A stretch of DNA of 64,000 nucleotides from contig VGYX01000006.1 of the NCBI GenBank assembly GCA_016872835.1, positions 1-64,000 of the forward strand, written 5' to 3'. The stretch is from Planctomycetota bacterium. Lineage in GTDB: Bacteria; Planctomycetota; Phycisphaerae; Phycisphaerales; SM1A02. Position numbers and translations under genes: made by a program. A model generated the notes under the pieces. It made no database searches. It saw only the letters and a list, made by a program, of their open reading frames with translations, and was not told the DNA's origin. Below, piece by piece: positions 1-64,000 of the stretch (position 1 is its first letter; every line of letters starts with the position of its first letter).

Positions 1-151
1 CCCAACGCGCCTGCGTGCGCGCAAGCGTCTCGCGGCCGATCGTGGCCTGACGGAACGCCAAGACCTGCGTCGCCGCCACGATCACCGCGGCGATCGCGAT
101 CGCCCAGACGACCGTGAGCGTCACCATTCCGCGTGGTGCACGGCGGCTCAT
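1..151 (-). CDS. gspK: GspK-like type II secretion minor pseudopilin, N-terminal part
   Basis: About 50 residues are visible before the gene runs off the left edge. The product starts MSRRAPRGMVTLTVVWAIAI and continues as a hydrophobic helix, then a charged stretch with many arginines. GspK proteins have this kind of leader: a basic start, Gly before Met or Phe, and a more degenerate hydrophobic segment than the other pseudopilins. The ATG at 151 overlaps the stop of the gspJ-like gene (ATGA), and the position after G, H, I and J fits the conserved gsp order. The GspK assignment rests mainly on position because the diagnostic globular domain is outside the window. Confidence 0.6.
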   Translation of the reverse strand, partial: MSRRAPRGMVTLTVVWAIAIAAVIVAATQVLAFRQATIGRETLARTQARW

Positions 152-1143
152 GGTCCGCCACCTCCACGTCGGCCTCCGCCACCGTTTTGACTTGGAGGCG
201 GAATGAACGGCACATTGCCGCCACCGCGCCCGCCGCCACTTCCGCCACCACCGCCTCTGCCGCCCGGTCCGCCACCACCGCCACGCCCGGCGTTGTTCGG
301 ATTGCCGTTGCCCCGGCCACCTTGGCCGCCGCCGTCAGCGCCATCGGGTCCGGGCGCGTCGCCAGCTGGAACGCCTGCCCCGGCACCGCCAGCCATGCCG
401 GCACCGCCCGCCGCCGCGTCCTCCGCGGCGCCCGCGGGCGTCTCCTCCTCCGGCTCCTTCTTGGGCGCGGGCGCGCGGTCCAGCGGAATCTCGGTCCGCA
501 ACGTCACCAGCGCGCTGCCGTCGGTCAGCATCTCCTCGCCGACGCGCTCACCGCTCGCGGTCACGGTGGCTCGCACCGAGAGCGGCAGGCCATCCACGTC
601 GCTGTCCCAGTCCTGACGCCACGCCGCTCCGTCGTAGGCCTCGAAGCGCAGTCCGACCACGCCGTCGCCGACGGGCTCCGCGAGTCCGCCCGCGTCCTCG
701 TGCCGGTCCGGAACGGGATCGCGGCGGCGCCACAGCGACGCACCGTCGGCGTCCACCTCGATCCGGTACTGCGTCTCGTACTCCTGTCCCTCGCCCGAGT
801 AGGAAAGGGGCCGGATCGTCCGCAATCGCTCGTTGAACAGCAGCATCTGATCGCGGTCGAGTTCGCCGATCGGCGAGGAGACCGTTTCCGCCGCAAGGCG
901 AAAGCGCGTGAAGAACAGGTCGTCGCTTCGCAGCGTCGACTGCACGTCACGCCGGATGTGCTCGAGAGCGTCGGTCGCCCGTCGTGATGCCATCATGCGC
1001 AGGCGCGCCACATCGCGCGCACGACCCAACTGGCTCAGCGACGTCGTGATCGCGGTGGCCACGATCCCGGCGATCACCAGCGCCACGATCAGTTCCACGA
1101 TGGTGAAGCCACGCCTAGTTGCCACCACCGGACTCCTGTGCAT
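148..1143 (-). CDS. gspJ: GspJ-like pseudopilin with a long Gly-rich C-terminal tail
   Basis: The 331-residue product begins MHRSPVVATRRGFTIVELIV: a basic leader, prepilin peptidase site G12/F13, the conserved Glu at mature position 5 and a hydrophobic helix. The globular part matches the GspJ style and size up to about residue 215. GspJ is a minor pseudopilin at the tip of the periplasmic pseudopilus. The start at 1143 was chosen because the leader begins there; an open frame upstream lies over gspI in another frame. The oddity is the last 110-120 residues: Pro/Glu/Ala-rich, then dominated by Gly, Asn and Arg with runs of five glycines. Typical GspJ proteins are about 200 residues and lack this. 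It overlaps gspI by 29 bp and gspK by 4 bp. Confidence 0.8.
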   Translation of the reverse strand: MHRSPVVATRRGFTIVELIVALVIAGIVATAITTSLSQLGRARDVARLRMMASRRATDALEHIRRDVQSTLRSDDLFFTRFRLAAETVSSPIGELDRDQMLLFNERLRTIRPLSYSGEGQEYETQYRIEVDADGASLWRRRDPVPDRHEDAGGLAEPVGDGVVGLRFEAYDGAAWRQDWDSDVDGLPLSVRATVTASGERVGEEMLTDGSALVTLRTEIPLDRAPAPKKEPEEETPAGAAEDAAAGGAGMAGGAGAGVPAGDAPGPDGADGGGQGGRGNGNPNNAGRGGGGGPGGRGGGGGSGGGRGGGNVPFIPPPSQNGGGGRRGGGGP

Positions 1144-1579
1144 CAAGTCGGCCGGGTCGGTCGATCGGCTTCTCGGGGGCGCGCTCGACGGGTTCGGCCT
1201 CCTCATTCTGCGGGGCCACGCGCGTGGCGCAGCGGTACTCCACGCCGGCCGGGTCGCGCACCATCGCCAGCACGTTCCAGGCATCACCGTCGCCCTCCGA
1301 TTCGATCTCGACGGCGTACTCCCAGTCGGGCCAGGGTGCGGCGAGTCGACCGGTGGACTCGCGAATCTCCGCGTAGCGTCGCGGTCCCTCGACCACGACC
1401 TGCGCCAGCAGCTCATCCAGTATCGCCGCCGCCATCGCCTCGTGCTCGCCGCGCTGCAGCATCGCCAGACTGCGTTGCGAGAGCGTCACCACGCTTGCAA
1501 GCCCCAGTGCCAGCAGCGCGCCGCCAAGAATGGCGTCGATCAGGGCGAAGCCGCGTCGTCTGGACCGTCCACTCACCAT
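1115..1579 (-). CDS. gspI: GspI-like minor pseudopilin
   Basis: The 154-residue product starts MVSGRSRRRGFALIDAILGG. It has a basic leader, a G/F cleavage site and a hydrophobic segment of about 20 residues (LLALGLASVV). The motif has Asp where most pseudopilins have the Glu-5 residue (GFALID instead of GFTLIE). The size is right for GspI or PilV-type proteins, which form the pseudopilus tip with GspJ and GspK. Its position between the H-like and J-like genes supports GspI. It overlaps the gspH-like gene by 7 bp (ATGGTGA). The C-terminus is acidic and Pro-rich. GspI is preferred over type IV pilus PilV because of the surrounding gsp order. Confidence 0.7.
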   Translation of the reverse strand: MVSGRSRRRGFALIDAILGGALLALGLASVVTLSQRSLAMLQRGEHEAMAAAILDELLAQVVVEGPRRYAEIRESTGRLAAPWPDWEYAVEIESEGDGDAWNVLAMVRDPAGVEYRCATRVAPQNEEAEPVERAPEKPIDRPGRLDAQESGGGN

Positions 1580-2130
1580 GGTTCACGATCCATTCCGGCC
1601 TGGTCCAGATCGAGAGGAACGCGCACGCGCTCGCGGGCAACGCCGTTGTCGGTGCGCATGGGCGTGGACCCATTCGGCGGCAGCAGCAACTCCGTCTCAA
1701 GCCCGTCCGCGATCACGCGCATGAAGATCTCGGGGCGCTCGCCGCTGGGCGAACCCATGATGCGCCACTCCGAGCCGTCCAGCGGTCGGCCATCCATCCG
1801 GACCTCGGCCAGTTCCACGCCCTGTGGCATGCAGACGGGCTGCACGTGGCGATCCGGCGTCCATTCCGGCGCCTCTGTCGGCTGCAGGGGATCGCTCTCG
1901 AGCGTCCACAGCGCGACGCATCCCGTGTCCGGATCCAGCCAGATCGCGCAACTCGCCGCGCCGGAACTGTCGCGGAAAGCGAACATCGAGAGCAGCTCCG
2001 CAAGGCGTTCCGCCGCCACGTCCGCCTCGCGGCGGGCCATGCCCGTCAGGCGCGGCACCACAAGAGCCGCCACGATCACCAGCAGCGCCGACACCACGAT
2101 CAGTTCGATCAGGGTGAAGCCTCGGCGCAT
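1573..2130 (-). CDS. gspH: GspH-like minor pseudopilin
   Basis: The 185-residue product begins [20 protein letters not shown], a canonical type IV prepilin leader: short basic leader, G4/F5 cleavage, Glu5 of the mature protein, then a hydrophobic helix. The rest is a globular domain of GspH size. GspH sits among the minor pseudopilins of the type II secretion machine. The ATG at 2130 was chosen because it gives the proper leader; a longer open frame would add 27 unrelated residues and overlap gspG. The gap to the gspG stop is 16 bp with no clear Shine-Dalgarno, so translation is probably coupled. GspH is assigned from order and size; another minor pseudopilin is possible. Confidence 0.7.
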   Translation of the reverse strand: MRRGFTLIELIVVSALLVIVAALVVPRLTGMARREADVAAERLAELLSMFAFRDSSGAASCAIWLDPDTGCVALWTLESDPLQPTEAPEWTPDRHVQPVCMPQGVELAEVRMDGRPLDGSEWRIMGSPSGERPEIFMRVIADGLETELLLPPNGSTPMRTDNGVARERVRVPLDLDQAGMDREPW

Positions 2131-2146
2131 GCGATGACAGCCCGCG

Positions 2147-2575
2147 TCAGCGGGCCCCGTTGATGATGTCCTTGGCGTCGCCCTCGCCGCCAGGCTGCCC
2201 ATCGGCACCATAGCTCACGATGTCGAAGTCGCGGTTCACGCTCGGCGGCACCATGACCACGTAGCGATTGCCCCACGGATCGTTCAGGTTGTTGGGGTTC
2301 GAGATGATCGGATTGTCGCCCTCGCAGAGCACGTCCAGCTCGAAGTCGTCCCCCAGACGGCTCACACCCTTCTCGGTCATGTACAGGCGGACCTGCTGGG
2401 CCAGGCTGTTCACGTCGGCCTCGGCCTTGCGGTTCTTGGCCACGCCGAGCCAGCGCGTCACGTTGGGCACCAGGATCGTGGCCAGCAGCGCGACGATCGT
2501 GACGGCGATGATCACCTCCAGCAGGGTGAAGGCGCGTCGGGCGTGAGGGCGGCGTCGGGAAGCGTGATGGTGCAT
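2147..2575 (-). CDS. gspG: Major pseudopilin GspG
   Basis: The 142-residue product has an Arg/His-rich leader (MHHHASRRRPHARR) followed by AFTLLEVIIAVTIVALLATI and the GspG hallmarks: VPNV after the helix, a KAEADVNSLAQQVRLYMTEKG helix region, and the C-terminal DPWGNRYVVMVP motif of the calcium-binding loop. GspG is the main subunit of the pseudopilus that drives type II secretion. The residue before the mature Phe is Ala instead of the usual Gly, which is unusual and could affect processing. The start at 2575 avoids 22 extra residues without a leader character. A 141-bp gap separates it from gspF, so it may have its own promoter (a TACGCT hexamer lies in the gap), but this is weak. Confidence 0.88.
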   Translation of the reverse strand: MHHHASRRRPHARRAFTLLEVIIAVTIVALLATILVPNVTRWLGVAKNRKAEADVNSLAQQVRLYMTEKGVSRLGDDFELDVLCEGDNPIISNPNNLNDPWGNRYVVMVPPSVNRDFDIVSYGADGQPGGEGDAKDIINGAR

Positions 2576-2716
2576 CGGTGGATCTCGCGAGAAAGTGCCG
2601 TGTGGATCATCAGCAACGGCGGCGCGGATCGGGCAATGCACGCCGCGTGCCGAATTCGCCGGACTTCCCGACGAAGTGTCCGATAGCGTAGCCGCCGAGG
2701 CGCGATCCGGTTCGGC

Positions 2717-3994
2717 TCAGCCACCCAAAGCGGACTGCATTTGCAGCAGGGGCAGCAGGATCGCCGCAAGCACGAAGCCGGCGATGATCGCCATGAACAC
2801 CAGCAGCACCGGGGGCAGGGCCTTCGTGAAGATCTTGATGCTGCTGTTGACCTGGCGGTCGAAGGCGGTCGCGGCGTGCAGCAGCATGCTCTCGAGCCGA
2901 CCCGAGCGCTCGCCGATGTTCACGATCTGGATGAGCAGCGGCGGGAAGAATCCGCAGCGCTCCAGCGGTTCGGCCAGAGCCTGTCCCGTGGTCACCTTCT
3001 CCTGCACCTCGTCCACGGCGCGCGTCAGCACGGCGTTTCCCAGCGTGTCGCGCGTGATGCGCAGCGCCTGCAGGATCGGCAGGCCCGCGCTGCAGAGGGT
3101 GCCGAGGGTCCGGGTGAATCGGGCCACGGCCACGTCGCGCAGCAGCGGGCCCAGCAGGGGCATGCGCAGCAGCAGGCCGTCGCACCGGAACTTGTTGTGG
3201 GGAACGGCGATCCAGCGCCGCGCCATGATGAACGCGCCGCCCATCGCCAGCAGCACCAGCAGCCACCACGTGCCCATGAATCCCGCGAAAGCCAGCAGGA
3301 TCCGCGTGGGAAGTGGCAGCACCATGCCGGGCTGGCCCGCGATCGGCGCCATCAACTGGGGCAGGATCACGGTGACCAGCAGGACCACGCTGGCAAAGAT
3401 CAGCGCGGCCACGATCATCGGATAGATCGTCGCACCCACGAGCTCGCGCCGAAGTTCCACGGCGCGATCCAGAAGGTCCGCGAGCTGGTGCATCACCTCG
3501 GGCATGCGACCGCTCGCGTCGGCCGCGCGCGCCATGCCGATCGTCATGTCGTCGAAGGGCGCACCATAGGCCTTCATCGCCTCGTGCAGCGGCAGGCCGG
3601 CCTCCACCTTCTCGATCAGCGCGTCCAGGATCACCGGCTGCGCCTTGCCGCTGGCCTGACGGCGCACGGTCCGAAGCGCCTGCATGAGGGGAAGACCGGC
3701 CTCGACCGCAGTCGCCAATTCGCGAATGAGGTTGGCCAGATCCGCCTTGCTCATCGAGGGTCGGCCGCCTGCGCCCGTCAGCCATGCGGGCATGCCGCCA
3801 CCGGTCGGGCGCGGAGCACCCTCGGCGGCCAAGCGGGCCGGGCCCGGTGCGTCCGGCTCGTCACTCTCAAGACGAAGCGGCGTGAGTCCGCGCGAGAGCA
3901 CCAGACGCATGGCCGTGCCCCGGTCGGGCGCGGCCACGGAGCCGCTGGCGTTTGCGCCACTGCGATCGAGACCCTCGTAACGCCAGTTCGCCAC
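2717..3994 (-). CDS. gspF: Type II secretion inner-membrane platform protein GspF
   Basis: The 425-residue product has the GspF/PilC plan: an N-terminal region starting MANWRYEGLDRSG, then two repeats of the T2SSF domain. The first opens with ANLIRELATAVEAGLPLMQA and the second with FTRTLGTLCSAGLPILQALR. Three hydrophobic segments are visible (near IYPMIVAALIFASVVLLVTV, GFMGTWWLLVLLAMGGAFI and the C-terminal LLVFMAIIAGFVLAAILLPL). GspF forms the membrane platform that couples the GspE ATPase to pseudopilus assembly. It begins with GTG, 3 bp after the gspE stop, so the two are translationally coupled. The Pro/Gly/Ala-rich linker at residues 45-75 is longer than usual. Confidence 0.92.
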   Translation of the reverse strand: MANWRYEGLDRSGANASGSVAAPDRGTAMRLVLSRGLTPLRLESDEPDAPGPARLAAEGAPRPTGGGMPAWLTGAGGRPSMSKADLANLIRELATAVEAGLPLMQALRTVRRQASGKAQPVILDALIEKVEAGLPLHEAMKAYGAPFDDMTIGMARAADASGRMPEVMHQLADLLDRAVELRRELVGATIYPMIVAALIFASVVLLVTVILPQLMAPIAGQPGMVLPLPTRILLAFAGFMGTWWLLVLLAMGGAFIMARRWIAVPHNKFRCDGLLLRMPLLGPLLRDVAVARFTRTLGTLCSAGLPILQALRITRDTLGNAVLTRAVDEVQEKVTTGQALAEPLERCGFFPPLLIQIVNIGERSGRLESMLLHAATAFDRQVNSSIKIFTKALPPVLLVFMAIIAGFVLAAILLPLLQMQSALGG

Positions 3995-3997
3995 GGA

Positions 3998-5632
3998 TCA
4001 GCCCTCGTCCACGTCCTGCGTGGCGCGCAGCACCTCGCCGATCGTGGTCTCGCCGCGCTGCGCCTTCTCCATGCCGTCGTCACGCATGGACATGAAGTCC
4101 GGGTCGACGAGCTGGCGGAGTTCCATCATGCTCTGGCCCTCGGCCACCCCGGCCCGAAGCGCGGGATTGATGCGCGCCAGCTCGAAGAAGCCGAGTCGGC
4201 CTCGGAAGCCGCTGCCGGAGCAGGCCTCGCAGCCCGCACCCACGGTGACCTGTCCCCCGAAACGGTCCACCTCCGCGGGCGCGATGCGAACGCGCTGGTC
4301 GTCGGTCATCGGCACCTTGTGCGCGCACTTGCGGCAGATGCGGCGCCCCAGACGCTGCGCCAGCAGGCCCTCGAGCACGCTGGCCACCAGGAAGCTCTCC
4401 GCACCCATGTCCACCAGGCGGCCCACGCTGCTCAGCGCGTCATTGGTGTGCAGCGTGCTCAGGATCAGGTGGCCCGTGAGCGCGCTGCGGATCGCGATGT
4501 CCACCGTCTCGGCATCGCGGATTTCGCCCACCAGGATCACGTCGGGGTCCTGGCGCAGGATGCTGCGCAGTCCGCCCGCGAAGGTCAGGCCGCGCTTGGG
4601 ATTCACGGGAATCTGGTTGATGCCCGTGAGCTCGTACTCCACGGGATCCTCGATGGTGATGATCTTCTTCCGCGGGTCGTACAGCTTGCTCAGCGCCGCG
4701 TAGAGCGTGGTCGTCTTGCCGCTGCCGGTCGGGCCGGTCACCAGCACCAGACCGTGGGGCTTGGCGATCAGCTTGTCCATCATGCCCACCAGCCGGTCGT
4801 TCATGCCCAGGCTGCGCAGGTCGAGCGGCAGGTTGTTCTTGTCCAGGATTCGCATCACCACGCTCTCGCCATAAATCGTGGGCACGGTGCTCACGCGGAT
4901 GTCGACCTTGCGTCCCTCAAAGCGCAGCGAGATGTGCCCGTCCTGGGGCACATAGCGCTCCGCGATGTTCATGTGGGACATGATCTTGATGCGGCCCACG
5001 ATGGCGGGCTGCAGGTGCTTCGGCGGGCTCGGCTGCTCCACCAGCACGCCGTCGACGCGGTACTTCACCTTCAGCAGGCCATCGAAGGGCTCGATGTGGA
5101 TGTCGCTGGTGCGCTTCTGGATCGCCTCCAGAATGAGAAGGTTCACCAGGTTGACCAGTGTGGGCTGCTCGGCCATCCGGTGCACGTCGTCGGCCTCGAT
5201 CGCGTCCAGGTTGTTCTCGCTGCCCGTGTCCGCGAGATCACCCTCGCTCGCCAGGCTCTCGGCCATGCGTGCCGCGGTGACGCCATACGCCTGTCGCATC
5301 AGTTCGCCGAACGCCTCGATGGCCACGCCCACACGCGCGATTGGCAGTCGACCGATCGCGCCCGCCTCATCCACCGCACCCAGATCGAAGGGATCGGCCA
5401 TGGCAAGTCGAAGCCGACCGGCCTCGACCGAGATCGGCACCACGCGCAGGCGTACGGCGGCGTCGGCGGGAATCAACCGAACGGCGGAGGGCTCCGAAGG
5501 CACCGGCTTGTCCAGCCACGCGAAACCACAGGTCTCGCAGCGCTCACGCACCGAGCCGGCCGCGGCCGCCTTCAGCAGCGCCTCGACGGCGGGGGAGTTG
5601 CCCGAACCAGACTCGGCCATCACGTCAGCCAC
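3998..5632 (-). CDS. gspE: Type II secretion ATPase GspE
   Basis: The 544-residue product is a secretion ATPase. From N to C it shows a GspE N-terminal domain, the SDIHIEP and RVDG motifs, Walker A GPTGSGKTTT near residue 299, the Asp box, Walker B-like ILVGEIRDAET near 362, the His box (LSTLHTNDA), and the zinc-binding pairs CRKC (about 431-434) and CEAC (about 467-470). It powers pseudopilus extension from the cytoplasmic face. An additional Cys pair (CETC, near residue 32) sits in the N-terminal domain. The start is uncertain: GTG at 5632 is used, but GTG 5623 and ATG 5620 are alternatives and none has a clear ribosome binding site. A PilB-type ATPase is less likely given gspF-G-H downstream. 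Confidence 0.93.
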   Translation of the reverse strand: MADVMAESGSGNSPAVEALLKAAAAGSVRERCETCGFAWLDKPVPSEPSAVRLIPADAAVRLRVVPISVEAGRLRLAMADPFDLGAVDEAGAIGRLPIARVGVAIEAFGELMRQAYGVTAARMAESLASEGDLADTGSENNLDAIEADDVHRMAEQPTLVNLVNLLILEAIQKRTSDIHIEPFDGLLKVKYRVDGVLVEQPSPPKHLQPAIVGRIKIMSHMNIAERYVPQDGHISLRFEGRKVDIRVSTVPTIYGESVVMRILDKNNLPLDLRSLGMNDRLVGMMDKLIAKPHGLVLVTGPTGSGKTTTLYAALSKLYDPRKKIITIEDPVEYELTGINQIPVNPKRGLTFAGGLRSILRQDPDVILVGEIRDAETVDIAIRSALTGHLILSTLHTNDALSSVGRLVDMGAESFLVASVLEGLLAQRLGRRICRKCAHKVPMTDDQRVRIAPAEVDRFGGQVTVGAGCEACSGSGFRGRLGFFELARINPALRAGVAEGQSMMELRQLVDPDFMSMRDDGMEKAQRGETTIGEVLRATQDVDEG

Positions 5633-5647
5633 GGCGCGGCGGGTGGA

Positions 5648-6937
5648 TCACTCCACCGCCTCCTTGCGCGCGGGCTTCTCGCCCTCGGCATCGGCCTCGC
5701 CGGCGCCCGCGTTGGCGGCACCCTTGCGCGCACCACCCTCGTACATCGCGGGATTGGTCTGCATGTTCGGAGGGCGAAGGCCTGGGATACCGGCGGTGAT
5801 CTTCTCCTTCTGCTCGGCGGTCAGCAGCGCCAGCACGGCGTCGCGCGTCTCCTGCACAAGCTTGTTCTTCTCGTTGCGCAGGGGCACCATCGGATCCGGC
5901 GGCGGGGCTTCGGCAGTCTTGCCCTGTTTGGCGGCCAGACGAGCCTGCGCGGACTTGGTCGCCCGTGTGGCCTTGTTCGGATCGTCCTTGCGGATGGTGT
6001 CCAGCATGCGATCGCGCAGGCTCGCAAGCGCGGTCTCCCACTTCGACTTCGCCGCGGCGATGCCGGTCTTCTGCTCGTCCGTGAGGTCGTTCAGACCGTC
6101 GATGACCTGAAAGAAGCTCGCAAGCGGATCGGGCTGGAATGCCTCCTTGTAGCCCGCCGCCAACGCGCGCTGACGGAAATCCGCGCCGTACGGTGCGGGA
6201 AGCGCCGCCGCGATGCGCTCGATGCCGTCGTCCTGGGCCTGTCGAACCGTGACGCGCGCAGTCATGATTTGCGCCTGCAGGCCTGCACCCTTCTGAAGAT
6301 CCATGCTCTCCATGGCCACTCGGAAGTCCGGCATGAGCGACTTGATGCGCGCGTCCCGATCGGCCAGAGCCTCGTCAAGGGCGATCTCGTACTCGTCGAA
6401 GGCCGGCTGGGCCGCGGTCATCGCCTCGGGCGGCATCTGCATCTGGCGGGCGATCGCCAGAAGGTCCACGCCCTCTCCGGACAGGTCGCTGTTGGTGAGC
6501 GCGTGCTCGCGGCGGATCGTTCGCTCGAAGCGCGGCCAACGCTCGCGCTGCGTGTCGCTGAGCTGGCCCTTCACGCTCTCCATGAAGTCCGTGAAGAGCT
6601 GCTGCTTCTCAAATTGCCAGGTCTCGATCGGCGCCAGCAGGCCGACTGCGGACTTGGCGCCATTCTTCTGGGCCTTCGCCATGTCGACCATCTTCTCGCG
6701 TACCGCGTCGCAGCCGGTCTTGAAACTGGCGCTGTAGTCCTCGATCAGGCTTTCCACGATGGGGCGCTGCCAATCCTCCAATTTCAGCGTCTCCACGATC
6801 AGGACCATGTCGCGGGGCAGGATGTCGGGACGGAAGGCTTCGCTGAAGCCGGCCTTGCCACCGAACTGCGCGGAAGCCGAGAGCGGGGCGAGCGAGATCG
6901 AGGCACAGCAGAGGATGGTTCGAAGGATGTTTCGCAT
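5648..6937 (-). CDS. Secreted, helix-rich protein of unknown function preceding gspE
   Basis: I do not recognise this 429-residue protein. It starts MRNILRTILCCASISLAPLS and has a Sec signal peptide ending near SASAQ. The mature part is rich in Lys, Glu, Ala and Gln with heptad-like stretches, so it is probably an elongated helical periplasmic protein. Two internal halves look loosely similar: EAFRPDILPRDMV near the N-terminus and EAFQPDPLASFF in the middle, each followed by a helix with D/E-L-T/S-D. This suggests an internal duplication. It lies 15 bp upstream of gspE on the same strand and is probably cotranscribed, so an accessory secretion role is possible. A fold like Spy/CpxP-type helical proteins is only a guess. 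An AGGT sequence 9-12 nt before ATG 6937 is a modest ribosome site. Confidence 0.75.
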   Translation of the reverse strand: MRNILRTILCCASISLAPLSASAQFGGKAGFSEAFRPDILPRDMVLIVETLKLEDWQRPIVESLIEDYSASFKTGCDAVREKMVDMAKAQKNGAKSAVGLLAPIETWQFEKQQLFTDFMESVKGQLSDTQRERWPRFERTIRREHALTNSDLSGEGVDLLAIARQMQMPPEAMTAAQPAFDEYEIALDEALADRDARIKSLMPDFRVAMESMDLQKGAGLQAQIMTARVTVRQAQDDGIERIAAALPAPYGADFRQRALAAGYKEAFQPDPLASFFQVIDGLNDLTDEQKTGIAAAKSKWETALASLRDRMLDTIRKDDPNKATRATKSAQARLAAKQGKTAEAPPPDPMVPLRNEKNKLVQETRDAVLALLTAEQKEKITAGIPGLRPPNMQTNPAMYEGGARKGAANAGAGEADAEGEKPARKEAVE

Positions 6938-7078
6938 GGTGTGGTGACCTGACTTGGGCGGGCCCGGGTCAACGGGTGTCGGGCCGCCGGATTTGCGGAA
7001 AGTGTCCAATTGATCGGCAAATGCCGGTCCGGGCATCGAGGCCGGACCCATAAGTTACGTGACTTTCGCTCGCCGGGT

Positions 7079-7780
7079 TCACGCGGACCTCACCGTTCGC
7101 TGCTCGATCCGCTTTTCAGACCGCGTGACCACGATCCGATCCACGAAGATGCCCGGGGTGTGGACCGCGTCGGGATCGATCCCGCCCAGCGGCACGATTT
7201 CCTCCACCTCGGCCACCGTGACCTTGCCGGACGTGGCCACCATCGGGTTGAAGTTGCGGGCGGTCTTTCGGAAGAGAAGGTTGCCGAAGGGGTCCGCCTT
7301 CCATGCCTTCACGAGCGCCAGGTCCGCTCGGATGCCGCGCTCCATCACGAATGTCTCGCCATCGAACATCTCGGAGGGCTTGCCCTCGGCCACCACCGTG
7401 CCGACCCCGGTCCGGGTGTAGAACGCAGGAATGCCCGCGCCACCGGCGCGCAGCCGCTCGGCGAGGGTGCCCTGCGGGCAGAACTCCAACTCCAGTTCGC
7501 CGCTCATGAATTGCCGCTCGAATTCCGCGTTCTCACCCACGTAGCTTGAGACCATCTTGCGGATCTGACGGGTCTTGAGCAGCAGGCCGAGTCCCCAGTC
7601 GTCCACGCCGGCGTTGTTCGAGACGCAGGTGAGGTTCTTGGCGCCACTGTCCCGCAGCGCGAGAATCAGCTGTTCGGGGATGCCGCAGAGGCCGAAGCCG
7701 CCGACCGCCACCATGAGGCCATCGCGCGTGAGGCCCTCAAGGGCCTTGGCCGCGCTGGGGAAGACCTTGTCCGTTGCCAT
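7079..7780 (-). CDS. scoA: CoA-transferase subunit A (succinyl-CoA:3-ketoacid type)
   Basis: The 233-residue product has the family I CoA-transferase A-subunit signature: [19 protein letters not shown] near residue 20, then [12 protein letters not shown], and a C-terminal half with [20 protein letters not shown] and [19 protein letters not shown]. In known enzymes, subunit A joins subunit B, which carries the catalytic Glu, and moves CoA between succinyl-CoA and a 3-oxoacid. No B subunit follows or precedes it here; downstream is an unrelated secreted protein. ATG 7780 was chosen because a TACACT hexamer lies 7 nt upstream and the conserved protein starts there. The gene is divergent from the MFS gene. 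Confidence 0.88.
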
Positions 7781-7787
7781 GCGCCGC

Positions 7788-7793
7788 AGTGTA
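7788..7793 (-). promoter_or_regulatory. Putative leaderless -10 element of scoA
   Basis: On the minus strand the hexamer TACACT ends 7 nt before ATG 7780. No Shine-Dalgarno is present, so transcription would start at or next to the A of the start codon. Confidence 0.5.
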
Positions 7794-7812
7794 GGGCCGG
7801 ATCTCCGGTCGC

Positions 7813-7818
7813 TAGCCT
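7813..7818 (+). promoter_or_regulatory. Putative leaderless -10 element of the MFS gene
   Basis: TAGCCT ends 8 nt before the GTG at 7827. This supports the GTG start over the ATG at 7779, which would overlap the divergent scoA start codon. Confidence 0.45.
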
Positions 7819-7826
7819 CCGACCGC

Positions 7827-8975
7827 GTGCCGCTGGTGCTTCTGCTCATCCTGCTCTCCGCGCTGCCCGACGCGATGTTGGCCGTGGTGCTGCGGGATCT
7901 GTTCGTGGAGCGCTACGGCGTGTCCGCGGAGAGCGCGCAGATGTTTCTGGCGGTGAATCTGCTTGGTGCAGGTTTGGCCGTGCCGCTGGTGCGCTGGCTG
8001 CGCGCGTCGTGCCCGGCATGGTCCATCGTGGTGGCGGGAGCGCTTGCCGACGCGACTTTGCTGGGGTTGATGTGGCTGCCGATCGGGTTCGGGCCGACCC
8101 TGGTCCTGCGCGTGCTGGAGGGCGTGGCCGATGTGGCCACCTTCGCGGCGCTCTTCCAGATCCTTGGTCAGGTCCACGACCGACCAGCCGCATGGCGGAT
8201 GGGTGTCGGTGCATCCATGCTGGTGGGAGGCCTTGGCGCGGGCGCGGCGATCGGCGGCGCGATGATCCGGATGAGTTCCATGGGGCCCACGATCGCGTTT
8301 GTCCTGGGAGCGGGAAGTTGCCTGGCCACGGCGCTGGGTGCGTGGATCGGGTCTGCGGTGCTGGAGCGCTCCGCGCCCGCCGCAGAGCGGCCGGAAGTCG
8401 GCCAGCCAGAGCGGCCTCGTTCCCTCTGGCCGGTGTTGCTGATGGCGGCGTCGGATCGCGCGACTGGCGCGGCCTTGACCGCCGTCTTCGCTGGATTTCT
8501 TGCGAAGAACCTTGGCTACGACCCTGCGCAAAGAGGGCTTCTGGTGGGACTCCCGCTGATCCTCATGGCCGTGGGGGCCGCGCCCGCCGGCTGGGTGGCG
8601 GATCGGCTGGGCCCCTTGCGCGTGCGTACCGCATGCGCGTTCGCCTACGCGCTGTGCTTCGCGCTGGTGCCATGGCTTGGCTTCTCGACCGTCGCCCTGA
8701 GTCTCGTGCTGCTGTTGCTTGGCTTGGCGGCGGCACCGCTGCTGCCGGCGTCACTCTCGCTGGCTTCGCAGGCCGGTCAGGGAACCTCGGGTCTGGCGGC
8801 GTTCCGCGCCGCAGGGGACGGTGGTTACTTCGTGGGAATCCTTTCAGTGGTGACGGTGGGCGCCCTCGCCGGGGGCGATCGCATGGGAACACAGCAGGCA
8901 CTGATGGCCGGCTTCGGGCTGCTTCACCTCGCGTGCACGGCAGGCACGGTGATGGCGATGCGGCGCGGTCGCTGA
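7827..8975 (+). CDS. Major facilitator superfamily transporter
   Basis: The 382-residue product is almost entirely hydrophobic, with about 12 membrane segments in two halves separated by a charged loop ([15 protein letters not shown]) near residues 190-205. The second half contains [13 protein letters not shown], a version of the MFS loop 2-3 motif GxxxDRxGRR. The substrate cannot be told. The GTG start gives a protein beginning directly with a membrane helix; an in-frame ATG at 7779 would add 16 residues and overlap the divergent scoA. The stop is 5 bp from the stop of the convergent sigma factor gene, with no terminator between. Confidence 0.8.
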
Positions 8976-8980
8976 ACCTG

Positions 8981-10018
8981 TCAGTTGTGCGAGATCGTCT
9001 GCTCGGGCATCGGTTCGCCCTGCAGTTCTTCAAGCGCGAGTCGCAACTTCTCCAGCGCCTTGTTCTGGATCTGACGCACCCGCTCCTTGGTCACGCCGAT
9101 CATCTGGCCCACCTGCTCCAGCGTGAGCGAGGGGGAACCGACCGGGGCGTCGAGACCGAAGCGGTGCTCGATCACCTTGCGCTCCACGTCGCTCAAATCG
9201 GCACGATCGCTCTCGACCAGGAAGCGCACTTCCGCCGCGCTGTCGCGTGCGTGCTGCTCACGCACCGTCTCCAGGTGATTGGAGCGCTCGAATTCGGGGT
9301 CGAACTCGCTCGGAAATCGCTGCCTGTGCTTCACCAGCTTGATTCCGAAGCGGCTGAAGGCCTTCAGGATCGCGCGACACGCGTAGGTGCTGAACTTGAA
9401 GCCGCGACCGCAGTCGAACTTGTCCACGCTGCGCATGAGCGCCATGTTTCCCTCGCCGATCAGATCGGGGAAGTCGCTCTCGCCCAGTCGTACGCGCTTC
9501 GCCATCGCCAGCACCAAGGCCAGATTGGTCTCAGAAATCTGTTCGCGATAGCCGCGTGCCGTGCGGTACCAACGGATCATCTCGCGCGCCTCGTCTGCCG
9601 TGGGGGTGCGTCCTTCAAGACCCTCCTGGATCTGACGCACGCGGAAACGCGCGTAGTTGTACTGCAGGAAAATCACGCGCTCCTGTGCGGCCGTGAGAAC
9701 GAGTGAGCCGCTCCGGGACTGCCGCTGCTTCTGCTCCTTCGCGCCCAGATCGTCCATCAGTGGGCGATACCAGGTCACGTCGGGCCGCTGGATCGGGGCG
9801 GGCTTCTCGTAGATGGCGCGCTCCGCACCTGGCTTGCGGAACTCGGGTGAGTCCATGTAGTCCATGGGCTCGGCCAAGACTTCAGAAAGCAACGCCTGAT
9901 CGGCGGGGGTCAGGCAGGTGCGGGTTCCGCCGGCACGCGCGCGTTCGCGCACCGCGGGCCTGCGGCGCTGCTTCACGCGGTCAATCGGGGAGTTGGATCC
10001 GAAGAGCGAGTCGATCAT
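8981..10018 (-). CDS. RNA polymerase sigma-70 family factor with reduced region 3
   Basis: The 345-residue protein has a 100-residue unrecognised N-terminus, sigma region 2 at about 160-222 (ending FDCGRGFKFSTYACRAILKA) and region 4 at about 272-332 with the helix-turn-helix TLEQVGQMIGVTKERVRQIQ. It directs RNA polymerase to a promoter class. Two oddities are visible. Where primary sigma factors have the two Trp residues of region 2.3 (TYATWWIRQAI), this has TYACRAILKA. Only about 50 residues, rich in Arg and Glu, separate regions 2 and 4, so most of region 3 is missing. It is therefore an alternative sigma factor, not RpoD. ATG 10018 follows AGGA at good spacing; an in-frame GTG 15 bp earlier is less likely. 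Confidence 0.82.
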   Translation of the reverse strand: MIDSLFGSNSPIDRVKQRRRPAVRERARAGGTRTCLTPADQALLSEVLAEPMDYMDSPEFRKPGAERAIYEKPAPIQRPDVTWYRPLMDDLGAKEQKQRQSRSGSLVLTAAQERVIFLQYNYARFRVRQIQEGLEGRTPTADEAREMIRWYRTARGYREQISETNLALVLAMAKRVRLGESDFPDLIGEGNMALMRSVDKFDCGRGFKFSTYACRAILKAFSRFGIKLVKHRQRFPSEFDPEFERSNHLETVREQHARDSAAEVRFLVESDRADLSDVERKVIEHRFGLDAPVGSPSLTLEQVGQMIGVTKERVRQIQNKALEKLRLALEELQGEPMPEQTISHN

Positions 10019-10204
10019 GGTGTTCCTGTCCACCGCCGGCGTCGGGGGGATTTATGCCGGAGAGAGGTGCGGGTCTCGAACCACCAGACGAGTGAGCAAT
10101 CAAGGTGCCGAACCACCCTTGGGAGACGATCCGGCAAAGGGCTCAACGAATGCCCCGTAGGTCCGTTCGACAGTCCCTGTGATTTGGTTTCACGACGCCT
10201 TGAA

Positions 10205-10241
10205 ATGAAAAGCACAGAGGCCCCCGTATACATGGGGGCCT
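10205..10241 (-). terminator. Rho-independent terminator of ndk
   Basis: The inverted repeat AGGCCCCC / GGGGGCCT (10218-10225 and 10234-10241) encloses the loop GTATACAT. Read on the minus strand it is followed by TGTGCTTTTCATTTC. It lies about 50 bp beyond the ndk stop. Confidence 0.75.
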
Positions 10242-10290
10242 CCGACATCGCGCAGGAAAGATTCGATCGATCCTAAATAAGTTCTCGGAC

Positions 10291-10761
10291 TTATTCGGCC
10301 TTGCCGCCACTCATGTCGTAGATCCAGGCCTCGCTGGCGCGCTGGAAGTCCAGCACCTCGCCTGACTTGAAGAAGAGCCCGAGCTCGCGGGTGGCAGCGT
10401 CGGGGCCGTCCGAACCGTGGATCAGATTGAAGCTGTTCGACACACCGAAGTCGCCGCGGATCGTTCCGGCGGCGGCCTTGCTGCCAAAAGTGGCGCCCAT
10501 CATGCCGCGGCAGATCGCGATCGCGCCATTGCCACGGATCGCCATCACGAGCACCGGGCTGCTGGTCATGAACCGCACCAGGCCTGCGTAGAAGGGCTTG
10601 TTGACATGGTCCTTGTAGTGCTGTGCGGCCAGTTCCTGCGTGATCTGCATCAGCTTGCAGCCCACGATCTGCAGGCCCTTCTCCTCGAAGCGGCTGATGA
10701 TTCGGCCCATCAGGCCTCGCTGCACGGCGTCGGGCTTCAGGATGATCAAAGTGGTTTCCAT
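10291..10761 (-). CDS. ndk: Nucleoside diphosphate kinase
   Basis: The 156-residue protein has the full NDK pattern: METTLIILKPDAVQRGLMGR at the start, the KPFYAGLVRFM region, and the active-site His in NLIHGSDGPDAATRE (His115). It transfers the gamma-phosphate of ATP to nucleoside diphosphates through phospho-His. The length is close to the usual 140-155. ATG 10761 has a strong ribosome site (AAGGAG, 8 nt spacing). It is divergent from top6B, with 146 bp between start codons, and is followed by a clear terminator, so it is monocistronic. Confidence 0.97.
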   Translation of the reverse strand: METTLIILKPDAVQRGLMGRIISRFEEKGLQIVGCKLMQITQELAAQHYKDHVNKPFYAGLVRFMTSSPVLVMAIRGNGAIAICRGMMGATFGSKAAAGTIRGDFGVSNSFNLIHGSDGPDAATRELGLFFKSGEVLDFQRASEAWIYDMSGGKAE

Positions 10762-10907
10762 GGTGTTCTCCTTGAGGGGGATGATTTGGGGCGACCATGG
10801 TAGCGGAGCAACGGCCCGACCGCCGATCCGCATGGAAAAGGGGCCCCAACGGCCTGCAAACGCCGAAACACTGGGATACTGCGCCGCCTAAGTTCCATGG
10901 AGGTTCG

Positions 10908-12947
10908 ATGCAAGGCACGGAAGCCGCGGTGATGGATTCGTCCAAGAGCCAGAACGCACCCAGGACCCCGCGCAAGCGGGGCGCGACCGCCGAGGAGATG
11001 GCGGGACGCCAGCGCGACATCAGCGTGAGCGAGTTCTTCGCGAAGAACCGCCACCTGCTGGGTTTCGACAACCCGCGCAAGGCGCTGCTGACCACCGTGA
11101 AGGAGGCAGTGGACAACAGCTTGGATGCCTGCGAGGAGGCGGGCATCCTTCCCGAGATCTCGGTGATCATCGAGGACCTGCAGCCGGACCGGCCGGCGAC
11201 AGCAAAGAGCTCGCGCTATCGCGTGACCGTGGTGGACAACGGTCCGGGCATCGTGCGCAAGCAGGTCGAGAACATCTTCGGCCGCCTGCTCTACGGCAGC
11301 AAGTTCCATCGACTGAAGATGAGCCGCGGGCAGCAGGGCATCGGCATCAGCGCGGCGGGCATGTACGGCCTGATCACCACAGGCAAGCCGATGGTGATCC
11401 ACACCAAGCCCGGTGCGAAGCAGGCCGCGCATCACATCGAACTGGCGATGAACACGAAGACGAACCGCGCGGAGGTGACGCTCGACGAGGAGACGGGCGA
11501 CTTCCCGCCGCTGCGGTTCCGCACGCTCACGCCCGGCACGCGCGCGCTCAGTGGCGAGGCCGGAGGCTTCCTGGATGTGCAGGCCTATCGCAGCGGAACC
11601 TGCGTGAGCATCGAGCTGGAGGGGCGCTACCAGCGTGGTCGAGGATCGGTGGACGAGTTCCTGGAACTCACGGCGATCGCGAACCCGCACGGCCGGTTCG
11701 TGTTCGTGCCGCCGAGCCGCGTGAGCGCCGACGACGAGGGCGACACGCCGATCCTGGCGCAGGCCGAGGCGGGGGCCGCGGCCGCTGCAGCGGTGACCAC
11801 CGAGACGCAGGGCGTGACGGTGTTTCCGCGCGGCGTGCAGGAATTGCCGCCCGAGACGAAGGAGATCCAGCCGCATCCGAAGGGCATCGAGCTTGGCACG
11901 CTGCTGCAGATGCTGAAGGACTACGAGGCGGCCGAGAAGGGCACGCTGTTCAACTTCCTGCAGGAGCGCTTCTGCCGCGTGAGCCCGTCGACCGCGGGCG
12001 CGCTGTGCGAGAAGATCGGGCTCACGAGCCGCCGCAAGGTGGCCGACGTGGAGCCGCCGATGGCGGAGAAGCTGTTCGAGGCGTTCCAGAACGCGAAGCT
12101 GGCGCCACCGCCGACCGACTGTCTGGCGCCGATCGGCGTGCGGCAGTTGCTCGCAGGCATGCTGAAGGGTGTGCGCGCGGAGTTCTACGCGGCCAGCACC
12201 CGTGATGCCGAGGTGTATCGCGGGCGGCCGTTCCAGATCGAGGCGGCGATCGCGTTCGGCGGCGAGCTGCCGGCCGACGAGACCGCGCGCGTGATCCGCT
12301 TCGCCAACCGTGTGCCGCTGCTCTTTCAGCAGAGCGCCTGCAGCAGCTTCAAGGCCGTGGTGGAGACCGGTTGGAAGAACTACAACCTGCAGCAGCCGCG
12401 CGGCAGCCTTCCGGTGGGGCCGCTGGTGATCATGATCCACGTGGCCAGCGTGTGGGTGCCGTTCACCAGCGAGAGCAAGGAAGCGATCGCCGACTACGAC
12501 GAGATCCGCAAGGAGATGCGGCTGGCGCTCATGGAGTGCGGCCGCAAGCTTGGCACCTACCTGCGCAAGCGCCAGCGCATGCGCCGCGAGGGCGAGCGAC
12601 GCGACGTCTTTGAGCGCTACATCGGCGAGATCAGCAAGGCGGTGAACGCCATCACGGGCACCGACGCGCGCAAGTTGTACGACGCGCTGCTCGAGCAGGC
12701 GCGCAAGCGCACCGCGCAGGCGGACCAGGTGCTGGACGAGGACGGCAAGGTGGTGAAGGACGAGCCGATGGACGAGGACGGCGTGATCGTGGTGCAGAGT
12801 GCGATCGCGCCTGCGCCCGAAAGTGACCGGATCTCGGCCCCACCGGTGCCGGAGCGCCAGCCGAAGCGCGGCAAGCCGGCGGACAAGCCGGCCGCGCCAG
12901 CGAAGACTCGCGGCAAGCGTGGCGGTGACGGCCCCAGCCTCTTCTGA
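10908..12947 (+). CDS. top6B: DNA topoisomerase VI subunit B (ATPase)
   Basis: The 679-residue protein is a type IIB topoisomerase B subunit. The GHKL ATPase motifs are in order: EAVDNSLDA (residues 66-74, catalytic Glu/Asn), VVDNGPGI (Asp110) and SRGQQGIGISAAGMYG (from 139). Later come PHPKGIELGTLLQMLKDYE, an H2TH-like segment, the transducer-domain sequence IRFANRVPLLFQQSACSS, and VWVPFTSESKEAIADYDEI, all diagnostic for Top6B. It binds ATP, dimerises and opens and closes the A2B2 enzyme to pass one duplex through another. An Ala/Glu-rich insertion (about 280-310) and a charged Pro/Lys-rich tail are extra. ATG 10908 follows GGAGG at 5 nt. top6A lies 27 bp downstream. Confidence 0.95.
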   Translation: MQGTEAAVMDSSKSQNAPRTPRKRGATAEEMAGRQRDISVSEFFAKNRHLLGFDNPRKALLTTVKEAVDNSLDACEEAGILPEISVIIEDLQPDRPATAKSSRYRVTVVDNGPGIVRKQVENIFGRLLYGSKFHRLKMSRGQQGIGISAAGMYGLITTGKPMVIHTKPGAKQAAHHIELAMNTKTNRAEVTLDEETGDFPPLRFRTLTPGTRALSGEAGGFLDVQAYRSGTCVSIELEGRYQRGRGSVDEFLELTAIANPHGRFVFVPPSRVSADDEGDTPILAQAEAGAAAAAAVTTETQGVTVFPRGVQELPPETKEIQPHPKGIELGTLLQMLKDYEAAEKGTLFNFLQERFCRVSPSTAGALCEKIGLTSRRKVADVEPPMAEKLFEAFQNAKLAPPPTDCLAPIGVRQLLAGMLKGVRAEFYAASTRDAEVYRGRPFQIEAAIAFGGELPADETARVIRFANRVPLLFQQSACSSFKAVVETGWKNYNLQQPRGSLPVGPLVIMIHVASVWVPFTSESKEAIADYDEIRKEMRLALMECGRKLGTYLRKRQRMRREGERRDVFERYIGEISKAVNAITGTDARKLYDALLEQARKRTAQADQVLDEDGKVVKDEPMDEDGVIVVQSAIAPAPESDRISAPPVPERQPKRGKPADKPAAPAKTRGKRGGDGPSLF

Positions 12948-12974
12948 TCGAACGCGAACGACAAGGAACGAACC

Positions 12975-14102
12975 ATGGCCAAGAGCAAGTCAGCGAACGC
13001 GGCGACCAAGGCCCGCGATGCGGCGACCGAGAGGAAGATCGTGGAGATGGCCGACGGCGTGGCGAAGAGGGCGCTCGGTGGTCGCGAGCCGATGGTGGCG
13101 ATTCCCACCCGTGCGCGAAGCAACACGACCTGGAACAAGAAGAAGGGCATCCTGCAGATGGGGGATGCGGCGCAGGAGCGCCAGCTCTTCAACCTGAACC
13201 AGGCGAAGAGCTTCATGCAGACCATGCTGCATGGCAGCAGCGTGAAGGACCTGATCGCGGCCGACAAGACGCTGAGCCTTCGTGGCATGTTCTACAAGGG
13301 CCTGCACACCGTGGCGGGCACGAAGGAGAAGACCTTCGCCGATCAGGACGAGTCGGACGGCATCCTGGAGGACCTCGAGGTGTCGCTCGGCGCGCTACGC
13401 GAGGAGCTGCACATCTTCGCCAAGAAAGCGGGCACCGTGGTGGGCAACATCACGTTGGTGGACTCGGGCGACGAGATCGACTGCCGTCGCATGGGCAGCG
13501 GCGGCTACGCGATTCCCAGCATCGTGGAACCCGACGTGATCCAGTTCAAGAAGTGCGAGGCGAAGTTCGTGCTGCACGTGGAGAAGAACACGGTGTGGAG
13601 CCGCTTCAACGAGGATCGCTTCTGGGAGAAGCACAACTGCATCCTGACCGAGGGCGGCGGCCAGCCCCCGCGCGGTGTGCGCCGCCTGCTGCGGCGCCTG
13701 AACGAGGAGCTGGGCCTGCCCATCTACTGCCTGCTCGACTGCGATCCGTGGGGGCACTACATCTACAGCGTGATCAAGCAGGGCAGCATCTCGCTGGCCT
13801 TCGAGAGCGAGCGACTGGCGATTCCGGAGGCGAAGTTCCTGGGCATCCGCTCGAAGGACTACAAGGCCTGCGGCCTGAGCGACGACGTGCAGATCGCGCT
13901 GAACGACAACGACATCAAGCGCGCCAAGGAGATCGCGGCCTACCCGTGGTTCGAGGCGCACAAGGGCTGGCAGAAGGAGATCGAGGGCCTGCTGTCGAGC
14001 GGCTTCAAGATGGAAGTCGAGTCGCTGATCACCAAGGACATCAGCTACGTGACCGAGGAGTACGTGCCGCAGCGCCTGAAGGCGAAGGACTGGCTCGACT
14101 GA
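12975..14102 (+). CDS. top6A: DNA topoisomerase VI subunit A (Spo11-like cleavage subunit)
   Basis: The 375-residue protein is the DNA-cleaving partner of Top6B. The winged-helix CAP domain carries SLRGMFYKGL, whose Tyr107 aligns with the catalytic Tyr of the R-x-x-Y-Y motif; the first Tyr of that pair is Phe106. The Toprim domain has VEKNTVWSR (Glu203) and LLDCDPWGHYIYSVIK (Asp255 and Asp257), the metal-binding triad. The C-terminal helices end at KAKDWLD. The A subunit makes transient double-strand breaks through a 5'-phosphotyrosine link. The N-terminus is Lys/Ala-rich. AAGGAA precedes ATG 12975. The stop abuts the stop of the convergent histidine kinase as TGATCA. Confidence 0.95.
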   Translation: MAKSKSANAATKARDAATERKIVEMADGVAKRALGGREPMVAIPTRARSNTTWNKKKGILQMGDAAQERQLFNLNQAKSFMQTMLHGSSVKDLIAADKTLSLRGMFYKGLHTVAGTKEKTFADQDESDGILEDLEVSLGALREELHIFAKKAGTVVGNITLVDSGDEIDCRRMGSGGYAIPSIVEPDVIQFKKCEAKFVLHVEKNTVWSRFNEDRFWEKHNCILTEGGGQPPRGVRRLLRRLNEELGLPIYCLLDCDPWGHYIYSVIKQGSISLAFESERLAIPEAKFLGIRSKDYKACGLSDDVQIALNDNDIKRAKEIAAYPWFEAHKGWQKEIEGLLSSGFKMEVESLITKDISYVTEEYVPQRLKAKDWLD

Positions 14103-14969
14103 TCAGGATTCGGTGCGTGGCGGTGGACCGCCGAGCGGCAGCCGAAGCGTGAAGCAGGCGCTGCCGGAAGGACCGTTGTAGAGCGTGATGGAGCCGCCGT
14201 GCTCCTCGATGATGCGGCGGGTGGTGGCCAGGCCAAGGCCGCTGCCCCCGGGCTTGGTGCTGGCGTAGGGCCGGAAGATCGTGGCGCGTCGCTCCTCGGG
14301 AATTCCCGGGCCTTGATCGATCACGCTGAGCCGGGCTTCATCACCGGTCGAGTCGAGTTCCAGCCGGAACATGAGTTCGCCGCGCCGTTCGCCCGAGGGC
14401 GCATGTCCTGCAGGCGTCATGGCCTGCACCGCGTTGATCGCCAGGTTCAGCAGCGCCTGCTTCAGCAGTCCCGCATCCACGCGCGCCGTGACCGGAACCC
14501 CCGGCACGTCCACGCGCAGCAGCACGCCCGCGCGGTCCGCCTGCGGCTGGAAGAAGTCGACGAGTTCGCTGATCAGTTCACGCAGGTCGCGTGGCTGGGG
14601 ATCAAGACGCATGCGCCCGGCGAACTGCAGGAAGTCGCTCAGGATGTCCTTCAGGCGAAGCGTCTCGCGGGCCAGCGCGTCGACGCGTCGCGTGACGGCG
14701 GCGCGCGTCTCCTCGGGCAGGTTCGAGTCAAGGATGTCTTCGCGCAGCAACTGCGCGTTCAGGTTCAGCGTGCTGAGCGGATTCTTGATCTCGTGTGCCA
14801 GACCGCTGGTCATGCTGCCGAGTTCGGCCAGCCGTTCCGATGCCTGCGCTCGCCGTTCCGCCTCGAGCGTGCGCGTGGCGCGGCGTCGCAGCGAACGCGC
14901 CGCGGCGAGCGCTGCAAGCACGGCGCCCGAGGCGAGCCCGATCAGGAATGCCGGCAGTGGGGAGATCAT
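14103..14969 (-). CDS. Membrane-anchored sensor histidine kinase
   Basis: The 288-residue protein begins with one membrane helix (PAFLIGLASGAVLAALAAA), a short coiled linker, a HisKA domain with GLAHEIKNPLSTLNLNAQLL (phospho-acceptor His59) and a HATPase domain with N box INAVQAM, G1 DQGPGIP and G2 GGSGLGLATTRRIIEEHGG. There is no periplasmic sensor domain to speak of, so it resembles NtrB/AtoS-type kinases without the PAS domain. No response regulator gene is adjacent, making it an orphan kinase. ATG 14969 was chosen because the upstream frame is a low-complexity Arg/Pro stretch; no clear ribosome site is visible. Confidence 0.88.
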   Translation of the reverse strand: MISPLPAFLIGLASGAVLAALAAARSLRRRATRTLEAERRAQASERLAELGSMTSGLAHEIKNPLSTLNLNAQLLREDILDSNLPEETRAAVTRRVDALARETLRLKDILSDFLQFAGRMRLDPQPRDLRELISELVDFFQPQADRAGVLLRVDVPGVPVTARVDAGLLKQALLNLAINAVQAMTPAGHAPSGERRGELMFRLELDSTGDEARLSVIDQGPGIPEERRATIFRPYASTKPGGSGLGLATTRRIIEEHGGSITLYNGPSGSACFTLRLPLGGPPPRTES

Positions 14970-15039
14970 GGGAACGAAGCGACGCGGAGGCGCCGGAGTG
15001 GCGCAGCCGCGTCGTGGTACGTTCGAGAATGCGCGGACT

Positions 15040-15303
15040 TCAGGTGGCTTGCGCGGTCTTGGCGGGGGTCGGCACGCGCGTGCTCTTGACCGCGGTGGCC
15101 GACCAGCCCTTCTGGCCCTTCGACGCGGAGTAGGTGACGGCCTCGCCATCACGGAGCGTCTTGAAGCCTTCCGCCTGATCGATCACGGAGAAGTGCACGA
15201 AGATGTCCTGGCCCTGCGGCCCGACGATGAAGCCGTAGCCCTTGCGGGGGTCGAACCACTTCACGTTGCCTTCGATGTTGTTCAGTTCGATGGTGTCGCT
15301 CAT
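15040..15303 (-). CDS. csp: Cold-shock domain protein
   Basis: The 87-residue protein contains one cold-shock domain with NVKWFDPRKGYGFIVG (RNP1) and QDIFVHFSVID (RNP2). It should bind single-stranded RNA and DNA as a chaperone. The domain is followed by a basic tail (TRVPTPAKTAQAT) longer than in the classical 65-70 residue CspA. The start MSDTIELNNIEG at 15303 is preceded by GGAG at about 11 nt and by a good promoter. It is transcribed separately from pnp upstream. Confidence 0.95.
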   Translation of the reverse strand: MSDTIELNNIEGNVKWFDPRKGYGFIVGPQGQDIFVHFSVIDQAEGFKTLRDGEAVTYSASKGQKGWSATAVKSTRVPTPAKTAQAT

Positions 15304-15355
15304 GGATGGCAGCTCCAGTTTCGAAGTTCTTGGGGGCCGAGGCCTGTCGACCCAG

Positions 15356-15384
15356 ATTGTGACCCATAAATCGGGGTTCCGCAA
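15356..15384 (-). promoter_or_regulatory. Sigma-70-type promoter of csp
   Basis: Minus-strand TTGCGG (15384-15379), 17-bp spacer, CACAAT (15361-15356). Predicted start about 45 nt before the ATG, leaving a leader with a Shine-Dalgarno. Confidence 0.5.
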
Positions 15385-15480
15385 GTGTTCCCTGCCGTAT
15401 TCCCGCTCAACTCTTGAAACGAAGCGGGCGCGGCCTCGTGTGGCCGCGCCCGTGGGTTTCGCGCACGTTTGAAGCGACCC

Positions 15481-17643
<2,163 letters not shown>

Positions 17644-17734
17644 GTGTCTGGGTCTCCTTGGATGTGAGTGGAGTGATGAACCGCTGCACGACCTGAGGGG
17701 AGGCAGAAGGCGAAACGCGCTTGGCTCGAACGCG

Positions 17735-17768
17735 GATCGCCCACTGCCGCCGTCGGCCGTGGGCGGTC
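17735..17768 (-). promoter_or_regulatory. rpsO-pnp intergenic hairpin
   Basis: GACCGCCCAC pairs with GTGGGCGATC (9 of 10 pairs) around a 14-nt loop just after the rpsO stop. There is no T run, so it is more likely an RNA-processing or stability hairpin than a terminator. Confidence 0.5.
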
Positions 17769-17775
17769 GACCTGC

Positions 17776-18042
17776 TTACTTGCGCAGGCCGAGCTTCTGG
17801 ATGAGCGCGTTGTAGCGCTCACGATCGATGGTCGACAGGTAGCGGAGGAGCCGATTCCGCTGGCCAACCATCAGAAGGAGGCCGCGGCGGCTGCCGTGGT
17901 CCTTGGGGTTGGCGCGGAAGTGGTCCTGCAGCGAGGTGATGCGCTCCGTGAGCACCGACACCTGGACTTCGGGGCTTCCCGAATCCTTGTCGTGGCGCTT
18001 GGCGGAGGTGATGGCCTTCTTCTTTGCGGCGGTGGAGATCAT
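17776..18042 (-). CDS. rpsO: 30S ribosomal protein S15
   Basis: The 88-residue product is exactly the usual S15 length and shows the family pattern: [21 protein letters not shown] and [21 protein letters not shown]15 binds 16S rRNA helices 20-22 and starts assembly of the platform. ATG 18042 is chosen by family length; the upstream frame is out of register with any homologue. The ribosome site is weak (AGAAGACC). It shares a 151-bp divergent region with the carboxyltransferase gene. Confidence 0.97.
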
Positions 18043-18082
18043 GGTCTTCTGTTCGTCTCTTGGGGGAAGTTTTGGAGGGGAG

Positions 18083-18112
18083 ATCGTAACGGAAACACCC
18101 CATGCCCCGCAA
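18083..18112 (-). promoter_or_regulatory. Sigma-70-type promoter of rpsO-pnp
   Basis: Minus-strand TTGCGG (18112-18107), 18-bp spacer, TACGAT (18088-18083). The -35 hexamer is identical to that of csp. Confidence 0.5.
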
Positions 18113-18180
18113 GACACGCCTCGGTGGGGGTTTGCGGTTTCGAGAGGGTCCTGAAACCGCCGTTTCGGGCAGGGAAGGCC

Positions 18181-18186
18181 TATTCT
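18181..18186 (+). promoter_or_regulatory. Putative leaderless -10 element of the carboxyltransferase gene
   Basis: TATTCT ends 7 nt before ATG 18194. A GAAAC-cgcc-GTTTC inverted repeat lies about 20 bp upstream and could be an operator. Confidence 0.5.
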
Positions 18187-18193
18187 GCCAAGG

Positions 18194-19837
18194 ATGACCG
18201 CGACCGCCACCCCAAGCAGCCTTCGTGAAGCCACCGCCGCCTATCTGGCTGAAGCCGCGAAGATCGAGCAGGGGGGTGGGCCGAGCGGCGCCGAGCGCCA
18301 GCACCGGCATGGGCGCTTGACCGCCCGCGAGCGCATCGACCTGCTGCTCGACAAGGGTTCGCCGCGTCTCGAGTGCGGGCTCTTCTCGGCCTGGAACATG
18401 TATCGCGAGCACGGCGGCGCGCCCGGTGCGGGCGTGGTGACCTTGCTCGGCGTGGTGGAGGGCCGCCCGTGCATGGTGGTGGCCAACGACGCCACCGTGA
18501 AGGCCGGCGCGTTCTTCCCGATGACCTGCAAGAAGATCATCCGCGCGCAGGCCGTGGCGCAGCGGGCGCGGTTGCCGCTGCTGTATCTGGTGGACAGCGC
18601 CGGCGTGTTCCTGCCGCTGCAGGAGGACGTCTTCCCCGACACCGACGACTTCGGCCGCATCTTCCGCAACAACGCCGTGATCAGCGCCGAGGGCATTCCG
18701 CAGATCTCTGCGATCATGGGCAACTGCGTGGCGGGCGGCGGCTATTTGCCGGTGCTCTGCGACATGCTGCTGATGACCGAGGGCAGCGGCCTGTATCTCG
18801 CCGGGCCTGCGCTGGTGAAGGCGGCGATCGGGCAGGAAGTGACCAGCGAGGAACTTGGTGGCGCGCAGATGCACGCGCAGATCAGCGGCACGATCGACTT
18901 CCGCGAAAAGGACGACCCGGCGTGCATCACGCGTCTGCGAAGCCTGATGGCGAAGCATGGTGCGGCGCGCAAGCTCGCGACGCCCCACCTTGCGGTGAAG
19001 GCTCCGGAGCGGCCCGAGGCTGACACGATGGAGGTGTTCACCGGCGATCCGGGTCACCAGTACGACATGGTCGACCTGCTGAAGTGCATCGTGGATGGCG
19101 GCTCGTTCGACGAGTACCGCGCCGAGCACGGCCGCAGCCTGGTGTGCGGCTACGCGTCGATCGGGGGCTTCGCCTGCGGCATCGTGGCGAACCAGCGCAA
19201 GATGACCGAGCGACAGATGCCGGGCGGCAAGGCGGGCCCCAGCAAGGCCATGAACATGCCGGCGGTGATCTACGACGACAGTGCCGACAAGGCTGCGCGG
19301 TTCATCCTCGAGTGCAACCAGCGACGGGTGCCGATCCTCTTCGTGAACGACACCACCGGCTTCATGGTGGGCCGCGACAGCGAACAGGGCGGCATCATCC
19401 GCGCGGGTGCCAAGATGGTGAACGCGATGAGCAACTGCGTGGTGCCCAAGATCACGCTGATCGTGGGCGGCAGCTTCGGCGCGGGCAACTACGCCATGTG
19501 CGGGCGAGCCTTCGATCCGTTCCTGACGCTTGCGTGGCCCGGCGCGCGCTGCAGCGTGATGGGCGCGGCGCAGGCGGCGGGCACGCTGCTGCAGATCGAT
19601 CTGGCCGCGCGCGAGCGCAAGGGCGAGAAGGTCGACGAGGCGATGCGCGCGCAACTGCTGAAGGCGATCACCGCGAGCTACAGCGAGCAGCAGGACATCC
19701 GTTACGGCGCGAGCCGCGGCTGGGTGGACCGCATCATCGAGCCGGCGAAGACGCGCGAGGAACTGGCGTTCGCGCTGGCGCTTGCGCACATGGCGCCGAT
19801 GGACGCGCCGCTGCGCACTGGCGTGATCCAGACGTGA
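18194..19837 (+). CDS. Acyl-CoA carboxylase carboxyltransferase (beta) subunit
   Basis: The 547-residue protein has the two crotonase-like halves of a biotin-dependent carboxyltransferase: [16 protein letters not shown] near the start, the acyl-CoA half with [15 protein letters not shown] and [16 protein letters not shown], and the C-terminal half with [14 protein letters not shown] and [18 protein letters not shown]. It resembles methylcrotonyl-CoA and related carboxylase beta subunits, which move CO2 from carboxybiotin to an acyl-CoA. No biotin carboxylase or biotin-carrier gene is nearby. The stop overlaps the rdgB start (GTGA). Substrate is inferred only from general similarity (branched-chain acyl-CoA rather than acetyl-CoA). 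Confidence 0.9.
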
Positions 19838-20454
19838 GCGCGCCTCGCGAGATCGTGGTCGCCACGGGCAACCCGCACAAGGTCGAGGAGATTCGGTCAA
19901 TCCTCGGGCCGCTGGGACTCGTGGTGCGCTCGCTCGACGAGGTGGGCGGCCCGTTCGCCGAGCCCGACGAGACCGGGCGCAACTTCGAGGCGAACGCGCG
20001 CATCAAGGCGGTGGCGTACGCGCGCCTGACGGGGCGAACGGTGCTGGCCGACGATTCGGGGCTGGAAGTGGACGCGCTCGGTGGCGAACCTGGCGTGGAC
20101 AGCGCGATCTGGGCGGGGGCCGATGGAACGCGGGCTGAACGCGACGCGCGCAACAACGCGAAGCTGGCCGAGCGCATGCGCGGCGTATCGAGCGAGCGAC
20201 GCGCCGCGCGCTTCGTGTGCTGCATGTGCCTGGCGGATTCGGAGGGTCGGGTACTGGCTGAGACGCGAGGCACGTTCGAGGGCCGCATCGGCGAGGTGCC
20301 GCGAGGCAGCCACGGCTTCGGGTACGACCCTTGGCTCTGGCTCGATGACGCGGGCTGCTCGAGCGCCGAGTTGCCGCCCGACCAGAAGAACGCCCGCAGT
20401 CACCGCGGTCATGCTGCACGCGCCATGGCCGAGGCGATTCGGCGCCTAGGCTGA
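19834..20454 (+). CDS. rdgB: XTP/dITP pyrophosphatase (RdgB/HAM1 family)
   Basis: The 206-residue protein has VVATGNPHKVEEIRSIL at the start, VLADDSGLEVDALGGEPGV in the middle, GFGYDPWLWL and the C-terminal N-x-x-SHRG motif (NARSHRGHA). It hydrolyses non-canonical purine triphosphates to monophosphates, keeping ITP and XTP out of nucleic acids. Residues after GEPGV read DSAIWAG instead of the common YSARYAG, a departure at a conserved loop. The GTG start overlaps the upstream stop by 4 bp. The stop overlaps the TAGGCT element of the next gene. Confidence 0.93.
   Translation: MSAPREIVVATGNPHKVEEIRSILGPLGLVVRSLDEVGGPFAEPDETGRNFEANARIKAVAYARLTGRTVLADDSGLEVDALGGEPGVDSAIWAGADGTRAERDARNNAKLAERMRGVSSERRAARFVCCMCLADSEGRVLAETRGTFEGRIGEVPRGSHGFGYDPWLWLDDAGCSSAELPPDQKNARSHRGHAARAMAEAIRRLG
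20447..20452 (+). promoter_or_regulatory. Putative leaderless -10 element of the cysteine-cluster gene
   Basis: TAGGCT, ending 5 nt before ATG 20458 and sharing its last T with the rdgB stop codon. Confidence 0.4.
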
Positions 20455-20457
20455 TGC

Positions 20458-21708
20458 ATGCGACTTCCCGTGCTCATGCCTGCAATTCCCGAGCAGCGCT
20501 ACAGCTGTCACGGTTGCGGCGAATGTTGCCGCGATTTCACGATCGAGCTTCGGGGTGAGGACTTCGAGCGTGTGGCGGCGCAGGGATGGGAACGCGAACT
20601 GGGCGAGCCGTTCTGGATCGATTTTGCGGGCCGGCGCTGGCTGCGTCAGCGCGAGGACGGCGCGTGCGTGTTTCTCGGGGAGGGCGGCAAATGCGGGATT
20701 CACGCTCGATTCGGTCTGGAGGCCAAGCCGATCGCGTGCCAGCTGTTTCCCTTCACGTTCGCGCCAGGTCCGATGGACGCGCGGGTCGGCGTGAGTTTCG
20801 CCTGCGGCAGTGTGCGACGAAGCCTCGGTGCGGGCTTGCCCACGCATCTTCAGGAGGTGCGCCGCATGCAGGCGTCCCTTCCGGAAGCGAGCGCCCGCGA
20901 GCAGTCGGCAGATCTCGGCTCGGGCCTGGCGGGTTCGCTGGAGGAATGCGAAATCGTCGCGCAGCGACTGGATCGCTGGCTCGCGGAGCATGCGTTGGCC
21001 CCGAACATCCGCTGGGAGGGATTCATGTTCCTGTCGCAGAGCCTTCGCAATGCGGACCTTGCGCGGGTTCGCGGCGAGCGATTGGGTGAACTGCTCGACA
21101 CGCTGGCGGCGCACGCACCGGCAGAACTGCAGGCGCTGGAGGTGAAGTCGCCCTCGCGCCGCGCCAATCGGATGCTCCGTCAGGCGGTCTTCGCGCGCGT
21201 GGAGGATCCGAAAATCGGGTCGCTGATGCGGGTGGGCCGGCTCCGATCCGTGCTCTCGCAGTGGCGTCGAAGCCGCACGTGGGCTTCGGGACGCGGCGTC
21301 GCGCCGGGGATTGCGGGATGGCCTGCCGTGCACTTCAGCGGCGTGCAGCAGGTGCGTGGACTGTTCGCTGGCTCCGAGTCGAGTCAGATCGACGAACTCT
21401 TCCAACGCTGGATCCGAGCGTCGATCCTGGGTGGCCGCGCGTGGGGCAGTGGCCTCTACGGACTGCCCGTGAACGAGGGTGTGGCGTTCCTTGCGCTGAA
21501 CGTGCTGTGCGCCGCGTGGCTGGCACGGGCGCATGCGTCGGCCCTGGGGCGCGATGCGCCGACGCTTGAGGACGCCAGCGTGGCCGTGGGTCGCGTGGAT
21601 CGATCGAGTGGGCGCGCCCGCTGGCTCGGTTCACGCGGCGAGCGCCTGCGTGTGCAGTGGCTTGCGCACACGGCGTCGCTGCTCTCGCTGGCGCGCGCAG
21701 AACTGTGA
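20458..21708 (+). CDS. YkgJ-family cysteine-cluster protein
   Basis: The 416-residue protein opens with the cluster YSCHGCGECCRDF (Cys17, 20, 23 and 24), followed by CVFLGEGGKCGIHARFG and IACQLFPFTF. This is the pattern of the UPF0153/YkgJ family, thought to bind zinc or an iron-sulfur cluster. Most family members are 100-250 residues; the extra 250 residues here are mainly helical and Arg/Ala-rich with no domain I recognise. An internal start (MPAIPEQRYSC, ATG 20476) is also possible. No reaction is known. The stop is 7 bp from that of the convergent glycosyltransferase. Confidence 0.75.
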   Translation: MRLPVLMPAIPEQRYSCHGCGECCRDFTIELRGEDFERVAAQGWERELGEPFWIDFAGRRWLRQREDGACVFLGEGGKCGIHARFGLEAKPIACQLFPFTFAPGPMDARVGVSFACGSVRRSLGAGLPTHLQEVRRMQASLPEASAREQSADLGSGLAGSLEECEIVAQRLDRWLAEHALAPNIRWEGFMFLSQSLRNADLARVRGERLGELLDTLAAHAPAELQALEVKSPSRRANRMLRQAVFARVEDPKIGSLMRVGRLRSVLSQWRRSRTWASGRGVAPGIAGWPAVHFSGVQQVRGLFAGSESSQIDELFQRWIRASILGGRAWGSGLYGLPVNEGVAFLALNVLCAAWLARAHASALGRDAPTLEDASVAVGRVDRSSGRARWLGSRGERLRVQWLAHTASLLSLARAEL

Positions 21709-21715
21709 GCCGCGT

Positions 21716-22457
21716 TCAGCGCTGGACGGGTGGTGCGCGTCGAGCGCGCTCGGCCACGATGACCCAGATCGCGCGCAGGCCGTCGATCGGTCCGATCTTC
21801 TTGCCCCTGGAGCGGTCGCGGGGGTCGTAGGACACGGGAACCTCGCGCACCTCGGCGCGCACGCGCGCCAGCGCCGCCACCAGCTGCGGCTCCACGCCAA
21901 AGCGATCTTCCGAGAGCCAAGGCAGCACCCGGCGCAGCAGCGGCACGCGCAGGAGCTTGAAGCCGCACTCCATGTCGGCAAGCCGCAAGCCCGTCAGCAT
22001 GTTGCTGCAGGAAGTGAGCAGGCGGTTCGCGCCGGCATGCAACCTTCGCCAGGTCGTCGGCAGACTCGCCTGCGCCCACCGATTTCCGATCACCGCGGCA
22101 AGCGGCGCAGGGGGCAGCGCCTCGACCAGCGCGCGCCAGTCGGAAGGGTCGTACTCCAGATCGCCATCCTGCGTCAGCATCATGGGCCAGTTCGAGCGCT
22201 CGGCGGAAGCCGGTCCGAAGCGCCGCACCCTTGCCGCGGTTCGCTTGGTGTCGAAGAAGCTCCAGGCGGCCGTCCGATGCGAGCTCGGTCACGAGCTGGT
22301 CCGCGACCATCGCGGTCGCGGTGCTGCTTGCATCGTCGATCAGCAGCAGACGCGCGCGCCAGCCTGGTGGCATCGGCGCCTCCAAGGCGCGACGCACGCA
22401 CGGCTCGAGCGTGTGCGGTTCCTCGAAGACCGGGATGACGACGAAGAGGGTCGGCAC
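21716..22457 (-). pseudogene. Family 2 glycosyltransferase interrupted by a frameshift
   Basis: The N-terminal part (from GTG 22457) is a clear GT-A glycosyltransferase: FVVIPVFEEPHTLEPCV, LLLIDDASS and HQANRGKGAALRTGF. The frame then continues into nonsense. The rest of the family sequence, MLTQDGDLEYDPSDWRALVE and the downstream IGNRWAQASLPTTWRRL, lies in the +1 frame to stop 21716. Skipping one base near 22184-22186 (the GGG/CCC run) joins them smoothly as ELAMMLTQDGDLEYDP, giving about 246 residues. It resembles dolichol-phosphate-mannose-synthase-like GT2 enzymes. Real inactivation, a sequencing error or a slippage site cannot be told apart from here. It begins 7 bp after floA, the last gene of that operon. 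Confidence 0.8.
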
Positions 22458-22464
22458 GCGCGCA

Positions 22465-23484
22465 TCAGCCGCCGGAGGCGCTGATCGACTTGCGCATGTC
22501 GGTGTCGGCCTGCATGTTGTTCATGCGGTAGAGGTCCATCACGCCCATCTTGCCTGTTCGCAGGGCCTCCGCGATCGCCTTCGGCACGTCGGCCTCGGCC
22601 AACACCACAAGCGCGCGGTTCTTCTCGGCCTCGGCCTGATATTCGGCCTCCTGCGCCACGGCGAGCGCGCGGCGCTGTTCGGCCTGCGCCTGGAATCGCT
22701 TCGTGTCGGCCTCGGCCTGCGCAGCCTGAAGTTGGGCGCCGATGTTCTCGCCCACGTCTACGTCGGCGATGTCGATCGAAAGGATCTCGAACGCGGTGCC
22801 CGAGTCGAGGCCCTTCGCGAGCACCGTCTTGCTGATGCGATCGGGATTCTCGAGCACTTCCTTGTGGTTCGCCGCCGAGCCGATCGTGGAGATGATGCCC
22901 TCGCCCACGCGCGCGATGATCGTCTCCTCGGTGGCGCCGCCCACGAGGCGCGCGATCGCGGTGCGCACCGTCACGCGCGCCTTCGCGCGCAACTGGATGC
23001 CGTCCTTCGCGACCGCATCGATGGTGCCCTTGCCCGACTGCACGCTGGGGCAGTCGATCACCTTCGGGTCGACGCTGGTCTTCACGGCCTCCAGGATGTC
23101 GCGTCCCGCGAGATCGATGCTCGTGGCGCGGTCCCAGCCGAGATCGATGCCGGCCTTGTCGGCGGCGATCATGGCGCGGATCACGCGATCCACGCGTCCA
23201 CCGGCCATGAAGTGCGCCTCGAGCAGATTGCTTGGAACTTCCAGCCCCGCCTTCTTGGCGGTGATGCGGTTCAGCACGATCACGGCGGGCGGCACCTTGC
23301 GCAGGCGCATCATGATCAGGTCGAGCAGGCTCACCCGCGCGCCACTCAGGAAGGCCTGCAGCCAGAGCTGCAGGTACTGGCTGATCATGATCAGGAGGAT
23401 CAGGCCGATGAGCGCGATGACGCCCAGGCCCACCATGCCCAGGACCGTGAGAGGATCCGCGGCGAGGAACAGGTTCTTCTGCAT
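22465..23484 (-). CDS. floA: Flotillin-like protein FloA
   Basis: The 339-residue protein has an N-terminal hydrophobic hairpin ([24 protein letters not shown]) and the FloA/YqfA body: [40 protein letters not shown], an SPFH-like domain and an Ala/Glu-rich coiled coil ([20 protein letters not shown]). FloA scaffolds fluid-phase membrane microdomains. It sits directly after two NfeD-type genes, the classical pairing. A TACCCT hexamer 6 nt before the ATG suggests it also has its own leaderless promoter. Confidence 0.95.
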
Positions 23485-23490
23485 GTCGAT

Positions 23491-23496
23491 AGGGTA
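23491..23496 (-). promoter_or_regulatory. Putative leaderless -10 element of floA
   Basis: Minus-strand TACCCT ends 6 nt before ATG 23484, in the 29-bp gap after the short nfeD gene. Confidence 0.5.
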
Positions 23497-23513
23497 GCGT
23501 GGCGGGGAATCGC

Positions 23514-24035
23514 TCAGGTCCGTGCGATCGCGCGCACGCGCAGGCTCGCCGCGGTCGAGCCTTCCGCGACGGCCAGCGGACTGCCGGCCTCGATGAAGCC
23601 GCCCTCCGCGATCGCCTCGATCGCGCGCCCATCGATCTCGACCCGTCCCACCGGTCGCATGTCGGTGAGCGCGGTGCCGCGTGCGCCGACCGGTGGAACG
23701 CCCGACGAGCGCGTGGCCTCAAGTTCCGTGGACAGCACCGCCCGACGCGCCAAGGGCGTGGTGGACCAGAGTCGCAGGCCGTAGCCGATCGCGAAGGGCG
23801 CGCCGCCAAGTGCGAATGCGAGCGAGGCGAAGCCCCACAGCATCGAGTGCACGAAGAACGACACCACGCCGGCGACGATGCAGAGCGCGCACAGGGCCGT
23901 GATCGCGCCCGCGGATGGAACCACGAGTTCCAGCGCAGCCAGCACAAGCGCGAGCCCGAACAACGCGAAGCCGGCGATGAGCGCGGTGTCGAAGCCACCC
24001 GTGGCCGGAGCGGTCTGCGCAAGAATCTCGATCAT
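23514..24035 (-). CDS. Short NfeD-like membrane protein
   Basis: The 173-residue protein has three to four membrane helices ([20 protein letters not shown] and following) and a C-terminal OB-fold NfeD domain ([40 protein letters not shown]). It lacks the protease part. Short NfeD proteins pair with flotillin/stomatin-like proteins such as FloA, encoded just downstream. ATG 24035 overlaps the stop of the long NfeD gene (ATGA). It is probably a second copy of the C-terminal half of the neighbour, as both OB folds share TDLRPIGEVEI-like sequence. Confidence 0.88.
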
Positions 24036-25615
24036 GCCAGCGACTCCACGCGCAACTCGTTCGCCTCGATCCCGACCACGCGCACACGCGACCCGCGCTC
24101 GATCCACGCGTTGGCACGGCCCTGAAACACGCGGCCCGCGATCTCGACCTCGCCGATCGGTCGGAGGTCAGTCAGGGAACGGCCCTCGCTGCCGATGGCC
24201 GGAGGCGTGTCGGTGCGGTTCAGCGTCACGAGTTGAGCCTCGTGCACGGCGAGTCCAGCGAGTCCGCCGCGGGAGCGACCGAGCCACCACGCCATCACGA
24301 AGGCCGTGATCACGGAGCCCGCGAGCGTGGCCAGACCTTCCAGCATCGCGCGCGTGGGATCAGGCGATGGATCCGAGGCCACGAAGAGTCCGATCGTACC
24401 GCCCGCGAAGGCGATCACGCCGGCGCTTCCCGCCAGCAGCGATCCCGGGAACACCAGCAATTCAAGCGCGATGAGCCCCAACCCCGCGATCATGGCGATC
24501 GCGGGCCACCACTCCGCCAGTCCGGCGAGCATCGGGCCGATCACGAGCAGTCCCACCGCGACCAGCCCACCGATGGAGAACACCCCGAGGCCGGGCGCGA
24601 GCACCTCGCCGACGAAGCAGGCCACCAGTGCGATGACGAGCAGCGCCCGCATCCATCCGCTCGTGAGCACGCGCGCGACCGGCTCGCTCCAACGCGGCTC
24701 GAGCGTGAAGCTCGTCTGCGCACCGAAGTGCTGGCGAAGCGCCGCCTCGTCGGCGATCTCGGCGCAGGCGAGACCGAGCGCTACCGCCTCCGCGGCTCGC
24801 AGCGTGAGCAACTCGTCGGCGCCGTCGATTCGGCTCACGAGCCGAAGTCGGTCGCGATCCGCCGCCCCGAGCGGCGTGCGACCAGGCGCGAAGCGCTGCG
24901 AGGCGTCGTCGTCGCCGGTGGCGGCGGGGCGTCGCAGCGCGTCGGTGACCCAGGCGAGCACAGCGGGTCCGCCGACAGGTCGGGACACGGTGGCCGCGCG
25001 TGGGGGCTCTTCGCCGAACACGGCCTGATACTCCTCGGCGTCGACGAGGTAACGCTCGCCACGCTCGGGATCCTCGAGCAGCCAGAGTTCCAGCGGTGCG
25101 CTGATGAACGCGCGACAGAGGCGCTCGTCGTGACCGTTGCGTCGCGCGCTGTCCGTGACTTCCGACAGCAGGGGCGCCTCGAGCTTCGCCCGTTCGGCGG
25201 GCTCCAGCGACTGCAGTCCGCCCAGTGCGGAGACCCGGATCGGCGCGGCGTCTCCCAGCACGGCGTCGGGCGTCACGACGATCTCCCGGCAGGCAAGCGC
25301 GGTGATCGCGCCCGCCGAGAACGCCTGTGGACGTATCCACGCCACGGTGTTCGGCGGAAACGATCCCTTGATCCGTCGGCAGAGTTCCAGCGTGGAGAGC
25401 ATCTCGCCACCCGGAGTGTCAAGGTCGATCACGATCGCGTCCGCACCTGCGTCGCTCGCCCGCTTCGCGCGAGAGGTCAGGCTCTCCACCGTGATCGCGT
25501 CGATCTCCCCACGCACCGGCAACACGGCGACCACGCGCGCAGCCCGGCTCGGGGGCACCGCACGCGGCGTTCCGCCATCCAGTATCACCGCGATCAGGCA
25601 CGCCAGCAGGAGCAT
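24032..25615 (-). CDS. NfeD-type membrane-bound ClpP-class serine protease
   Basis: The 527-residue protein has a signal-like N-terminus (MLLLACLIAVILDGG), a ClpP-class protease domain with VIDLDTPGGEMLS and [13 protein letters not shown] (nucleophile Ser100), a long loop region, four to five membrane helices from about residue 310, and a C-terminal NfeD OB domain (SLTDLRPIGEVEIAGRVFQG). In the archaeal family the protease cleaves hydrophobic tails of stomatin partners; here the partner would be FloA. The catalytic Lys cannot be fixed by eye. ATG 25615 was chosen over one 21 bp upstream because a TACAGT hexamer lies 6 nt before it. Confidence 0.88.
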   Translation of the reverse strand: MLLLACLIAVILDGGTPRAVPPSRAARVVAVLPVRGEIDAITVESLTSRAKRASDAGADAIVIDLDTPGGEMLSTLELCRRIKGSFPPNTVAWIRPQAFSAGAITALACREIVVTPDAVLGDAAPIRVSALGGLQSLEPAERAKLEAPLLSEVTDSARRNGHDERLCRAFISAPLELWLLEDPERGERYLVDAEEYQAVFGEEPPRAATVSRPVGGPAVLAWVTDALRRPAATGDDDASQRFAPGRTPLGAADRDRLRLVSRIDGADELLTLRAAEAVALGLACAEIADEAALRQHFGAQTSFTLEPRWSEPVARVLTSGWMRALLVIALVACFVGEVLAPGLGVFSIGGLVAVGLLVIGPMLAGLAEWWPAIAMIAGLGLIALELLVFPGSLLAGSAGVIAFAGGTIGLFVASDPSPDPTRAMLEGLATLAGSVITAFVMAWWLGRSRGGLAGLAVHEAQLVTLNRTDTPPAIGSEGRSLTDLRPIGEVEIAGRVFQGRANAWIERGSRVRVVGIEANELRVESLA

Positions 25616-25621
25616 GTGCAC

Positions 25622-25627
25622 ACTGTA
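25622..25627 (-). promoter_or_regulatory. Putative leaderless -10 element of the NfeD protease gene
   Basis: Minus-strand TACAGT ends 6 nt before ATG 25615, directly beyond the T run of the preceding terminator. Confidence 0.5.
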
Positions 25628-25632
25628 TCCAT

Positions 25633-25672
25633 GCAAAGAAAAGGGGCCGACGACCCGCGGTCGCTGGCCCCT
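25633..25672 (-). terminator. Rho-independent terminator of the prepilin-like pair
   Basis: On the minus strand AGGGGCC and GGCCCCT (25672-25666 and 25648-25642) bracket a second short stem GACC/GGTC, followed by TTTCTTTGC. It lies 20 bp after the stop at 25694. Confidence 0.8.
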
Positions 25673-25693
25673 GTGGAGTCAGGGTAGAACGGA

Positions 25694-26710
25694 TCAGTCG
25701 TACAGCAGCGCCGACGAGGTCGGGACGGTTCCCCGCGCCCGGCCGTTGACTGTGGTGGACGTAAGTGCCGGAATCACGCAGAGCCATGAGTCGGTCTGGC
25801 CCTTCGTGTCGTCCTCGCGGAAGATGTTATCCCACGTGAAGCCAGATCCGACTGTTCGTGCGCACTCATCCGCGTTCACGGCCGTGCCTGCACCGGCGCG
25901 AATGTTCGCCTTCACGCAGCTTGGCGTGGAGTTGTAGAAGCTGTTGGAGTAGTCGACGCGGTTGTCGCCGTACACCAGATTGCCTTCCCACGAACCCTTG
26001 GCGCCGTGGATGTCCAGCGTGCGGCTGTTCTTGAAGATGTTGATGTCACCGCCGGTCGATCCGTCGATGCCGTCCTGCACGCCGCGGTTGCCAAGCACCG
26101 CCATGGTGCTCACGCCGCCGTTCTTCCAGCCGCGCACGCGTCGGCTGTTGCCCACGCCCACGGTCGGGTCGGTCGGTAGGACGAGCGGCATCACTGCGTA
26201 ACTGGTGTTCGCTCCCTGCATCAGGTTCGCGCGGAAGTTCCGCGTGACGGCGTCATCGAACACCCGCTCGCCCGCGGTGTCGCCGTCCCAATAGCAGTCC
26301 TCGGCGGGCAAGTACCGCGTCATGTCGAAGTTCGTGCACACCGTGACGTTCGGGCTCACCTCGGAGGGGCCGACGCACAGCGGAGCGGAGAACAGGTTCT
26401 GCGCCACCGACATCGAGAACAGGCTCGCGTGGTCGTTCTTCAGGGTGTCCTCTTCGCCGCGACCCACGATGCGTCCCGTGCGATTCACGAGGCCCGGGGT
26501 GGGCAGCGGGTTCGTCGGGAATTCGTTCGGATAGTCGATCGACTTGGTCACCCACGCCTGGTGGATGCCCTTGAGCTGCGTGGCGTCCTTCAGCACGCGG
26601 GCGCGGGCGCGCGCGTTGGTGAGGGCCGGCAGCAGGATGCCGAGCAGCAGTGCGATGATGGCCATGACCGTCAGAAGTTCGATGAGGGTGAAGCCCTTGC
26701 GGCGAAACAT
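25694..26710 (-). CDS. Planctomycete-type prepilin-like protein, copy 2
   Basis: The 338-residue protein starts [20 protein letters not shown], a perfect type IV prepilin leader (G6/F7 cleavage, Glu5). The mature domain is unlike gsp pseudopilins. It shares with its upstream neighbour PTPGLVNRTGRIVGRGEE, the following FSMSVAQNLF, Cys residues near CVGPSEVSP and WEGNLVYGDNRVDYSN near the C-terminus, so the two are paralogues. Large families of such single-domain prepilins are typical of planctomycetes and have no assigned function. AAGGAG precedes the ATG. A terminator follows. Confidence 0.85.
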   Translation of the reverse strand: MFRRKGFTLIELLTVMAIIALLLGILLPALTNARARARVLKDATQLKGIHQAWVTKSIDYPNEFPTNPLPTPGLVNRTGRIVGRGEEDTLKNDHASLFSMSVAQNLFSAPLCVGPSEVSPNVTVCTNFDMTRYLPAEDCYWDGDTAGERVFDDAVTRNFRANLMQGANTSYAVMPLVLPTDPTVGVGNSRRVRGWKNGGVSTMAVLGNRGVQDGIDGSTGGDINIFKNSRTLDIHGAKGSWEGNLVYGDNRVDYSNSFYNSTPSCVKANIRAGAGTAVNADECARTVGSGFTWDNIFREDDTKGQTDSWLCVIPALTSTTVNGRARGTVPTSSALLYD

Positions 26711-26760
26711 GGTGTGGTGCTCCTTCGAGAGTGTTTGGGGGTCGAATATGAGATGCTTGA

Positions 26761-27813
26761 TCAGCTGCCGGTCGGGCCCGAGGGCGGGCGAACCGCGTCG
26801 CTGCGCCAATCCCAGAAGGCGTCGCACGAGCCGTCGCCACGCCACGGCTTGCCGTAGTGGCCGAGCGCGGTGTCGCCACCCTTGCGGCCCTGGATCTGGC
26901 AGTTCAGGTTGAAGTTGGTGTCCGTCCAGTACAAGTCGTCCGGACGCACGCCTTCCGCATCGCCGCAGTCGAAGTTCGCGTACTCCGGCGCGAATGACTT
27001 GATGCGCTCGGTGTGGGCATCGCCGAAGACCACATAGCCTTCCCAGATGTCCTTGGGACCGTAGAGCTGGGTCGCGTAGCTCAGCCTGTAGTAGTCCGGA
27101 TCGGTGCGCTGCGGCCCAGGGATCTGGGCGCCCGCGTTGGTGGCGCGGTCCGAGCTCGGGATCAGGCCACGCGTGCCCATCAGGGCCTTGCTCGAGTCCG
27201 AGTTCGAGCGCCAGTTGATTTCCTTGCGCTGACCGTACATCGCCGGAAGCGAGTAGCTGGTGTTGCTCCAGCCCGAGGCGGTCGACGCGGTGCCGGCGCT
27301 CGTGCCGGTGTCCTTTGTGCCGACCCTGGAGATGTCCGGGGTTCCATTGCTGCCGTTGCCGTCAAGGTTGTCGCTGAAGGCAAAGTCCCACCAGCGATCC
27401 GCGACGACGTTCCGCTTTGAGAAGTCGTAGGCGGGGGTGCCGCTCTTGCCCATCTCGAGGACCACGGGATTCTTCTCGCAGGGGCTGATGCAGATGTCCG
27501 TGTTGAAGTGCTCGTTGGCGATCATCATGGAGAACACGTTGCGGCAGGCGTTCAGCCCCCACTGCTCCTGTCCGCGGCCTGCGTCGTTGCCCACCTTGTC
27601 CATGAGACCGGGGGTCGGAAGGCGCTTGGTCGGATCGTTGTTGGCCTCGGTGAGGAACGCCTTGAAGATCTGATTCATCTGCGTCGAGCACTTGGTCTCG
27701 CGCGCGTTCTGCTGGGCCTTGCTCAGGGCCGGCAGCAGCAGCCCGATGAGCAGGGCGATGATGGCGACCACCACGAGGAGTTCGATGAGGGTGAAACCGC
27801 GACGCTGAAGCAT
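26761..27813 (-). CDS. Planctomycete-type prepilin-like protein, copy 1
   Basis: The 350-residue protein starts [20 protein letters not shown] with the standard cleavage site. Shared paralogue features are [43 protein letters not shown] and [15 protein letters not shown]. The mature part is rich in Asp, Asn, Gly and Trp, with several Cys that may form disulfides, as expected for an exported protein. It lies 50 bp upstream of copy 2, probably in one transcript. GGAGA lies before the ATG. Role (pseudopilus subunit, surface protein) is unknown. Confidence 0.85.
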
Positions 27814-28281
27814 GGTGCTGTCTCCGGGACCGGGTCCCGATGGGGTTGAATGCGGCGTGGCGAGGGCCGCTTCGAAAGGGTTGGTTCGACTCCTCTGCGT
27901 GAGGAGGCGTCCAACGGCGGGGGTCCCCGCTCGCCAAGCGAGGAAATCCGTGGGGCTTCAGACGGCAACGCGCCGCATGAAGCAACATCTGAGTGGATGG
28001 AGTTGGATCCCTGACTGGGGAAACGATCCGATCCGACAAGCGCCATTCGAGACAGGGTCTCGAGCGCGCGGCTGGGTTGTCGGTCCCGTCAGGGGGATGA
28101 AGCGCCGGAGTCCGGCGGAATCAGGGCATGGTGGCGGTCGAAACCGTCGAAATGGCCTGTGGGACCAAAGTGAAGAACCGGAAGTTAACCGAGCGTGAAC
28201 GGAGGTCAAGCCCAATGGGGACAAGTCCTCACGAGTTCCGCTTCGGTGGCAAAAGGGCAAATGTTGCGTCAAGATGCCCAG
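27814..28281 (+). other. 468-bp intergenic region with inverted repeats
   Basis: This is the largest gene-free stretch, between two divergent genes. It holds GGGACC-G-GGTCCC (27826-27838) in the prepilin leader and a perfect 17-bp inverted repeat TCGAGACAGGGTCTCGA (28047-28063) that could be an operator. No convincing -35/-10 pair or RNA gene was found. Open frames crossing it have no recognisable sequence. Confidence 0.5.
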
Positions 28282-28743
28282 ATGAGCGAAACCCCCTCAC
28301 AACGTCTCGCGGCTCTCGGACTTTCCTTGCCCCCAGCCCCCAAGCCGGTGGCCGCCTACATCCCCTCATGCCGGGTCGGCAACCTGGTTTTTGTCAGCGG
28401 CCAGCTTCCCATGAAGGAAGGAGTGCTTTCCAAGGGGGTCATTCCGTCCCAGGTGAGCGTGGAGGAGGGGGCGGCGGCCGCGCGACAGGCAGCCCTGAAC
28501 GGTCTGGCCGTGCTGGCCGAGGCCGCGGGCGGTCTTGACAAGGTGCGCCGGATCGTCCGGGTCGGCGTGTTCGTGTGCAGCGACGCCGGTTTCACGGAGC
28601 AGCCGAAGGTCGCCAACGGTGCCAGCGAGTTCCTGCAGCAGGTGTTTGGCGAGGCGGGTCGCCACGCGCGCGCGGCGGTGGGCAACATCGCGCTCCCGCT
28701 GGGAGCGTGCGTGGAGGTCGAGTTGCTGGCGGAGGTCGCCTGA
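28282..28743 (+). CDS. RidA/YjgF family protein
   Basis: The 153-residue protein has the RidA fold signature: IPSCRVGNLVFVSGQLPMKEG, AARQAALNGLAVLAEAAGGL and a C-terminus with ARAAVGNIALPLGACVEVEL. RidA deaminates reactive enamine/imine intermediates from amino-acid metabolism. This copy is the longer YjgF-like type seen in many bacteria, in which the exact substrate is unknown. ATG 28282 was chosen because the conserved part begins there and a weak CAAGAT hexamer lies 6 nt upstream with no ribosome site. The stop is 3 bp from that of the convergent kinase. Confidence 0.88.
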   Translation: MSETPSQRLAALGLSLPPAPKPVAAYIPSCRVGNLVFVSGQLPMKEGVLSKGVIPSQVSVEEGAAAARQAALNGLAVLAEAAGGLDKVRRIVRVGVFVCSDAGFTEQPKVANGASEFLQQVFGEAGRHARAAVGNIALPLGACVEVELLAEVA

Positions 28744-28746
28744 GAC

Positions 28747-30021
28747 TCAGCGAAGCGCCTGAATCAGGTTGAAGAGCAGGCTGCCCAGCAGCAGCACGCC
28801 CAGACCAATGGCGAGCCACGGCAATCCCTTGCCTGACGTCTCAAGCACGGGGATTGGGGCATCGCCATCCGCGGGTGGTGTCTCGCCTGCGAGCGATGAC
28901 ATGAACGCGCCGCTTGGTCGTGCGTGCACCGGGTCGTTGCCTGCCATCACCGCCTCGAGATCCTCGATCAACTGCGTGGCGTTCTGATACCGATCGCGGG
29001 CGTCCTTGGCCATCATCATCTCGATGACGAGCGCGGTGCCTTGCGAAAGATCGGGCGCAAGCTGGTCCGGCGGCGTGAGAGGCTCCCGCAGATGCCGCTG
29101 CATCACCTCCGTCGGATTCTTGCCCTCGAACGGGACCCGCCCCGTGACCATGTGAAAGAAGGTCGCGCCAAGCCCGTAGATGTCGGCGGCGGGCGTGATT
29201 TCCAGCACGCCACGGGCCTGCTCCGGACTGATGTAGTAGGGCGTTCCGAAGGCCTTTCCTGCCTCCGCCTCGGCGGCTTCGCGGTCGGACACCGCACGCG
29301 CCAGACCCAGATCGGCGAGCTTCGCCACGCCCGCCTTGGAGATCATGATGTTCTTGGGCTTGATGTCGCGGTGGATGAAGCCCTTCTCGTGCGCGTGCTT
29401 GAGCGCTCGCGCCACCTGCATCACGAAGGTGATCGCCTCCCGCTCGGGGATGCGGCGTGACGACTCGATGCGGTCATGGATCGTGTCGCCATCCACGTAC
29501 TCCATGACGAAGTAGTGGTGCTCTCCGGCCTGGCCCACGTCGAGCGCGCCGACGATGTGCTGGTCGTTCAGCTTGGCCGCGGCACGCCCTTCCTTGTAAA
29601 AGCGCTCGATGAACTTCGGGTCGCTGCTGTACTTCCGCGGCAGCACCTTCACGGCGACCCATCGATCCAGCGACACTTGCTTGGCAAGGAAGACCGTGGC
29701 CATCGCTCCTGCGCCCAACTTCTTCTCGATGCGGTAGCCCGGAATCGCTATCTGGCCGCGATCCGTCTCGAGTTCCCTCTGCAGGCGGGCGAGCTGCCGA
29801 CGGGTGACGACTTCCTTCTGCACGAGGACTTCAGCAAGCTTGGTGCCGGGGGGCAGGCGACCCTGGATCTCGCGGCACTTCTCCACTTCCTCCTTCGTGG
29901 CCCAGCCACGCTCGACCACCGCACGTCCGACCAGCGTCTCTCCGGCCGAACGACCGGCGGCGCTGTCGGCGGAGGAACTCCCGGGATCTGCAGGCTTGGG
30001 ATGGGGTGTGGGTTCAGGCAC
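28747..30021 (-). CDS. Membrane-anchored eukaryotic-type Ser/Thr protein kinase
   Basis: The 424-residue protein has a roughly 90-residue N-terminal segment (VGRAVVERGWATKEEVEKCR, TRRQLARLQRELE), a kinase domain at about 95-360 with Gly loop KLGAGAMATVFLAK, Lys125 in VAVKVLPRK, catalytic HRDIKPKNIM (Asp219), metal-binding DLG (Asp237, in place of DFG) and GTPYYISPEQARG, and one C-terminal membrane helix (LPWLAIGLGVLLLGSLLFNL). There is no periplasmic domain beyond a few residues. The N-terminal segment resembles the response-adaptor helices that often precede planctomycete kinases. The start is GTG, 50 bp from the divergent heptosyltransferase ATG. Confidence 0.92.
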   Translation of the reverse strand: MPEPTPHPKPADPGSSSADSAAGRSAGETLVGRAVVERGWATKEEVEKCREIQGRLPPGTKLAEVLVQKEVVTRRQLARLQRELETDRGQIAIPGYRIEKKLGAGAMATVFLAKQVSLDRWVAVKVLPRKYSSDPKFIERFYKEGRAAAKLNDQHIVGALDVGQAGEHHYFVMEYVDGDTIHDRIESSRRIPEREAITFVMQVARALKHAHEKGFIHRDIKPKNIMISKAGVAKLADLGLARAVSDREAAEAEAGKAFGTPYYISPEQARGVLEITPAADIYGLGATFFHMVTGRVPFEGKNPTEVMQRHLREPLTPPDQLAPDLSQGTALVIEMMMAKDARDRYQNATQLIEDLEAVMAGNDPVHARPSGAFMSSLAGETPPADGDAPIPVLETSGKGLPWLAIGLGVLLLGSLLFNLIQALR

Positions 30022-30050
30022 GATGAGGTTCGGGCGCGACGAGGGTGCGG

Positions 30051-30058
30051 ACTATACC
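30051..30058. promoter_or_regulatory. Overlapping divergent -10 elements (kinase and heptosyltransferase)
   Basis: ACTATACC reads TATACC on the plus strand, 12 nt before ATG 30071, and TATAGT on the minus strand, 29 nt before GTG 30021. The two polymerases would compete for one site. Confidence 0.4.
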
Positions 30059-30070
30059 TTGACCATTCGC

Positions 30071-31105
30071 ATGAGCCGGCGGATCAGCCGCATCCTTTTG
30101 GTCAAGCCGAGCGCCTTGGGAGACGTCTGTCGGTCCATGCCGGCACTCGCCAGCTTGAGGGCCGCGTTCCCGCAGGCGGAGATCGACTGGTTCGTCCAGG
30201 ACGATTTCGCGGACGCGGTGTGCGCCCACCCGGCGTTGCATGCGGTCGTGCCCTTTCCCCGTCGCGCCTGGCGGCGTTGGTGGACACCGGATGCGGTTCG
30301 CGGCGTGCTTGGCTTGAGGCGGCAGATTCGCGAGGCGAGCTACGACCTCGTGCTCGACCTCCAGGGCTTGCTGCGCAGCGCGATCTTCGCGCAGGCCGCC
30401 ACGGGTGCGCGACGCGTGGCCTGGCGCGATGCGCGCGAGGGATCGGGCTGGCTCGCCAACGAGCGGCACGCTCGGCGTGGGGGTCCGGACGCGACGGAGG
30501 TGATGCTTGCGCTGCTGGAGGACGCGGGCGTGCCTGCGGTGCGCGATCCGCGCATGCATGTTCCGGAGACTGCGCGTGAGGCATGGCGTGCACGACGTGA
30601 CGCGTCGGGCGTTGATCGCTATGTCGCGCTTGCGCCCACCAGTCGCTGGTCCGCGAAACGTTGGCCGGCCGAGCGATGGAAGACGTTGGCGGAACGCCTG
30701 GTGTCGCGCGGCATGCGGATCGTCATGCTCGGGGCGGGATCGGAGCGCGATCAGGTGCGCGCCTGCATGCCGAAGGAGGGTGTGGTCGACCTGTGCGGGG
30801 CGCTCTCGCTCGGCGCGTGGCTTGCGGCGATCGAGGGCGCGGACGCCGTCGTGGCCAACGATTCCGCGGCCACGCACGCCGCGGTCGGCTTGGGTCGTCC
30901 GCTCGTGGCCATCTATGGGGCGACGGATCCCTCCGCGGTGGGGCCGTTCGGCCAGCCGGAGTGCGTGGTTGCGCCTCCGGGCCCAGCGCCGACGGATCCA
31001 CACGGCTATCGCGACCCGCGCATGGTGCAACGCATGCGGTTGATCGGTGTCGATGCTGTCGAGCGGCGACTGCACGAGGAAATCCAGCGGGGGCCGCGGT
31101 GGTGA
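30071..31105 (+). CDS. GT9 glycosyltransferase (ADP-heptose:LPS heptosyltransferase-like)
   Basis: The 344-residue protein starts MSRRISRILLVKPSALGDVC, the GT9 signature, and has the C-terminal domain features YVALAPTSRWSAKRWPAERW and VVANDSAATHAAVGLGRPLV with YGATDPSAVGPFG. It should move a heptose from ADP-heptose to the lipid A core in the cytoplasmic leaflet. The genes downstream (LpxK, HldE) make lipid A and ADP-heptose, so WaaC-like activity is likely. The stop overlaps the maf start (GTGA). Confidence 0.88.
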   Translation: MSRRISRILLVKPSALGDVCRSMPALASLRAAFPQAEIDWFVQDDFADAVCAHPALHAVVPFPRRAWRRWWTPDAVRGVLGLRRQIREASYDLVLDLQGLLRSAIFAQAATGARRVAWRDAREGSGWLANERHARRGGPDATEVMLALLEDAGVPAVRDPRMHVPETAREAWRARRDASGVDRYVALAPTSRWSAKRWPAERWKTLAERLVSRGMRIVMLGAGSERDQVRACMPKEGVVDLCGALSLGAWLAAIEGADAVVANDSAATHAAVGLGRPLVAIYGATDPSAVGPFGQPECVVAPPGPAPTDPHGYRDPRMVQRMRLIGVDAVERRLHEEIQRGPRW

Positions 31106-31683
31106 GCGAGCGAATCATTCTTGCGAGTCGCTCGGCGCGCCGCATGCAGATCCTTCGTCGTGAAGGCGTGGACTTCGAGAGCATCGAGGCTCTGGTGGAC
31201 GATCCGTCGACGCCGCCCGAGGGTGATGTGGCGGGCGTGGCCGCGGCCTTGGCGCGTCGCAAGGCGGAGGCGGTGATCGCCGCGCACCCCACGCGGTGCG
31301 CGGGCGCGTTCGTGGTCGCGGCGGACACGATCTGTCGGCACGGATCGAGTTCGGTCGGCAAGGCGGAGTCGGTCGCCGACGCGCGACGCATCCTGACCCA
31401 GATGTTGGACGGCGAACATGACGTGGTCACGGCCGTGACGGTGTCTCGCGCCGGTGTGTGGCGTTCCTTCGTGGATGTCGCACGCGTGCGAATGGAGCAT
31501 CCGGGCCCCGAGGCGCTGGAGCACTTTCTGGCGTCGGATGCGTGGCGGGGCAAGGCGGGCGCGTATGACATCGAGGAGCGTCGGGCCGCGGGATGGACGA
31601 TCCACTGCGTGGGTGACGAGGACACGGTCGGCGGACTCCCCTGGAAGCGACTTCAGGAGACGATGGAGGGATGGACTCGATGA
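31102..31683 (+). CDS. maf: Maf-like nucleotide pyrophosphatase
   Basis: The 193-residue protein has the Maf patterns ILASRSARRMQILRREGVDF, VVAADTICRHG, KAESVADARRILTQMLDGEH and GKAGAYDIEERRA. Maf enzymes cleave dTTP/UTP or modified nucleotides and are linked to septum control. The GTG start overlaps the upstream stop and the stop overlaps the lpxK ATG. The catalytic Asp of the E(A/S)D motif is present in VVAADT. Which Maf subclass it belongs to is unclear. Confidence 0.9.
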   Translation: MSERIILASRSARRMQILRREGVDFESIEALVDDPSTPPEGDVAGVAAALARRKAEAVIAAHPTRCAGAFVVAADTICRHGSSSVGKAESVADARRILTQMLDGEHDVVTAVTVSRAGVWRSFVDVARVRMEHPGPEALEHFLASDAWRGKAGAYDIEERRAAGWTIHCVGDEDTVGGLPWKRLQETMEGWTR

Positions 31684-32705
31684 GCGGACCGCTTCCGCCG
31701 ATCCTGCGGCCGGTCGCCTGGATCGCCTCGCGGATCTACGCGCTCGGTGTGCATCGTCACGCTGAGGCACTGGAGCGCGTTCCCGCGTGGGAGGCACCGT
31801 GCCCGGTGATTTCGGTGGGGAACGTTTCCGCGGGCGGCACCGGCAAGTCGCCGATGGTGCGATGGATCTGCGCCGAACTTCGTGCGGCGGGTCGATCGCC
31901 GGCCATCGTGATGCGCGGCCATCGCGGCGGCGAGTCGTCGGATGAGGTGCTGGAACATCGCGCGGAGATGCCGGACACGCCCATCGCGGTCGGCGCGGAC
32001 CGACGCGCCGCGATCGAGCGGCTGCGATCCACGCATGCGGATGTCGACGCGCTGGTGCTCGATGACGGATTCCAGCATCGAGGGGTATCACGGGATCTCG
32101 ATCTGGTGCTGATTGACGCGCGCCGGCCCGCGATCGAGGGATCGCTGTTGCCGCTGGGCTGGCTGCGCGAGCCAGCCGAGGCGCTGCGGCGTGCCCACGC
32201 GGTCATCGTGACGCGCGCGGAGGGCGTGGATGGTGGACTTGCGGCCCGCATCGAGCGACTTCATGGTCGTCCTCCCATCGCCTGGACGCGGCACGCCTGG
32301 CGCGGTCTGTGTGCGACGACCGCAACGGATGCGGAGGAGACGTGGACGCTCGAAAGCCTTCGCGGACGCGCGGTCGCGGTGTGGGCAGGCATCGGCAACC
32401 CAGCCGCCTTCGTGGCGCAGGTGACCGCATGTGGTGCGCGAGTGGTGGATGTGCCGCATCTTGCCGATCACCAACGGTTCGATGCCCGTCTGGTGGAGCG
32501 GCTCGCGCGGGTCGCCTGCGCCGCCGGGGCCACCGACGTCGTCTGCACGGGCAAGGACTGGGTGAAGCTTCGCCCGCTTCCGCGCCCGACCGCGCTCACG
32601 ATCGTTCGTCCGCAGCTGGAACTCGAGTTCATCGAGGGCCACGCGCCGCTTCGCCAGTCGCTTTTTGAGGGGATGGCGCGTGGAGATCGGCGTCTGGGCC
32701 GTTAG
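31680..32705 (+). CDS. lpxK: Tetraacyldisaccharide 4'-kinase
   Basis: The 341-residue protein begins like LpxK (PILRPVAWIASRIYALGVHR), has the P-loop CPVISVGNVSAGGTGKSPMV, LVLDDGFQHRGVSRDLDLVL and a C-terminal FADHQRFD-like HLADHQRFD motif with CTGKDWVKL. It phosphorylates the 4' position of the lipid A precursor at the inner membrane. Presence of LpxK implies a lipid A-bearing outer membrane. ATG 31680 overlaps the maf stop. Its own TAG stop forms part of the next gene's TAGACT hexamer. Confidence 0.95.
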   Translation: MSGPLPPILRPVAWIASRIYALGVHRHAEALERVPAWEAPCPVISVGNVSAGGTGKSPMVRWICAELRAAGRSPAIVMRGHRGGESSDEVLEHRAEMPDTPIAVGADRRAAIERLRSTHADVDALVLDDGFQHRGVSRDLDLVLIDARRPAIEGSLLPLGWLREPAEALRRAHAVIVTRAEGVDGGLAARIERLHGRPPIAWTRHAWRGLCATTATDAEETWTLESLRGRAVAVWAGIGNPAAFVAQVTACGARVVDVPHLADHQRFDARLVERLARVACAAGATDVVCTGKDWVKLRPLPRPTALTIVRPQLELEFIEGHAPLRQSLFEGMARGDRRLGR

Positions 32706-32708
32706 ACT
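32703..32708 (+). promoter_or_regulatory. Putative leaderless -10 element of hldE, containing the lpxK stop
   Basis: TAGACT, 6 nt before ATG 32715. The first three bases are the lpxK stop codon. Confidence 0.5.
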
Positions 32709-32714
32709 GCGTCG

Positions 32715-34241
32715 ATGAGCGGAAACGCCGAAGCGCTGGTGCCTCTGCTGGCGGGCTGGAAGGATTCCGACCTGCTGGTCGTGGGCGACTTCATGCTGGA
32801 TCAGGCGCAGCATGGCTCGGCCGATCGTCTGAGCCCGGACGCGCCGGTGCCCGTGCTGCTGAGTCGCGGTGCGCGCGATCTTGAGGAGACGGCCGGCGGC
32901 TCGAGCAATGTGGCGTTGTGTGCCGCCGCGCTTGGCGCGCGGGTGCGCTGCTTCGGCGTGACCGGCCCCGACGACGAGGGTCACACGCTGCGGCGCCTCC
33001 TGAAGGAGGGCGGTTGCGAGGCGGACGGTCTGATCGAGGATGGCTCGCGCCCCACGACCGTGAAGCGCAGCATCGTGGGTCTTGCGCAGCATCGCCATCC
33101 GCAGAAAATGTTCCGTGTGGATGTGGAGAGCCGCGATCCGATCTCCAGCGAGCTCGAGGCGGCGCTCCTGCGCGCGATCGAGTGTGCCGCCATGGATTGT
33201 CAGGTGATCTGCCTGGAGGACTATGCGAAGGGCGTCTGCACGCCGACGCTGTGCCAAGGCGTGATCGAGATCGGCCGCCGGCTCGGCAAGCCGGTGCTGG
33301 TGGATCCGGCGGCGATCGCGGACTACTCCCGCTACGCCGGCGCCACGGCGATCACGCCGAATCGCACCGAGGCTGCGCTGGCGGCTGGTCGCAAGACCAT
33401 GCCGGACTACGAAGCCGGCGAGATGCGCCAGCTCGCGCGCACGCTGCGCGAACGATACAAGTTTCATGCCGTGGTGCTGACGCTCGATCGTCATGGCTCG
33501 TTCCTGGAGCGTGACGGAAGCGAGCCCGTGCATGTTCCGACCGTGGCGCGTCGCGTCTACGACGTGACCGGCGCGGGTGACATGGTGCTTGCGGCGCTGG
33601 CGGCCGCGCTCGCCAACGGCTTCCCATGGCCCGAGGCCGTGGCTTTCGCCAACGTGGCGGCGGGTCTGGAGGTCGAGGTCTTCGGCGCACGTCCGATCCC
33701 GTTCGCGCAGGTGCGGCGTCAGGTGCTCGCGCAGGCGGGCCACATGGCCGGCAAGATCCGGGATCGTCAGGTGCTGCGTGTGGAACTCGAGGCGCGCCGT
33801 GAGGCGGGCCAGCGGATCGTGCTGACCAATGGCTGCTTCGACGTGCTGCACGCCGGACATGTCTCGAGCCTGCGCGCGGCGCGCGAGCAGGGCGACCTGC
33901 TGGTCGTGGCCGTGAATTCCGACGCGTCGGTGCGCGAACTCAAGGGCGAGGACCGTCCGGTGTTCCCGCTGGCGCAGCGCATGGAGGTCCTGTCGGCGCT
34001 GGAGTCCGTGGATCTGGTGGTCGCGTTCGAGGAGCGGAGCGCCCACGAGGTCATTCGACTCGTCCATCCGCACGTCTACGTGAAGGGCGGTGACTACCGA
34101 CGCCCGGAAGACGTGGCCGAACATGCGCTCCTGATGGAGTTGGGGGTGGAACTCCGGCTGCTCGGGCATGTCCCCGGGGTGAGCACGACCGCCGCGATCC
34201 ACAGGATGCGGGAGCGTGAAACGGGGACCATTCGTGGATGA
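32715..34241 (+). CDS. hldE: Bifunctional heptose kinase/adenylyltransferase HldE
   Basis: The 508-residue protein fuses two enzymes. The first 330 residues are a ribokinase-like heptose-7-phosphate kinase (LLVVGDFMLDQAQHGSADRL near residue 20, AGGSSNVALCAAALGARV, and the DVTGAGDMVLAALAAAL anion hole with catalytic Asp). The last 140 are a nucleotidyltransferase (LTNGCFDVLHAGHVSSLRAA, VKGGDYRRPEDV, PGVSTTAAIHRM). Together they convert heptose-7-P to ADP-heptose, the donor for the heptosyltransferase upstream. Length matches the family (about 480). Confidence 0.95.
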   Translation: MSGNAEALVPLLAGWKDSDLLVVGDFMLDQAQHGSADRLSPDAPVPVLLSRGARDLEETAGGSSNVALCAAALGARVRCFGVTGPDDEGHTLRRLLKEGGCEADGLIEDGSRPTTVKRSIVGLAQHRHPQKMFRVDVESRDPISSELEAALLRAIECAAMDCQVICLEDYAKGVCTPTLCQGVIEIGRRLGKPVLVDPAAIADYSRYAGATAITPNRTEAALAAGRKTMPDYEAGEMRQLARTLRERYKFHAVVLTLDRHGSFLERDGSEPVHVPTVARRVYDVTGAGDMVLAALAAALANGFPWPEAVAFANVAAGLEVEVFGARPIPFAQVRRQVLAQAGHMAGKIRDRQVLRVELEARREAGQRIVLTNGCFDVLHAGHVSSLRAAREQGDLLVVAVNSDASVRELKGEDRPVFPLAQRMEVLSALESVDLVVAFEERSAHEVIRLVHPHVYVKGGDYRRPEDVAEHALLMELGVELRLLGHVPGVSTTAAIHRMRERETGTIRG

Positions 34242-34250
34242 TTGGGCGGC

Positions 34251-34280
34251 TTGACTCGCCGCCTCTCGCCCCCCCATACT
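34251..34280 (+). promoter_or_regulatory. Sigma-70-type promoter of the HU-like gene
   Basis: TTGACT (34251-34256), 18-bp spacer, CATACT (34275-34280). Leader of about 55 nt with GGAG before ATG 34341. A second TACGAT hexamer at 34307 lacks a -35. Confidence 0.5.
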
Positions 34281-34340
34281 GGCGCAAGTCGAGGCGCGAG
34301 CGCGTTTACGATGGTCCGCACAACCCATTTGGAGAAGATG

Positions 34341-34664
34341 ATGAACACCGTCACCAAGAAGGAACTCGTCGAGCGCATCGCCCAGCGGACCGGACTCCAG
34401 CGCAACGACGTGAAGACGGTGGTGCAGCACTTCCTGGATTCGGTCGTGGAGGAACTCGGTCAGGGCAACCGGCTGGAGTTCCGTGACTTCGGCGTGTTCG
34501 AGGTGCGTCAGCGCGCTGCGCGGAACGCGCAGAACCCCAAGACCCTCGTGCCGGTGCATGTGCCCGCCAAGCGCACGGTCCGCTTCAAGCCAGGCCGCCT
34601 GATGCGCGAGCAGGGCGACGTGACCACCGCCGCCGCGGGTGCAGCCGCCGTCGCCGCCCGCTGA
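34341..34664 (+). CDS. HU/IHF-family DNA-binding protein
   Basis: The 107-residue protein has VTKKELVERIAQRTGLQRND at the N-terminus, a GNRLEFRDFGVFEVRQRAAR beta-arm region and VPAKRTVRFKPGRLMRE, the classic bacterial histone-like fold. It bends and compacts DNA as a dimer. A short Ala-rich tail (TTAAAGAAAVAAR) goes beyond the usual 90-95 residues. ATG 34341 has GGAGAAG upstream; a longer frame lacks homology. It lies 15 bp before dnaB and may be cotranscribed with it. Confidence 0.95.
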   Translation: MNTVTKKELVERIAQRTGLQRNDVKTVVQHFLDSVVEELGQGNRLEFRDFGVFEVRQRAARNAQNPKTLVPVHVPAKRTVRFKPGRLMREQGDVTTAAAGAAAVAAR

Positions 34665-34679
34665 GCGCGGTGACCTGAC

Positions 34680-36161
34680 ATGGAATCCGATCGCCCATCG
34701 GGTCGCGCCGCCTCGCGCGGACCGGCCCGCATCGATGCCGCCGATGCGCGTCGTCTGCTCGACGCCGCGCCGCCGCACGCCCCAGAGGCGGAGATGAGCC
34801 TGCTGGGCGCGATGCTCATCGATCCGCGCGTGGTGGGCGACGTGATTCAGGTGGTGCCGACGGGCGTGGACTTCCATCGCCCGGCGCATGGCGCGATCTT
34901 CGATGCGATGGTGCAGATCTGGGATCGCACCGCCACGCTCGACGTGGTGCAGTTGAACCAGCACCTCACCGACAAGGGCGTGCTGGAGGACATCGGTGGC
35001 ACGTCGTACCTGGTCGAACTTGCCGAGAGCACGCCGACGGCGGCGCACGCCGTCGAGCACGCACGCATCGTGCGCGACAAGGCGACGATGCGTGAACTCA
35101 TCCGCGCCGCGGGTGAGATCCTGGGTCACGCGCAGTCCGCGGTGGACGAGCCGCAGCAAGTGCTTGAGGCCGCCGAGCAGCGCATCTTCGCGATCGCGCA
35201 GCGCCGCGATGGCGCACGCTTCAGCAGCCTGCAGGAGCTGCTGGATCACACGCTGAAGGTGATCGACCAGAGCGAAGGCAAGCCCTTCACCGGTCTTCCC
35301 GCGGGGTTCGCCGAGTTCGACGAGATGACCAGCGGCCTGCAGAGGGGCGAGATGGTGATCTTGGCCGCGCGCCCCAGCATGGGCAAGACCGCACTGGCGC
35401 TGAACATGATGGAGAACATCGCCGCAAGCGGACACCCCGTGGCCATGTTCAGTCTGGAAATGGGCCGGCAGCAGCTGGTGCAGCGCATCCTCTGCGCCAA
35501 GGGCGGCATCGACAGCCAGCGGCTGCGCCGCAACATGCTGCGCAAGGAGGACTATCGTGCGCTGCTGGGCGCGTGCGAGGCGCTGCAGAACTGCAGCATC
35601 TGGATCGACGACACGCCGGGCCTGTCGCTGCTGAGCATGCGCAGCAAGGCGCGCCGCCTGAAGGAGCAGCACGGCATCGAGGCGATCATCATCGACTATC
35701 TGCAGCTCATGTCGAGCGGCGGCCGGGTGGAAAGCCGTCAGATGGAGGTCAGCGAGATCAGCCGTGGCATCAAGGCGATGGCGCGCGAGCTCGATGTGCC
35801 CGTGATCTGCCTGAGCCAGCTGAACCGTGCCGCCGAGCAGCGTGAGGGCCACAGGCCGCGCATGAGCGACCTGCGTGAGTCGGGCAGCATCGAGCAGGAT
35901 GCCGATGTGGTGCTGATGCTGCACCGCGAGGAGTACTACCACCAGGGTGACGACGACTGGCTGGAGGCGAACGCCGACAAGCGTGGTCTGGCCGAACTCA
36001 TCGTGGCGAAGCAGCGCAACGGCCCAACCGGCGTGTGTCGCCTTGCGTGGGACGGACGCTTGACGCGGTTCCGCGACTTCACCGACGCCACGCCGCCCGG
36101 TGGATTTGAGGCCGCGCCGCGCAGCCGCTCGGTGCTGCCGCCAGACGATCTTCCGCTCTGA
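34680..36161 (+). CDS. dnaB: Replicative DNA helicase DnaB
   Basis: The 493-residue protein has an N-terminal DnaB domain (PHAPEAEMSLLGAMLIDPRV, LAESTPTAAHAVEHARIVRD) and the RecA-like helicase domain with Walker A ARPSMGKTALALNMMENIA, IEAIIIDYLQLMSSGG (Walker B), CLSQLNRAAEQREGHRPRMS and ESGSIEQDADVVLMLHREEY. It unwinds DNA at the fork as a hexamer. Length is somewhat above average because of an N-terminal basic extension (about 35 residues) and a short C-terminal tail. No intein is present. Confidence 0.96.
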   Translation: MESDRPSGRAASRGPARIDAADARRLLDAAPPHAPEAEMSLLGAMLIDPRVVGDVIQVVPTGVDFHRPAHGAIFDAMVQIWDRTATLDVVQLNQHLTDKGVLEDIGGTSYLVELAESTPTAAHAVEHARIVRDKATMRELIRAAGEILGHAQSAVDEPQQVLEAAEQRIFAIAQRRDGARFSSLQELLDHTLKVIDQSEGKPFTGLPAGFAEFDEMTSGLQRGEMVILAARPSMGKTALALNMMENIAASGHPVAMFSLEMGRQQLVQRILCAKGGIDSQRLRRNMLRKEDYRALLGACEALQNCSIWIDDTPGLSLLSMRSKARRLKEQHGIEAIIIDYLQLMSSGGRVESRQMEVSEISRGIKAMARELDVPVICLSQLNRAAEQREGHRPRMSDLRESGSIEQDADVVLMLHREEYYHQGDDDWLEANADKRGLAELIVAKQRNGPTGVCRLAWDGRLTRFRDFTDATPPGGFEAAPRSRSVLPPDDLPL

Positions 36162-36196
36162 TGTCGACGTGCTCGATCTGCGGCGCCGCCCGCACA

Positions 36197-36202
36197 TAGA
36201 TT
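36197..36202 (+). promoter_or_regulatory. Putative -10 element of the ECF sigma gene
   Basis: TAGATT ends 10 nt before ATG 36213, which would leave a leader of only about 3 nt. Confidence 0.35.
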
Positions 36203-36212
36203 GCGCACACCG

Positions 36213-36776
36213 ATGGACGCGCCCGAGGACATCCCGGAACTGCTGGAGCGGGCCGGCGCGGGTGACGCACAGGCCTGGCGCACGGTGGTCGATCGGTTCA
36301 GTCCGCGCGTGTTCGCCTTTCTGCGCAGCTACACGCGGGATCAGGAACTGGCCGAGGAGATCGCGCAGAGCGTGTTCTGCACCGTGGCGCGCAAGCTGGC
36401 GGATTACGAGGAAAAGGGGCGCTTCGAGGCGTGGCTCTTCCGGATCGCGCTGAACCGTCTGCGTGACGAGATGCGCCGCCGGAAGCGGCACGCGCGCCCG
36501 ATGGACGCGGACGTGCTGGCGGACGTGGGACCTGCGGCGCGAACCGAAGTGCGGGCCAGCCGCGAGGAGATCGAGGCGCTCCACGCGGCCATGGAGGAAC
36601 TCCCGGAGCAGGACCGGCTGGTGATCGACCTGCGCCATCAGGGTGGCATGGGTTTCCAGCAGATGGCCGATCTCCTGAAAGAACCCTTGGGAACCCTGCT
36701 GGCCCGCCACCACAGGGCCCTGCGAAAGTTGCGTGAGATGCTGCGCCGACGCCTGGGCGAGGAGGAAAAACCGTGA
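36213..36776 (+). CDS. ECF-type RNA polymerase sigma factor
   Basis: The 187-residue protein has sigma region 2 (LRSYTRDQELAEEIAQSVFC, FEAWLFRIALNRLRDEMRRR) and region 4 (LPEQDRLVIDLRHQGGMGFQ, then a DLL...PLGTLLARHHRALRKLRE helix-turn-helix). It lacks regions 1 and 3, as in all ECF factors. A TTG at 36201 would add four residues. The two genes downstream encode a membrane protein and an exported helical protein, so a regulator/sensor module is likely. The promoter it recognises is unknown. Confidence 0.9.
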   Translation: MDAPEDIPELLERAGAGDAQAWRTVVDRFSPRVFAFLRSYTRDQELAEEIAQSVFCTVARKLADYEEKGRFEAWLFRIALNRLRDEMRRRKRHARPMDADVLADVGPAARTEVRASREEIEALHAAMEELPEQDRLVIDLRHQGGMGFQQMADLLKEPLGTLLARHHRALRKLREMLRRRLGEEEKP

Positions 36777-36829
36777 GTCCCGGTCCGATACCGCGAAATT
36801 CGTCCCTTCACGCTGCAAGACCGTCCCCC

Positions 36830-36845
36830 GCTCCCCGTTGGGAGC
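36830..36845 (+). repeat. Small perfect hairpin between the ECF sigma gene and the next gene
   Basis: GCTCCC-CGTT-GGGAGC (6-bp stem, 4-nt loop), 18 bp before ATG 36864 and just upstream of its GGAG ribosome site. No T run. Confidence 0.45.
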
Positions 36846-36863
36846 CCAGTCTGGAGTCATTCC

Positions 36864-37265
36864 ATGGCATCTGAGCGCGACTTCAATCCATCTCCGCGTC
36901 TTGTCCGGCTCCTCCGGGCCGATGCTTCGCGAACCCCCGCAGGGCTGTCGCAGCGGGTGTTCGACGCCAGCGTGGGATCGTTGCCCGACGTGCGCTCGGC
37001 CAGCGGCGTGATCGGTCGCCTGTCGTGGCGCTGGGTCGCCGCGGCCGCCGTGCTGCTGGTCGCCGGCGGCATCGCGCTTCGGCTCGGGATGACATCGGTT
37101 GCCTCGGATGGATCCGAGTCGATGCTCACCGTGGTGATCGAGGCCACGGGCGGCGACGGCTTCGGCGAGGATGTTGGATCGATCGCGGTGGTGCGAGGCG
37201 GTGGCTTCGCGGATCTTGATGCGGAGATGCGACTCCTGCTGGCCGACGGGAGGATCGACGGATGA
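36864..37265 (+). CDS. Single-pass membrane protein, possible anti-sigma factor
   Basis: I do not recognise a domain in this 133-residue protein. It has an N-terminal cytoplasmic segment of about 55 residues (SPRLVRLLRADASRTPAGLS), one membrane helix (WVAAAAVLLVAGGIALRLG) and a periplasmic part ending in acidic residues. Position 87 bp after an ECF sigma gene and the topology suggest an anti-sigma factor, but the zinc-binding HxxxCxxC motif is absent. GGAG precedes the ATG. Its stop overlaps the next start by 4 bp. Confidence 0.7.
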   Translation: MASERDFNPSPRLVRLLRADASRTPAGLSQRVFDASVGSLPDVRSASGVIGRLSWRWVAAAAVLLVAGGIALRLGMTSVASDGSESMLTVVIEATGGDGFGEDVGSIAVVRGGGFADLDAEMRLLLADGRIDG

Positions 37266-38032
37266 TCCCCTTGAAGCGGTGGACGGCGTTGATCGCGCTG
37301 TGCGCGTCGCTGCCGGTCGTGGCATCGTTCGCGGCTCAGGACGCTCCAAGGTCACGTCGGCAGGGTGGTGATGCGCTGCCACCGCCTGCGCGTCAGGCGG
37401 ATGGTGAGGGTCGTCGCGGCAGCATGCGGCGTGAACTGACTGACAAGGACGTGGAGCGCATCATCGCGACTGCGCGCGACGTGGATCCGACATGGGCCGA
37501 GGCCTTGGAACTGCAGCGCAAGGAGGATCCGGCGAAGCTTCGTCAGCGGCTTGGCATGCAGGCGCGCATGCTGATGGGCCTGTCGATGCTTCGCGAGCGG
37601 CAGCCCGAGCTCTATCAGGCTCGTGTTGAGGATTTCCGGGTGCAGCGCGAGGTTCGCGCGGCGTCCGAGCGACTGCGCACGGCGCGCGAGGCCGGCGACG
37701 CGGCCGCGGAGGCGCTTGCCCGAACCGAGGTGCGTGGCGCGATCGAGCGGCAGTTCGAACTCGACGTGAAGGCGCGTGCCTACGAGCTGGTGGCGATGGA
37801 GCGCGCCCTGAAGGACGCACGCAAGCGGCTGCAGTCGGACATCTCGGATCGGGAGAGCCGCTTGGCTGAGGTGCTCCAGGCGGTGGACCGTGGTGAGATG
37901 CCACGTTTCGGGCGCGGTCCTGATGGCGAGGGTCCGTGGATGTGGCGTGATCGTGAGGGCGGTCGTCCGCAGGGTGAACGACCACCGGGTGATCGGCCCG
38001 CTCCGCCTCCGCCACCTGACGCGGTGCCGTAG
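37262..38032 (+). CDS. Exported helical Glu/Arg/Ala-rich protein
   Basis: The 256-residue protein has a signal peptide (MIPLKRWTALIALCASLPVV, cleavage likely near SFAAQ), a short low-complexity stretch, a long charged helical region (residues 60-215) and a Pro/Gly/Arg-rich tail ending in PAPPPPPDAVP. A heptad-like pattern suggests coiled coil. It overlaps the membrane protein gene upstream by 4 bp and could be the periplasmic partner of an ECF module, similar in layout to Spy/CpxP/ZraP-like systems. That link is inference. Its TAG stop forms part of a TAGGCT hexamer. Confidence 0.7.
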   Translation: MIPLKRWTALIALCASLPVVASFAAQDAPRSRRQGGDALPPPARQADGEGRRGSMRRELTDKDVERIIATARDVDPTWAEALELQRKEDPAKLRQRLGMQARMLMGLSMLRERQPELYQARVEDFRVQREVRAASERLRTAREAGDAAAEALARTEVRGAIERQFELDVKARAYELVAMERALKDARKRLQSDISDRESRLAEVLQAVDRGEMPRFGRGPDGEGPWMWRDREGGRPQGERPPGDRPAPPPPPDAVP

Positions 38033-38035
38033 GCT
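38030..38035 (+). promoter_or_regulatory. Putative -10 element of the peptide importer operon, containing a stop codon
   Basis: TAGGCT, 10 nt before GTG 38046. The TAG is the stop of the exported-protein gene. Confidence 0.4.
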
Positions 38036-38045
38036 TCGCGCTCGG

Positions 38046-39050
38046 GTGATCCAGCGCACGAACGACCAGAGCGGGATCCGTTCTCGCGCCGCGCACGCTG
38101 GCGCTGGTGTCGGCGTGTGGCTGCTGGCGTCGATCGTGGGTCTGGTGGCGCTGCTCTCGCCGTGGGCCTTCGCGCGCGTGGAGATGCCGGGGGGCGCGCG
38201 CATGGCGCGGTGGAGCGCGCAGAACCTGCAGTTGAGCCTGCTTCCGCCGGTGTGGATGGGTGACGTCGCTGCCGAGGCCCGCGTGGAGGCCGCGCGGGCC
38301 GCTGGCGAACATGTGCCGGGCCGGATGCTTGGCACGGATCGCATCGGACGAGATGTGGCGGCGCGGTTGGTGGCCGGCAGCGCGCTCTCGCTGGCGCTTG
38401 GACTCGCGGCGGCGGTGGTGGCCACGGCGATCGGCGTGTGCTGGGGTTCGGCCGCGGCGTGGTTCGCCGGGCCGGTGGACGCCGCGCTCATGCGGATCGT
38501 GGACGTGCTGTATGCGCTGCCAAGCATCCTGCTGGCGACGCTGCTTGGCGTGGCGGTGGACGGTTTCGCCGAACGCACGCTGGGCGACGCCTCGCCAGGA
38601 ATGCGGTTGGCGCTGAACCTGCTCACCATGCTCGTGGCGATCGCGGGTGTGGGGTGGCTCACGATGAGCCGCGTGGTGCGCGGCCAGGTGCTTTCGCTGC
38701 GTGAGCGTGCGTTCATCGAGGCGGCGCGCGCGGCAGGGGCGGGCAGTGCGCACATCTTCCGCAAGCACCTGCTGCCGAATCTGGCGGGTCCGGTGGCGGC
38801 CTACGCCGCGCTCGCGGTGCCGGCCGCGATCCTGAGCGAGAGCTTCCTGAGCTTTCTTGGCATCGGCATTCGCGATCCGCTGCCGAGTCTCGGCAACCTT
38901 GCCGCCGACGGTCTTCCCGAGCTGAATCTGGTGAAGGGTCGCTGGTGGCTGCTCGCGCCACCGTGCGCCGTGATCGCGATGGCGCTGCTCTCGCTGAATT
39001 TCGCGGCCGATCGTCTGCGCGACCGGCTCGATCCGGCGTCGGCGGGCTGA
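38046..39050 (+). CDS. Peptide ABC transporter permease (OppC/DppC-like)
   Basis: The 334-residue protein has an N-terminal helix (VGVWLLASIVGLVALLSPWA), a periplasmic loop of about 75 residues, then GTDRIGRDVAARLVAGSALS and a BPD_transp_1 domain of five helices with the EAA loop EAARAAGAGSAHIFRKHLLPN. ESFLSFLGIGIRDPLPSLGN is typical of the OppC side. It is smaller than the second DppC-like permease in this operon, so the operon encodes two C-type permeases. The GTG start is forced by the first membrane helix; no ATG lies before it in frame. It is 37 bp upstream of the binding-protein gene. Confidence 0.88.
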   Translation: MIQRTNDQSGIRSRAAHAGAGVGVWLLASIVGLVALLSPWAFARVEMPGGARMARWSAQNLQLSLLPPVWMGDVAAEARVEAARAAGEHVPGRMLGTDRIGRDVAARLVAGSALSLALGLAAAVVATAIGVCWGSAAAWFAGPVDAALMRIVDVLYALPSILLATLLGVAVDGFAERTLGDASPGMRLALNLLTMLVAIAGVGWLTMSRVVRGQVLSLRERAFIEAARAAGAGSAHIFRKHLLPNLAGPVAAYAALAVPAAILSESFLSFLGIGIRDPLPSLGNLAADGLPELNLVKGRWWLLAPPCAVIAMALLSLNFAADRLRDRLDPASAG

Positions 39051-39072
39051 CGCGCCGGGCCGCGGGCTGCGT

Positions 39073-39078
39073 TACCCT
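39073..39078 (+). promoter_or_regulatory. Putative -10 element of the peptide-binding protein gene
   Basis: TACCCT ends 9 nt before ATG 39088; no Shine-Dalgarno. Confidence 0.4.
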
Positions 39079-39087
39079 GCTTGCCCC

Positions 39088-40992
39088 ATGCGAAACGGCT
39101 TCGGATTCAAGGACCTGGTGATGCTCGCACTCCTGCTTGCCGTGGCGGTGAGCGTATGGCTTTCGATGGTGCAACGCGACCGACAGTGGGAGTTGCTGCA
39201 GCGCGTGGATGCGCGGATGGCGGAACTCGAGCAGCGCATGCAGCAGCTGCGTGTGGCGCCGGTGCTGGCGGCGCCCGCGGCCTCCGCGAAGGCGGCGCCG
39301 GCCGCGCGCGACGAGTCGTGGGCGCGGCCCGGCGTGAAGGTGGAGTGGCAGTCCGAGGTGGCCCTCGCGAGCGATCCGGCCGCGCAGCCGGGCTTCGCCG
39401 AAGGCGGCGAGTTCACCGAGATCTTCGAGGCGCAGCCCGCGAAGCTGGTGCCCTACATCAGCACCGACGTGTACGGCACGCGCGTGATCGAATCGGTGTG
39501 CGAGGGTCTCATCAGCCTCGATCCGAAGACGCTGAAGATGCACGGACAGCTCGCCGGAGCCTGGCAGGTCGATCCGGATGGCCTCTGGCTGCGCGTGCAG
39601 CTGCGCCCCGAGGCGTGCTTCAGCGACGGCTCGCCGGTGACCGCCGAGGACGTGCGCTGGACCTTCAAGGACTTCGTGCTGAACCCGCTCATTGAGGCGG
39701 AGCGCAGCCGCAGCCTGATGGACAACATCACCGACGTGAAGGTGATCGGCGAGCGCACCGTGGAGTTCACCTTCAGCAAGGCGCTCTTCACGAACACGCT
39801 GAACGCGATGGGCAACCCGATCCTGAGCAAGCGCTTCTACACCCAGTTCGAACCGAGCCAGATCAATCAGGCCACGGGCGTGCTGTTCGGAAGCGGCCCG
39901 TACGCGCTCGCGCGCTGCCCGAAGGGCCCCGGCGACCTGGCCGGCCAGTGGACCCCAGGCAACGACGTGGTGCTGGTGCGCAACGACCGCTACTGGGGCC
40001 CGAAGTCTCCCTTGGCGAGCCGGCGCTTCAAGAGCATCAAGGACGATCTGGCGCGACTCGTCGCCTTCCGCAACGGCGAGGGCTCGATGGTGCTTCCCAC
40101 GAGTCCGCAGTTCAACAAGATCGCCAAGGAGGAGCCCGACTTCGCGAAGCGGGCGTTCATGATGAAGTGGATCAACATGCGCTGTGGCTACAGCTTCATC
40201 GCGTGGCAGTGCGGGCCTCGCCCCAACGGCAAGACGCCACCCTTCGGTGACATGCGCGTGCGTCGCGCCATGACCATGCTGCTCGATCGCGAGAGGATGA
40301 TCCGCGACATCTGGGACGGTATCGGCATCGTGAGCAAGGGCCCGATGAATCCCGAGAGCCCGGGCAGCAACCCCGCGGTGAAGCCGCTACCGTTCGACCC
40401 GGATGGCGCGAAGTCGCTGCTGGCCGAGGCCGGCTGGAAGGATCGCGACGGCGATGGCACGATCGAGAACGAGAAGGGCGAGAAGTTCCGCTTCGAATAC
40501 ACCTATGCGACGGGCGGTGAGATCAGCGAGAAGCTCGCGCGTTTCGTGAAGGACAGCTACGCGAAGGCCGGGATCGAGGTCTTCACGCGGCCCGTGGACT
40601 GGAGCCGATACCAGGACCTCCTGAAGACCCGTGACTTTGACGCCATCACGATGGGCTGGAGCGCCAACAGTCCCGAGAGCGATCCCCGCCAGATCTTCCA
40701 CAGCGACAGCGTGAAGGAAGGCGGTGACAACTTCATCCAGTGGAAGAGCGCCAAGGTCGACGACCTGATCGAGCAGGGGCGCCGCACCATGGACGAGGCC
40801 ACGCGCATGCTGGTGTGGCAGCAGTTCGAGGCGGCGATCGCCGAGGAACAGCCCTACACGTTCGTGCGCGTGGCGCCATGGTTGCGCTTCGTGAGCCGCG
40901 ACTTCGGCAACGTGATCACGTACCGCTCGGGTCTGCAGCCCGAGGAGTTCTTCCGCGTGGGTGGCGGCGTCGTGCCGACGCCGGCCAACTGA
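39088..40992 (+). CDS. Membrane-tethered peptide-binding protein (SBP_bac_5)
   Basis: The 634-residue protein is an extracellular solute-binding protein of family 5. The domain starts near residue 115 (EGGEFTEIFEAQPAKLVPYI) and contains LAGAWQVDPDGLWLRVQLRP and TAEDVRWTFKDFVLNPL, typical of Dpp/Opp binding proteins. The N-terminus is not a lipoprotein signal: it is a signal-anchor helix (VMLALLLAVAVSVWLSMV), then a coiled coil (ELLQRVDARMAELEQRMQQL) and an Ala-rich spacer. The protein would stay bound to the membrane on a stalk. It should pass oligopeptides to the permeases encoded around it. Confidence 0.9.
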   Translation: MRNGFGFKDLVMLALLLAVAVSVWLSMVQRDRQWELLQRVDARMAELEQRMQQLRVAPVLAAPAASAKAAPAARDESWARPGVKVEWQSEVALASDPAAQPGFAEGGEFTEIFEAQPAKLVPYISTDVYGTRVIESVCEGLISLDPKTLKMHGQLAGAWQVDPDGLWLRVQLRPEACFSDGSPVTAEDVRWTFKDFVLNPLIEAERSRSLMDNITDVKVIGERTVEFTFSKALFTNTLNAMGNPILSKRFYTQFEPSQINQATGVLFGSGPYALARCPKGPGDLAGQWTPGNDVVLVRNDRYWGPKSPLASRRFKSIKDDLARLVAFRNGEGSMVLPTSPQFNKIAKEEPDFAKRAFMMKWINMRCGYSFIAWQCGPRPNGKTPPFGDMRVRRAMTMLLDRERMIRDIWDGIGIVSKGPMNPESPGSNPAVKPLPFDPDGAKSLLAEAGWKDRDGDGTIENEKGEKFRFEYTYATGGEISEKLARFVKDSYAKAGIEVFTRPVDWSRYQDLLKTRDFDAITMGWSANSPESDPRQIFHSDSVKEGGDNFIQWKSAKVDDLIEQGRRTMDEATRMLVWQQFEAAIAEEQPYTFVRVAPWLRFVSRDFGNVITYRSGLQPEEFFRVGGGVVPTPAN

Positions 40993-41013
40993 CTTCCACA
41001 GGTCCTCGCGCGC

Positions 41014-42540
41014 ATGGGCACCTACATCGCCAGGCGACTGCTGCTGATGATTCCCACGCTGCTGGGAATCACGCTGCTCGTCTTCAGCCTGGTGGCCCTG
41101 GCGCCGGGCGGCATCGGTGCGGGTCTGCAGGTGAGCGGCGGCCAGATGAGCGACACCAGTCGCGTGATGCAGATGCAGGCGTACCTGGAGGATCGCTACG
41201 GCCTGAATGATCCGGTGATCGTGCAGTACGGGCGCTGGCTCGCGCAGATCTCGCCGCTGAAGTTCGGTCCGCGCTTCCAGCGTTCACCCTCGGGCGCTTG
41301 GGTGCGGCCGCCGCGCGACCTGCCGGAGCCGCCGCTGCAGGGCTGGTTCCCCGCGGCCTCGCAGGAGGCCGTCGCGAACGCCGGCACCGCGGGCCTCGCC
41401 GCGTTCGACGCCATGAAGGCGCAGGACGCGAACGATCGGCACCGCGCGCTGCAGCGCGATTCCGAGGCAAGCCGTCGCGCCTACGTGGGCACGGTGCGCG
41501 CCACACGCGAGGCGCTCGCCGACTGGGCGCGCGCCAACGATCGCAAGGACCTGCTGGATGCGAAGGGTGCCGCGGACCCGGCGCGCTTCGAGGGCATGCA
41601 GGCGGTGCCGGGCTCGCCATCGTGGGACGCGCTGGCCAAGGCCGCGGAAGCCATGCACGTGGCGCGACTGCAGGCGATCGAGCGCGCGGCCGCCGAGCGC
41701 GCGAGCTTCGACGCGCAGCCGTATCCAAGCATCGGTCTGCCCCTGATTCCGGGAACGATGTGGCTGGGTCCGCCGGATCTGGGCGTGGCGTTCAGCCGCA
41801 ACCGACCGGTCGCCGACCTGATCGCCGAGGCGCTTCCCGTCACGCTGCTGCTGAACCTGATCGCGTTCCCGATCATCTACCTGATCGCGATCCCGACCGG
41901 CGTGCTGGCCGCGATGAAGCGCGGCTCATGGTTCGACTCGGCCAGCGGCGCGATCTTCCTCATGCTGTGGAGCGTGCCCACGGTGCTCGCCGGCGTGCTG
42001 CTGATCGGTTTCGTGGCGAACAAGCAGTACCTCGGCCTCTTCCCGGTGAGCGGTCTGCACGACACGCAGGCGGAGAACTGGACCTTCTTGCCGGGTGCAG
42101 GCACGCGTGGATGGCTGATGGACATGGTGTGGCACGTGGCACTGCCTGTGACCTGTCTGGTGTACGGTGGTTTCGCGGTGCTCTCGAAGCAGTGCCGGGC
42201 GGCGATGCTGGACAACCTGAGCGCGGACTACGTGCGCACGGCGAAGGCCAAGGGTGTGCCGCGCATGGAGGTCGTGATCCGACATGTCTTCCGCAACAGC
42301 CTGCTGCCGCTGATCACCATGTTCGTGGGCATCTTTCCGGCGATGCTCGGCGGCAGCGTGATCGTGGAGCGCATCTTCAGCGTGCCGGGGATGGGCACGC
42401 TGATCCTGCAGGCGATCGACCTTCGTGACCGCGAGATCATCCTGGCCAACACCTTCATGATCGCGTGCGTGAACCTGCTGGCGCTGCTGCTGGCGGACAT
42501 CCTGTACGCGGTCGCCGATCCACGGGTGAGCTATGAGTGA
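41014..42540 (+). CDS. Peptide ABC transporter permease (DppB-like) with a large periplasmic insertion
   Basis: The 508-residue protein begins like DppB/OppB (MGTYIARRLLLMIPTLLGIT) and ends with the standard five-helix permease domain (LPVTLLLNLIAFPIIYLIAI, EAA loop RTAKAKGVPRMEVVIRHVFR, GSVIVERIFSVPGMGTLILQ). Normal DppB is 310-340 residues. Here the loop after helix 1 is about 165 residues longer, charged and helical (about residues 85-250: many Ala, Arg, Glu, Gln). It would lie in the periplasm. It overlaps the next permease gene by 8 bp. Confidence 0.9.
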   Translation: MGTYIARRLLLMIPTLLGITLLVFSLVALAPGGIGAGLQVSGGQMSDTSRVMQMQAYLEDRYGLNDPVIVQYGRWLAQISPLKFGPRFQRSPSGAWVRPPRDLPEPPLQGWFPAASQEAVANAGTAGLAAFDAMKAQDANDRHRALQRDSEASRRAYVGTVRATREALADWARANDRKDLLDAKGAADPARFEGMQAVPGSPSWDALAKAAEAMHVARLQAIERAAAERASFDAQPYPSIGLPLIPGTMWLGPPDLGVAFSRNRPVADLIAEALPVTLLLNLIAFPIIYLIAIPTGVLAAMKRGSWFDSASGAIFLMLWSVPTVLAGVLLIGFVANKQYLGLFPVSGLHDTQAENWTFLPGAGTRGWLMDMVWHVALPVTCLVYGGFAVLSKQCRAAMLDNLSADYVRTAKAKGVPRMEVVIRHVFRNSLLPLITMFVGIFPAMLGGSVIVERIFSVPGMGTLILQAIDLRDREIILANTFMIACVNLLALLLADILYAVADPRVSYE

Positions 42541-44020
42541 CTCGAACGCGGTCATCTCGGGCATCGAGGCGATGCGCGGCGTGGGCCAGCAGCGCGCGAA
42601 GGGCTTCTGGGCCGACGTCTGGGAGCGCGTGCTTCGCCGCAGGGCCGCCGTGCTGGCGCTGGCGTGGATCGCGATCGTGGCGGCCGGTGCGGTGCTCGCT
42701 CCACTCGTCGCGAACGCGCATCCGCTCCGACTCGAACGCCTCGATGCAGCGGGCGCCGTGACGGCCAGTTCCTCTCCACTATGGGAGAACCTGCGCGCGA
42801 CCGACCTTCTGCTGCTCGTGGGCCCCGTGTTCGCGGCGGCGTGGCTTGCGCCAAGCGGGTTGGCGGGCATGAGCCGCGGCCCGCGCATCGGCTTGCTTGC
42901 AGTGGCGTTCGTGCAGGTCACGCTCACGGTGCTCGTGGTGTCGGTGGCGCACGATTGGCTGGACGCCTCCGCGCGCGGCGACGCGGTGCGCGACTGGGGA
43001 CGCTCGCCCGCAGGGCCATGGATCGTCTCGGGTGGGGTGGCGCTGGCGCTTGGACTTGCGACCGCGTGGCTGCCGACGGTGGACTCGCTTCGGTTGCGCT
43101 GCGGGATGGCGCTGGTCGCCGCGGCGCTGGCGACCTGGTGTCTGGCGGACCGGTGGCAGGGCAGGCTGGTGAACTACGACCGCTACGCCGAACTGGAGGC
43201 GTCGGGTGAGGCGCGCGCGACCTACACGCTGATCCCATGGAGCCCCGAGTACGCGCGCAGCGACATGGGGCTTGCCGATCCTGGCATGCGTGTGGCGGAT
43301 CGCGTGGAGAGCGAGGCCACCACGCCGCTCGGCAAGCGCAGGCTGTGGCTCGGCACCGACGCGATCGGCGCCGATGTGCTGAGCCAGATGATCTGGGCCT
43401 GCCGCCTCTCGATCTCGATCGGCCTGGTCTCGACGGGCATCTCGCTGCTGATCGGCGTGACGCTGGGCGCCATCGCGGGCTACTTCGGCGGTCGCGTGGA
43501 TCTGCTGCTGCAGCGCATGGTCGAGATCTTCATGGCGATTCCGGTGCTGTTCCTGCTCATCGTGGCCGCGGGCGTGCTGCCGCGGAACACGTACGTCATG
43601 ATGGCGCTGATCGGATGCTTCAGCTGGACGGGCGCGGCGCGCTTCACGCGTGCGGAGTTCCTGAAGCTGCGTCGGCAGGACTTCGTGCAGAGCGCGCAAA
43701 GCGTGGGCCTTCCCCTGCGGATGATCCTGTTCCGTCACATGCTGCCCAACGGCATCACCCCCGTGCTGGTGGATGCGAGCTTCGCGGTGGCCGCGGCGAT
43801 CACCGTGGAGGCCACGCTGTCGTTCCTGGGTCTCGGTCCCGACGGACAGGCGAGTTGGGGCAAGCTGCTCTCGAGCGCCACGGCCAGCACCGGCACCTTC
43901 GTGTGGTGGCTCGCGGTCTTCCCGGGAGGCGCCATCTTCCTGAGCGTGCTCGCCTACAACGTGCTGGGTGAGTCGCTGCGCGACGCGATCGATCCGAAGC
44001 TTCGAAAGGCGGCCCACTGA
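42533..44020 (+). CDS. Peptide ABC transporter permease (DppC-like) with extra N-terminal helices
   Basis: The 495-residue protein has the C-type permease domain at its end (LGTDAIGADVLSQMIWACRL, AGYFGGRVDLLLQRMVEIFM, VEATLSFLGLGPDGQASWGK). Before it are about 250 residues with one usual helix (AAVLALAWIAIVAAGAVLAP) and three additional hydrophobic segments (LLLLVGPVFAAAWLAP; LLAVAFVQVTLTVLVVSVAH; VSGGVALALGLATAWLP) that ordinary DppC (about 300 residues) lacks. It is the partner of the DppB-like permease, which it overlaps by 8 bp. Its stop overlaps the ATPase start (TGATG). Confidence 0.9.
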   Translation: MSDSNAVISGIEAMRGVGQQRAKGFWADVWERVLRRRAAVLALAWIAIVAAGAVLAPLVANAHPLRLERLDAAGAVTASSSPLWENLRATDLLLLVGPVFAAAWLAPSGLAGMSRGPRIGLLAVAFVQVTLTVLVVSVAHDWLDASARGDAVRDWGRSPAGPWIVSGGVALALGLATAWLPTVDSLRLRCGMALVAAALATWCLADRWQGRLVNYDRYAELEASGEARATYTLIPWSPEYARSDMGLADPGMRVADRVESEATTPLGKRRLWLGTDAIGADVLSQMIWACRLSISIGLVSTGISLLIGVTLGAIAGYFGGRVDLLLQRMVEIFMAIPVLFLLIVAAGVLPRNTYVMMALIGCFSWTGAARFTRAEFLKLRRQDFVQSAQSVGLPLRMILFRHMLPNGITPVLVDASFAVAAAITVEATLSFLGLGPDGQASWGKLLSSATASTGTFVWWLAVFPGGAIFLSVLAYNVLGESLRDAIDPKLRKAAH

Positions 44021-45165
44021 TGAGCGTGCAGGCACGGACGAAGGGTTTCTTGGATGCATCGAAGGCGACGGTTCCGCTGCTGTCGGTGAGCGACCTTGCG
44101 GTGAGCTTTGACAACGCCAGCAATCCGGGCGGGCCGCGCATCCAGGCGGTGGCGGGGGTGAACATGACCCTCTTCCCGCGGCAGACGCTGGCGGTGGTGG
44201 GGGAGTCGGGCTGCGGCAAGAGCGTGACCGCGATGAGCGCCATGCAGCTGATTCCGAGGCCACCCGGACGCTTCGACCGAGGCAGCATCCGTCTGGAGGG
44301 GCGCGAACTGCTCACCCTGCCCGAGCACGAGATGCTGAAGGTGCGCGGCGGCGAGATCGCGATGATCTTTCAGGAGCCGATGACCAGCCTGAACCCGGTC
44401 TATTCGATCGGCGACCAGATCCTCGAGGCGATCCTGCTGCACCAGCGGCTCGAGATGACGCAGGCCATCGAGCGCGCGATCGGCGCGCTGGACGAGGTGG
44501 GCATCTACAACCGACTGAAGGAGCGTTTCAAGGCCGACGCGCTGGCGTTGGCGCAAGGCAAGCGCGATCTGCTCGATGAGTACCCGCACCGTTTCAGCGG
44601 CGGCATGCGTCAGCGTGTCATGATCGCGATGGCGCTGGCGTGCCAGCCCAAGGTGCTGCTCGCGGACGAGCCGACCACCGCACTCGATGTCACGATCCAG
44701 GCGCAGATCCTGGACCTGCTGCGACAGCTGCAGCGTGACCGCGGCATGGGCATCATGCTGATCACGCACAATCTGGGCGTGGTTGCGGAGAACGCCGACG
44801 TGGTCTGCGTGATGTACGCGGGCCGCGTGGTGGAGTACGCACCGGTGTTCGACCTCTTCGAGAACCCGATGCATCCCTACACGCGTGGCCTGTTCTCCAG
44901 CATTCCGGGGCTGCATGACATGCGCTCGCGTCTGACCACCGTCGAGGACGTGACGAACGATCCTGCGGAGTTCCGAAGGGTTCCGGGCGTGGTGCCGTGG
45001 TGGCCGCACATGGACGCAGCCGCGCGACCCGCGCTGGCCGATGCGCGGGAGCCCTACATACTGCACCAGATCGGGCCACAGCGCTGGCTCGGCTGCTGGC
45101 GAACCCCGGACCTCGCGGGACACGCTTCGCCGCCGCCGTCGCTTGACTACCGTCGCCCAGACTGA
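44020..45165 (+). CDS. Peptide ABC transporter ATPase (DppD-like)
   Basis: The 381-residue protein has Walker [11 protein letters not shown] (Gly61-Ser68), Q-loop [20 protein letters not shown], signature [17 protein letters not shown], Walker [17 protein letters not shown] and H-loop [12 protein letters not shown], then the oligopeptide/dipeptide C-terminal domain ([20 protein letters not shown]), whose Cys residues are reduced here. Between the Q-loop and the signature is an insertion ([20 protein letters not shown]). It energises peptide import. The usual DppF-type second ATPase is absent from the window, so it may act as a homodimer or with a distant partner. Confidence 0.92.
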
Positions 45166-45219
45166 GTCGGCAGAGGTTCGGCTCGAATCCGCGCGTGTGC
45201 GCTGGGCGAAAGAATCGCC

Positions 45220-45705
<486 letters not shown>

Positions 45706-45714
45706 GCTTGCGCC

Positions 45715-46158
45715 ATGAGCCATCCGACGGTGCGATTCAAGCGTCTGCACGCGGGCGCGCAGCTTCCCGCCTATCAGAGCGCGGAGGCGGCGGGCATGGA
45801 CCTGCATGCGTGCCTCGAGGCTCCGCTCACGCTGCAGCCCGGCGACCTCGCGCGCGTTCCGCTGGGATGGGTCATGGCCATACCGAGCGGCTTCGAGGGC
45901 CAGGTGCGCCCGCGCAGCGGTCTGGCGGCCAAGCACGGCATCACGGTGCCCAACGCGCCGGGCACGATCGACAGTGACTATCGCGGTGAGGCCGTGGTGG
46001 CGCTGATCAACCTTGGCCGTGCCGCCTTCACGATCGAGCACGGCATGCGCGTGGCACAGCTCGTCGTCGCGCCGGTGGCGCGCGTGGCGGTGTCAGAGGT
46101 CGTCGAACTCGATGAAACGGCCCGCGGTGGGGGCGGTTTCGGCAGCACAGGCCGCTGA
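45715..46158 (+). CDS. dut: dUTP diphosphatase
   Basis: The 147-residue protein has the five trimeric dUTPase motifs: [36 protein letters not shown] and the flexible C-terminal arm [11 protein letters not shown]. It hydrolyses dUTP to dUMP and keeps uracil out of DNA. Length is typical. The lack of a Shine-Dalgarno and the TAGGCT hexamer suggest a separate leaderless transcript within the bcp-dut pair. Confidence 0.96.
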
Positions 46159-46190
46159 CCCGTCGGTGGGCCGGCACCTTGGGCCTCGAC

Positions 46191-46196
46191 TACACT
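46191..46196 (+). promoter_or_regulatory. Putative leaderless -10 element of the aminotransferase gene
   Basis: TACACT, 6 nt before ATG 46203. This decides against the in-frame ATG at 46179, which lies upstream of the hexamer. Confidence 0.5.
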
Positions 46197-46202
46197 TTCG
46201 GA

Positions 46203-47396
46203 ATGACGACGGCGACCGCCACCGATATCAACGTTCCGCTGCTCGACCTGAAGGCCCAGTACGCGACGATCCGCGCGGAAGTGGAGCCGGTCGTCCGCGA
46301 GGTGATGGAGAGTCAGTATTTCATCGGTGGCCCGAAGGTGGAGGAACTCGAGAAGCTCACCGCCCAGTACTGCCGCGCGAAGCACGCCATCGGCTGCGCC
46401 AACGGAAGCGACGCGATCGTGCTGGCGCTGCAGGCGCTCGATGTGGGCCCCGGCGACGAGGTGATCATTCCCACCTTCACCTTCTTTTCCACCGCGGGCA
46501 GCGTGCATCGCCTGGGTGCGCGCCCCGTGTTCGTGGACATCGACCCGGTCACCTACAACATCTGCCCAAAGAGCGTCGAGGAGGCCTTCGGTTGCTGCAA
46601 GAAGGTCAAGGCGATCATGCCGGTGCACCTGTTCGGCCAGTCGGCCGACATGGACGCCGTGATGTCGATCGCGAAGGCCCGCGACCTGAAGGTGATCGAG
46701 GACTGCGCCCAAGCCATCGGCACCGAGGATGCACATGGCCGCCGTGTGGGAACGGTGGGCCACATCGGTACCTACAGCTTCTTCCCGAGCAAGAATCTGG
46801 GCGGGTTTGGCGATGGCGGCGTGATGTGCACGAATGACGATGCGGCGAGCGCGCGCCTGAAGCGCCTCCGCAATCACGGCATGGAGCCGAAGTACTTCCA
46901 CCACGAGATCGGCATGAACAGCCGCCTCGACGCGCTGCAGGCCGCGGTGCTGTCGATCAAGCTGCGGCATCTGGACAACTGGAGCGCCACGCGCCAGCGC
47001 AACGCCGCGTGGTACGACCGGTTCTTCGCCGCCGCCGGCGCGACCGACAACCGTACCGCCGTGGACGCGGGCGGTCTCGCGCTGCGCACGCCGGCGGCCG
47101 CCCCGAAGGGCGCGCGCCACATCTACAACCAGTACTGCGTGCGCGTTCCGGGCGCCATCCGCGACAAGGTTCGCGAAGAACTCACCGCCCGCAAGATCGG
47201 CACCGAGATCTACTACCCGCTCTCGCTGCACCAGCAGAAGTGCTTCGAGTTCCTTGGCTATCGCCCCGGCGTCTTCCCGCATGCCGAGCGCGCCGCCAAG
47301 GAAGTCATCGCGCTGCCGATCTACCCCGAGCTCAGCGAGGTGCAGTTGCGCCACGTGGCCGAGACGCTGGTCGACACGGTCCGCAAGCTCGCTTGA
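46203..47396 (+). CDS. DegT/DnrJ/EryC1-family PLP aminotransferase
   Basis: The 397-residue protein has VPLLDLKAQYATIRAEVEPV, CANGSDAIVLALQALDVGPG, DEVIIPTFTFFSTAGSVHRL, the Asp motif VIEDCAQAIG and the PLP Lys in SFFPSKNLGGFGDGG (Lys197). Such enzymes aminate keto-sugars on nucleotide carriers. The closest look is to WecE/PerA-like enzymes making N-acylated amino sugars of surface glycans. No other sugar-nucleotide genes are adjacent; the nearest glycan genes are the LPS set 12 kb away. The stop is 21 bp from the convergent deacetylase. Confidence 0.9.
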   Translation: MTTATATDINVPLLDLKAQYATIRAEVEPVVREVMESQYFIGGPKVEELEKLTAQYCRAKHAIGCANGSDAIVLALQALDVGPGDEVIIPTFTFFSTAGSVHRLGARPVFVDIDPVTYNICPKSVEEAFGCCKKVKAIMPVHLFGQSADMDAVMSIAKARDLKVIEDCAQAIGTEDAHGRRVGTVGHIGTYSFFPSKNLGGFGDGGVMCTNDDAASARLKRLRNHGMEPKYFHHEIGMNSRLDALQAAVLSIKLRHLDNWSATRQRNAAWYDRFFAAAGATDNRTAVDAGGLALRTPAAAPKGARHIYNQYCVRVPGAIRDKVREELTARKIGTEIYYPLSLHQQKCFEFLGYRPGVFPHAERAAKEVIALPIYPELSEVQLRHVAETLVDTVRKLA

Positions 47397-47417
47397 CGTG
47401 CATCGTCGCGCTCGCGC

Positions 47418-48098
47418 TCACGGAAGCAGCGTGGAGAGGTCGCGCACACCCACGCACTCCGGCGCGCTGAACGGCTCACCGAAGGCCGCGCCAATGCGGC
47501 TTCCGTAGAAGCGGCCCATCGACTCGATCCATGTCGGCACGCCGCGGTTCGCGGCATTCGCCTCGAACTGGCTGCGGTAGGCGTGGATCGAGCGAAGCTT
47601 CGCTTCCGCGAACGCCGAGCAGTCGACCACCAGCGAAGGCTGCGGTACAACCTTCAGGTGCGTGCAAAAGTAGTGCAGGAGGCGGCGGGGGTGGTGCGGT
47701 CGCCCCGGCAGGTCGCACTTGGTCAGCTTGGCGTCGAAGCGGGCGTCCTCGCCAATGCGGGTGAGCGCGCGGTGATCCGGATGCGCGTCGTCCGGATGCG
47801 GGACGAACAGCAGATCGATCGCGCGCAGGCGCAGTTCACCCGCCAGCTGGTGCCGCGCCGCGAGCGAGTGCTCCAGCCGCCGGTTTGGCCAGCCCAGATT
47901 CACGCGCTGGCAGCCCAGGATCTTCGCGGCCTCGGTGGCCTCGCGCGCCCGGGTCGTGGGGTCACCAAAGGGGGTTGGCTCACCATCGGTCGCGTCGATC
48001 ACGGTGACCGCGTGGCCCTGCGAGACCAGCAGGGCGATCGTTCCACCCATCGCCAGTTCCGCGTCATCGGGATGTGCCGCAAGCACCGCGACATTCAT
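47418..48098 (-). CDS. LmbE/PIG-L family deacetylase, BshB1-like
   Basis: The 226-residue protein starts MNVAVLAAHPDDAELAMGG, with the zinc-binding AHPDD motif, and has FVPHPDDAHPDHRALT and a C-terminus THLKVVPQPSLVVDCSAF, FYGSRIGAAFGEPF like BshB1 enzymes, which deacetylate N-acetylglucosaminyl malate in bacillithiol synthesis. No other bsh gene is here, so bacillithiol production is inference. ATG 48107 (overlapping the truA stop) is an alternative start; 48098 was preferred because TAGGAT lies 7 nt upstream. Confidence 0.85.
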   Translation of the reverse strand: MNVAVLAAHPDDAELAMGGTIALLVSQGHAVTVIDATDGEPTPFGDPTTRAREATEAAKILGCQRVNLGWPNRRLEHSLAARHQLAGELRLRAIDLLFVPHPDDAHPDHRALTRIGEDARFDAKLTKCDLPGRPHHPRRLLHYFCTHLKVVPQPSLVVDCSAFAEAKLRSIHAYRSQFEANAANRGVPTWIESMGRFYGSRIGAAFGEPFSAPECVGVRDLSTLLP

Positions 48099-48103
48099 GC
48101 AGT

Positions 48104-48904
48104 TCATCCTACGGGCGCGTCGCGTGGTTCGGCGCGGTCCTCGGGATACTGGATCCATCGCAATCGCAGGCCTTCGGGCGGCAGCGTGGGTCCGGCCTGC
48201 GCGCGGTCCTTCGAGGCGAGGATCGCCCCAATCGCGGAGGGGTCGATGCGTCCGCGGCCAATCTCGACGAGCGTGCCCGCAATGATCCGCACCATGTTGT
48301 AGAGGAAGCCGTTGCCGGACACGTCGATCGCCACGCGATCCTCGGGCAGCGTCCCAACCTCGCAAGCGTGCACGCGACGCACCGTGCTGTCGCGACCGTG
48401 TTGCGCATGCGCGAAGGCCGCGAAGTCGTGCTCGCCAACGATCTGTCGGGCGGCAGCGCGCATGCGCGCGATGTTCAGGTCATGCTGCGCCGGATAGACC
48501 GTGCGACGGTCGAAGGGCAGCCGTGCCCGAAACGGCCTCATCTGCGCGATCTCGTAGCGGTAGCCCTTCGACAATGCGTCGCCGACCGGATCGAAATCCG
48601 ACGGCACCTGCCACGCCGCCATCACACGGACATCGTCGGGCAGGCGTGCGTTCAGGGCCGCAGCCATGCGACTGATGGGGATCCGGCACTCCGCCGAGAA
48701 GGCGGCCACCTGAGCTTCAGCGTGAACGCCCGCGTCGGTTCGACTCGCTCCCTGGCAGTTCACCGGCTGCTGCATCACCTCGGCCAGAACCCGGTCCAAC
48801 TCCCCCTGCACGGTCCGAAGCGGGTCTGAATCCGGTGGCTCCTGACGCTGCCAGCCATGGAAGTCGGTGCCGTCATAGGCCAAGCGAAGCGCGAACCGGA
48901 CCAT
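48104..48904 (-). CDS. truA: tRNA pseudouridine(38-40) synthase TruA
   Basis: The 266-residue protein has FALRLAYDGTDFHGWQRQ at the start, the catalytic loop CQGASRTDAGVHAEAQVAAF with Asp57, and FLYNMVRIIAGTLVEIGRGR near the C-terminus. It converts U38-40 of the tRNA anticodon stem to pseudouridine. The start at 48904 skips seven residues that would place the TATAAA hexamer inside the coding region. It overlaps or abuts the downstream deacetylase. Confidence 0.95.
   Translation of the reverse strand: MVRFALRLAYDGTDFHGWQRQEPPDSDPLRTVQGELDRVLAEVMQQPVNCQGASRTDAGVHAEAQVAAFSAECRIPISRMAAALNARLPDDVRVMAAWQVPSDFDPVGDALSKGYRYEIAQMRPFRARLPFDRRTVYPAQHDLNIARMRAAARQIVGEHDFAAFAHAQHGRDSTVRRVHACEVGTLPEDRVAIDVSGNGFLYNMVRIIAGTLVEIGRGRIDPSAIGAILASKDRAQAGPTLPPEGLRLRWIQYPEDRAEPRDAPVG
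48106..48111 (-). promoter_or_regulatory. Putative leaderless -10 element of the deacetylase gene
   Basis: Minus-strand TAGGAT ends 7 nt before ATG 48098 and shares its last base with the truA TGA stop. Confidence 0.4.
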
Positions 48905-48913
48905 GGCGGAGGT

Positions 48914-48919
48914 TTTATA
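48914..48919 (-). promoter_or_regulatory. Putative -10 element of truA
   Basis: Minus-strand TATAAA ends 9 nt before ATG 48904. Confidence 0.4.
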
Positions 48920-49103
48920 GGGCATGGTGGCGGCATTCCGAATCGACGCTCCAGATTCCCGGATTTATATTGCCGTTTACGTGACATTTTGGTGGCGCAA
49001 GGGCGGTTCTGGTCTACCTTTCTGCCGTTTTGCGCCCGCCTCAGGCGCCATTGGAGGGGCGGGCAACACATTCCTTGGAACTCCGAATCGGGAGAAATAG
49101 CAG

Positions 49104-50207
49104 ATGAATTGCTTCGCATCGTGCATGGCCGTGATCGCCCTGACCTCGAGCGCCTTCGGCCAACAGGCGGATCTCGAGATTGACGGCACCCTGGATGCCG
49201 AATACGCCAACCCCAAGGCGAGCCAGGTCAACTACACCAGCTTCGGCAACGCGACCGACGGCGTGAACAGTTACGCCAACGGCAGCGAGCTCGACGGCGG
49301 CTGGATCAAGGTCGACACTGACACCGGCAACCTCTACATCTTCCTCTCGGGCAACCTCGAGAGCAACTTCAATAAGCTCGACATCTTCATCGACTGCGTG
49401 CCGAGCGCCGGCCAGAACGAGGTGCGCAGCGACAACCCCGACGTGGACTTCAACGGCCTCAACCGCATGGGTCGCGGTCTTAGAGACGGCCTGGAGGCCC
49501 CCGGCCTGAAGTTTGACGCGGACTTCGCTGCCGACTTCTTCATCACCACCACGCTCGGTGGCGACCCGCCGACGCAGTACGCGAACATCGCCCAGATGTT
49601 GACCGACGGCGGCGGCGTGGGCGCGTACATCGGCAGCGGTCCCTTCAGCGGACCGAACGGCACCAACCTCATCGATGATCAGGTGTACGGCTGCCAGTTG
49701 TCGATCAACAACAGCAACACCGCCGGCGTGAGCGGCGATTCGGCGAACCCCGGCTCGGGCTGCGGCGTCACCACGGGCATCGAGATCAAGATTCCGCTGG
49801 TGCTCACCAGCTGGGATGGTTCGGGCGACATCAAGGTCTGCGCCTTCATCAACGGCCAGGGCCACGACTACGCCAGCAACCAGGTGATAACGCCGTTGCC
49901 TGAGGGCTCGAACAACCTGGGTGGCGACGGCACCGGCGGCTACTTGGGCGGCTTTCCCGCGGCGCTGCGCGTCGACTTCTCGACCATCGCCGGCAACCAG
50001 TACTTCAGCACGGCCGACGCCGACGCCTGCGCGGCGTGCTTCGGTGACCTCGACGCTAGCGGTGACGTCGACAACGGCGACGTGGCGTTCTGCCTGCTCG
50101 ACTACGGTCAGTGTGCTTCACCATGTGCCGCCGATCTCGACCTTAACGGCGAGGTCGACTTCGGTGACGTCGCCCTCATCCTGCTGAGCGTCGGTCCCTG
50201 CAGCTGA
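49104..50207 (+). CDS. Secreted protein with paired dockerin-like C-terminal repeats
   Basis: I cannot assign a function to this 367-residue protein. It has a signal peptide (MNCFASCMAVIALTSSAFGQ) and a beta-rich Asn/Gly/Asp-rich domain of about 280 residues starting LEIDGTLDAEYANPKASQ, reminiscent of sugar-binding beta-sandwiches such as CBM9 but unproven. The C-terminus holds two repeats, FGDLDASGDVDNGDVAFCLL and ADLDLNGEVDFGDVALILL, each followed by Gly and Cys residues. The Asp/Asn pattern looks like dockerin calcium loops. GGGAGA precedes ATG 49104; the 199-bp upstream region is the most AT-rich patch nearby (TATATT at 48966). A strong terminator follows. Confidence 0.8.
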   Translation: MNCFASCMAVIALTSSAFGQQADLEIDGTLDAEYANPKASQVNYTSFGNATDGVNSYANGSELDGGWIKVDTDTGNLYIFLSGNLESNFNKLDIFIDCVPSAGQNEVRSDNPDVDFNGLNRMGRGLRDGLEAPGLKFDADFAADFFITTTLGGDPPTQYANIAQMLTDGGGVGAYIGSGPFSGPNGTNLIDDQVYGCQLSINNSNTAGVSGDSANPGSGCGVTTGIEIKIPLVLTSWDGSGDIKVCAFINGQGHDYASNQVITPLPEGSNNLGGDGTGGYLGGFPAALRVDFSTIAGNQYFSTADADACAACFGDLDASGDVDNGDVAFCLLDYGQCASPCAADLDLNGEVDFGDVALILLSVGPCS

Positions 50208-50231
50208 TCGGCGGAAACCGATTCGGAATCG

Positions 50232-50268
50232 ACGAACCCCCGGCCCCGTGCCGGGGGTTCGTCTTTGC
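50232..50268 (+). terminator. Rho-independent terminator of the dockerin-tailed protein gene
   Basis: A perfect 13-bp stem ACGAACCCCCGGC / GCCGGGGGTTCGT with loop CCCGT, followed by CTTT. It lies 25 bp after the stop; the hairpin would also insulate the convergent ATPase gene ending at 50288. Confidence 0.85.
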
Positions 50269-50287
50269 GGGGCTTCTGAAATCGCGA

Positions 50288-51430
<1,143 letters not shown>

Positions 51431-51440
51431 GTGTTCTCCT

Positions 51441-52340
51441 TCAGCCCTTCACGGCACCCTTGCCAAGCCCCTCGATGAACTGCTTCTGCGCCGCCAAGAA
51501 GAGCAGGATGCAGGGAAGCATGGTGACCAGACTCGCCGCCATCAGCAGATTGACCTTGTTCACCCCCCCGTACTGGTTGCGGAAACTGTTGAGTGCCACG
51601 GCCAGCGTGGCCTGCTCGTCGCTGTGCAGGTAGATCAGTGGTCCCATGAAGTCGTTCCAGACGTAGATGAATGTGAAGACCGCGCAGATCGCGGTCACGG
51701 GTCGGCAGAGCGGCAGCATCACATGCCACCAGATGCCGAGCCAACTCCAGCCGTCCACCTTCGCCGCCTCCACCAGCGCCTCGGGTACCTGCGCGATGAA
51801 CTGCCGGTACATGAAGATGAAGAAGGCGTTCCCGAAGAAGGCCGGCACCACCAGGGGCAGGATCGTGTCGACCCAGCCGAGGTTCCGGAACAGCAGGAAC
51901 AGGGGGATCATGGTGACCTGTCCGGGCAGCATCATGGTGGCAAGCATGAGCACGAACAGTCCACCGCGGCCGGGGAATCGCATGCGGGCGATCGCGAAGC
52001 CCACCAGACTGCTTGAGAGCACGGTGGCGATCACCACAAGCGTGGTCACCACGATCGAGTTGGCCAGCGCGTCGGCGAAGCCCCACCACGGCACCGATCC
52101 GATCTGCGTCAGCGCCGCGGGGTAGTTGCTCCACTCCCACTCCCAAGGCCAGCGCACCAGTTCGCCCAGATTGCCGCCGACCGTCGCGGCCTGCGCGCGG
52201 TCCGCCGTCATCATGCTCACGCCCAGCATCCAGAGCAGCGGGAACACCATCACCACCGTGCCCAGCGCCAGCGTGGCGAACGCTACCGCGCGCGCCACGC
52301 CACCACCGACCGCACCCGACCGCATCGGAGCTTGGGTCAT
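51441..52340 (-). CDS. Sugar ABC transporter permease (MalG type)
   Basis: The 299-residue protein has six membrane helices and the MalG-type EAA loop VPEALVEAAKVDGWSWLGIW, with NSIVVTTLVVIATVLSSSLV and FRNQYGGVNKVNLLMAASLV. It is one half of the membrane pore. ATG 52340 overlaps the stop of the fused binding-protein/permease gene (ATGA). Substrate is probably maltodextrin, from the glucan enzymes next to it. Confidence 0.9.
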   Translation of the reverse strand: MTQAPMRSGAVGGGVARAVAFATLALGTVVMVFPLLWMLGVSMMTADRAQAATVGGNLGELVRWPWEWEWSNYPAALTQIGSVPWWGFADALANSIVVTTLVVIATVLSSSLVGFAIARMRFPGRGGLFVLMLATMMLPGQVTMIPLFLLFRNLGWVDTILPLVVPAFFGNAFFIFMYRQFIAQVPEALVEAAKVDGWSWLGIWWHVMLPLCRPVTAICAVFTFIYVWNDFMGPLIYLHSDEQATLAVALNSFRNQYGGVNKVNLLMAASLVTMLPCILLFLAAQKQFIEGLGKGAVKG

Positions 52341-54742
52341 CGCTTCAGTCCCTCGTAGTGCACCAGACCGCGGCTGCCGCGCATCGTGAGCAGCGTGAGC
52401 ACCAGCGTGATGAGCAGCAGGATCCACGCCATCGCGCTTGCATAGCCCATCTCGTAGAACTCGAAGGCCTGGTTGTACAGATAGAGCACGTAGAACCGCG
52501 TCAGATCGCCAGGCTCACCGCCGGTCATCACGAAGGCCTGGGTGAAGACCTGAAAGCTTCCGATGATCGACATGATCACGTTGAACAGGATCACCGGACT
52601 CAGCATCGGCAGCGTGACCTTGAAGAAGCGCGCCACGGGGCCGAGTCCGTCGATGCGTGCGGCCTCCTGCAGTTCCTCGGGCACGCTCTGCAGGCCGGCC
52701 AGATAGATCATCATGCCGCCGCCCACGCTCCAGAAGCCCATGATCGCGAAGGCGGGCGCGCCCCATGCCGCGGCATCCTTGCCGAACCAGTCCGGGGGAG
52801 CCAGGTTCACGAGTGCCAGCGCCGGCCGCAGGGCGGCGTTCATCAGGCCGCCGTCGGTGTCGAAGACCCAGCGCCACAGCACCGCCACGCCCACGCCCGC
52901 GAGCACGCTTGGCAGGTACCACGCCGCACGGAAGAAGTGGATGCCGCGCGTCTTCTGGTTCATCAGCACGGCGGCCAGCAGCGCCAGGGCCTGTCCGCCT
53001 GGCACCGCGATCAGCGTGTAGTACAGCGTGACCTTCAGGCTGGTCAGGAAGCGCGGATCGTGCGCCAGCAGTTGCGCATAGTTGCCGCCGCCCACGAACG
53101 TGGCCGTATCGAGCGTGCTCACACCCTTCCACTTGGCCAAGCTCAGCAGCAGGCTCATCATGATCGGGAAGGCCATGAACAGCACGAATCCCAGCACCCA
53201 CGGGCTCGCAAGCAGCCAGCCCCAACGCGTCTCGCGCGTGGCCGCACGGTCGCCCTGCGGCCGCAGCACCCGCCAGCCCAGCGCCGTCGCCACGGCCACG
53301 CAGATCACGCCCAGCGTCCAGCCGACTGGAGCCCACGCGTAGGCGGGGAATCCAGGCTTCGCCAGCGGACTCTCCTTCTCGGCGCGCCACTGGATCTTGA
53401 ATGTCTCGATGGCTTGCGGCAGCGTGAGGTCGCCGACCTTCAGCGCACGGTCCAGATTGCCGCCGAGCAGCTGCTCGAAGCGCGGATCCGCCGGCCAGTC
53501 CACCACTTCGGCGGTCGGTGCCGGATCCAGATACCCCCGGTTGTTGGCTGGCTTCTGCGAGGGATCCAGGAATGCGGGGCTCTCGGCGACTGCGCGGATC
53601 GTTGGAATCGCAAGGCCCAGTTTCGCGTTCGCGGCCTGACTCGAAGGACTCACGAGCCAGCGAAGCAGCTGCCACGCTTCGTCCTTGTGTCGACTGCGCG
53701 CACTCACGCTCCATGAAACCGTCGCGATCACGTTGGCACGCACGCGACCTCGCGGCAGCGGCACGAAGTCCCAGTCGAAGTCGCGGATGCGGCGATACTC
53801 GGGTACCACCCAGCGGCCGAAGGGGCCCGCCATGCCCACGCGTCCGGTGGTGAACACCGCGGCGCCCGTGGCCAGCTTGCTGCGACCGCTGGTGAGCGTG
53901 CCCACCTCGTCCTGTCGCCACGCGCGCAACTTCTCCAGCGCCGCCACCGTCTCCGGCGCATCAAGCCGCAGCGCGTCGAAGTTCTCGCCGCGAACCTCCG
54001 TGCCCTCGGTTCGCAGGAATGCGCGCACCATCATGGGCCAGGTCACGAACTCGCTGCCGATGTAGTTCTCGCCATCGGCAGCCTTCGTCTTCGCGATCGC
54101 ACGCGCGGCCGACAGGTAGTCGTCCCACGTCCAGTCGTCCGTGGGGAAGGGCACGCCCGCCTTCTGGAAGATGTCCTTGTTGTAGTAGAAGCCGACGGTG
54201 GTGAAGTCCTTCGGGATGCCGTACAGCGTGCCCACGCCGTTGCGGTTGCCGTCGTATCGGAAGGCGGCCACCGTGCTGGGATAGAACGCGCTTAGGTCGA
54301 TCGCGTCGGAGACCTTCGCGTTCGCGTCCGCCTCCAGCCGCCCATCGAGCGGCTCGAGCAGTCCCATGTCCGCGAAGCTGGCCACGCGCTCGGCGCCCAC
54401 ATAGAAGAGATCGGGCGGCTCGCCGCTGGCAAGCATGGTCTGCAGCTTGGCGTAGAAGCTGCCGGCGTCGCCGGGGTTGATGCGCCGCACGCGCACGCCT
54501 GGATGCGCACTCTCGAACGCCCGCAGCGCGTCCTCGACGATGGCGTCCTCCTCGGGGCCGCCCTCTCCGCTCCAGTGCAGCACGACGAGTTCCTTCTCGA
54601 TCGAGGCGCTGTTGCGCCAGCTCGACAGGGTCCGCCAGCCCACGCGCCCGAAACTGAGCGCCACGAGCACCAACGCCAGACCGGCCAGAAATCCGCGCAG
54701 GAATCGCCCTGCGATCGAGCCTTTCCGGCTTCCGCGACGCAT
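52337..54742 (-). CDS. Fused sugar-binding protein and MalF-type permease
   Basis: The 801-residue protein joins two usually separate subunits. An N-terminal helix (FLRGFLAGLALVLVALSFGR) anchors an extracellular family 1 binding domain at about residues 45-440 (VVLHWSGEGGPEEDAIVEDA, FYNKDIFQKAGVPFPTDDWT; no lipobox). A helix (WTLGVICVAVATALGWRVL) leads into a MalF-like permease of six helices (LASPWVLGFVLFMAFPIMMS, EAA loop VPEELQEAARIDGLGPVARF). The frame is open through the junction, so this is not an assembly slip. The binding domain would be fixed to the pore and could not diffuse. ATG 54742 follows TATACT at 6 nt. It is divergent from the GH13 gene. Confidence 0.93.
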   Translation of the reverse strand: MRRGSRKGSIAGRFLRGFLAGLALVLVALSFGRVGWRTLSSWRNSASIEKELVVLHWSGEGGPEEDAIVEDALRAFESAHPGVRVRRINPGDAGSFYAKLQTMLASGEPPDLFYVGAERVASFADMGLLEPLDGRLEADANAKVSDAIDLSAFYPSTVAAFRYDGNRNGVGTLYGIPKDFTTVGFYYNKDIFQKAGVPFPTDDWTWDDYLSAARAIAKTKAADGENYIGSEFVTWPMMVRAFLRTEGTEVRGENFDALRLDAPETVAALEKLRAWRQDEVGTLTSGRSKLATGAAVFTTGRVGMAGPFGRWVVPEYRRIRDFDWDFVPLPRGRVRANVIATVSWSVSARSRHKDEAWQLLRWLVSPSSQAANAKLGLAIPTIRAVAESPAFLDPSQKPANNRGYLDPAPTAEVVDWPADPRFEQLLGGNLDRALKVGDLTLPQAIETFKIQWRAEKESPLAKPGFPAYAWAPVGWTLGVICVAVATALGWRVLRPQGDRAATRETRWGWLLASPWVLGFVLFMAFPIMMSLLLSLAKWKGVSTLDTATFVGGGNYAQLLAHDPRFLTSLKVTLYYTLIAVPGGQALALLAAVLMNQKTRGIHFFRAAWYLPSVLAGVGVAVLWRWVFDTDGGLMNAALRPALALVNLAPPDWFGKDAAAWGAPAFAIMGFWSVGGGMMIYLAGLQSVPEELQEAARIDGLGPVARFFKVTLPMLSPVILFNVIMSIIGSFQVFTQAFVMTGGEPGDLTRFYVLYLYNQAFEFYEMGYASAMAWILLLITLVLTLLTMRGSRGLVHYEGLKR

Positions 54743-54748
54743 AGAGCG

Positions 54749-54754
54749 AGTATA
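54749..54754 (-). promoter_or_regulatory. Putative leaderless -10 element of the fused importer gene
   Basis: Minus-strand TATACT, 6 nt before ATG 54742. It overlaps the opposing TAGGGT element by 2 bp. Confidence 0.55.
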
Positions 54755-54758
54755 GGGT
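54753..54758 (+). promoter_or_regulatory. Putative leaderless -10 element of the secreted GH13 gene
   Basis: TAGGGT, 6 nt before ATG 54765. Confidence 0.5.
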
Positions 54759-54764
54759 TGCGCC

Positions 54765-57182
54765 ATGTGGATCGGCCTCCTCGCAGCGCTCCTGATCGGC
54801 ACCACGCCGGTGCCAGCGAAGGAGGAGTCGTTCCCGCCGGCAATTGCGGCCGCGCAGATTCCGCGCGACGATGGGGCTGGTGCGTTGCCCCCCAGCGTCA
54901 CCGCGGAGCGTGCTCGACAGGGCGGCTGGATGGTGACGCTTCGGTTCCGGCCGGATCGCCCCGCGCAGTCGATCGTGGTGGCGGGAGACTTCAACAACTG
55001 GAGCCGCGCGGCAGGGCCCACTTCCATGGCACGGCAGTCCGACGGCTCGTGGCAGGCGACCGTCCGCATGGACGAGGGCATGCGCCTCTACAAGTTCGTG
55101 GTGGACGGTGACCAGTGGCTCAGCGATCCTCGCAATCCAGCCAAGGCGCCGGATGGTCAGGGCGGCTTCAACAGCGTGCTTCGACTGGGTGCCGAGCATG
55201 GCCTTGACGCTTCGGCGTGCCGCGAGGGTGACGGTCGGATCGATGCGCGCGGCCTTCGTCACGACCCCGCGCGCCTGAGCTTTCTGGAGCGCGGACCCAC
55301 CACATGGACCGTTCGCTATCGCACGCTCGCCGGCGATGTGCAGCAGGTAGCATTCGTCGCCCGCGATGGGCGGCAGCTGCGCATGGAGCGCGTGGGCCGG
55401 CTCGGCCCCTTCGACTTCTGGCAGGTTTCCCTTCCCGTCGGCGGCTCGGCGACCGACTACACCTTCGTGATCCAGGACGGCACCATGTCCAAGCGTGACC
55501 CGCAGACGTATTCCCTCGACACCAACCGCGTGCCCGGCTTCCACACGCCCGAGTGGGCCAAGAACGCGATCTGGTACCAGATCATGGTGGATCGCTTCCG
55601 CAACGGTGCCGCCACGAATGACGGTCTGAACACGCGCGACTGGAAGCAGGAGTGGTACGAGCCCAGCGCGTGGGAGGGCCAGGACGGGCAGACCTTCTAC
55701 AACCACTTCGTGTTCAAGCGGCAGTGTGGCGGTGACCTGCAGGGATTGCGCCAGCAGTTGCCGTACCTGAAGTCGCTTGGCGTGAACGCGCTGTATCTGC
55801 TGCCGGTCTTCCAGGCCGAGAGCAACCACAAGTACAACGCGACGAATTACCTGCACATCGACGAGCGCATCGGCGCGGGTGGCGACTACAGGGCCGCCGA
55901 GTCCAAGGAGGACCTGCTCGATCCGAAGACCTGGACCTTCAACGCAAGCGATCGCGAGTTCCTGGTGTTCCTGAAGGAGGCCAAGAAGATGGGCTTCCGC
56001 GTGATCATCGACGGTGTGTGGAACCATGTCGGTACCGCGCACCCGGCGTTCCGCGACGTGCGCGAGAAGGGTCGGGCGAGCCGCTTCGCCGACTGGTTCA
56101 GCGTGAAGAGTTGGGAGCCCTTCGACTATGAGGGTTGGTTCGGCTTCGGTGAGCTGCCCACCTTCCGCAAGAGTGACGAGCATGGGCTGGCCAGCGAGTC
56201 GGTTCGGAAGCACATCTACGAAGTCACGCGGCGCTGGATGGATCCGGATGGTGACGGCGATCCTTCGGACGGCATCGACGGATGGCGCCTCGACGTGGCG
56301 AACGAGATCCCCATGCCCTTCTGGCACGACTGGTGCACGTTCGTGCGCTCGATCAACCCGGACGCCTTCATCACCGGCGAGATCTGGCACCGCGCGGATC
56401 CGTGGCTGGACGGCAAGAGCTTCGACGCGGTGATGAACTACGAGTTCGCGAAGCCCTCGATCCGCTGGGCGCTGAATCGCAAGAACAAGCTCTCGGTCTC
56501 GGAACTGGACGCAAAGCTGGCCGAGCTGCGGCGGGCCTATCCCACCGAGATCACCTACGTGATGCAGAACCTGCTCGACAGCCACGACACGGATCGTGTG
56601 GTGAGCATGGCGCTGAACCCGGACCGCGAATACAACAACCTGAACCGAGAGCAGGAGGTGCAGACCTATGACGCCTCGAAGCCCGGCGAGGAGCACTACC
56701 GCCGCGTGCGCCTGCTGGCGCTGCTGCAGATGACCTACGTGGGCGCGCCCATGATCTGGTATGGCACCGAAGTGGGCATGTGGGGCAGCGGTGATCCGAA
56801 CAACCGCAAGCCGATGCTGTGGAAGGATCTCGAGCCCTACGGCGTGCCCGGCGAGAACACCGTCATGGCGGACCAGCTCGACTTCTATCGGCGTGTCATC
56901 GCGCTGCGCAACGCACACCCCGCCCTTCGAACCGGCAGTTTCCGCACGATCCTGACCGATGACACGCAGGACACGTGGGTGTTCCTGCGCGAGCTCGACG
57001 ACGAGCAGGTGCTTGTGGCGCTGAACGCCGGCGACAAGACGGCCACGGTCGAGTTGCCAGCCTCGCTGGGCTCCGGCTGGAAGCAGGTGTTCGGCGAGCC
57101 AGCGAAGCCGGGCGCTGACTCCTTCCCGAAGGTCGAGGTGCCCATGCAGGCCGGCCGCGTGTGGGTTCGCACCAGCAAGTGA
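54765..57182 (+). CDS. Secreted GH13 glucan hydrolase (neopullulanase/cyclomaltodextrinase-like)
   Basis: The 805-residue protein has a signal peptide (MWIGLLAALLIGTTPVPA), a CBM48/AMPK-beta-like domain (SIVVAGDFNNWSRAAGP), a second beta-sandwich domain (ARLSFLERGPTTWTVRYRTL) like CBM34, and a GH13 catalytic barrel: WYQIMVDRFRNG, VIIDGVWNHVGTAHP, DGWRLDVANEI (nucleophile Asp510), FITGEIWHRAD (acid/base Glu539) and LLDSHDTDRV (Asp608). It should hydrolyse maltodextrin or pullulan outside the cytoplasm. It is followed 17 bp later by malQ and faces the importer, which fits a degradation-and-uptake locus. Exact product pattern is unknown. Confidence 0.9.
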   Translation: MWIGLLAALLIGTTPVPAKEESFPPAIAAAQIPRDDGAGALPPSVTAERARQGGWMVTLRFRPDRPAQSIVVAGDFNNWSRAAGPTSMARQSDGSWQATVRMDEGMRLYKFVVDGDQWLSDPRNPAKAPDGQGGFNSVLRLGAEHGLDASACREGDGRIDARGLRHDPARLSFLERGPTTWTVRYRTLAGDVQQVAFVARDGRQLRMERVGRLGPFDFWQVSLPVGGSATDYTFVIQDGTMSKRDPQTYSLDTNRVPGFHTPEWAKNAIWYQIMVDRFRNGAATNDGLNTRDWKQEWYEPSAWEGQDGQTFYNHFVFKRQCGGDLQGLRQQLPYLKSLGVNALYLLPVFQAESNHKYNATNYLHIDERIGAGGDYRAAESKEDLLDPKTWTFNASDREFLVFLKEAKKMGFRVIIDGVWNHVGTAHPAFRDVREKGRASRFADWFSVKSWEPFDYEGWFGFGELPTFRKSDEHGLASESVRKHIYEVTRRWMDPDGDGDPSDGIDGWRLDVANEIPMPFWHDWCTFVRSINPDAFITGEIWHRADPWLDGKSFDAVMNYEFAKPSIRWALNRKNKLSVSELDAKLAELRRAYPTEITYVMQNLLDSHDTDRVVSMALNPDREYNNLNREQEVQTYDASKPGEEHYRRVRLLALLQMTYVGAPMIWYGTEVGMWGSGDPNNRKPMLWKDLEPYGVPGENTVMADQLDFYRRVIALRNAHPALRTGSFRTILTDDTQDTWVFLRELDDEQVLVALNAGDKTATVELPASLGSGWKQVFGEPAKPGADSFPKVEVPMQAGRVWVRTSK

Positions 57183-57199
57183 CAGGAAGACCGCAAGCG

Positions 57200-58621
57200 A
57201 TGGAACACGTTCCGGAGATCTTTCGTCGACGCCGCGCCGGCGTCCTGATGCACCTGACCAGCGTGCCCGGTCCCCATGGCGTGGGCGATCTGGGCCCCGC
57301 GGCGGACCGCTTCGCGCAATGGTGCCACGAGGCGGGCCTCACGCTCTGGCAGATGCTGCCGATCGGTCCGGTCGGGTACGGCGAAAGTCCCTACAGCGCG
57401 ACCAGCAGCTTCGCCGCCGAGCCGATGCTGGTGAGCCTGGAGCGTCTGGCCGAGGACGGGCTGCTTCCAAAGTCCCGTCTGAAGGCGCATGCCACGCTGG
57501 GGCGTGGGCGTGCGGACTTCGAGGCGGCACGCGCCTTCAAGCGACCACGCTTCGCCGAGGCGTTCGAGACCTTCCGCACGCGTTGCGGTCTGCGCAGTCC
57601 GGCCTTCCGGAAGTTCGTGCGCGCTTCGCGCGGATGGCTGCCAGGCTGGTGCCGCCTCGCCGCCGCGAAGGAGGGGGGGTCGCGCGAACTCCACGCCTTC
57701 ATCCAGTTCCAGTTCGAGCGCCAATGGCAGGCGTTCCGCTCGCACTGTCACGCGCTGGGCGTGAAGCTGGTGGGTGACCTGCCCATCTTCGTCACGCTGG
57801 ACTCGGCTGACGTGGCCGACCGTCCGGAACTCTTCCGGCTGGAGCGCAACGGCCGCCCCAAGGTGGTGACCGGCGTTCCACCCGACTGCTTCTCGAAGGA
57901 CGGGCAGCTCTGGGGCCATCCGCACTACGCGTGGGCCGCGCATCGACGCGAGGGATTCCGCTGGTGGACGAGCCGCGTGGCCACGGCGTTGACCCGCTTT
58001 GACGCGCTTCGCATCGACCACTTCGTGGGCTTCGTGCACGCCTACGAGATCGCGGGCACCGCGAAGACCGCGCGACACGGCCGATGGGCACCGACGCCGG
58101 GTCGTGAACTGCTGACCGCCGTCGAGAAGCGCTTGGGCCGACTGCCGCTGATCGCCGAGGATCTTGGCGCCGTGACCGCCGCGGTGACCATGTTGCGCGA
58201 CGACTTCGGCCTGCCGGGCATGAAGTTGCTGCACAACGCCTTCTACGGCCCCGACAGTGGCGACCTGCCGCACCATCATCCGGTGAACTGCGTGGTCTAT
58301 CCCGGCACGCACGACAACGACGTGAGCCGTGGGTGGGTCAGGCAGCTCTCGCGCGAGGCGCTTGCCCGGTTCCGCGCCTATGCCGGTGGCGATCGTCGCA
58401 AGCCCGAGGAGGCGCTCATCCGGCTTGCCTACGCGAGTCCGGCCCGCACGGCGATCGTGGCCATGCAGGACCTTCTGGGACTTGGCCCGGCCACACGCAT
58501 GAATGTGCCGGGCGTGGCCAGCGGCAACTGGTGCTGGCGCATGGAACCGGGGGCGATTCCGGCCTCGCTGGCCCCGCACCTGATCGCCCTTGCGGCCGAT
58601 TCCGGCCGTCTTGCCAAATAG
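57200..58621 (+). CDS. malQ: 4-alpha-glucanotransferase (amylomaltase)
   Basis: The 473-residue protein is GH77: RRAGVLMHLTSVPGPHGVGD at the start, GPVGYGESPYSATSSFA, DALRIDHFVGF (Asp273), PLIAEDLGAVT (Glu320) and YPGTHDNDVSRGW (Asp372). It disproportionates maltodextrins in the cytoplasm, making longer chains for phosphorylase. ATG 57200 has AGGAAG about 13 nt upstream; a longer in-frame start at 57161 would overlap the GH13 gene. Confidence 0.95.
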   Translation: MEHVPEIFRRRRAGVLMHLTSVPGPHGVGDLGPAADRFAQWCHEAGLTLWQMLPIGPVGYGESPYSATSSFAAEPMLVSLERLAEDGLLPKSRLKAHATLGRGRADFEAARAFKRPRFAEAFETFRTRCGLRSPAFRKFVRASRGWLPGWCRLAAAKEGGSRELHAFIQFQFERQWQAFRSHCHALGVKLVGDLPIFVTLDSADVADRPELFRLERNGRPKVVTGVPPDCFSKDGQLWGHPHYAWAAHRREGFRWWTSRVATALTRFDALRIDHFVGFVHAYEIAGTAKTARHGRWAPTPGRELLTAVEKRLGRLPLIAEDLGAVTAAVTMLRDDFGLPGMKLLHNAFYGPDSGDLPHHHPVNCVVYPGTHDNDVSRGWVRQLSREALARFRAYAGGDRRKPEEALIRLAYASPARTAIVAMQDLLGLGPATRMNVPGVASGNWCWRMEPGAIPASLAPHLIALAADSGRLAK

Positions 58622-58639
58622 CGGTTTTTGCGAGACATT
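58611..58639 (+). promoter_or_regulatory. Candidate promoter of the glucan phosphorylase gene
   Basis: TTGCCA (58611-58616), 17-bp spacer, GACATT (58634-58639), ending 9 nt before ATG 58649. It overlaps the malQ stop. Confidence 0.45.
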
Positions 58640-58640
58640 C

Positions 58641-58657
58641 GGCGGGCTATGCCCGCC
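58641..58657 (+). repeat. Inverted repeat spanning the phosphorylase start codon
   Basis: GGCGGGC-TAT-GCCCGCC is a perfect 7-bp stem with a 3-nt loop. The ATG at 58649-58651 lies in the loop and first stem base, so the structure could hide the start codon or serve as an operator. Confidence 0.55.
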
Positions 58658-60841
58658 GCAACACGCTCGACGAAGGCCGTTCGCTCCGTCTCGACCGCCA
58701 AGCCCGATTCTGCGCCGGCACCTGGCGCCATGGTGACCGCGGATGCCAAGGTCTCCAAGGAGGTCCGCCGCGATCTGCTGAAGATCGCGCACGACCTCTG
58801 GTGGAGCTGGAACGAGGTCGCGCAGCGACCCTTCGCGGCGCTTGATCCGAATCTCTGGGAGGCGAGCAACCATGATCCGCTGGCGGTGCTGCGCGGCGTT
58901 GACGAACCCATCTTCGCGGCGCGCTGCGCCGACGCCGACTTCCGGGATCTCGTGAAGACCGCGCGCGACGCCCTTCGCTCGTATCACAACACGGTGCCGT
59001 GGTTCGAGCGGCAGGACCTGCCCGGCGCCAAGGGACTTCACATCGCCTACTTCTGCAGCGAGTTCGCCATCCACGAGAGCCTGCAGCAGTACTCGGGCGG
59101 CCTTGGCGTGCTGGCCGGGGACCATCTGAAGAGCGCGAGCGATCTGGGACTGCCGTTCACGGCAGTGGGCCTGCTCTACCAGCAGGGCTATTACCTGCAG
59201 CAGCTTCGTGCCGACGGCTCCACCCGCGTGATCGAGCCGCGATGGGATCCGCGCAACATGGCGATCGAGGACACGGGCATCGACATCAAGGTGCCGATCG
59301 GCGCCCGCAAGGTGGTGGCGCGCCTCTGGACGATGAAGGTCGGCCGCATCCGCGCGGTGCTGTTGGACACCGATCGCAAGGCGAACCGTTCGAAGGACCG
59401 TCGTCTGACCGAAGGCCTGTACAAGGGCGAGTCCGAGCTGCGCATGCGGCAGCAGGTGCTGCTGGGCGTGGGTGGCGTGTTGGCGCTGAAGGCCATGGGC
59501 ATCAAGGCCACGGTGTTCCACCTGAACGAGGGCCACGCGGCCTTCGCCAGCGTGGCGCGACTCGCCGCGCTGCGCCGCAAGGGATCCTCGCTCGAGGACG
59601 CGCTGCAGGTGATCCGACGCAGCACGGTCTTCACCACGCACACGCCGGTGCCCGCGGGCCACGACCGCTACGACACCGCGATGGTCGCTGAGGCGCTGGA
59701 GCCCTGCTGGCGCGAGGCGGGTCTGGGGCGCAGCGCGTTTCTGGAGATGGGCTCCGAGCGTCCGACCGATCCCAAGGCGCCTTTCTGCATGACGGTGCTC
59801 GCACTGCGCACGGCCGAGCACGTGAACGGCGTCGCGGCGCTGCATGGCCGCGTGAGCCGCGAGATGTGGCAGCAGGTCTACGGCGTGTCCGATCCCGCGC
59901 TCGTGCCGATCGGTCATGTCACCAACGGCATCCACGCCCGCACCTGGCTTGCGCCCGAGGCCGAGGCCTTCTGGAAGCGTTCGATCGGGCTCGATCTCGA
60001 TCACGTCGAGCGTGGTGTGGATCCGTGGGCGACGGCCGAGAAGGCCGACGCGTCCGAGTTCTGGGCGCTTCGCAAGGCGCTGCGCGCCCGACTGGTCCAG
60101 TTCATCCGCGAGCGTCTGGCGCGCCAGGCACGCCGTCGCGGCGAGTCGCCCGAGCTGGTGCTGCGCGCCAGCGAGGCCTTCGATCCTGAAGCGCTCACGA
60201 TCGGTTTCGCGCGGCGCTTCGCCACCTACAAGCGCGCGCCGCTGATCTTCCGTGACGCCGAGCGCCTGCACAGGATCCTGTCCGCCGAGGGGCGCCCGGT
60301 GCAGCTGGTGTTCGCCGGCAAGGCGCACCCGCGCGACCGCGATGGCCAGGCGTATGCGGCCGAGGTGCACCGCTGGGCGCGCGAGAACGGCTTCGAGGGC
60401 CGTGTCGCGCTGATCGAGGAGTACGACATGCACGTGGGTCGCATGCTGGTGAGTGGCTGCGACGTGTGGCTGAACAATCCGCTGCGCCCGCACGAGGCGA
60501 GTGGCACGAGCGGCATGAAGCCTCCGATGCACGGTGGCATCAACCTGAGCATCCTGGACGGCTGGTGGCCCGAGTCGCACGACGGCACCAACGGTTGGGC
60601 GATCGGGGACGGCAGCGAAGGAAGTGATCGCGAGAAGCAGGACGCCATCGACGCCGAGAGCCTGTACGGGCTTCTGGAGCGCGAGGTGGTGCCGGAGTTC
60701 TACGAGCGCGCCCGTGACGGCTTGCCGGCCAAGTGGATCCACCGAGCCCTGCGCAGCGTGGCCACCGTGCCGGGTCGGTTCAACACCCACCGCATGGTCG
60801 CGGAATACCTAGAGAAGAGCTATCTGCCGGCGAACGGCTGA
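58649..60841 (+). CDS. glgP: Alpha-glucan (glycogen) phosphorylase, GT35
   Basis: The 730-residue protein belongs to the shorter bacterial GT35 class. It has LLKIAHDLWWSWNEVAQRPF near the start, YFCSEFAIHESLQQYSGGLG, FHLNEGHAAF, FTTHTPVPAGHDRY and the PLP site EASGTSGMKPPMHGG with Lys624. It releases glucose-1-phosphate from alpha-glucans with phosphate. The first 40 residues are a low-complexity extension. ATG 58649 was preferred over TTG 58628 and ATG 58730. Its stop is 9 bp from that of the convergent GH13 gene. Confidence 0.93.
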   Translation: MPAATRSTKAVRSVSTAKPDSAPAPGAMVTADAKVSKEVRRDLLKIAHDLWWSWNEVAQRPFAALDPNLWEASNHDPLAVLRGVDEPIFAARCADADFRDLVKTARDALRSYHNTVPWFERQDLPGAKGLHIAYFCSEFAIHESLQQYSGGLGVLAGDHLKSASDLGLPFTAVGLLYQQGYYLQQLRADGSTRVIEPRWDPRNMAIEDTGIDIKVPIGARKVVARLWTMKVGRIRAVLLDTDRKANRSKDRRLTEGLYKGESELRMRQQVLLGVGGVLALKAMGIKATVFHLNEGHAAFASVARLAALRRKGSSLEDALQVIRRSTVFTTHTPVPAGHDRYDTAMVAEALEPCWREAGLGRSAFLEMGSERPTDPKAPFCMTVLALRTAEHVNGVAALHGRVSREMWQQVYGVSDPALVPIGHVTNGIHARTWLAPEAEAFWKRSIGLDLDHVERGVDPWATAEKADASEFWALRKALRARLVQFIRERLARQARRRGESPELVLRASEAFDPEALTIGFARRFATYKRAPLIFRDAERLHRILSAEGRPVQLVFAGKAHPRDRDGQAYAAEVHRWARENGFEGRVALIEEYDMHVGRMLVSGCDVWLNNPLRPHEASGTSGMKPPMHGGINLSILDGWWPESHDGTNGWAIGDGSEGSDREKQDAIDAESLYGLLEREVVPEFYERARDGLPAKWIHRALRSVATVPGRFNTHRMVAEYLEKSYLPANG

Positions 60842-60850
60842 GCGCCCCGT

Positions 60851-62920
60851 TCACTCACAGGTCCAGCCGAAGTCCAGCAGGAGCAGCGCCACGTCGCCGC
60901 TGCCGACCACGCCGTCACCATCCAGGTCGCTCGGCCCACCGATCGATCCGAAGTCCAGCAGCACGAAGGAAACGTCGCCCGCGTCGACCACGCAGTTGCC
61001 GTCCAGGTCAGCTGGATTCGCCGGCGCGGGGTCGCCCTGCGAATAGACCACCATCGCGTAGGCGCCCACGCGGAAGGTGCCGCTCTGCGCCATGCCGTCC
61101 CATGCGGGACCGTTGGCGTCCACGTCGAGCGCGGGGGTGTTCGAGTAGTCCGTCGCGTAGGCGCTGGAATCGCTGTTGAAGCGGCACTTCCACACGCCGG
61201 AACGGGGCAGTCCGATGCGGTAGTTGTTCACGGGCCAGCCGCTGAAGTTCGCCAGCACGATCACGTCGTCGCGCTCACCGCCGTCCTTCCAGCGGTGCCA
61301 CGCGATCTGCTTGTTGGCGTTGTTCACGTGGTGGACATTCGTGTTCAAGCCGGTCAGGCCCGCGGTGAGTCCGCCCGTGTTGCGGCGCAGCGCGATCATG
61401 TCCTTGTACATCTGGCGCGTGCCCGCCTGGCTGGTGGCCTTGCTCCAGTCCAGCGGATCCTCGTCGTCCCAGCCGCCGTCCTCCAGCATTTCCTGGCCCA
61501 TGAAGATCATGGGAATGCCCGGGCTGGTGAAAGTGACCGCGGCGGCGAGCGTGCTGCGCTTGCGGGCCTGCAGACCACCGGGGCTTGCGGCGCTGATGGC
61601 GCTTGGAAGCCGCAGCTTGCCGTTGCCGGTGGCCACCTCGTCGTGGCTTTCGGTGTAGATCACGCGCTGCATGGCGCTGCCGTTGTACGTGTGCACCACC
61701 GCGTCCCGCACGGTGTTCATGTCTCGGCCTCCGTCACTGCTGGCCGTCACGACACCGCGGATTGAGTGCACGAACCAGTCCCACTGGCTGTCGAAGCCGG
61801 CCCCGCCGCTGGCCGTTGCGCGTGTGACCCAGTCGTTGTCGTCGAAGTCCTCGGCGATGATCAGCTTGTCCGGGAAGCGCGCGTTCACGTCGTTGTTCGT
61901 CGCCTGCAGCAGGCTCCACCCGCTTGGAATGTCGGTTCCGCCCGAGTCGGTCTTGCGGATGAACTTGGTCGCGTCCCAGCGCAGGCCATCCATCCGGTAC
62001 TCGTCCAGCCACTGCAGCGCGTTGTCGCGGATGTAGGCCTGCACCTCGGTGCGCGTGTAGTCGGGGCGGGGGCCCCAGGGCGTGTTCGCGCGCAGCGTGT
62101 CCTGGAAGAAGTAGATGCCGCCACCGGCGTTCTGGCTCCAGCCGTCGTATTGCCACATCGACAGGTCGGTCGGGCCCCAGTGGTTGTGCACCACGTCACC
62201 CAGCACGGCAAGGCCTCGCGCATGGCACGCGTCCACGAACTGCTTCAGCGCGGTCGGGCCGCCGTAGGCGCTTTCCACGCTGAAGGGATAGGACGGGTTG
62301 TAGCCCCAGCTGTTGTCGCCTGGGAACTCGCTCACGGGCAGCAGTTCCACGCAGTTCACGCCCAAGTCGACCAGGTTATCGAGCTTCTGGATCGCTCGGC
62401 TGAAGTTGCTCGGCACGCTCGTGCCGCTGGGCACATGGAAGGAGCCGATGTGCAGCTGGTAGATCACCAGCTCGTTGGCGGGCGCGATCTGGAACGCGCC
62501 CGTGCCCCAGGTGTAGGCCGCAGGGTCGTACACCACGCTGTTGCCGACGCTGTTCACCAGCTGCCGCGAACGCGGATCCTGCTTCTGCTGGTAGGTGCCG
62601 TTGATCTTGATCGAGAACTTGTACTGCGCGCTGAAGGGGCAATTGGCCACGTCGCCCGACCAGTAGCCGTTGCCCTCGCTGGAGAGCTGGTGGGCCGTGT
62701 TGCTCCAGAAGTTGAAGCTGCCGACCGCGCTCACGGCCTGGGCGTTCGGCGCCCACACCCGGAACGTGACGCCCTTGGCGGTGCCCGCCGTGTAGGGGGT
62801 CGCGCCGATGCCCGGCCGACTGGAGACGGGCAGCACCACGGCGCTCGCCGCGCCAGCAACCATGCCTGCCGCGATCGCGATCGCGCACCATCCGCCCTGC
62901 ATTGGTCGACTCGACTTCAA
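60851..62920 (-). CDS. Secreted branching-enzyme-like GH13 protein with dockerin-like tail, copy 2
   Basis: The 689-residue protein has a signal peptide, a CBM48 domain (VTFRVWAPNAQAVSAVGSFN) and a GH13 barrel laid out like GlgB: LGVNCVELLPVSEFPGDNSW, DGLRWDATKF (Asp316), IIAEDFDDND (Glu357) and TESHDEVATGNGK (Asp427). The C-terminus has two repeats, ADLDGNCVVDAGDVSFVLLD and SDLDGDGVVGSGDVALLLLD. True GlgB is cytoplasmic and lacks both signal and tail. The TTG at 62920 gives a basic n-region (KSSR) and overlaps the upstream stop as TTGA; ATG 62902 is the alternative. It is a tandem paralogue of the next gene. Confidence 0.87.
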   Translation of the reverse strand: MKSSRPMQGGWCAIAIAAGMVAGAASAVVLPVSSRPGIGATPYTAGTAKGVTFRVWAPNAQAVSAVGSFNFWSNTAHQLSSEGNGYWSGDVANCPFSAQYKFSIKINGTYQQKQDPRSRQLVNSVGNSVVYDPAAYTWGTGAFQIAPANELVIYQLHIGSFHVPSGTSVPSNFSRAIQKLDNLVDLGVNCVELLPVSEFPGDNSWGYNPSYPFSVESAYGGPTALKQFVDACHARGLAVLGDVVHNHWGPTDLSMWQYDGWSQNAGGGIYFFQDTLRANTPWGPRPDYTRTEVQAYIRDNALQWLDEYRMDGLRWDATKFIRKTDSGGTDIPSGWSLLQATNNDVNARFPDKLIIAEDFDDNDWVTRATASGGAGFDSQWDWFVHSIRGVVTASSDGGRDMNTVRDAVVHTYNGSAMQRVIYTESHDEVATGNGKLRLPSAISAASPGGLQARKRSTLAAAVTFTSPGIPMIFMGQEMLEDGGWDDEDPLDWSKATSQAGTRQMYKDMIALRRNTGGLTAGLTGLNTNVHHVNNANKQIAWHRWKDGGERDDVIVLANFSGWPVNNYRIGLPRSGVWKCRFNSDSSAYATDYSNTPALDVDANGPAWDGMAQSGTFRVGAYAMVVYSQGDPAPANPADLDGNCVVDAGDVSFVLLDFGSIGGPSDLDGDGVVGSGDVALLLLDFGWTCE

Positions 62921-64000
62921 TTGCAGGTCCAGCCGAAGTCCAGAAGGATCAAGGCCAGATCGCTGCTTGTCACGATGCCGTCGGCATCCAGATCGGCTGG
63001 TCCGCCCTCGGTGCCCATGTCCAGCAGCAGGAAAGCCACGTCGCCGCTGTCAACGGCACAGCTGGCGTCCAGATCGGCCGGATTGCCGGGCACCTGCACA
63101 TCACCCTGTGAGTAGACCAAGATGGTGTACGGGCCAATCGAGAACACACCGCTCTGACCGAGCCCGTCGTAGGCGTAGCCGTTGGCCTCCACGTCGAGCG
63201 ACTGGGTGTTGCCGAAGTCGCTCGAGTAGCCGGTCCAGTCGCCGTTGAAGCGGCACTTCCACAGACCAGGGCGCGGCATGCCGATGCGGTAGTTGGTCCA
63301 GGTGGTCGCGCTGAAGTTGGCCAGCACCACCACGTCGTCGCCCGCGCCACCGTTCATCCAGCGGTGCCAGCCGATCAGCTTGTTCGAGTTGTTCACGTGA
63401 TGAACGTTGGTGTTCGGGCCCGTCAGGCCCTTCGTCACGCCGAGCTTGTTCGTGCGCAGCGCGATCATGTCCTTGTACATGGCGAAGATGCCCGCGAAGG
63501 TGGTCTTCTTGCTCCAGTCGAGCGGGTCGCTGTCCTGGAACCAGCCATCCTCGAGAATCTCCTGGCCCTGGAACATGAACGGGATTCCCGGGCTGAACAG
63601 CGTGACGCCGCCGCCGAGCGTGCTGCGCTTGCGCGCCCAGTAGTCGCCGGGCGTGGTCGGGCTGATGCTGCTCGACATGCGCTTCTTGCCGTTGGCCACC
63701 TCGTCATGGCTCTCCACGTAGATCGTGCGCTCGGTGTGATTGCCGTTGTAGCTGTGGGTGATCGACTCCTTCAGCTTCCACATGTCGCGGCCGCTGTCCC
63801 AAGTCTGCTGGATCACGTCACGCACGTTGTGCACGTACCAGTCCCACTGGCTGTCGAATCCCGCACCGCCGGCGCCGGTCGTCTTGCTGATCCAGTCGTT
63901 GTCGTCGAAGTCCTCGGCCATGCTGATCTTGCCGGGGAACTGCGCGTCGATCTCGTTGTTGCACCACTGCAGCAGGCTCCATGCCTCGGGCAGTTCCTGT
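62917..64000 (-). CDS. Branching-enzyme-like GH13 protein with dockerin-like tail, copy 1 (N-terminus beyond the window)
   Basis: The visible 360 residues are the C-terminal half. The frame is open to the right edge and matches copy 2 from SLLQ onward (MAEDFDDNDWISKT, YVESHDEVANGKKR, PGIPFMFQGQEILEDGWFQD, HHVNNSNKLIGWHRW). The tail is ADLDASCAVDSGDVAFLLLD then ADLDADGIVTSSDLALILLD, ending WTCN where copy 2 ends WTCE. The two tails are nearly interchangeable, so the pair arose by duplication. It lies upstream of copy 2 and overlaps it by 4 bp. Confidence 0.87.
   Translation of the reverse strand, partial: QELPEAWSLLQWCNNEIDAQFPGKISMAEDFDDNDWISKTTGAGGAGFDSQWDWYVHNVRDVIQQTWDSGRDMWKLKESITHSYNGNHTERTIYVESHDEVANGKKRMSSSISPTTPGDYWARKRSTLGGGVTLFSPGIPFMFQGQEILEDGWFQDSDPLDWSKKTTFAGIFAMYKDMIALRTNKLGVTKGLTGPNTNVHHVNNSNKLIGWHRWMNGGAGDDVVVLANFSATTWTNYRIGMPRPGLWKCRFNGDWTGYSSDFGNTQSLDVEANGYAYDGLGQSGVFSIGPYTILVYSQGDVQVPGNPADLDASCAVDSGDVAFLLLDMGTEGGPADLDADGIVTSSDLALILLDFGWTCN

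Follow-up and report, generated by a model that had tools for sequence, protein, structure and literature searches.

A complete topoisomerase VI with conflicting subunit histories and a conserved Top6B tail end in a planctomycete without topoisomerase IV genes

Computational analysis of the window, the whole 64,000-nucleotide stretch of planctomycete DNA studied here, and of related genomes identified a two-subunit DNA topoisomerase VI (topo VI) with intact active-site residues in a genome that lacks genes for topoisomerase IV (topo IV), a conflict between the histories of its A and B subunits, and a conserved end of the Top6B tail. Taken as a whole, these observations are best explained, and rather likely so, by a topo VI of chimeric origin that took the place of topo IV and has a tail that may bind the sliding clamp. 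The pair would encode a working A2B2 enzyme doing the job that topo IV does in most bacteria; that is, it would unlink sister chromosomes and relieve positive supercoils beside gyrase. Top6B would have been inherited with the lineage, and Top6A would have undergone one exchange between two deeply divergent A families and one or more further exchanges within the type-1 family. The Top6B of the type-1 set would have gained a disordered tail, the end of which may bind the replication sliding clamp and would then place the enzyme at newly replicated DNA. More tentatively, Top6A may be a repeatedly exchanged module in bacteria. Entire planctomycete lineages would then have lost topo IV to a chimera of a resident Top6B and a foreign Top6A, and a clamp-binding tail that arose anew would wire this enzyme into the bacterial replisome. 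What topo VI does in bacteria was described as an open question in a 2024 survey (PMC11302465). The conflict between the subunit histories and the xLF tail of Top6B go beyond the published work that we found.

The top6B and top6A genes

The two genes lie 27 bp apart on the forward strand, with the following features:

10899..10903 (+): likely ribosome-binding site of top6B, GGAGG, 4 bases upstream of the ATG at 10908 (sequence)
10908..12947 (+): top6B, ATPase subunit of topo VI, 679 aa, ATG 10908, stop 12947 (Pfam and NCBIfam over cut-off; predicted fold)
12801..12944 (+): C-terminal tail of Top6B, residues 632-679, predicted disordered (pLDDT; low-complexity, variable save its end)
12927..12944 (+): terminal motif DGPSLF of Top6B, candidate clamp-binding motif without the canonical Q (xLF in 58/59 nearest-relative tails; comparable endings in DinB from the window's order, at its likely clamp site)
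12963..12968 (+): weak ribosome-binding site of top6A, AAGGAA (sequence)
12975..14102 (+): top6A, DNA-cleaving subunit of topo VI, "type 1", 375 aa, ATG 12975, stop 14102 (Pfam and NCBIfam over cut-off; trees)
13293..13295 (+): catalytic Tyr107 of Top6A (computed position; invariant in alignment)
13581..13583 (+): Toprim Glu203 of Top6A (computed position; alignment)
13737..13745 (+): Toprim Asp255-Cys-Asp257 of Top6A (computed position; alignment)

An earlier note on this DNA had proposed a complete two-subunit topo VI with GHKL motifs in B and the catalytic residues in A, and the profiles bear this out for two intact genes. Top6B matched HATPase_c (PF02518, the GHKL domain) and Topo-VIb_trans (PF09239; 193 bits), both over cut-off, and the NCBIfam model top6b (TIGR01052) at 443.1 bits against a cut-off of 380.7. 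Top6A matched TP6A_N, Topo_VI_alpha, and TOP6A-Spo11_Toprim (195 bits for the last) and, in NCBIfam, NF003333 (PRK04342 family) at 507.5 bits against a cut-off of 465; this last model carries the label "topoisomerase IV subunit A" in the NCBIfam library. The H2TH region of Top6B gave no separate Pfam H2TH match, and the model shows helices between residues 329 and 421, the expected place. The four residues Tyr107, Glu203, Asp255, and Asp257 of Top6A stand where the note had placed them and do not vary across an alignment of 17 rows, the window's own among them. Phe106, which the note had singled out, is present but minor, and we dropped it as a special feature since F or Y occurs at that place across the 17 rows.

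The predicted folds of the window proteins best match topo VI chains, the closest match of Top6B being M. mazei topo VI B. As in the archaeal enzymes (M. mazei 2Q2E, S. shibatae 2ZBK), two genes encode a GHKL-transducer B and a winged-helix/Toprim A; by sequence, window B is nearer to M. mazei (429 vs 255 bits), whereas window A is nearer to S. shibatae (267 vs 173 bits). Topo VIII and Mini-A, described in part in PMC8185306, are a single fused chain or an A subunit alone on a mobile element, whereas here A and B are two adjacent genes, and B lies beside A in many relatives. The pair is thus almost certainly a genuine topo VI, and presumably an active one.

Strong Shine-Dalgarno sites had been claimed for both genes, which is true of B alone, because A has only AAGGAA. 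GC3 was 0.91 for top6B and 0.94 for top6A, and 0.78-0.93 for six neighboring genes, which agrees with the note's view that the codon character is like that of the neighbors and is compatible with any transfer being old; a recent transfer of the pair was dropped on base composition.

Topo VI and topo IV across planctomycetes

The genome of the window (98.9% complete) has gyrase as its sole other type II topoisomerase, with one GyrA/ParC match (PF00521) and one GyrB/ParE match (PF00204), and therefore no second GyrA-like or GyrB-like gene; this answers the survey that the note had suggested. Topo VI is not sporadic in planctomycetes, as the note had supposed for bacteria, because Top6A was found in 189 of the 392 sampled genomes and in 23 of the 31 from the window's order. 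Among the 189, 170 had no second GyrA/ParC. At least two PF00521 matches occurred in 19/189 genomes with Top6A vs 105/203 without it, counts that are not independent of kinship among the genomes. Within the window's order, one family (f4) has topo IV without topo VI, whereas the other families nearly always show the opposite: Top6A was found in 0/7 genomes of f4, and a second GyrB/ParE in 8/8 genomes of f4 vs 1/33 other genomes of the order. The second GyrA-like gene lacked the blade-1 GyrA box in the three f4 genomes read. Opposite pairs also occur inside families f37, f72, f20, and f14. To our knowledge, none of the 17 bacteria surveyed by Allen and Maxwell in 2024 is from the Phycisphaerales. 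A literature search pairing Phycisphaer with topoisomerase VI found no paper. The combination of gyrase and topo VI with topo IV missing is itself already published for the planctomycetes sampled by Allen and Maxwell (PMC11302465) and is the same as that seen here.

Topo VI is therefore highly likely to stand in for topo IV, and would decatenate DNA in the cell. An alternative is that gyrase alone decatenates, topo VI has a side role, and the absence of topo IV is coincidental. Gyrase alone can suffice, because 35 of the 97 good genomes without Top6A have a single PF00521 match, and whole families are seemingly gyrase-only (15/20 good genomes in f49 and 4/4 in f29). However, the switch between topo IV and topo VI within one order and the opposite pairs inside the four families above argue against coincidence, as do the preferential decatenase activity of M. 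mazei topo VI (PMC8837201) and an unpublished rescue of parE-ts E. coli by the same enzyme mentioned in PMC11302465, so that we regard a mere side role as improbable.

The two enzymes may also coexist: Top6A occurred together with a short ParC in 12 planctomycete genomes (judged from ParC), whereas PMC11302465 gives gyrase, topo IV, and topo VI together for Pseudomonadota and Terrabacteria only. Planctomycetes offer natural replacement pairs, namely sister lineages of which one carries topo IV and the other topo VI, as well as lineages with both enzymes or neither. Not every second PF00521 copy is a topo IV; two genomes have two GyrA-like genes (G300, G119) and two have a split one (G298, G139).

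Histories of the A and B subunits

Planctomycete Top6B forms one close-knit set, whereas Top6A forms two sets that are 33% identical, type 2 near Methanocaldococcus and type 1, that of the window, nearer Saccharolobus. The mean identity between types was 33.4% for Top6A, compared with 58.0/63.6% within types, and 55.1% for Top6B, compared with 58.4/58.6%. Type-1 Top6A shares 41.2% identity with S. shibatae and type 2 34.7%, and type 2 shares 55.0% with M. jannaschii. The Top6A data reject a single clade of both types (AU p 1e-59; p 0.03 without S. shibatae). The Top6B data do not reject the A-like deep split (AU p 0.27), and so the deep conflict rests on similarity and branch length. Within type 1, the conflict is significant in both directions: the Top6A data reject monophyly of the 12 rows from the window's order (AU p 0.0002) and the Top6B data reject the A-like grouping (AU p 0.0013), for clades picked after the trees were seen. 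The unusual placement that the note had looked for was accordingly found for A, which departs from the taxonomy of the order, but not for B, which tracks it.

From these results, A and B very likely have different histories; the direction and donor of the Top6A exchange are what we infer. Type-1 Top6A could instead be the same planctomycete gene after very fast evolution on its stem, in which case the apparent unrelatedness of the two A families would be misleading. The modest rejection once S. shibatae is left out and the tolerance of Top6B for the A-like split fit such a history, as do the long branches meeting in the Top6A trees (a tool warning; the bootstrap had not settled in one tree), and archaeal sampling comprised five A and three B sequences, among which S. 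shibatae sits on a long branch. Fast evolution is nevertheless quite improbable, given the separate archaeal affinities of the two types and the second conflict, within type 1, which involves no long branches. Inheritance of an ordinary planctomycete topo VI as a unit, the conflict being tree error, agrees with the two bacterial clusters for A and for B among the 17 bacteria of PMC11302465, but B is as alike across types as within one type while A is not, and the reciprocal AU tests also make this reading improbable. Among the matches listed in a literature search on subunit swaps, none concerned them by title, and the sections and passages of PMC11302465 considered describe neither a planctomycete A/B conflict nor a tail motif.

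Genuine swapping of the subunits would mean that the interface between A and B in a type II topoisomerase is more permissive than assumed, which would be relevant to the way in which Spo11 acquired its new partner. A scan of viral contigs with Top6A gave no match and no sign of phage carriage, and a plasmid scan matched three haloarchaeal replicons only, with no sign of carriage on bacterial plasmids. By copy number, the exclusion of topo IV had seemed stricter in type 1 than in type 2 (0/50 vs 8/63 genomes), a difference that weakened on checking and is small, because only four of the eight multi-copy type-2 genomes have a short ParC (G019, G025, G035, G203).

The C-terminal tail of Top6B

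The extra C-terminal tail of Top6B to which the note had drawn attention is real. Residues 632-679 have a pLDDT below 50 and are low-complexity and variable, the end excepted. An LF near the tail end was found in 58/59 nearest relatives, 28/43 of the wider type-1 set (15/43 have none), and 0/44 of the type-2 set, whereas shuffling gave means of 4.2, 3.0, and 0.7. In the wider type-1 set, 11 of the 28 LF tails have a Q three residues before L (p 3e-10), and Qxx[LM][FLM] occurs in 13/43 tails vs 0/59 in the nearest relatives. The bacterial clamp-binding motif is QL(S/D)LF (PMC9690074); the tails share with it an LF core in a flexible tail, and other type-1 families end in QPTLF, QKELF, and QLQMF, of the form QxxLF/QxxMF. 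In contrast, the canonical Q is absent from the DGPSLF of the window, which thus departs from the strict consensus, and from the LF motif of each of the 58 nearest relatives that have one, so that these are candidate clamp binders only. The part of the table of bacterial clamp partners shown in PMC9690074 contains no topoisomerase, and titles and opening parts of abstracts on the clamp and topo IV or VI report no clamp-binding motif in a topo VI.

Judging from these motifs, we lean slightly toward the tail end tethering topo VI to the sliding clamp. The LF end may instead have another target; it could, for instance, mimic the C-terminal tip of SSB or contact a chromosome segregation partner. 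LF is at the exact C-terminus in 44 of the 58 nearest-relative motifs, mostly behind acidic residues (DDPRLF, DGPTLF), an end that we take to recall the SSB tip, and the missing Q points the same way. However, further residues follow LF in 14/58, so a free carboxylate is not needed; furthermore, the Q-bearing ends of other type-1 families and the DinB proteins from the window's order, which show QLGLF, QPTLF, EGPGLF, DAPSLF, and SETSLF at their likely clamp site and likewise lack Q in 8/20 cases, favor the clamp, leaving a different partner the less likely, though still appreciable, choice.

In archaea, gyrase-linked C-terminal extensions of Top6B are thought to partition the two enzymes (PMC9348778). 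These extensions and the tail of the window are both additions to the C-terminus of B in organisms that also have gyrase, but the archaeal ones are globular, and M. mazei Top6B has an Ig-like CTD (PMC9348778), whereas the tail of the window is predicted to be disordered and carries a short motif. Such a Top6B tail is missing from type-2 planctomycetes, although 61/63 typed genomes have a GyrA/ParC match. In P. abyssi, topo VI subunits are mentioned in a NucS pull-down with PCNA.

Type II topoisomerases encoded by the host genome

The window encodes both subunits of topo VI, the ATPase subunit Top6B and the DNA-cleaving subunit Top6A, as a two-gene unit with an intergenic distance of 27 bp:

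upstream of top6B, opposite strand: ndk
10908–12947, + strand: top6B, 679 aa, above the curated family cut-offs
12975–14102, + strand: top6A, 375 aa, above the curated family cut-offs
downstream of top6A, end at 14103, opposite strand: histidine kinase gene

The catalytic elements that the earlier note had read in Top6A (Tyr107, Glu203, Asp255, and Asp257) were all found and were invariant across a 17-row alignment. The best structural matches of the AlphaFold models (mean pLDDT 71.9 for Top6B and 77.4 for Top6A) were solved topo VI chains, although these predicted models are moderate in quality and contribute little beyond the sequence evidence. The same note had called for a survey of gyrase and topo IV in the host genome (2.39 Mb, 46 contigs, estimated completeness 98.9%). 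Profile searches of this genome gave one match each for GyrA/ParC (PF00521), GyrB/ParE (PF00204), and Top6A; the host has gyrase and topo VI, and topo IV was not found. The GyrA box in the first C-terminal blade of its GyrA (L032, contig C9) is QGRGGVG, not QRRGGKG, and a second copy, QSRGGKG, lies in a late blade; QxRGGxG variants and a late box copy also occur in several other planctomycete GyrA proteins.

Topo VI and topo IV across planctomycetes

In a sample of 392 planctomycete genomes, the Top6A profile (TP6A_N) matched 189 and PF00521 matched 384. At least two PF00521 matches were found in 19 of the 189 Top6A-positive genomes (one in 164, none in 6) and in 105 of the 203 Top6A-negative genomes (one in 96, none in 2); in the good-quality typed subset (216 genomes), the corresponding numbers were 10/119 versus 62/97. 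Fisher p values for Top6A against a second PF00521 match (~1e−18) are too small owing to kinship among the genomes, and switches of enzyme within groups are more telling than this phylum-wide test. Within the window's order (Phycisphaerales), Top6A occurred in 23 of the 24 sampled genomes of families f1, f2, f3, and f5, with a single PF00521 match each; in family f4, Top6A was found in 0/7 and two PF00521 matches in 7/7. A second GyrB/ParE gene (641–660 aa) was present in 8/8 f4 genomes versus 1/33 others (G368) in the 41-genome order sample. The second PF00521 gene of f4 shared 33–34% identity with the host-genome GyrA, was without the blade-1 GyrA box in the three genomes examined, and adjoined a ParE-length gene in two genomes (G231 and G352). 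Opposite states also occurred inside single families elsewhere (f37, f72, f20, and f14).

We take the five families behind the published statement on topo VI and topo IV to be planctomycetes. The present survey widens that statement, which reports planctomycetes with topo VI as being without topo IV on the basis of one species per family (PMC11302465). The enzyme encoded in the window probably unlinks sister chromosomes, replacing topo IV. In the described cycle, ATP-driven dimerization of the B subunits captures a second duplex while the A subunits cut and reseal the first (PMC11302465); Methanosarcina mazei topo VI is described as a preferential decatenase (PMC8837201) and Saccharolobus shibatae topo VI as decatenating poorly (PMC8185306).

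Twelve of the 19 Top6A-positive genomes with at least two PF00521 matches (families f26, f32, f41, f63, and f71) encoded a short ParC-like protein whose domain match was nearly complete (329–363 bits); in two more (G116 and G254), the second match was weak and partial. All seven short ParC-like proteins examined carried RYIECR and were without a GyrA-box-like sequence, as judged by a lax pattern that was present in every protein of the same set scoring >600 bits to the host-genome GyrA. Because PMC11302465 limits the combination of gyrase, topo IV, and topo VI to Pseudomonadota and Terrabacteria, these 12 genomes, judged by their ParC-like gene, are probable additions to that list. Planctomycete ParC proteins seemingly fall into two kinds (L278–L291 and L235–L243), one long (open frames of about 770–1000 aa, 444–498 bits) and one short (mostly 635–734 aa, 326–372 bits).

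Among the 97 good-quality Top6A-negative genomes, topo VI and a second GyrA/ParC were both missing from 35 (mainly f49 and f29), leaving gyrase alone. G172 (genus g10, 98% complete) had one PF00521 match and no TP6A_N match, which was present in its three sampled congeners, indicating either a recent loss or a gap.

Histories of Top6A and Top6B

Typing covered the 113 genomes for which the Top6A region was fetched, and separated two sets of Top6A, type 1 (50 genomes, including all 20 typed from the window's order) and type 2 (63 genomes); Top6B was named after its partner. For 64 planctomycete A–B pairs, Top6A identity was 33.4% between the types, against 58.0% among type-1 and 63.6% among type-2 proteins, whereas in the same genomes Top6B identity was 55.1%, 58.4%, and 58.6%, respectively. 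Type-2 Top6A was closer to that of Methanocaldococcus jannaschii (55.0%, versus 35.7% for type 1) and type-1 Top6A to that of S. shibatae (41.2%, versus 34.7% for type 2), a split that was absent from Top6B (type 1/type 2: 34.3/34.6% to S. shibatae, 48.3/48.7% to M. mazei).

The unusual placement that the earlier note had sought by phylogeny was seen for Top6A, in two conflicts with Top6B, and Top6B followed the taxonomy of the window's order. In the Top6A tree with archaea, which carries warnings of long branches meeting and of an unsettled bootstrap, type 1 grouped with S. shibatae (100/99) and type 2 with M. jannaschii (100/95). The Top6A data rejected a single clade of both types (AU test, p 1e−59), also when the set was thinned to 37 rows and S. 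shibatae was left out (p 0.03). In the Top6B tree, all planctomycetes formed one group (86/88), with type 1 nested in type 2 beside f83 and families f6–f8 of the window's class (85/87; stem 0.076). Owing to this short stem and to archaeal rows that are few and long-branched, an A-like split was not rejected by the Top6B data (log-likelihood difference 3.1, p 0.27); the deep conflict therefore rests on identities and branch lengths. The second conflict came from 32 type-1 rows without archaea, with groups named after the trees were seen. Eight rows of the order, including the window, grouped with five f72/f81/f98 rows in the Top6A tree (100/99.9), and a clade of the 12 order rows was rejected (difference 69, p 0.0002); the Top6B tree united these 12 rows (100/98.8), matching the taxonomy codes, and the Top6B data rejected the grouping found with Top6A (difference 62, p 0.0013). 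We conclude that Top6A underwent two or more exchanges, with Top6B being retained. The donor may lie outside the few archaea sampled, of which S. shibatae is the nearest; one bacterial Top6A cluster has been placed near DPANN and some Euryarchaeota (PMC11302465).

In f6–f8, the two genes lay apart: at six loci, no top6B was found within about 4.5 kb of top6A, and it was located elsewhere in the genome (L132–L137 and L304–L313). In five genomes (four of f72, one of f81; L314–L323), the Top6B transducer profile matched in two parts, as by insertion. A type-1 pair 76–79% identical to that of the window was found in G038 of family f43 (L162, apparently the same contig as L099), coded only as the same phylum as the window. 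Because its congener G143 had the same profile score, interfamily transfer or a quirk of the taxonomic codes is a likelier source than the misbinning of a single contig.

The C-terminal tail of Top6B

Most type-2 Top6B proteins ended within about 40 residues of a YI motif that all share downstream of the transducer, and type-1 proteins continued beyond it for 79–211 residues of variable, low-complexity sequence; residues 632–679 of the window protein, which ends in DGPSLF, had pLDDT <50. Nearest-relative tails were taken from the 80 nearest named loci among 343 relatives (43 loci labelled Phycisphaer-, the rest Planctomycet-, uncultured, or misleadingly), 59 of which held a complete Top6B and 21 did not. 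LF occurred in 58 of these 59 tails (26/27 of those labelled Phycisphaer-) and was the very C-terminus in 44 of the 58. In the genome sample, whose organisms are partly shared with the nearest relatives, LF occurred in 28/43 type-1 tails versus 0/44 type-2 tails; shuffled tails gave means of 4.2, 3.0, and 0.7 for the 59, 43, and 44 tails, respectively. Q stood three residues before L in 11 of the 28 LF tails of this wider type-1 set (background 3.1%, p 3e−10) and in 0/58 LF motifs of the nearest relatives; QPTLF, QGNLF, QKELF, QRNLF, QLQMF, QPDLL, and the like were found in 13 of the 43 wider type-1 tails.

The bacterial sliding-clamp-binding consensus is given as QL(S/D)LF, with variation tolerated (PMC9690074). 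For comparison, we used 30 DinB-family proteins of the order, 22 of them close homologues (≥44% identity to the host-genome DinB, itself included). An LF motif lay at a comparable place, presumably the clamp site of DinB, in 20 of these 22, a search for LF alone that favors finding LF. Twelve of the motifs had Q (including QLGLF, QLDLF, QMGLF, QPTLF, and QASLF) and eight did not (EGPGLF in four, DAPSLF, AELGLF, APGMLF, and SETSLF, the host's own); the eight remote paralogues had other xLF sequences. The window Top6B fails the strict consensus, but its tail end looks like the clamp motif of its order and is a candidate binding site. Hypothetically, the tail would act as a tether, keeping topo VI close to the replication clamp. 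Discordant subunit histories and the conservation of the tail end set this pair apart from an otherwise known kind of enzyme. In parallel, archaeal lineages into which gyrase was introduced have gained extensions at the C-terminus of Top6B (PMC9348778). The host genome also encodes two DnaE-type polymerases (L244 and L245), one of which contains QMNMF.
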